Positions 1 to 21,224 of a stretch of DNA of 21,224 nucleotides are shown here, piece by piece. Position 1 is the first letter of the stretch. Every line of letters begins with the position of its first letter. The position numbers and the translations under genes are program-made. The notes under the pieces are model-generated. The model saw nothing but the letters and a program-made list of their open reading frames with translations. It made no database searches and had not been told where the DNA came from. This DNA is from a virus. The DNA lies in IMG/VR virus record IMGVR_UViG_3300033148_005474, positions 1-21,224 of that record. One strand, given 5' to 3'.

Positions 1-150
1 GAGGATCACGCAAGGTTGCTTGAGCGGTTATCGGAGGAGACGTGCTTAAGTCAGAGCGTGATTCTGGCGGAGATGATAAGCAGGTGGCGGAGCGAGGTAG
101 ACTTGCGGGAGTGGATTGCGACGACTCGCAAGCGTCTTCACGGGGTGTGA
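1..150 (+). CDS. C-terminal part of an unknown protein (5' end outside window)
   Basis: An open frame runs in frame 1 from the left edge to a TGA at 148-150 and gives 49 residues, ending in RKRLHGV. The fragment is rich in Arg and Glu and looks alpha-helical, with Trp residues in WRSEV and REWIA. No family is recognisable from so short a piece. It lies 6 bases before the replication initiator gene, so it is probably the last part of another early gene in the same operon. A small DNA-binding or replication accessory protein would fit the place, but this is only inference. Confidence 0.5.
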   Translation, partial: EDHARLLERLSEETCLSQSVILAEMISRWRSEVDLREWIATTRKRLHGV

Positions 151-156
151 TGGGGG

Positions 157-873
157 TTGGCTAGCACTACGGCAATCGATCTGTTGACATGTGAAATGCG
201 TGGAAAGCCGGAATGTTTCGCGCTTTTCATGTGGATATTGTCAAGGGCATCAAGGGGCGAGAACGAGGCCTTGGTGATCCGCGGCGAGGCGCTGACTCTT
301 GGGCCTGGCGAGGCGGTATTCACTCGCGGGGAAGCCGCGGAAATACTTGGCATCCAGCCCAGGGCGGTTCGAAAGAGTATAGAGTTCATGCGGGATCTTG
401 GAATGTTGGCCAGAAACCCGCCAGAAACCCGCCTAAAACCCGCCAGAAAATATACTTTGATAACTGTGGAAAATTGGGATGTCTGGTGTCGCGTTGCCGA
501 AATGCTCGCCAAAAACCCGCCAGAAACCCGCCTAAAACCCGCCAGAAAATCGCCGTCGGAAATGCAAAAAATACCCGAAAAAAAATCGGAGAAAACTCCT
601 GCTCCAAGGAAACGGAAAAAATATCTCGGGAACGAGATCGTTCTTTCGGAGGATGGATTTTTCGAAAATATCTCGGATGAATTCGTCGCCGAAATGAGGA
701 GGAGATTTCCGGGCGCGAAGGTCAGGGCTGGAATGGATCGTGCGGCCCGGTATTGCGCGGCGCACGGGAAGCGGTACAAAGACTATGGCGCCTTCATCGC
801 GAATTGGATTGATCGCGAATGGCAGGCGCTTCCGGCCGAGGAGCGGGTCCCGAACATAAACCGATGGAGGTGA
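157..873 (+). CDS. Phage replication initiator / replisome organiser (lambda O-like architecture)
   Basis: The 238-residue product has the layout of phage replisome organisers. The N-terminal third (about residues 10-85) looks like a winged helix-turn-helix domain, including TRGEAAEILGIQPRAVRKS. Next comes YTLITVENWDVW, matching the 'TLITVxNYDxY' block that commonly follows this domain in phage replication proteins. A charged, low-complexity linker then leads to a C-terminal helical domain (KRYKDYGAFIANWIDREW) like the helicase-loading ends of such proteins. The proposed start is TTG 157; ATG 196 is an alternative, and ATG 150 is excluded because it meets TAG after four codons. The linker regions are encoded by two clusters of 9-bp repeats that may form the replication origin. 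The family role is binding the origin and recruiting the replicative helicase; that role here is inferred from architecture. Confidence 0.7.
   Translation: MASTTAIDLLTCEMRGKPECFALFMWILSRASRGENEALVIRGEALTLGPGEAVFTRGEAAEILGIQPRAVRKSIEFMRDLGMLARNPPETRLKPARKYTLITVENWDVWCRVAEMLAKNPPETRLKPARKSPSEMQKIPEKKSEKTPAPRKRKKYLGNEIVLSEDGFFENISDEFVAEMRRRFPGAKVRAGMDRAARYCAAHGKRYKDYGAFIANWIDREWQALPAEERVPNINRWR
414..543 (+). repeat. Six iteron-like AAACCCGCC repeats in two phased triplets, candidate replication origin
   Basis: The 9-mer AAACCCGCC occurs at 414, 425 and 436 and again at 513, 524 and 535. The spacing inside each triplet is exactly 11 bp, and the two triplets are 99 bp apart, which is nine times 11 bp, so all six copies lie on one face of the helix. 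A 38-bp stretch (414-451) is repeated at 513-550. The repeats sit within the replication initiator gene and are followed at about 544-640 by an A-rich stretch. Lambda has its O-binding iterons inside gene O followed by an A/T-rich unwinding element, so an origin is the natural reading. It could instead be simple coding repeat expansion. Confidence 0.6.
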
Positions 874-884
874 GAAATTGAAAC

Positions 885-1442
885 GTGGTTAGAGATGATG
901 ACGACCAGAAAATCACTTATCGCGAATGGAGAACGATGGTCCTGGACATGTATCGTCGGGCCGGGGTCCGGGTCGTGCCGGAAGACGAGATGGAGGAGGT
1001 GGTAAAAAAAGGGGGGAAGATGGAGCACGGGGTCGTTTCTGAAGGCGATATCAAATACGTGCATGATCGCTTCGAGGAACGTGGATATCGCAGGTGGGAG
1101 ATCAGGGCCGCGCTCGGGTTCATTCTTGACAGGAGGATATACCCTAGCGCGAATAACATCCTCGCGACGATCGAAAAGAAATGGATCACTCGCCAATCTT
1201 ATCGGAGGGTTGTGACAGAGCCCTCTCAGTGCCCGAGGGAGGGCCGGAGGTGCGGGGAGTGCCTTGACGTGTGCATGCTCCTCAAGCAGGCGTGCACGTC
1301 GATCGCCGACTGTTTCGGAAAGGGGCTTCCTGAAGAACTGGTCACGAAACACAACCAGGACCATCCGGCGCTGATAAATCTCAGGGCGCGCCTGATAGCG
1401 GAACCGGACCTCAGGACGCGCCACATGGTTGCTCGAGAATGA
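885..1442 (+). CDS. Unknown early phage protein with a cysteine cluster
   Basis: The 185-residue product begins at GTG 885, 11 bases after a GGAGGTG ribosome binding site that overlaps the stop of the replication gene. I do not recognise a family. Visible features are an acidic and basic helical N-terminal half, a central segment GYRRWEIRAALGFILDRR, and a cluster CPREGRRCGECLDVC around residues 115-130 with another Cys a few residues later (KQACTSIADC), which could bind a metal. Position directly after an O-like initiator is where many phages carry a helicase loader or second replication factor, but no Walker motif is present and that role is not supported by sequence. Confidence 0.65.
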   Translation: MVRDDDDQKITYREWRTMVLDMYRRAGVRVVPEDEMEEVVKKGGKMEHGVVSEGDIKYVHDRFEERGYRRWEIRAALGFILDRRIYPSANNILATIEKKWITRQSYRRVVTEPSQCPREGRRCGECLDVCMLLKQACTSIADCFGKGLPEELVTKHNQDHPALINLRARLIAEPDLRTRHMVARE

Positions 1443-1469
1443 CGGGGAAAGTGATGGGGGGAATGAAGA

Positions 1470-1751
1470 GTGAACTGGATGGTGGGGGAATGTAAATGTG
1501 GATGTATTGTCAAGTTCGGATTTGGCGAGTACATGCATGTGCGATTCCAGAAGTTATGCGATGAGCATATGAAAAACGACTTGGCCGCCACGGTATGTTT
1601 TGTTGTTGGTGGAACCAAGTTTGGCCCGCTGGAGGTTCCTTTGCGCGACGGTTACAAACGGACGATCTTCGTCGAGGTCCGTGGCAAGTATGAGTGCGTG
1701 CCGGTTCCGCTTGAAGGTTCGGCGCGGGAGGAGGATGATATCAATGATTGA
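1470..1751 (+). CDS. Unknown small protein with N-terminal Cys motif
   Basis: The frame encodes up to 93 residues from GTG 1470; ATG 1479 (MVGECKCGC) is an alternative start. The N-terminus carries CKCGC and a further Cys about 20 residues on (KLCDEH), suggesting a small zinc-binding fold. A beta-rich middle follows, and the end is acidic (REEDDIND). The stop overlaps the next start as ATGATTGA, so the gene is translationally coupled to the M15 peptidase gene. No family is recognised. Confidence 0.6.
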   Translation: MNWMVGECKCGCIVKFGFGEYMHVRFQKLCDEHMKNDLAATVCFVVGGTKFGPLEVPLRDGYKRTIFVEVRGKYECVPVPLEGSAREEDDIND

Positions 1752-2181
1752 ACTACCGAAACGACCGAAGAACAGACACGAGATGAACAGGATCGTCGGA
1801 AACCACCGGAAGATCAAGACCAAGCGGGTAAGGGTCCCCGAGGAGATGCGCGGGATCGTCGGGCTCTCGCGAGGGTACTTCTACGCGAACGCGTACATCA
1901 AGGAGGTGCTCGAGGCCGTGTTCCAGGAGATCGTTGACGCGGGCCTTGTGGACAAGCTGAAGACGTTCGATGGTTGCATATGCCACCGGTATATCCGTGG
2001 CGGTCGTCGCTTGTCGGTCCATTCCTGGGGCATGGCGGTCGACTTCAATGCGTTCGAGAATATGATGGGGAAGCGCCCGAAGATGGACCGGAAGATCGTG
2101 AAGATATTCGAGAAGTACGGATTCATCTGGGGCGGCCGCTGGCGCAGGCCGGACGGAATGCACTTCCAATACATGGACTGA
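1744..2181 (+). CDS. M15-family zinc peptidase, probable peptidoglycan-cleaving enzyme
   Basis: The 145-residue product shows the metal-binding pattern of M15 peptidases (VanY/endolysin type). His93 and Asp100 lie in SVHSWGMAVDFNAF (H-x6-D), and a third ligand, His140, lies in DGMHFQY near the C-terminus. WGGRW before it matches the conserved 'WGGxW' of phage D-Ala-D-Ala carboxypeptidase and L-Ala-D-Glu peptidase enzymes. The expected role is hydrolysis of peptide bonds in peptidoglycan stems during lysis. ATG 1744 is preferred because GGAGG ends 9 bases before it; an in-frame ATG at 1735 lies too close to that site. No signal peptide is seen, so export would need a holin or similar. The gene sits in the early block rather than beside tail genes, which is less usual for a lysis gene. 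Confidence 0.85.
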   Translation: MIELPKRPKNRHEMNRIVGNHRKIKTKRVRVPEEMRGIVGLSRGYFYANAYIKEVLEAVFQEIVDAGLVDKLKTFDGCICHRYIRGGRRLSVHSWGMAVDFNAFENMMGKRPKMDRKIVKIFEKYGFIWGGRWRRPDGMHFQYMD

Positions 2182-2199
2182 ATGGGGAGGAGATACAAA

Positions 2200-2451
2200 A
2201 TGAAGTATGACGCGAAACTTATCGAGGTTGAGCGCAACGTTGTCGGGGTGCTCGAAAGCGGAGCAATATGGGTAGGTGATAACATCTGGATATGGGAGGA
2301 TTATTACATTGAGGAGAATGGCGACTTGGTTCGATATGAGGTCATCGCGGAAGGAAAGGTCCCGACACTTACCGGCTACAACACGGACCAGTTGAGGGAG
2401 AAACTTCCCATCTGGTTCGGTATTACATGGTCGGAGGCATCTGATCAATAG
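2200..2451 (+). CDS. Unknown small protein, 83 residues
   Basis: The product starts at ATG 2200 with GGGGAGGAG seven or so bases upstream; an in-frame ATG at 2182 has no site of its own. It is acidic and rich in Trp, Tyr and Glu (GDNIWIWEDYYIEENG). No family is recognised. It lies between the M15 peptidase and the FGE array, with the ribosome binding site of the first FGE gene just after its stop. Confidence 0.6.
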   Translation: MKYDAKLIEVERNVVGVLESGAIWVGDNIWIWEDYYIEENGDLVRYEVIAEGKVPTLTGYNTDQLREKLPIWFGITWSEASDQ

Positions 2452-2471
2452 AAGGAGGGCGAGAAGAATAT

Positions 2472-3386
2472 ATGAAAAACGAGATTTCGATCGACATCGG
2501 TGGTGGCGTTATGATGGAGTTCGTTCGGATTCCCGCGGGCACCTTCCAGATGGGGAGCATGACGGGCTACACCAAGGATGACCAACCGGTCCATACGGTG
2601 AACATTACGAAGCCGTTCTACATGGCGAAGTATCCGTGCACGCAGGAACAGTGGGAACATCTCATGGGCTCGAATCCGAGTCACTTCATAGGCGATCTTC
2701 AGCGACCGGTCGATAGCGTATCGTATGACATGATAACGGAGAATGATGGCGTCCTCGTCAGGATGAACGCCTTGGGCCAGGGGACATTCAGATTGCCGAC
2801 GGAGGCGGAGTGGGAGTATGCGTGCAGGGCCGGTACGACAACGGATTATTACTGGGGCGACACGATGAACGGCGACTACTGTTGGTGTGATATCAACTCG
2901 GGTTCGGCGACCCATCCGGTCGGTCAGAAGTCGCCCAATTCATTCGGCCTCTATGACATGTGCGGCAATGTATTTGAATGGTGCCAAGATTGGTATGGAG
3001 AATCATATTACTCGGCATCGCCGATGAATGATCCGCAAGGCCCTGGATTGGGCTTGTGCCGCGTGATGCGTGGTGGTGGTTGGTACCACTACGCGCACCT
3101 CTGTCGTTCCGCCTCTCGCTACTTCCACACGCCGTTGTTCGCGAACGACGGCGGCGGCTTCCGCCTCGTAATGGATGTGCCGGAAGAAACCAAGACGGAG
3201 GAAGAACAAGTGAACAGACGCATATGGTATCGGCTTGTAAACAGTTTAGCATCTTACGAAGTACTGTGTGTAAGCAATAATTCCAGGATATGGGAAGCAG
3301 TGTCATGCCCAGGTTTACTGCAAGGAGTACATGATCGCGGATCTATCGGTGCGTCAGGATTAAAGGAGGGCGAGAAGAATATATGA
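2472..3386 (+). CDS. FGE/SUMF1-fold protein 1 with a DGR-like variable region and a damaged C-terminal tail
   Basis: The 304-residue product has an FGE-sulfatase (SUMF1, C-type-lectin-like) domain at residues 1-235. Landmarks are MEFVRIPAGTFQMGS, FRLPTEAEWEYACRAG, FGLYDMCGNVFEWCQDWYG and the end RVMRGGGW...GGGFRLV. In true FGE a Cys pair follows the GGS segment; here those places are Tyr/His, so catalysis is unlikely and a ligand-binding scaffold is more probable. Residues 192-232 (3045-3167) behave like a DGR variable region. After the Glu-rich linker (KTEEEQ) comes a piece of the tail domain seen complete at 5003 and 7023. A deletion then shifts the frame, so VYCKEYMIADLSV, still readable in another frame at 3313-3352, is translated as GLLQGVHDRG. 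The stop overlaps the next start by four bases. AAGGAGGGCGAG precedes ATG 2472. Confidence 0.85.
   Translation: MKNEISIDIGGGVMMEFVRIPAGTFQMGSMTGYTKDDQPVHTVNITKPFYMAKYPCTQEQWEHLMGSNPSHFIGDLQRPVDSVSYDMITENDGVLVRMNALGQGTFRLPTEAEWEYACRAGTTTDYYWGDTMNGDYCWCDINSGSATHPVGQKSPNSFGLYDMCGNVFEWCQDWYGESYYSASPMNDPQGPGLGLCRVMRGGGWYHYAHLCRSASRYFHTPLFANDGGGFRLVMDVPEETKTEEEQVNRRIWYRLVNSLASYEVLCVSNNSRIWEAVSCPGLLQGVHDRGSIGASGLKEGEKNI
3045..3167 (+). repeat. Variable region 1 (DGR-type) of FGE1
   Basis: The segment runs from the GGA codon after GGC-CCT to the CTC codon of GFRL. Compared with the same segment of FGE3 (offset 1787), codons 3069-3167 have no third-position change but nine first/second-position changes in seven codons (3114, 3120, 3123, 3126, 3135, 3138, 3144). 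All of these are in NNC, NNT or NNG codons. That is what adenine-specific mutagenesis of AAC/AAT/AAG template codons produces. The constant GC-rich end at about 3150-3167 would be the place for an initiation-of-mutagenic-homing signal. Confidence 0.65.
3197..3212 (+). promoter_or_regulatory. Internal ribosome binding site and GTG start for the tail domain of FGE1
   Basis: GGAGGAAGAACAA is followed by GTG 3210 in the same frame as FGE1. It is placed like the AAGGAGG/ATG pairs at 4988-5005 and 7008-7025. Here the downstream tail is broken, so any separate product would be a remnant. Confidence 0.45.
3197..3310 (+). repeat. 114-bp direct repeat, tail-domain fragment, copy 1
   Basis: This stretch reads identically to 4114-4227. 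It begins with the GGAGG of the internal ribosome binding site and covers the internal GTG 3210 and the start of the tail domain (NRRIWYRLVNSLASYEV). After the repeat, copy 1 has 32 extra bases (3311-3342) and the two copies then rejoin at CTATCGGTGCGTCAGG. Confidence 0.9.
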
Positions 3387-5317
3387 AAAAAGAGATTTCG
3401 ATCGACATCGGTGGTGGTGTCAGGATGGAATTCGTTCGGATTCCCGCTGGTACCTTCCAGATGGGGAGCACGCACGGTTATAGCAACGAAAAACCGGTCC
3501 ATACGGTGAACATTACGAAGCCGTTCTACATGGCGAAATACCCATGCACGCAGGCTCAGTGGGAACAGCTAATGGGTTCAAATCCTTCGAGCAGGTATGG
3601 AGTTGGCCCTAATTACCCCGTCCATGATGTATCATATAACATGATAACGGATACCATCGGCTTCATCGAGCGGATGAACGTCTTGGGCCAAGGCACATTC
3701 AGATTGCCGACGGAAGCTGAATGGGAGTATGCGTGCAGGGCGGGTACGACAACGGAATATTATTGGGGCGACACGATGAACGGCGACTACTGTTGGTGTG
3801 ATATCAACTCGGGTTCAACGACACATCCGGTTGGCCAGAAGATGCCAAATGCCTTCGGTCTTTATGACATGTGCGGCAATGTATATGAGTGGTGCCAAGA
3901 TTGGTATGGAGAATCATATTACTCGGTATCTCCGTTGGATGATCCACAAGGCCCTGTATCGTGCCTGTGCCGCGTGATGCGTGGTGGTGGTTGGCGTAGC
4001 TTTGCCTTTCACTGCCGAACCGCTTATCGCGGCTACTCAGGGTCGTTGAGAGCATTTTCCGGCCTGGGCTTCCGCCTCGTAATGGATGTGCCGGAAGATG
4101 AAGAAACCAAGAAGGAGGAAGAACAAGTGAACAGACGCATATGGTATCGGCTTGTAAACAGTTTAGCATCTTACGAAGTACTGTGTGTAAGCAATAATTC
4201 CAGGATATGGGAAGCAGTGTCATGCCCCTATCGGTGCGTCAGGATTAAAGGAGGTCGAAGAATGAAAGAAATTACGATTGATCTTGGCAATGGAGTAATA
4301 ATGGAGTTCGTTTTGATTCCCGCGGGCACCTTCCAGATGGGGAGCATGACGGGCTACACCAAGGATGACCAACCGGTCCATACGGTGAACATTACGAAGC
4401 CGTTCTACATGGCTAAGTACCCGTGCACGCAGGCTCAGTGGGAACAACTCATGGGCTCGAATCCTTCGTGTTTCAAGGGGAACCCTTCCCGACCGGTCGA
4501 TAGCGTATCGTATGACATGATAACGGAACCGGACGGCTTTATCGACAGGATGAATGAGCTTGGCCAGGGAACGTTCAGGTTGCCTACCGAGGCTGAATGG
4601 GAGTATGCGTGCAGAGCGGGCAGGACAACGGAATATTACTGGGGTAATACAATGAACGACGACTACTGCTGGTATCGCAGCAATGCAAATTCGAGGACCC
4701 ATCCGGTTGGGCAGAAACTGCCTAATTCATTTGGTCTTTATGATATGAGCGGCAATGTATGGGAATGGTGCCGGGATTGGTATGGTTCAACATATTATTC
4801 GGTATCTTCGTCAGATGATCCGAAAGGCCCTGGATTGGGCTCGTCCCGCGTGATACGTGGTGGTGGTTGGTACCACTACGCGCACCTCTGTCGTTCCGCC
4901 GTTCGCAACGACTACACGCCGTCGTCCGCGGACGACGGCGGCGGCTTCCGCCTCGTAATGGATGTACCGGAAGATGAAGAAACTAAGAAGGAGGAAGAAC
5001 ACATGAACAATATAGATATAACTGTTACGAGGTATCGTCTGATCAAGAATGAAGGTAAGTTTGAGCTGCATAAGAGCACAGGAGAACCTGCGCAGTGGCG
5101 CGCGGTTATCTGCGGAATGGATCGGGAACGGCTATGTGACTCGACATGTGCGTGGTTTTCGATTTCTGATAAACGAGTGTTCTGCAGAGACAGCGTGATC
5201 GCGGATCTATCGGTGTGCGAAGCGTGCGGTGGTACGGGTTATATCAGGATCCGATGCGCATGTACCGAGCAGCCGGTCCGTCCGAGCGAGGAGGGAATAC
5301 AAGATGAACATCGTTAA
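3383..5317 (+). CDS. Double FGE/SUMF1-fold fusion protein with C-terminal Cys-rich tail domain (FGE2-FGE3-tail)
   Basis: The 644-residue frame holds two FGE-sulfatase domains: residues 1-235 and 294-530, the second starting at an internal ATG 4262. Both carry the family landmarks (IPAGTFQMGS, RLPTEAEWEYACRAG, FGLYDM-GNVxEW, RVxRGGGW, GFRLV). Between them lies a fragment of the tail domain. Relative to FGE1 this joint lacks 32 bases (4227/4228), which shifts the frame past the stop used by FGE1 and opens it into FGE3. FGE3 still has its own AAGGAGG seven bases before ATG 4262, so separate translation is possible. Residues 541-644 form a complete tail domain with WRAVICG, CAWFSI and a zinc-binding-like CEACGGTGYIRIRCAC. 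No sulfatase is seen nearby and the FGE active-site Cys pair is absent, so a displayed or secreted binding protein is the better guess. No signal peptide is present. Confidence 0.85.
   Translation: MKKEISIDIGGGVRMEFVRIPAGTFQMGSTHGYSNEKPVHTVNITKPFYMAKYPCTQAQWEQLMGSNPSSRYGVGPNYPVHDVSYNMITDTIGFIERMNVLGQGTFRLPTEAEWEYACRAGTTTEYYWGDTMNGDYCWCDINSGSTTHPVGQKMPNAFGLYDMCGNVYEWCQDWYGESYYSVSPLDDPQGPVSCLCRVMRGGGWRSFAFHCRTAYRGYSGSLRAFSGLGFRLVMDVPEDEETKKEEEQVNRRIWYRLVNSLASYEVLCVSNNSRIWEAVSCPYRCVRIKGGRRMKEITIDLGNGVIMEFVLIPAGTFQMGSMTGYTKDDQPVHTVNITKPFYMAKYPCTQAQWEQLMGSNPSCFKGNPSRPVDSVSYDMITEPDGFIDRMNELGQGTFRLPTEAEWEYACRAGRTTEYYWGNTMNDDYCWYRSNANSRTHPVGQKLPNSFGLYDMSGNVWEWCRDWYGSTYYSVSSSDDPKGPGLGSSRVIRGGGWYHYAHLCRSAVRNDYTPSSADDGGGFRLVMDVPEDEETKKEEEHMNNIDITVTRYRLIKNEGKFELHKSTGEPAQWRAVICGMDRERLCDSTCAWFSISDKRVFCRDSVIADLSVCEACGGTGYIRIRCACTEQPVRPSEEGIQDEHR
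3956..4078 (+). repeat. Variable region 2 (DGR-type) of FGE2
   Basis: This is the same 41-codon segment as in FGE1, with no length change. Several of its bases upstream of RVMRGGGW differ from FGE1 only at first or second codon positions (GTA/GGA, TCG/TTG, TGC/GGC, CTG/TTG). The rest (TGG CGT AGC TTT GCC and on) also differs at third positions, so it is older than the FGE1/FGE3 pair or came from another template. Confidence 0.5.
4114..4227 (+). repeat. 114-bp direct repeat, tail-domain fragment, copy 2
   Basis: Identical to 3197-3310. It contains an in-frame internal GTG at 4127 after GGAGGAAGAACAA. The repeat ends at the exact point where a 32-base segment present in copy 1 is missing. Confidence 0.9.
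4248..4264 (+). promoter_or_regulatory. Ribosome binding site and ATG for separate translation of FGE3
   Basis: AAGGAGG at 4248-4254 is followed after seven bases by ATG 4262, in frame with the upstream FGE2. The corresponding site in FGE1 (AAAGGAGGGCGAG before ATG 3383) starts a separate gene, so this was probably the original start of an independent FGE3 gene before the frames fused. Confidence 0.6.
4832..4954 (+). repeat. Variable region 3 (DGR-type) of FGE3
   Basis: Colinear with variable region 1 at a constant offset of 1787. It is identical through 4856-4900, including the variable-looking codons TAC CAC TAC GCG CAC CTC. It then differs in codons 4901, 4907, 4910, 4913, 4922, 4925 and 4931, only at first and second positions. 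The encoded end is VRNDYTPSSADDGGGFRLV, against SRYFHTPLFANDGGGFRLV in FGE1. Confidence 0.65.
4988..5005 (+). promoter_or_regulatory. Internal ribosome binding site and ATG for the Cys-rich tail domain
   Basis: AAGGAGG at 4988-4994 lies eight bases before ATG 5003, in the same frame as FGE3. The bases also encode the linker residues KKEEE. The same arrangement at 7008-7025 argues that the tail domain can be made alone as a protein of about 104 residues as well as fused to the FGE domain. Confidence 0.55.
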
Positions 5318-5606
5318 CCGACTGAAGATAGTGAAGGAGCCGGGGCGAATGATCGTCGTGCTCGACGATGAGAATGGATTTTCGGAAGTCTTCTGTCCGT
5401 GTCATACCAATATACCCTGCTCATCTACATACGCTAAGTTCGATATCTTTTTCGATGCGGATGACACATGTTCGGGCGACCACGATATCTTGGTGATCGT
5501 TCCCGACGTGCCGCCGGAAGACGACGACTGCGACAAGAGGGACATTCCAATAGATAGTTTTGAGCAAGCATGCGACGAGTTCGAGGGGAGGGAGCGGGGA
5601 GAATGA
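5304..5606 (+). CDS. Unknown acidic protein, 100 residues
   Basis: ATG 5304 lies nine bases after GAGGAGGG and overlaps the end of the FGE2-FGE3 frame by 14 bases. The product has Cys residues at CPCHTNIPC near residue 40 and a strongly acidic C-terminal half (PPEDDDCDKRD and EFEGRERGE). No family is recognised. It overlaps the next gene as ATGA, so the three small genes 5304-5937 are coupled. Confidence 0.6.
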   Translation: MNIVNRLKIVKEPGRMIVVLDDENGFSEVFCPCHTNIPCSSTYAKFDIFFDADDTCSGDHDILVIVPDVPPEDDDCDKRDIPIDSFEQACDEFEGRERGE

Positions 5607-5761
5607 TCAAGCGTTTGCTCAGATACCTTCTTGGTCGGCGGTGCGATATCTGCGGTGGCTGGCACGAGGTTATCCATGACCATGTTGACAAGGGGCGAGT
5701 CTGTTCGCTCTGCATGGTTACGCACTGGGCAGATGGCGGGGAAGTGGAGGTGAAGAAGTGA
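5603..5761 (+). CDS. Small zinc-ribbon protein, 52 residues
   Basis: The product has two Cys pairs, CDIC and CSLC, 18 residues apart, with His residues between them (GGWHEVIHDHVDKGRVC), which looks like a small zinc-binding domain. ATG 5603 overlaps the stop of the previous gene and follows GGGAGCGGGGAG. Its last 47 bases are copied at 6085-6131, where they follow an unrelated truncated gene. The role is unknown. Confidence 0.65.
   Translation: MIKRLLRYLLGRRCDICGGWHEVIHDHVDKGRVCSLCMVTHWADGGEVEVKK
5711..5757 (+). repeat. 47-bp direct repeat, copy 1 (end of zinc-ribbon gene)
   Basis: Matches 6085-6131 with one mismatch (C at 5730, T at 6104). In this copy it encodes the last 16 residues of the 52-residue zinc-ribbon protein. 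Confidence 0.9.
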
Positions 5762-6008
5762 TTGATTTATTCGGGAACGAAATACAAAACACTCCGACGA
5801 AAAAGAAGAAGAAGAAGGGATATTGGGATGAACCAGGGAGCGGCCCGGACGGAAAGCAATGTCGTGATTGTGTAAAACATATTTCAAATGTGAGCGTGTT
5901 CGTAAATTCTGGACCCATGGTCCTGGGACGGATATAAAAGCAACGGCACCAGCGTGTGCCGGATTCAAATGTAGAGAAGATAACCAGAAGGAGGACGTTG
6001 GCAAATGA
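5758..6008 (+). pseudogene. Frameshifted conserved small phage protein with CxxC and WTxGPGTDIKA motifs
   Basis: GTG 5758 overlaps the preceding stop and begins MIDLFGNEIQ, a Lys run, GYWDEPGSGPDGKQC and RDCVKHIS, then stops at 5935-5937. The -1 frame from about 5871 continues as KTYFKCERVRKFWTHGPGTDI, then KATAPACAGFKC, ending at TGA 6006. Small phage proteins of this type normally carry both halves in one frame, with roughly eight more residues between the two Cys motifs. A short deletion around 5869-5882 is the likely cause. As it stands the 59-residue product lacks the second Cys cluster. An assembly error is possible. Confidence 0.65.
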
Positions 6009-6106
6009 ATAAAAAAGATCATCTACCAATTGGGACCAAGGTTAGGATGAAACAGATATGTGTCAAGGAAATTACCGCTCACCCTGCATGGTTACGCACT
6101 GGGTAG
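6005..6106 (+). pseudogene. Truncated small phage gene cut at a repeat
   Basis: ATG 6005 has AAGGAGG ten bases upstream and encodes 33 residues starting MNKKDHLPIGTKVRMK. It reads normally until TAHPAW, where it enters the 47-bp repeat from the end of the zinc-ribbon gene and stops at TAG 6104. The single T/C difference in the repeat makes that stop. The original gene end appears to have been replaced by recombination. No function can be given. Confidence 0.45.
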
Positions 6107-6131
6107 ATGGCGGGGAAGTGGAGGTGAAGAA
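6085..6131 (+). repeat. 47-bp direct repeat, copy 2 (junction)
   Basis: A copy of 5711-5757 with one mismatch. It joins the truncated gene at 6005 to the 5'-truncated methyltransferase and ends just before ATG 6132. It marks a recombination point between duplicated zinc-ribbon gene ends. Confidence 0.85.
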
Positions 6132-6929
6132 ATGAGTCTATACATGCGACCGAAATATTGGGGCACCGAACGGTCTATGCCACTGATATCGACCAGAAAC
6201 GCTGCGATGTGTTGAGAAGAAGGATTGAGGAGGGGATGCTATATGAGTTCGATGTCGTCTGTTCTGACATCAAAAAACTTAGCCAGAAAGAAATACCTGA
6301 CGTGGATATCATCACAGCGGGCTTCCCTTGTCAGGATATTAGCACGGCTGGGCCGGGGCTTGGAGTCAAAGGAAAGCGAAGTGGACTCATTTGGGAATTG
6401 CTCAGAATTACCAAAGAAGCAAGAACGCCCATCGTCTTCCTTGAAAACTCTCCCGCTATTCGCGTGCGAGGCCGGAGAGAAATTATCCGATGGTTCGTGG
6501 AGAACGGATATTCCTGGAAAGACGGAACGCTTGCGGCCTCTGATGTCGGGGCGTTGCATCCTCGAAAACGATGGTGGCTCATTGCTGCCAACGCTGATGG
6601 TATCAGGAAATTACAACAGGAAAGGAGCATCAAAAACATCCGGAGATGGTTTATTCGCGAAAATTCGATATTTATCAACCCTAATGAAAAGCGATGCGCG
6701 GCGCGGTGGGATGATGCGAAGAAATTATCCGCGTCTGCCATATCAACTAAAGAAGGTTACTTGGATGATGGAACGCGGAAAGCTATCGGAATATCCGAAA
6801 GGTATACGAACATCAAAACTTGGAATAAATTTCAGCCCGGAATATTGCGAATGGTACATGGGGTGGCCCATAGGTTGGACCGCATAGAGATGTTGGGTGA
6901 TGGGATAGTTCCGATTCAATATGTAATGG

Positions 6930-7022
6930 CGTGGCTACAGCTCGCCGTCGGGCACGTACTACGGCGTCGGGTTCCGGCTCGTAATGGATGTGCCCGAAGA
7001 AACCGTGAAGGAGGAAGAAGAC
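6930..7022 (+). pseudogene. 3' stub of a fourth FGE gene with variable region 4
   Basis: In the frame of ATG 6984, bases 6930-6983 read RGYSSPSGTYYGVGFRLV and continue MDVPEETVKEEED. This is the end of an FGE domain plus the same linker as copies 1-3. All codons from 6933 to 6968 end in C or G (GGC TAC AGC TCG CCG and on), as expected of a DGR-mutated region. A TAA at 6924-6926 closes the frame directly upstream. The rest of the domain is replaced by the methyltransferase remnant. Confidence 0.7.
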
Positions 7023-7025
7023 ATG
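7008..7025 (+). promoter_or_regulatory. Ribosome binding site and ATG of the stand-alone tail gene
   Basis: AAGGAGG at 7008-7014 is eight bases before ATG 7023. It is embedded in the codons for KEEED, as at 4988-5005. Since the FGE part upstream is gone here, this site shows the tail domain can have its own start. Confidence 0.6.
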
Positions 7026-7337
7026 GACAACACGACCTCTGTTAAATATCGTCTTGTCGAGAATGCCGGCAAGTTCGAGCTGAATGTCAGCATGGGAGAG
7101 TCGACGGGGTGGCGCGTAGTTACATGTGGTCATAGGGAACGGATATGCAGCTCGGCTTGCGCGTGGTTCTCTATCCGCGACAACAAGGTTTACTGCAAGG
7201 ATTACATGATCGCGGATTTATCGGTGTGCGAAGCGTGCGGCGGTACCGGGTACATAAAGATCCCGTGCGCATGTACCGACCAGCCGGTCCGTCCGAGCGA
7301 GGAGCGGCGGACTATTGACGGGGATGACGAGAAATGA
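7023..7337 (+). CDS. Stand-alone Cys-rich tail-domain protein
   Basis: The 104-residue product is a paralogue of residues 541-644 of the FGE2-FGE3 fusion. Shared blocks are YRLV-N-GKFEL, WR-V-CG--RER-C, CAWFSI-D, YC/FC-D--IADLSV, CEACGGTGYI and CAC--QPVRPSEE. The CEACGGTGYIKIPCAC part resembles a DnaJ-type or rubredoxin-like zinc site. An ATG at 6984 in the same frame would add the FGE stub, but the ribosome binding site fits 7023. Its role is unknown; its constant pairing with FGE ends suggests it acts with, or as part of, the FGE proteins. Fragments of the same domain end FGE1 and FGE2. The coding end overlaps a strong promoter for the packaging genes. Confidence 0.7.
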   Translation: MDNTTSVKYRLVENAGKFELNVSMGESTGWRVVTCGHRERICSSACAWFSIRDNKVYCKDYMIADLSVCEACGGTGYIKIPCACTDQPVRPSEERRTIDGDDEK

Positions 7338-7343
7338 TATGAT
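7315..7343 (+). promoter_or_regulatory. Sigma70-type promoter for the packaging/head block
   Basis: TTGACG at 7315-7320 and TATGAT at 7338-7343 are separated by exactly 17 bases. It lies at the end of the tail-domain gene, and the following AAGGAGG and ATG at 7377 fit a start about 7 bases after the -10 box. It would drive the small gene at 7377 and the terminase. Confidence 0.65.
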
Positions 7344-7376
7344 AGTATCTGTAACACACAAACACAAGGAGGAGAG

Positions 7377-7598
7377 ATGATTAACATGGCGAAGGCTACA
7401 GCTACCACCACGGAAACGAATCCGGTTCCCGAATGCCCAACTACTAAAGCCGTATTCGCGGTCAAGTATTTCTGCCCGCGAGGCGATCATCAGTATGAGG
7501 AGTACTTCTACGAGGATTCTCCATTCATCCACATCGTCGAGCGGACGGTGTGCCCGAAATGCTTCACGCCGCTGAAGTACAACAAGAAGAAGCTTTAG
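7377..7598 (+). CDS. Unknown small protein with CxxC motifs, first gene of the packaging block
   Basis: The 73-residue product starts at ATG 7377 (AAGGAGGAG four bases upstream) or ATG 7386, which has better spacing. The N-terminus is Thr/Ala rich. The rest has Cys at FCPRGDH and CPKCFTP, a probable zinc-binding site. It sits where many phages encode the small terminase subunit, but it has no helix-turn-helix or coiled-coil signature, so I would not call it that. Confidence 0.55.
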   Translation: MINMAKATATTTETNPVPECPTTKAVFAVKYFCPRGDHQYEEYFYEDSPFIHIVERTVCPKCFTPLKYNKKKL

Positions 7599-7614
7599 GG
7601 CGTCGGGGGCATAA

Positions 7615-9612
7615 ATGGCAAAGCGCGTTAAGAAAGAACCTGGCCAGGAACTTCTAAACGACCACGAAGCACAGTTCCTGCTCAAGCAGCGCGGTGACCT
7701 GGCCGGATTCTTCGAGAATTTCCTCAAGATCAAGACCAAGGACGCGACGATCAAGAAGTTCAAACTCAACGTCGGACAAAGAATCGTTCAAGCCGGCTGG
7801 GAATATCAGATGCGCACACAGGGCTACGTGAGAATGATCATCCTCAAGGCGCGGCAGGGGCACGGATGTTCAACCCACGGCGCGGCGATCCTGTTCGCGA
7901 TGGGGCTCTTATACCGCAACACATCGTGCGTCATGGTAGCCGACAACGACGACAACGGAACGGTTCTTTTCGAGAAGCAGGCCCTTTTCTACGAGTCGCT
8001 TCCCCAAGTCATCGAATTGAAGTTCGAGGAATTGGGGGAATCATATCTCATCGATTTCAAGCCCAAGAAGAAGTATTCGACCAAACAGGAATTGGTCTTT
8101 GACATACTCAAGAGCGACATCAGGGTTCTAACGGCCGGGACCAAGCGCGTCGGTCAATCCCGAACCATACGGCACCAATGGTTGACAGAGGTCCCATACT
8201 GGCCTAACGACTCGGCCGCGTATACCTCGCTCACGAATGCCATGCCATCGTCGCCGAGCGCGATAAAGGGCACGTCGCTTGTGATGGAGGGAACCGCGAA
8301 CGGGATGCAGGGGATCTTCTATCACAGATGGAGGAAGCGCCGCGACGGGTTTCTTAGAATCTTCCTTCCGTGGTATCTCGCGGACGAGTTCATCCGCAAG
8401 GTACCCGATCCCGTGTACTGGCCGGAAGGCACAACCGAACTCATCTACGAGCAGGGAGAGCCAGACCTGGAATACTGGGATGGCGATACCGAGGCGGCCG
8501 ACGAGGAGCTTCAGCTCGCCCACATGAGCGCGGAAAAGATCAAGTCAGTCATCCTCCCGCGTGGAGAATTCAACCACGGAATCAAGATGGCCGGAATAAC
8601 GCCTGAACAACTCGCGTGGCGACGTTTCTGTATCGCCGAGCAGACAGAGACCCTCGACATGTTCCATCAGGAATATCCGTCTACCGCCGAGGAGGCCTGG
8701 CTTCATTCTGGCGCCCGCTTCATCAAGCCGAAGGATATCCTGTGGCACTCCAGGCTTGACAAGCCGGTGCCCATAAAGGGCGATCTGTATTACGTAAAAC
8801 TTGGCGGGGTTGTGTTCGTTCCAAGTGATATCGGCAATTGGACCATGTTCAACTACGACGTGACGGTCGACGACGGTGGCAAGAAGATATACCGACTAAA
8901 GGACACGCGCTTCGCGGTAGGGGTTGACGTGGTCGAGGGGCGTGACGCCGGGCTCGAGGCGGGGCGCGATTCGGATCTTGATTATTCGGTGGCGTATGTC
9001 GCTGGGGTAGAGACCAATAGCACGGCCATGATGTACCGGGCGAGATCGGAGACGGAAGACCTGGCTTCGGAACTGATGAAGCTTCGGAGGTTCTTGGGCG
9101 AGTTCAGGCTAAACATCGAGATCAACGGCCCTGGCTTGACGGTTCTCAATCGTCTGAAGCGAAAGGGATTCCCGATGACGCGCATAATGACACGTCTCAA
9201 GTTCGACAAGAAGGGGAATATCAAGAGCGAGGAATCAGTCGGATGGGTCATGACCCAGAACTATCGAAAGGTTATCTTCGACGAGCTGCGCGCGTTAGTC
9301 GCGGCGAGGCGACACAAGATCCTTAGTCCGGTCGTTCTTGAGGAACTTCAGACCCTCGTCCGCAATTCAGCCGGGCGGGTCGACCACATGAACGGCTGCC
9401 ACGATGACACATGTATCGCGCTTGGACTTGCGGCGATAACGATGAATTTCATGCCTGGGGCGCCCGAAACCAAAGCGAGGCACCTTCGGAGCAAGCCCGC
9501 CGGCGCTGATGCGGAGGGGCAAGCGAAGGCCCCCAGGAAAATGGGAGATTTCGAGCGAAACGGAATATTCGATGACGACGGAAAGAAAAGGATAATAAGA
9601 AGGAGGCTGTGA
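7615..9612 (+). CDS. Terminase large subunit (DNA packaging ATPase/nuclease)
   Basis: The 665-residue product is the packaging motor that cuts concatemeric DNA and pumps it into the prohead. ATPase signs are a Walker A-like KARQGHGCST at residues 78-87, a Walker B-like LTEVPYW with Glu192, and the coupling motif GTANGMQGIFYHRW. Nuclease signs are FAVGVDVVEG with Asp438, EINGPGLTVLNRLKRKG, and HDD at 596-598. Length is within the usual range, with a basic C-terminal tail. The Walker A region has one residue more than the usual K-A-R-Q-x-G-x-S-T. No separate small subunit is recognisable next to it. Start ATG 7615 follows a weak GGGGG; the next gene follows within five bases. Confidence 0.93.
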   Translation: MAKRVKKEPGQELLNDHEAQFLLKQRGDLAGFFENFLKIKTKDATIKKFKLNVGQRIVQAGWEYQMRTQGYVRMIILKARQGHGCSTHGAAILFAMGLLYRNTSCVMVADNDDNGTVLFEKQALFYESLPQVIELKFEELGESYLIDFKPKKKYSTKQELVFDILKSDIRVLTAGTKRVGQSRTIRHQWLTEVPYWPNDSAAYTSLTNAMPSSPSAIKGTSLVMEGTANGMQGIFYHRWRKRRDGFLRIFLPWYLADEFIRKVPDPVYWPEGTTELIYEQGEPDLEYWDGDTEAADEELQLAHMSAEKIKSVILPRGEFNHGIKMAGITPEQLAWRRFCIAEQTETLDMFHQEYPSTAEEAWLHSGARFIKPKDILWHSRLDKPVPIKGDLYYVKLGGVVFVPSDIGNWTMFNYDVTVDDGGKKIYRLKDTRFAVGVDVVEGRDAGLEAGRDSDLDYSVAYVAGVETNSTAMMYRARSETEDLASELMKLRRFLGEFRLNIEINGPGLTVLNRLKRKGFPMTRIMTRLKFDKKGNIKSEESVGWVMTQNYRKVIFDELRALVAARRHKILSPVVLEELQTLVRNSAGRVDHMNGCHDDTCIALGLAAITMNFMPGAPETKARHLRSKPAGADAEGQAKAPRKMGDFERNGIFDDDGKKRIIRRRL

Positions 9613-9616
9613 GAAA

Positions 9617-9874
9617 ATGACCTTCACGCTAGTTCAACTGTTCCTCGTGAGCGGGGTATGGGTTATAAGCCTTTCGTTCGCCTTCGGTCTCGGAATGTAT
9701 CTCGGGACCCTGTACGGCAAGAAGAACCTATACCGCATGAAGACCATTGTGCCCCAGAATCTCAAAGAGAGCCCGGCCGAGCGACTCCTCCGGCAACGGA
9801 GGCGCGACTATTTCAACCGCGGGCAGGATTGGGAAGACATGGGGGATGACGAGGGAGGTGTGGCCGCCCGATGA
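9617..9874 (+). CDS. Small membrane protein with one N-terminal transmembrane segment
   Basis: The 85-residue product has a hydrophobic stretch at about residues 6-32 (FLVSGVWVISLSFAFGLGM), followed by a basic segment and an acidic end, so it should be an inner-membrane protein with a cytoplasmic C-terminus. GAGGCTGTGAG lies upstream of ATG 9617. The stop overlaps the next start as ATGA. A holin or a membrane anchor for the packaging complex are possible roles, but there is no direct sequence evidence for either. Confidence 0.65.
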   Translation: MTFTLVQLFLVSGVWVISLSFAFGLGMYLGTLYGKKNLYRMKTIVPQNLKESPAERLLRQRRRDYFNRGQDWEDMGDDEGGVAAR

Positions 9875-10059
9875 CCACGACCAAGAACAGAATCGACGAG
9901 GAACGAATAATCCTCCTTCTCGTCGAACTGGCTGGCATCCAGAACGGAGGCAACCTTCATATCTGCGTAAACAAGAAGGGGCAGGTCCACGTTGACGGCG
10001 GTCCGTTGAGAACATACTCGTTGCGCCATCGAACGAATGGCGGGGCAATCTCTGCTTGA
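9871..10059 (+). CDS. Unknown small protein, 62 residues
   Basis: ATG 9871 overlaps the stop of the membrane-protein gene. The product begins with a basic/acidic helix (RIDEERIILLLVEL) and continues with a short beta-rich part (GNLHICVNKKGQVHVDGG). The family is not recognised. Its end overlaps the -35 box of the promoter at 10056. Confidence 0.55.
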   Translation: MTTTKNRIDEERIILLLVELAGIQNGGNLHICVNKKGQVHVDGGPLRTYSLRHRTNGGAISA

Positions 10060-10085
10060 CAACCTAGACGACGCGCCAGTATAAT
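10056..10085 (+). promoter_or_regulatory. Consensus sigma70-type promoter upstream of the portal gene
   Basis: TTGACA at 10056-10061 and TATAAT at 10080-10085 both match the consensus exactly, with an 18-base spacer. Transcription should start near 10091-10093, giving a leader of about 80 bases before the terminator and the portal ATG. Confidence 0.8.
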
Positions 10086-10091
10086 TAATGT

Positions 10092-10171
10092 GAACGCGAA
10101 TATTCTCCCGCGCAAAGCGGGCCACCTTAAAAGGGAGGGCGAGATCCGCCACGTAGGCGGGTCTTTTTTTT
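10092..10171 (+). ncRNA. Short terminated leader RNA between late promoter and portal gene
   Basis: The expected transcript from the promoter at 10056 holds a small hairpin (CCCGC 10107-10111, loop GCAAA, GCGGG 10117-10121), a purine-rich AAGGGAGGGCGA (10131-10142) and an intrinsic terminator (10143-10171). It contains no open frame. The layout is like the lambda pR'-tR' leader, where the phage antiterminator Q is needed to pass the terminator. The RNA itself is predicted, not shown. Confidence 0.5.
10143..10171 (+). terminator. Intrinsic terminator directly before the portal start codon
   Basis: GATCCGCC (10143-10150), loop ACGTA and GGCGGGTC (10156-10163) form an 8-bp stem with one G-U pair, followed by eight Ts (10164-10171). 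The portal ATG begins at 10172, touching the T-run. It is on the + strand, so it would stop transcripts entering the portal gene unless read-through occurs. Confidence 0.8.
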
Positions 10172-12337
10172 ATGCCGACGACGATACCGGAAAAATTCGA
10201 TGATGTTCGCGAAAGGGCGATAGAGATAGCCGAACCGGGCGATTCCGACAGCTCATCCTTGATACATGGGCAATATACCGAATTCGAGTTCATAACGTCG
10301 CAGCTCAACGATTTCGAGAATTGCTACAATTCCATCAACGGGCCGGATCCGAAGGCCGATGACTGGTGGGAATATTTCACCGGCGAAGCAGCGTCGAAGG
10401 TTGTCTTCGACCCGTCGTGGCAGAACGAGATCGACACGAATATCTGTGCCCCCCTCATCGAAACACAGGTCGGTCTGATAACGGCCGATTCCCAGTATGC
10501 GCGAAATAGAGGAAGGAACGCCACCGAAGATATCTGGGCATCTTTCAGAAGTGCGGCGGTGAATCAGATTCTAACGACGTACAACCAGTATCAGCGAATG
10601 CGCGTCAACTGGGTAAGGATGGCCAAGATATTCGATACCGGGTGGATCAAGGTCTACTTCGACGAACACGCGAAACGAACGAGGATCGAACTTCGCGACC
10701 CGCGGAACATCGCATTTGACCCTGGAGCCATGCGCGGCGACCTCGCGGACTGCGAATCGTTCTACGAGTTCGCGGTCAAGCCGATCGAGTACGTGCTTAA
10801 AAGATATCCGCGCGCTGCGGAGGAACTCAGCCTGGCCGACAAGCCTTCGAGCGGAAGCGGAGTCCGGGGAAACAAGGCGGCCGGATCGCTCGGGATCGAT
10901 AGCACTCATTCGGCGCCATGGGTCGAAGAGGTAATAGGATATGGCTTCGACCGCCGGAAATATGTCGCCCTGCTTGAGTGCTACAATGCGGTATACGAGA
11001 ATGACGGGAAGACCCGCAAAATATACCGGACGCTCATCGCTCGAAACATCATCCTCGAGGGGCCGGACCTCGTCGAGGAGGGCGTTATTCCGTACGTTCC
11101 CCAGCCGAACGTTGTAGGCGAAAACCTCACGTCTCAGGTCAAGGGCATATCGGATATCAAACTGATATACACCATCCAGGACGAGATCAACAGGACAATG
11201 ACAAGGATGTCAGCAATCGCCGAATTCGTCGGGAATCCCCGGGTCGTGGTAGTAAACGACTCGATCATTTACGAGAACGTCCACGAATACAACAACGCAC
11301 CTGGCGAAATATTCTCGGTTAATTCCATCAATGATATCAGGTTCGAATCGGGCGACGGTATCCATGGCGCGAACTTCGAGTATGTCAAGCTTCTCATCGA
11401 GCGTGCCGAGTCGATTCTTGGGATATTCGATGTCAGCCAGGGCCGGCGCGCGAAGAACATCGTTGCCGGCAAGGCGATCGCGAACCTCCAGGAAGCAGGG
11501 AAGACCAGGCCCAGGATGTTCCTTGACGTCCACAATGAATGCTTCGTGGTTCTCGTTCGGAAGATAATGCACTGCATCCGCCAGAATCACGACTTTGATG
11601 ACGTGGTGGCAATAGCCGGCTACGAGGGGCGCAAGCTCCGCGACCTTGTAACCACCCTGTTCGGTGGCGAGGGCTCGCTACAGGATTCCATGAACAAGGC
11701 CCAGGCCGAAATCCATAAGGGGCTTCTCGACATAAGCAGGGCCCCGAAACCGATTATCGAGTATGCCGGGGAGAGCGGGCCAACGATACCGACCGAAACA
11801 GGCGAACCGCTCGAACTGGATACCGGGAACAAGAAGATCTATTACTTCAAGTATCGCGGGAAGGAACTCTTCAAGGAACTCGACGATGAAATACTTGTCG
11901 AAGCGACGACGTACCTTCCAGACGACAAGGAAGCCAAGGCCGACATCTACATGAACCTTGCAAACATGCACGATAAGGAAGGCGACCCGGCCGTTGATTT
12001 CGAGGCGCTCCTCGATGCGCTGGGCATTCCAGACCGCAAGGAGATTCGCGAAAGAATCCAGGCCAAGAAGAACCTCGACGGACAGATGCAGCAGATGCAA
12101 CAAATGTTGCAGCAGCAAGGGCAGCAGATCGGCGAACTCGAGAAGATGCTTCAGGACCAGCAGCAGAAGGCCAACGAGGCGGTTGCAAACCTACAGAATA
12201 CTATCAGGGAGGTGACCGCTCAGCGCGACAAGGTGTCCAACGCATACGCGCGACATCTCGAGAAGATGAGCGGTGCGCCACTCAATAACATCGGGCAATC
12301 TCGCGATTCGGCGTCCCCGTTGAGGGCAACGCCATAA
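10172..12337 (+). CDS. Portal protein (P22-like podovirus type, tentative)
   Basis: The 721-residue product is of the right length and place for a large portal protein, the dodecameric ring through which DNA enters the head. Its N-terminal half, with DDWWEYFTGE, APLIETQVGLITADSQYARNR and LRDPRNIAFDPG, matches the general portal pattern of a partly conserved clip/wing region. The C-terminal part has a Gln-rich coiled coil at about residues 627-700 (QMQQMQQMLQQQGQQ), as in portals with a long barrel or crown. It lies between TerL and the scaffold. ATG 10172 has no ribosome binding site next to it; the nearest purine tract is about 30 bases upstream across the terminator hairpin. Other in-frame starts (TTG 10259) look no better. 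Calling the P22 subgroup is inference from length and neighbours. Confidence 0.8.
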   Translation: MPTTIPEKFDDVRERAIEIAEPGDSDSSSLIHGQYTEFEFITSQLNDFENCYNSINGPDPKADDWWEYFTGEAASKVVFDPSWQNEIDTNICAPLIETQVGLITADSQYARNRGRNATEDIWASFRSAAVNQILTTYNQYQRMRVNWVRMAKIFDTGWIKVYFDEHAKRTRIELRDPRNIAFDPGAMRGDLADCESFYEFAVKPIEYVLKRYPRAAEELSLADKPSSGSGVRGNKAAGSLGIDSTHSAPWVEEVIGYGFDRRKYVALLECYNAVYENDGKTRKIYRTLIARNIILEGPDLVEEGVIPYVPQPNVVGENLTSQVKGISDIKLIYTIQDEINRTMTRMSAIAEFVGNPRVVVVNDSIIYENVHEYNNAPGEIFSVNSINDIRFESGDGIHGANFEYVKLLIERAESILGIFDVSQGRRAKNIVAGKAIANLQEAGKTRPRMFLDVHNECFVVLVRKIMHCIRQNHDFDDVVAIAGYEGRKLRDLVTTLFGGEGSLQDSMNKAQAEIHKGLLDISRAPKPIIEYAGESGPTIPTETGEPLELDTGNKKIYYFKYRGKELFKELDDEILVEATTYLPDDKEAKADIYMNLANMHDKEGDPAVDFEALLDALGIPDRKEIRERIQAKKNLDGQMQQMQQMLQQQGQQIGELEKMLQDQQQKANEAVANLQNTIREVTAQRDKVSNAYARHLEKMSGAPLNNIGQSRDSASPLRATP

Positions 12338-12371
12338 GGAGAGATCCCGAGGATAACAACGGGAGGACCAC

Positions 12372-13256
12372 ATGGACGACCTTAACGAGCAGCAAGCACC
12401 AACCCAGGAAGACCACTTCCAGGTAGAGAACAACGAGTCTCCGGAACCGTCTGGAATGGAGCGTGCGGAATCTGACGCCGGAACAACGACCGAGACGGCT
12501 ACCGACATCGGCGACTACTCCGTCGAGCAGATCGAGGAATGGAGGAAAGTTGCCGAGAATGTGTCGGAGTTCAATCGAGCCAACACGCAGCGTGCCCAGG
12601 AACTGGCCGACCAGCGGAGGGCGCTTGAGCGAGCACAGTTCTTTGATGAGATGATGCAGCAGAACCCCAAACTTAGGGCTCAAGTCTGGTCTCTCATAGA
12701 GAACCAAGACCAATCGGTTAAAGAAGTCAATGACCCGCTCAACCCCGAACTGTTCGAGGACGACGCAAGCCAGATCCTCGCGCAGTCCGAACTGGGGCGC
12801 GCGCTGCTGGCCGAGACCAAGCGGCTCCGCGAAATGTACGGCCAGACTGCCCAGCAGGTCAACACGATCAACCAGCACACGGTACAGAGCCAAATCAGGG
12901 AGGCATTCGACAAAGTCGCGCGGACGTTCGAGAAGGAGACCGGCGGCGCGAAGCTAGGGGACGACCTGGCCCCGAAGGTTATTGAACTTCTCAAGCACAA
13001 CCCGAACGGAGATATCGACGTCATCCTTGATTACGCGGTCGGGTACCACAACCGCAAGCGGGCCAACTCGGCGGCGGAAGCGGGCGCAACGGCGATGCCG
13101 AGCACCCATTCCAATTCCGGGAGCGTCGCGCCACAACGAGGCGAGCGCAAGCGGTACCCCATAACCAAGGACGTTCAAGCGTGGCTGGCGCGGCACCCGA
13201 ACAAGACGGCGAAGGATTATTACTACTACCGCGACAGCTATGAGATGGTTGACTGA
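12372..13256 (+). CDS. Scaffolding protein (head assembly)
   Basis: The 294-residue product is acidic and helical, as scaffolds are: Glu/Gln-rich N-terminus (DLNEQQAPTQEDH), long helices (SVEQIEEWRKVAENVSEF and AQELADQRRALERAQF), and a basic C-terminal end (KRYPITKDVQAWLARHPNKT) that in scaffold proteins contacts the coat protein. It lies between portal and capsid genes, the usual place. GGGAGG lies 8 bases before ATG 12372. No protease domain or serine/histidine motif is visible. Confidence 0.75.
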   Translation: MDDLNEQQAPTQEDHFQVENNESPEPSGMERAESDAGTTTETATDIGDYSVEQIEEWRKVAENVSEFNRANTQRAQELADQRRALERAQFFDEMMQQNPKLRAQVWSLIENQDQSVKEVNDPLNPELFEDDASQILAQSELGRALLAETKRLREMYGQTAQQVNTINQHTVQSQIREAFDKVARTFEKETGGAKLGDDLAPKVIELLKHNPNGDIDVILDYAVGYHNRKRANSAAEAGATAMPSTHSNSGSVAPQRGERKRYPITKDVQAWLARHPNKTAKDYYYYRDSYEMVD

Positions 13257-13288
13257 CCGATACAGAAGGGCAAGGGGAGGAATCCCAA

Positions 13289-13507
13289 ATGGCGCGTGGA
13301 ACAATGGATAAGCGATTCGGGGCAAAGCAGTGGTTCCCCGTCCCACAGCGCGAAATAGACGATAGATCAAGAGATGAGATATCGCGTGATGATATCCATC
13401 CTCGCGGCATCCCGGAAGACTATTGCCGGTATTGCGGTTGGGGAAACCCAATCAATGCCGGCGTCTGCGGATTCTGCGACACGAAAGAATGGAGAGGAGA
13501 GAGGTGA
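13289..13507 (+). CDS. Small zinc-ribbon protein in the head gene cluster
   Basis: The 72-residue product has CRYCGWGNPINAGVCGFC near its C-terminus: two CxxC pairs around NPxxAxVC, a clear zinc-ribbon of the RanBP2/zinc-ribbon type. The N-terminal half is basic and probably unfolded. GGGGAGG precedes ATG 13289. Its role in a head operon is unknown; it may bind nucleic acid or a head protein. Confidence 0.65.
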   Translation: MARGTMDKRFGAKQWFPVPQREIDDRSRDEISRDDIHPRGIPEDYCRYCGWGNPINAGVCGFCDTKEWRGER

Positions 13508-13513
13508 AGAGAT

Positions 13514-14209
13514 ATGTTTCCAGCACAGGCCTATAATCGCAACATAGCGTCTGAGCCGCGTTCGTACACCTGCGGATCGGCCGCAACGTACACGCACGGC
13601 CAGTGCCTGCGCACAAACAACGGGCGGGCGGTCGCCCCGGCTTCCACGGCGCTTGCCGGGTTTATCGGGGTCTATGCCGGCGCGACCGGGACTCTTGCCG
13701 TTGGCGATTCCATGAAGATATGGGACGATCCGAATCTCGTATACGAGTGCAGGATGGACACCGGCACGGTCTTGACCGATACCGCCGGGGCCGGTAACGG
13801 CGTATTCACGGACGGGCACGAGGCGGACGAGGGATGTCTGTTCGTGTTCCTCACGGGCGACAATGCCGGCAAGGTCGGGATCGTTAAGTCGATATCGGCC
13901 GGAACTTCCTTCGTCGTTCGCAAGCCGTCCTCGGCTACGGCGTATTACTCCGCGGCCGTCGGCGACACCGGGATCGTTATCCCTGGCATTGGTTACAAGG
14001 CAGAATGCGACAGCACCTACACCATGTGTGACGGAACGGTCAAGGACGATGGCGTCCTTCTGGTCGTCGATCTTTCCGAGCCGCTAAGGCGGGCTCTGAC
14101 CGGCAGCAACATTTCCGTCGATACATCCGACACGCGAAAATGGGCGAAAATTTACGTGTCCATCGCGAGCGTCCATCGCCACATTGCTGGCGGGCAGGCT
14201 GCGGCATAA
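13514..14209 (+). CDS. Probable head structural/decoration protein
   Basis: The 231-residue product lies directly before the major capsid gene. It is beta-rich with many Gly, Ala and Thr (GFIGVYAGATGTLAVGDSM, DNAGKVGIVKSISAGTSFVV). The place and composition suit a capsid cement or decoration protein of the kind often encoded next to Mu gpT-like capsid proteins, but no defined family motif is visible. GAGGTGAAGAG precedes ATG 13514. Confidence 0.6.
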   Translation: MFPAQAYNRNIASEPRSYTCGSAATYTHGQCLRTNNGRAVAPASTALAGFIGVYAGATGTLAVGDSMKIWDDPNLVYECRMDTGTVLTDTAGAGNGVFTDGHEADEGCLFVFLTGDNAGKVGIVKSISAGTSFVVRKPSSATAYYSAAVGDTGIVIPGIGYKAECDSTYTMCDGTVKDDGVLLVVDLSEPLRRALTGSNISVDTSDTRKWAKIYVSIASVHRHIAGGQAAA

Positions 14210-14230
14210 ACCTGGAGGAGGTGAGCAACA

Positions 14231-15166
14231 ATGGCAGTACTTATAAAGTCTATGTTTCCGGATTCTCTTACCGTCGATATCCGGATGTACTTCGATGAGA
14301 CGTACAACGAGTATTATGAGCGCGAGATGGCTCGTCTCAAGCAGTTCGTGAAGTTCGATACCACGGGCAAGAAGGACGAAACCTATTCCGGAATGGGCGG
14401 CGTTGGAGACCTCGAGGAGTACAACGGCTCGGTCAACTACGAGCGCGTGTACGAGGGGTACGATACCACCCTTGCGGTGTATACATTCGCGAAGGGGCTC
14501 GAGATCGACCTCGAACTGATTGAGGATGATCTTCAGAAGAAGATCGAAGCGAAGCCGCGCGAATATGCCAAGGCGGCGGTCCGAACGCTGGTGAAGAACT
14601 TCATCAGCGACATCTTCGAAGATGGTAATGCGGCGCTTCCGAAATTCCAGAGCGGTGGCGATGGTCAGACGGCTCTATTCGCTTCGGCTCATCCCTCTAC
14701 GGTTCCGGGCGTGGCGACTCAGAGCAACGTGAGCACGAACTCCCTCACGCTCGATAACTTCTGGTCGGCGTACAACGCGATGCGTGAGTTCAAGAACCTC
14801 GATGGCGAGATGATTGACGGCGAGCCTGATATCCTCGTCACCGGGATTGCGCTTGAGCGAACGGCGTACAACATCCTATACACGGCTCACGAGCCTGGCT
14901 CGAGCGACTGGAACGCCAACGCATTCGACCAGAAGACGGGCAAGATCAAGATCAAGCCCATTGTCCTACCGCACATATCCGGTAATAAGTGGTTCCTGAT
15001 CAACTCGACGATCGCCAAGGAGCGGCTTATCGTGCTTGAGCGTATCAAGGCCAAGCTTCACAAGATGGCTAATGTCGATTCGTTCTCGCTCAAGTTCGCG
15101 GCGCGTGCGCGGTGGGCCTATGGATTCACCGACTGGCGCTGGGGCTACGGCAACTACCCGACGTAA
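14231..15166 (+). CDS. Major capsid protein, Mu gpT-like (HK97 fold)
   Basis: The 311-residue product matches the Mu-like major head subunit family. Key blocks are an early helix (MYFDETYNEYYEREMARL), VYEGYDTTLAVYTFAKGLEI, DLELIEDDL, then GDGQTALFASAHPS (family: dG..LFs..HP), and the C-terminal domain AARARWAYGFTDWRW. Length agrees with the family. It forms the icosahedral shell. A strong GGAGGAGGTGAG lies before ATG 14231. There is no sign of an N-terminal delta domain, consistent with a separate scaffold upstream. Confidence 0.85.
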   Translation: MAVLIKSMFPDSLTVDIRMYFDETYNEYYEREMARLKQFVKFDTTGKKDETYSGMGGVGDLEEYNGSVNYERVYEGYDTTLAVYTFAKGLEIDLELIEDDLQKKIEAKPREYAKAAVRTLVKNFISDIFEDGNAALPKFQSGGDGQTALFASAHPSTVPGVATQSNVSTNSLTLDNFWSAYNAMREFKNLDGEMIDGEPDILVTGIALERTAYNILYTAHEPGSSDWNANAFDQKTGKIKIKPIVLPHISGNKWFLINSTIAKERLIVLERIKAKLHKMANVDSFSLKFAARARWAYGFTDWRWGYGNYPT

Positions 15167-15185
15167 GGGAGGAGGTTGATCTATA

Positions 15186-16136
15186 ATGCGTAAGTACAGG
15201 ATGATCTTCCTCGCCCTCGCCGTTGCCGGCCTGTGCATGGGCGCGCGCCTGATGGACATCAGCAATTTTCACGGTGGGGTCCGTATCGTTCCAGATGGCA
15301 CGATAACCAACAGCTTCGAGGTCGAGAACACGAGCGGCACGGACATCTTCACGATAACCGCCGCTGGGGCTGTATCGTCCACGGGCAACCAAACCATTAC
15401 GGGCGACTCGACAGTATCGGGAACAGTGCAGGCCGAGCAGTTGACGAGCACGGACGACGCGACGATCGCGGATGACATGGATGTTGGCGGCAACTTGTCA
15501 GTGACCGGCACAAGCTCTTTGAGCGATGACGTGTCGATAACGAACGATTGCACGGTTGGCGCCAACTTATCTGTTGTCGGGACGTCGAATATGACCGGCA
15601 ACGTCACCATGAATGCCGGCCTTACGGTGGCGACCGCGAAGACCGACTTTCGCCGTCCGGTGAGCATGGGTGAGGCCATGTGGACCGAGACCGGGACATG
15701 GACTCTCGGCAACGCATCGGACTACTTCCAGATATCCAGGGCGGCTGCGGATAGTATTGATGACATATACTTTCCGATCGCGGTACCGGGTCGAACCACG
15801 GCCAGCAAGGGCATGAAGCTGACGTCGGTGGATATCTATTATGCGCTTAGCGGTGGCGATGCGGACAGCGTTGAGGTGGTCTTGAAAGAATGGACCTACC
15901 CGGCAACTGGCGACGGCATATCGGCATCGACTGTATCGACATCGTATGATGCTGATCACGACACCGAAGCCAAGAGATACGCTTCGGGCAACCATACGCT
16001 GACGCTGACGGTTGACTCTCCTGCGTTCCTCGGGTCCGATCGCGGCCAGTACATCAACGTCACCATCGACAGCTCTGGAACATCGGTATTCTATATCTAC
16101 GGGATCGTGTGTAACTACACCTACGCCCCGTACTGA
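15186..16136 (+). CDS. Signal-peptide-bearing beta-repeat protein, probable virion fibre or decoration
   Basis: The 316-residue product starts with a typical export signal: MRKYR, hydrophobic MIFLALAVAGLC, then MGAR, with a possible cleavage after Ala. Residues about 55-145 hold short beta-helix-like repeats (GGNLSVTGTSSL, GANLSVVGTSNM and GNVTMNAGLTV), common in phage fibres and appendages. The C-terminal half is beta-rich. It lies between capsid and adaptor genes, where head fibres or decoration proteins are usual. A signal peptide is unusual for such a protein. GGGAGGAGG precedes ATG 15186. A strong hairpin follows its stop. Confidence 0.7.
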   Translation: MRKYRMIFLALAVAGLCMGARLMDISNFHGGVRIVPDGTITNSFEVENTSGTDIFTITAAGAVSSTGNQTITGDSTVSGTVQAEQLTSTDDATIADDMDVGGNLSVTGTSSLSDDVSITNDCTVGANLSVVGTSNMTGNVTMNAGLTVATAKTDFRRPVSMGEAMWTETGTWTLGNASDYFQISRAAADSIDDIYFPIAVPGRTTASKGMKLTSVDIYYALSGGDADSVEVVLKEWTYPATGDGISASTVSTSYDADHDTEAKRYASGNHTLTLTVDSPAFLGSDRGQYINVTIDSSGTSVFYIYGIVCNYTYAPY

Positions 16137-16146
16137 TATTTCCCAC

Positions 16147-16170
16147 GGGGAGGGGCTCCGGCCTCTCCCC
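16147..16170 (+). terminator. Strong hairpin after the signal-peptide protein gene, possible terminator or processing site
   Basis: GGGGAGGGGC (16147-16156), tetraloop TCCG and GCCTCTCCCC (16161-16170) form a 10-bp stem with one G-U pair. It is followed by TTCATCTGT, a poor T-run, so it may stop only part of transcription or stabilise the upstream mRNA. Since the downstream genes lack an obvious own promoter, read-through is likely. Confidence 0.55.
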
Positions 16171-16214
16171 TTCATCTGTATCATTATGGCACACTCAGGA
16201 GGAGGGCGATAACA

Positions 16215-16499
16215 ATGGCGATGGCGCTTGTAAGCAACGTCGCGACCGCCACGGCTACCGGGACTGTAAAGAGCGGAGCATGCTGGATCACTGGTATCGT
16301 AGTTACCGGCCCTGCAGCGAACGATGGAACGGTTACTGTCTACGATGGAACCAGCACAAGCGGCTCGGTGGTAGGTGAGTACTACATGGACGCGAAGACG
16401 ATGGTTGTTGATCCGATCGCGAAAAGGTGCGAAAACGGGATTCATGTGGCATTTTCCGGCACTACCGATCCGAAGCGCATCGTTGTACATTTCGCGTGA
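16215..16499 (+). CDS. Small structural-type protein, 94 residues
   Basis: The product is beta-rich, Thr/Val/Gly rich (NVATATATGTVKSGACWI, GTVTVYDGTSTSGSVV) and ends DPKRIVVHFA. It resembles small phage decoration or head-tail proteins with one beta-sandwich domain, but no defined family. AGGAGGAGGGCGA precedes ATG 16215. Confidence 0.6.
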   Translation: MAMALVSNVATATATGTVKSGACWITGIVVTGPAANDGTVTVYDGTSTSGSVVGEYYMDAKTMVVDPIAKRCENGIHVAFSGTTDPKRIVVHFA

Positions 16500-16527
16500 T
16501 GGATGATGAGCGGGGAGGGCGGAAACC

Positions 16528-17214
16528 ATGACATACGATGAATATCTGAACGAGATCGGAGGGTGGTTGAAAGATCCCTCCCTTTCTCGCACGAAGGACC
16601 TCGTCGGCGGGGCGGGCATCGACAACTACATCAACAACGCCAGGCGGGAGGTTGCCCGCCTTCTGTATAGTTTGGACGGGCACGACACATTCACAACCAC
16701 GGCCGACCAGGAAACCTATTCGCTTCCAGACAATCTGTGGATAATCGAAGAGGTCGTTTACGATTGGCCCAACCGGCGGCCGTTGACGCAACTCTACACA
16801 GCCAACGATTACTATCAGTACTACACCGAGACGTCGGGAACGCCACAATATTACTGGCTGCGGCGCGACGATATACAGGTGGGCTCAAACGCGGGGACGA
16901 AGAAGCTGTTTCTCGTCCCGACACCAGACACGAGCAGCGTTACATGCCGGCGGGATTACTGGATGCTTCCGGCTGACATAGACTCCAGCAACCAGACATG
17001 CGACCTCCCGACGGACCACGATCACGTTGCGGCGCTCTACGCGGCCACCTTGCTAGCGTCGCGCGCCGGTGATGACCGGAGGGCCGAGAAACTCGATCGG
17101 CTCGTCAGCGACATGATGCACGCGCGGAGGGTCGATAGAAATGCCCGTGCCGGGAAAGCGCGATCGATTCGTCCGTGGTATACCGCCCGGAAGGGGAGGT
17201 TGTACAGAAGATGA
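16528..17214 (+). CDS. Head-tail adaptor protein (gp4/gp6-like)
   Basis: The 228-residue product has the pattern of phage adaptors that dock under the portal: a short helical N-terminus (YDEYLNEIGGWLKDP), DNYINNARREVARLLYS (family: W.N.A...va), a beta region (TFTTTADQETYSLPDNLW), and a C-terminal helical hairpin (DHDHVAALYAATLLASRAGDDRRAEKLDRL) with a basic tail. It is followed by a paralogue that starts inside its stop codon (ATGA). The role is to seal the head and connect it to the tail. Confidence 0.75.
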   Translation: MTYDEYLNEIGGWLKDPSLSRTKDLVGGAGIDNYINNARREVARLLYSLDGHDTFTTTADQETYSLPDNLWIIEEVVYDWPNRRPLTQLYTANDYYQYYTETSGTPQYYWLRRDDIQVGSNAGTKKLFLVPTPDTSSVTCRRDYWMLPADIDSSNQTCDLPTDHDHVAALYAATLLASRAGDDRRAEKLDRLVSDMMHARRVDRNARAGKARSIRPWYTARKGRLYRR

Positions 17215-17945
17215 AGCGAGTAAGTCATGATTCGGCGTTCGGGATTCTTGTGGCATGTTCAGCGTGGGCCTTTCTGTGTCTCGGCCTGTGTCTGTGCGGC
17301 CCTGCAAGTGGAATGTCTCGCTCTGACATGCGCGAGGATGTCCGCGATTTGATAGCGGAAGAGAGCACGGCCTACATCACCGATGCAGAACTGAACCGAT
17401 GGATCAACCGGGGACAGTATGAGGTCGCGCTACTACTCACGGAAGACCTGCTATGGGAACTGTCCGCGAGTTCTACAGAGGAGATCACGATAGGGAAAAG
17501 CGAGTATTCCATCCCATCCGACATGCTGCGGATAGTGAACATGCATACAGACACTTACGAGGTTAACGTGGTGTTCTCGAGCCACGGGCCGCGATACCGA
17601 CTCAACACATCGTTCAATTCGGACCAGACGAAGCCGACCGCCTACATCCAAGGCAATTCGATTCTGGTCTACCCGGCCAGCACGAGCGCCGGAACGATGA
17701 CGATCTTCTACACCAAGCGGCCTTCGGAGATGGCGACGGACGCGGCTACGCCTGATCTCAATCTGGTTCTCCATGACTTGATAGTGTATTACGCTGGTTC
17801 AAAGGCGGCGATCAAGATACGTGACTATGGGATGGCGCAGACACTTCAGCGGATGTTTTACGAGAAGATCAAGTTCCTGAACCAGCGCTTCCCGGGCAAG
17901 AACAAACAGGAGGAGCCGATCACAAATGGAACCCAGACTCGTTGA
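17211..17945 (+). CDS. Second adaptor-like protein with an N-terminal signal/membrane segment
   Basis: The 244-residue product is an adaptor paralogue from about residue 35 on: MSRSDMREDVRDLIAEEST, then TDAELNRWINRGQYEVA, ITIGKSEYSIPSDMLRI and a helical C-terminus. The first 34 residues are a hydrophobic leader (FGILVACSAWAFLCLGLC) with a signal-peptide shape. ATG 17211 has GGGGAGG about ten bases upstream, while the ATG at 17313, which would give an ordinary adaptor without the leader, has no such site. A virion adaptor with an export signal is odd. It overlaps the previous stop as ATGA. Confidence 0.7.
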   Translation: MKRVSHDSAFGILVACSAWAFLCLGLCLCGPASGMSRSDMREDVRDLIAEESTAYITDAELNRWINRGQYEVALLLTEDLLWELSASSTEEITIGKSEYSIPSDMLRIVNMHTDTYEVNVVFSSHGPRYRLNTSFNSDQTKPTAYIQGNSILVYPASTSAGTMTIFYTKRPSEMATDAATPDLNLVLHDLIVYYAGSKAAIKIRDYGMAQTLQRMFYEKIKFLNQRFPGKNKQEEPITNGTQTR

Positions 17946-18081
17946 AGCCGGAGGATATCTTTACGTTGATGCGTTCTTCCGTGTGCCGAGATTCCTTGCT
18001 CACCTGCTCGTAATAGAGCGCGAGGGGCACGGCGGAGGCGAAGAAACAGAGGATGATGACGATGACCTGGTTTGCGAATAA
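17926..18081 (+). CDS. Small acidic protein, 51 residues
   Basis: ATG 17926 follows AGGAGG at about 12 bases and overlaps the end of the adaptor gene; the stop TAA at 18079 overlaps the fibre gene start. The N-terminal half is hydrophobic/aromatic (GGYLYVDAFFRVPRFLAHLLV) and the end is acidic (EETEDDDDDLVCE). No family is recognised. The overlaps on both sides suggest translational coupling. Confidence 0.5.
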   Translation: MEPRLVEAGGYLYVDAFFRVPRFLAHLLVIEREGHGGGEETEDDDDDLVCE

Positions 18082-21000
18082 TATCCGGATACTTGTCGTG
18101 ATTGCAGCCTTCTCCGCGCTGGTATCCGTCGCTCAGGCGGATACGTTCTTTTTCAAATACTATCCTCAGCCGATGGAATGGCTGGACCAGTATTCGCAGA
18201 TCGGGACGGCGATACGGGCTCTGATGGCCGACATGAACGACAACCTGGGGGTCCTTTCGGGTGACAACACGTGGACGGGAACGAACACATTCGCGACGAT
18301 TGAAGTCACGTTCGCGGATATCGATACTGCCGAGATAGATGCCTTGAATGTTGATGCGTTGAATGTGGAGATAAATGACGAGAGCGTGGAGGTAGACGTC
18401 ATCTCGGGCGCGACATATGACGATCTGAACGACTACCTGAACTGTATCCAGAGCGCCGGGGCCATCAGTGGCGGGACAATAACGGACGACGGCGACGGAA
18501 CGATCACGGTTGCTCCAGGCACCGGCATCATCAAAAGCACGGACGACGATCTTGGAGAAAACTTCTTTTTCGATTGGGACACAGCGGCGGTTTCGTTGAC
18601 AGACGATAGTATCAATTGGATATACATTACGTATAACGGAGGAAGCCCAGAGGCAACAGCAGAGACGAGTATCAACAATATCAACCATCATGACGAGTTT
18701 GTTATAGGGCGGGTATATCGAGATGGAACCGAACTCCATATCCTGAACGTGGGGTCGTACTATTCCAACTTCTTCCATAGGGTGTGTTACTGGGGCTTCG
18801 AGGTGGAGGGATTCGAGCATGCGACCGGAGCTGTAACGAGTGAGACCGGAACGAGGAACATCGCGATAACATCCGGCGTGTGGTATTGTGCGATGAATCG
18901 GTTCACAACCAACTCATTCGACAGCAGCGGCGCGGACACGTTCAACTATTGGTATCGGGACGGTGTCGGCGGGTGGACGCAGGTTACTGGCGAAACTCAG
19001 ATCGATAACCTCCACTACGATGACGGCAGCGGAACCCTTGCCACCTTAGGAAATACTAGATATGGAATTCATTGGGTATACATGGCCAATGATGGGAACG
19101 TTGATGTTGTCTATGGCCAGGGCAGCTATCGTATCGGCCAGGCGAGGGACGCCAATCCTCCGTCTGCGCTTCCAGGACTGTTGACGAACATGTCATTCCT
19201 TGTTGCGAAGATTATAATCCAGAAGAACGACGCGACATTCACAAGCATCGAAACCCCATGGGCCACTCCGTTCACGGTATCGGTAGTCGAAGAGCACAAC
19301 GATTTGGGTGGGCTCCAGGGCGGCACCACGGACGAGTATTACCATCTATCATCGAGCGACTACAACGAGCTCACGGACGGAGGAACGACCACGGTCCACA
19401 TTCACGATCACGGGGATCTTGACGGTCTTGGTGACGATGATCATCCCCAATACGGGGCACTGTCTCAAAATGAGACAGTTACCGGAACATGGGCGTTTGA
19501 GGCCGGGACGACCGCCGAGGCCAATATATCCTTGACCGATACCGCCGAGATTCGTTTCGTCGATTCGGACGGGGATCATGTCGGGTTCGAGGTTGGCGAT
19601 GTGACGGCAAGCCAGATATGGGTTCTGCCGACTGCGGACGGTGCGGCCGACGAGTACCTGAAGACGGACGGAAGTGGAAATCTGTCGTGGGATGCTCCGT
19701 CGGGCGGTGGCGGTGGCGGTAGCCCGGCCGGCGCGAACGGCGATATCCAGTTCTATGACGATGGGGATTTCGGCGCGGACACCGGCGATTTCTATTACGA
19801 CACGGCGGAGACCGAGCTTAATTCGCCGCTGATTAATGTACCCACGACCACGAGCACGGAAGGGCAATACATGATCGGCGGCTCGCAGATAATCCATACC
19901 TACGGCACAGAAAATGCGTTCTTTGGTGGGAGCGGTAACTTCACGCTATCCGGCGCAGACAAAAATGGAGGGTTCGGGAAAGAATGTTTAGTTGCTCTAA
20001 CTAGCGGCGATTACAATTGGGCGGGGGGATATCGGAGTTTATACAAGGTCAATAGCGGAAGTTATAATGTTGCGGGCGGTCGTGAGTGTCTATACAACGT
20101 AAGTAGTGGGACCAACAATCTTGCGTTTGGAACTCAGGCCGGCTACAGCTTGACGACCGAAAGTTACAATATTCTTCTTGGAACTTCCGCCGGGTTATAT
20201 CTTCGCGGAACTGGCAACAGTATGATCGGCTACAATTGCGGGCTTGGAACATCTGGGTCTACGCAAGAGGATCGGAACACTGCATTTGGGTATCAATGCA
20301 TGCAGGGTATAGCCGGTGGTGATGAGAATTGTGGTGGTGGGTATCAAAGCCTGTACAACCTAACCACGGGCTACTATAACGTCGCCTGGGGACCGAGAAC
20401 ACTCAGGACAACTACAACCGGGCATGAGAACACGGCCTTCGGAACTGGTGCGCTTCGCGCTGGCGCGGCAGGGGGATACCTTCAGACCGCGGTCGGATAT
20501 CAGGCTGGCTACAGTGCAACAGGCAACTATTCAACGTTCGCTGGGGCGAAAGCCGGGTATTCGTGCACCGGGTCCAAGTGCTTGTGTCTGGGCTATGAGG
20601 CCGGGAAGAACGAGACGAACAGCAACCGGCTACATATCGCCTACGATGACGCGACAACGTTGATCTACGGCGAGTTCGACAACGGATATGTCGGCATCAA
20701 CCAGCAGGCCGCAACATGCACGCTCGATGTGAAAGCGGACGAGTCGGCCGGCAACGTTGCGCGCTTCTGGAACGACGGCAACAACGCTGACCGATATGGT
20801 ATAATTATTCAGAACGGGACGGACGACAATTCGGGCACGAACTACCATATCGCGTTCAGGGACGGCGACGGGGACAATGTCGGGTTGATATCGAGCTCGG
20901 GCGGGACGGTGACCTATGGCACATTCACCGGGTTTCATGAGTGTTTTCTACCAGAGGGAACCCGCCCCGAATATGGTGACCTCTTGATCCTTCTAAGGGC

Positions 21001-21224
21001 GACGACGAAGAGCAACCGGCCTCGACAGCCTGAATATCTCTGCGGTCTCAGTTCCAGGCCGAAAGACAAGCGGGTATTCGGCGTCTATTTCGGAGAGCAC
21101 TCGGAGAAGTTGCAGCCCCGAGGCGGGCGGGTCCTCGTTGCCGCACTTGGGGATGGGCACATCAGGGTCTGTGGCGAGGGTGGCAACATAGAGGCCGGGG
21201 ACTATCTTCAATCCTCGAGCGTGC
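18062..21224 (+). CDS. Long tail fibre / adhesin with signal peptide, 3' end outside the window
   Basis: The frame is open from ATG 18062 to the right edge, at least 1054 residues. ATG 18056 is another possible start. Parts in order: signal-like N-terminus (ILVVIAAFSALVSVAQA); a fibre-type entry (SGDNTWTGTNTF); beta domains; a His/Asp block near residues 410-465 (HNDLGGLQGGT, HIHDHGDL, DDDHPQY) common in tail fibres; a Gly-rich hinge GGGGGSPAG; about 240 residues (618-860, 19914-20640) of YadA-head-like repeats of the type NxAxGxxxLYNxTxG; and from residue 954 TFTGFHECFLPEG, VFGVYFGE and GGNIEAGDYLQSSSV. This last part looks like the C-terminal intramolecular chaperone/autocleavage domains of large fibres. 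The protein is expected to form trimers and bind the host surface. Confidence 0.8.
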   Translation, partial: MTWFANNIRILVVIAAFSALVSVAQADTFFFKYYPQPMEWLDQYSQIGTAIRALMADMNDNLGVLSGDNTWTGTNTFATIEVTFADIDTAEIDALNVDALNVEINDESVEVDVISGATYDDLNDYLNCIQSAGAISGGTITDDGDGTITVAPGTGIIKSTDDDLGENFFFDWDTAAVSLTDDSINWIYITYNGGSPEATAETSINNINHHDEFVIGRVYRDGTELHILNVGSYYSNFFHRVCYWGFEVEGFEHATGAVTSETGTRNIAITSGVWYCAMNRFTTNSFDSSGADTFNYWYRDGVGGWTQVTGETQIDNLHYDDGSGTLATLGNTRYGIHWVYMANDGNVDVVYGQGSYRIGQARDANPPSALPGLLTNMSFLVAKIIIQKNDATFTSIETPWATPFTVSVVEEHNDLGGLQGGTTDEYYHLSSSDYNELTDGGTTTVHIHDHGDLDGLGDDDHPQYGALSQNETVTGTWAFEAGTTAEANISLTDTAEIRFVDSDGDHVGFEVGDVTASQIWVLPTADGAADEYLKTDGSGNLSWDAPSGGGGGGSPAGANGDIQFYDDGDFGADTGDFYYDTAETELNSPLINVPTTTSTEGQYMIGGSQIIHTYGTENAFFGGSGNFTLSGADKNGGFGKECLVALTSGDYNWAGGYRSLYKVNSGSYNVAGGRECLYNVSSGTNNLAFGTQAGYSLTTESYNILLGTSAGLYLRGTGNSMIGYNCGLGTSGSTQEDRNTAFGYQCMQGIAGGDENCGGGYQSLYNLTTGYYNVAWGPRTLRTTTTGHENTAFGTGALRAGAAGGYLQTAVGYQAGYSATGNYSTFAGAKAGYSCTGSKCLCLGYEAGKNETNSNRLHIAYDDATTLIYGEFDNGYVGINQQAATCTLDVKADESAGNVARFWNDGNNADRYGIIIQNGTDDNSGTNYHIAFRDGDGDNVGLISSSGGTVTYGTFTGFHECFLPEGTRPEYGDLLILLRATTKSNRPRQPEYLCGLSSRPKDKRVFGVYFGEHSEKLQPRGGRVLVAALGDGHIRVCGEGGNIEAGDYLQSSSV
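19914..20640 (+). repeat. YadA-head-like repeat region in the tail fibre gene
   Basis: The translated sequence repeats a unit of about 21-23 residues with N-x-A-x-G and A/G-Y or L-Y pairs, for example NNLAFGTQAGYSLTT, NTAFGYQCMQG, YNVAWGPRTL and NTAFGTGALR. In trimeric autotransporter heads and similar fibres such units stack as a left-handed beta-roll. The DNA repeats are diverged, so this is an old protein repeat rather than a recent DNA expansion. Confidence 0.7.

Follow-up and report, generated by a model that had tools for sequence, protein, structure and literature searches.

Which process left two FGE genes of one viral record with ends that differ at first and second codon positions and never at the third? 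In diversity-generating retroelements (DGRs), a reverse transcriptase (RT) makes cDNA from a template repeat (TR), with errors at adenines, and this cDNA takes the place of the 3′ end in a gene for a C-type-lectin-fold binding protein. The window, i.e. the whole stretch of DNA analysed, is the entire viral record of 21,224 bases and represents an incomplete genome, a linear fragment. We put at roughly two in three the probability that the ends of FGE1, FGE3 and the relic of a fourth copy (FGE4) are DGR variable regions (VRs), an explanation that would include an RT and a TR outside this record. The phage's own template is not in the record; the TR of a viral FGE DGR, L002 (IMGVR_UViG_3300009431_001055), served as proxy template. 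The features of the locus are:

2472..3386, plus strand: FGE1, FGE-sulfatase (C-type-lectin-like) domain with fused C-terminal tail; Pfam PF03781, E=4.7e-46
3081..3164, plus strand: VR1, candidate variable region of FGE1, W..GFR, WYHYAHLCRSASRYFHTPLFANDGGGFR; 9/9 differences to VR3 on L002 template adenines
3383..4261, plus strand: FGE2, FGE-sulfatase domain protein; Pfam PF03781, E=9.7e-47
3992..4075, plus strand: FGE2 end corresponding to the VR; hypervariable relative to FGE1, without third-base mask
4262..5317, plus strand: FGE3, FGE-sulfatase domain with fused cysteine-rich tail; Pfam PF03781, E=1.4e-49; best PDB match TvpA, 2y3c
4868..4951, plus strand: VR3, candidate variable region of FGE3, WYHYAHLCRSAVRNDYTPSSADDGGGFR; from codon alignment and template comparison
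6158..7045, plus strand: C5-cytosine DNA methylase; Pfam PF00145, E=6e-29; 3′ end overlaps the FGE4 relic
6930..6977, plus strand: FGE4 relic, final 16 codons of a putative fourth VR, RGYSSPSGTYYGVGFR; 5′ part missing at the methylase gene
6984..7337, plus strand: cysteine-rich tail ORF, 3′ of the FGE4 relic; paralogue of the FGE3 tail

FGE2 continues into FGE3 without an intervening stop, forming a single ORF (3383-5317), and the FGE3 tail and the cysteine-rich tail ORF share a direct repeat of 173 nt at 79% (5121-5293 and 7132-7304). As in DGR targets, whose VR lies near the 3′ end of a C-type-lectin-fold domain, the VR here closes the FGE domain (PF03781); an in-frame tail follows. Among phage records, the head protein and terminase have distant relatives only; queries with portal, terminase and tail ORF returned no relatives in IMG/VR, where no record near-identical to the window was found either.

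Codon alignment of 3069-3167 in FGE1 with 4856-4954 in FGE3 (33 codons) gives 5/4/0 differences at positions 1/2/3, confined to seven codons (TCT/GTT, TAC/AAC, TTC/GAC, CAC/TAC, TTG/TCG, TTC/TCC and AAC/GAC), exactly the count that a sequence-only reading of this DNA had reported. The same two genes differ by 2/3/18 over 41 codons from 2760, where that reading had counted about 16 third-position differences over roughly 41 codons from 2761, by 25/27/61 in the 203 codons that precede the VR and by 12/14/22 in the 40 codons that follow it. Third positions differ in 0 of 33 codons of the tract versus 57 of 180 in six upstream 30-codon bins (Fisher p=2e-5), and first- and second-position differences stand to third-position differences as 9:0 in the tract versus 43:57 elsewhere (p=9e-4), both p values applying to a pattern chosen for its striking look. 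Directly 5′ of the 33 codons lie three more differences (TTG/TCG, TGC/TCC and ATG/ATA), one of them at a third position.

Comparison with the proxy template places all nine VR1/VR3 differences on adenines (29 of its 84 bases are A; p=2.7e-5), and 8 of 9 fall on adenines of a second template; outside the template-adenine sites all bases of VR1 and VR3 agree. At template-A codons the third letters read CCCCCTCCCGGCCCCC in the window and CCTGCTCCCGCCCCCC in the L002 TR, with an excess of C over the 27.6% background (p=1.3e-5), and a TR for these VRs would be expected to match TGGNNCNNCNNCGCGNNCNNCTGTCGTTCCGCCNNTCGCNNCNNCNNC. Between the FGE4 relic and FGE3, third positions differ at 0 of 10 template-A codons, where 11 first- and second-position differences occur, and at 3 of the 6 remaining codons. 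On these counts the relic follows the same template mask as FGE1 and FGE3. Ordinary FGE genes show the opposite codon-position pattern: in the same tail, rhizobial control pairs differ by 1/0/10, 0/0/9 and 0/0/18 at positions 1/2/3.

The adenine positions of the proxy template coincide with exposed, variable positions of the fold, an observation that counts against the DGR reading. It fits a history in which gene conversion equalised the two ends and diversifying selection on exposed loops then fixed nine amino-acid-altering changes, no DGR taking part; the contig without RT or template agrees with such a history as well, and the 9:0 split is by itself not extreme if synonymous change has been rare since conversion. 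This history nevertheless appears quite improbable to us, because (i) the adenine match persists when the test is restricted to positions 1 and 2 (p=9e-4), and codon 19, GAC in the L002 TR, differs between VR1 and VR3 at position 2 only, position 1 being spared, (ii) C and T at the third bases are arranged as in a distant template, (iii) FGE4 has kept its third-base mask despite drift in other codons and (iv) the tails of ordinary FGEs behave in the reverse manner. Because of the proxy-template tests, the FGE4 mask, the contrast to ordinary FGEs and the relatives that are DGR targets, we read the FGE1 and FGE3 ends, together with the relic, as probable VRs, in agreement with the DGR signature first noticed in FGE1 and FGE3.

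FGE2 behaves differently. It had been grouped with FGE1 and FGE3 as DGR-marked (3956-4078); its end does not follow the mask and lacks the C enrichment (p=0.26), which rules it out as a third marked copy. FGE1 and FGE2 differ by 12/14/12 at positions 1/2/3 over the 27 VR codons and by 0/1/0, i.e. one base in 120, over the 40 codons thereafter, so that a hypervariable island with sharp edges lies between near-identical flanks, which speaks for the DGR reading. Since FGE1 resembles FGE2 outside the VR and FGE3 within it, FGE1 is a mosaic, an FGE2-like gene with an FGE3-like end. Where three copies resemble each other over long segments, as in this metagenome contig, such a mosaic could also arise by chimeric assembly of near-identical FGE copies, the FGE1 or FGE3 tract stemming from another copy or strain. 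VR1 and VR3 are, however, distinct alleles, and a chimera would account for the placement of a tract, not for differences limited to adenine sites nor for the FGE4 mask; we attach very little probability to an artefact.

The mosaic and the unrelated FGE2 VR between near-identical flanks are likewise what homologous recombination would produce, if VRs of DGR origin had been moved in from genes of a host, a plasmid or a co-infecting phage and no retrohoming had taken place in this lineage. Its support extends beyond the window, to many RT-less phages with FGE VRs that match host templates and to L060 and L056, between which the VR is unchanged despite drift of the gene. We nonetheless consider this history unlikely: VR1 and VR3 agree outside the template-adenine sites and even have five variable codons in common, on the 5′ side of the conserved CRSA, so that the last changes look like adenine-site mutation rather than an imported allele.

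Under the DGR reading, FGE1 and FGE3 would first have acquired a common tract, by retrohoming from one template or by gene conversion, and the 3′ half of one copy, FGE1 or FGE3, would have been rewritten afterwards. Two independent full-length retrohomings are disfavoured because the five codons 5′ of CRSA are identical. The retrohoming may have been recent and partial: identical codons on the 5′ side ahead of a divergent 3′ half would agree with such an event initiated at the 3′ end, a scenario that also needs gene conversion between FGE1 and FGE3.

Canonical DGR cassettes carry RT and TR near the target gene. The sequence-only reading had called for a search of the rest of the contig for both, and neither is present in this incomplete genome: the 21,224 bases contain no RVT_1 profile match and no RT remnant (tblastn with three DGR RTs as queries), and the window, including 2.4 kb upstream of FGE1 and 16 kb downstream of FGE3, contains no template repeat. 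The repeat at 6937-7045 was rejected as a template; it is coding FGE sequence whose variable codons hold various bases, not A. The ORFs scanned (small ORFs in part) gave no Avd-type Pfam match. With respect to the cis signals that DGRs have 3′ of the VR (initiation of mutagenic homing, hairpin), the locus has a GC-rich GGCGGCGGC..CGCCTCG end, and DGR-type hairpins after the VR did not exceed those of shuffled DNA. Exact patterns for a template of this phage and for its 3′ flank had no match in IMG/VR or in 84,980 genomes. The lack of RT and TR where canonical cassettes have them, the matchless template patterns and the misfit of FGE2 count against the DGR reading. Under this reading, RT and template would be located in the missing part of the genome or would come in trans from the host or from a co-resident element.

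Outside the window, RT-less Microcystis phages have FGE VRs that match a TR located next to an RT on a plasmid of Microcystis aeruginosa; in an LMM01-like contig, all 12 differences fall at template adenines. A host element may thus diversify some phage genes or have been their source. By analogy, the FGE genes of the window could possibly form a detached, RT-less VR array rewritten in trans by a host or host-plasmid DGR, a proposal we regard as tentative.

Surveys of DGRs begin at the RT and miss targets far from it, as noted by Roux et al. (PMC8144416). The window would be such a missed case: several VR genes on a phage, with neither RT nor template adjoining. Through the Microcystis comparison the idea becomes testable, as a match of phage VRs to a host-plasmid template at bases other than adenine. 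If host DGRs serve phages in trans, phages would vary their own binding proteins with the hypermutation machinery of the host, targeted hypermutation would be a resource common to phage and host, and too few phages would be counted as having receptor-binding or decoy proteins that diversify.

Known systems frame this locus. The window proteins share Pfam family PF03781 and fold with FGE/SUMF1; of the cysteine pair of ordinary FGEs (GGSHLC...YCxRYR), FGE1 to FGE3 retain only the second active-site cysteine, the first being H in FGE1 and FGE3 and S in FGE2. Because a variable residue replaces the first cysteine, formylglycine-generating activity is unlikely. The proteins are probably surface or virion ligand binders instead. 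TvpA of Treponema denticola (2y3c) is the best PDB match in sequence (E=3e-34) and also in predicted fold; it is likewise of C-type-lectin fold and a DGR variable protein, yet a cellular protein of a cellular DGR. The best plasmid relative (51% identical) belongs to an FGE-avd-RT-FGE locus on pPAES01 of Prosthecochloris aestuarii DSM 271, whose template has GCG and AAT codons likewise placed; unlike the window, it is a complete plasmid-borne cassette (annotated Avd, RT and two FGE genes), and its TR lacks one segment found in the pPAES01 VRs. Independent viral FGE DGRs show the codon mask of the window, with all mismatches at A (18/18 in L002/L080, which hold RT, TR and VR, and 26/26 in L100). 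The L002 target is 46% identical, its VR W..GFR is of equal length and its template WNNNPQNCRSANRNNNTPDNRNNNIG has A wherever FGE1 and FGE3 differ in the VR; L002 differs in being a compact cassette in which RT and TR adjoin the VR, both lacking in the window. In cyanobacterial and Thiohalocapsa DGRs, remote variable proteins are encoded at a distance from the RT, some of them attributed to activity in trans (PMC7517822, PMC10907252); there the RT lies in the same cellular genome, whereas the VR array of the window lies on a phage.

The ends of two FGE-sulfatase-domain genes of the window, FGE1 (2472-3386) and FGE3 (4262-5317), would most likely have been written by adenine-mutagenic retrohoming. 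A codon alignment of the 33-codon tract that the sequence-only reading had assigned to a diversity-generating retroelement (DGR) reproduces its counts exactly, with 5/4/0 differences at codon positions 1/2/3. The corresponding values are 25/27/61 for the 203 codons 5′ of the variable regions (VR1, 3081-3164; VR3, 4868-4951) and 12/14/22 for the 40 codons 3′ of them. Ordinary FGE genes on rhizobial plasmids (Sinorhizobium, Rhizobium, Neorhizobium) show the opposite pattern in the corresponding 27 codons, where pairwise differences include 1/0/10, 0/0/9, 0/0/18 and 4/2/17. FGE2 (3383-4261), whose end had been grouped with the other two as a third DGR-marked copy, has neither the third-base mask nor the C excess and drops out of this grouping as an internal negative. 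FGE1 and FGE2 are almost the same 3′ of the VR, where a single base of 120 differs, but within the VR 38 of 81 bases differ. FGE1 thus combines an FGE2-like gene with an end resembling that of FGE3.

A further copy, unused by the sequence-only reading, allows an independent check of the mask. Positions 6930-6977 hold the final 16 codons of another FGE VR (FGE4), cut off at the methylase gene. At ten template-A codons, FGE4 and FGE3 show 11 differences at positions 1 and 2 and none at position 3; among the remaining codons the third position differs in 3 of 6. Upstream of the truncating methylase gene lies a 57-nt direct repeat (93%; 5705-5761 and 6079-6135), which may be a trace of the recombination that introduced the methylase. 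AAGGAGG..ATG occurs in frame at 4985-5006 within the FGE3 reading frame and at 7010-7024 past the relic, and the cysteine-rich tail may be made as a separate protein besides its fused form.

We compared VR1 and VR3 with templates from independent FGE-type DGRs. Among 50 searched IMG/VR relatives of FGE3, a reverse transcriptase (RT) is present in one, IMGVR_UViG_3300009431_001055 (L002), for which a de novo scan yielded a template repeat (TR)/VR pair with 18 of 18 mismatches at template adenines. Its template, WNNNPQNCRSANRNNNTPDNRNNNIG, aligns without gaps to VR1 and VR3, and each of the nine sites that distinguish FGE1 from FGE3 is an adenine in this template (adenines make up 29 of 84 bases; p=2.7e-5, or p=9e-4 for positions 1 and 2 only). 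At codon 19, which is GAC in the template, A stands only at position 2, and this is also the sole position where FGE1 and FGE3 differ in that codon (TTG/TCG). The third letters at template-A codons are CCCCCTCCCGGCCCCC in VR1/VR3 and CCTGCTCCCGCCCCCC in the L002 template, an agreement that includes the T of the AAT codon preceding the conserved arginine; the C excess at these third letters has p=1.3e-5. In a second viral FGE DGR, L100 (RT 3236-4225; TR about 4207-4330), 26 of 26 TR/VR mismatches are at A, and eight of the nine window differences fall on its template adenines. This DGR (L100 2496-4330 and L101) adjoins a tape-measure-like gene.

The first half is identical between VR1 and VR3, which requires a prior common tract. 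VR1 and VR3 would thus first have gained this tract, via gene conversion or a common template, and one copy would then have been rewritten in its 3′ half only. DGR cDNA synthesis begins at the 3′ side; a rewrite of the 3′ half fits this starting side, and we infer the same polarity in the window.

The window, which is the complete IMG/VR record of 21,224 bp, is a fragment of a tailed-phage genome, and a large share of that genome is probably absent from the record. Besides FGE1-FGE3 and a C5 methylase, its genes include:

1600-2181, M15-type endolysin
7615-9612, terminase-like protein
10172-12337, P22/SU10-like portal
14231-15166, major head protein
16528-17214 and 17175-17945, two adjacent SU10-type adaptor paralogues (PF24175, E about 1e-20 each)
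continuing past the end of the window, a long fibre-like ORF

The RT and template repeat for which the sequence-only reading had proposed a contig search are both missing from the record: the window contains no RVT_1 match, no RT remnant and no template. It therefore shows DGR target components rather than the complete system. The exact template core has 0 matches in IMG/VR and 0 in 84,980 genomes. The RT acting on the window VRs would be encoded either in the missing genome part or in the host.

The relatives include many contigs of freshwater phages whose FGE ends follow the scheme TGG NNC NNC NNT CC. NNT NNC TGC CGT TCC ..., and their records, at sizes up to 107 kb, contain no RT. Near-identical FGE genes of these phages differ mostly at VR positions 1 and 2 (8/8/1 for L047 versus L052). 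In the freshwater phage contigs L063, L067, L068 and L073-L078, FGE genes with differing DGR-type VRs stand in tandem, up to six per array, and the searched records yielded no RT.

A mask-derived pattern matched two cyanobacterial genomes, both with a real cellular DGR, and related genomes hold additional templates. One of these is the Microcystis aeruginosa FD4 plasmid p1FD4 (G463), on which Avd, RT and FGE are annotated. The template, and the matching FGE VR loci of Microcystis phages in which no RT was detected, are:

NZ_CP046974.1:26813-26920, minus strand, p1FD4 template beside the RT (L115)
L060 8309-9388, FGE VR locus of an IMG/VR contig
L103 2950-3780, FGE VR locus of Microcystis phage Ma-LMM01
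L081 5980-6780, FGE VR locus of Microcystis phage MaMV-CH01

L060 is syntenic with Ma-LMM01 and 88.9% identical to MaMV-CH01 over 1,630 aa. Over 108 bases it differs from the p1FD4 template at 12 positions, all 12 adenines; Ma-LMM01 differs at 18 adenines and 3 other bases. Between Ma-LMM01 and MaMV-CH01, VR divergence (9/8/4 in 25 codons) far exceeds that of the rest of the gene (13/6/17 in 241 codons), and RVT_1 is absent from the complete 171-kb MaMV-CH01 record. The FGE protein is identical across five MaMV isolates, and a single base separates the VRs of L060 and L056 even as the gene drifts, both of which count against continuous diversification. Two readings would fit: a host DGR acting in trans in episodes, or recombination with VR genes of the host. 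Trans action as described in the literature found takes place inside cellular genomes, and no paper was found tying these Microcystis phages to DGRs. They would offer a precedent for trans action.

The best solved structure by sequence is TvpA of Treponema denticola (E=3.4e-34), a DGR variable protein, which is also the first structural match of an AlphaFold model of moderate quality (pLDDT 70). Of the cysteine pair present in ordinary FGEs, the first is replaced by a variable residue, so the window proteins are unlikely to function as FGE enzymes. The top plasmid relative (51%) is an FGE gene at an annotated avd-RT locus of Prosthecochloris aestuarii pPAES01, where differences within TR/VR pairs are limited to adenines. 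The pPAES01 TR (L114 5149-5240) is without a segment found in both VRs (WNNDARNLRSANRNNN-LGFR versus ...NNSPGSRDDVLGFR) and is possibly a decayed template. L002, L100 and pPAES01 carry the RT within about 1 kb of a VR gene, unlike the window, where no RT lies in the 2.4 kb ahead of FGE1 or in the 16 kb that follow FGE3.
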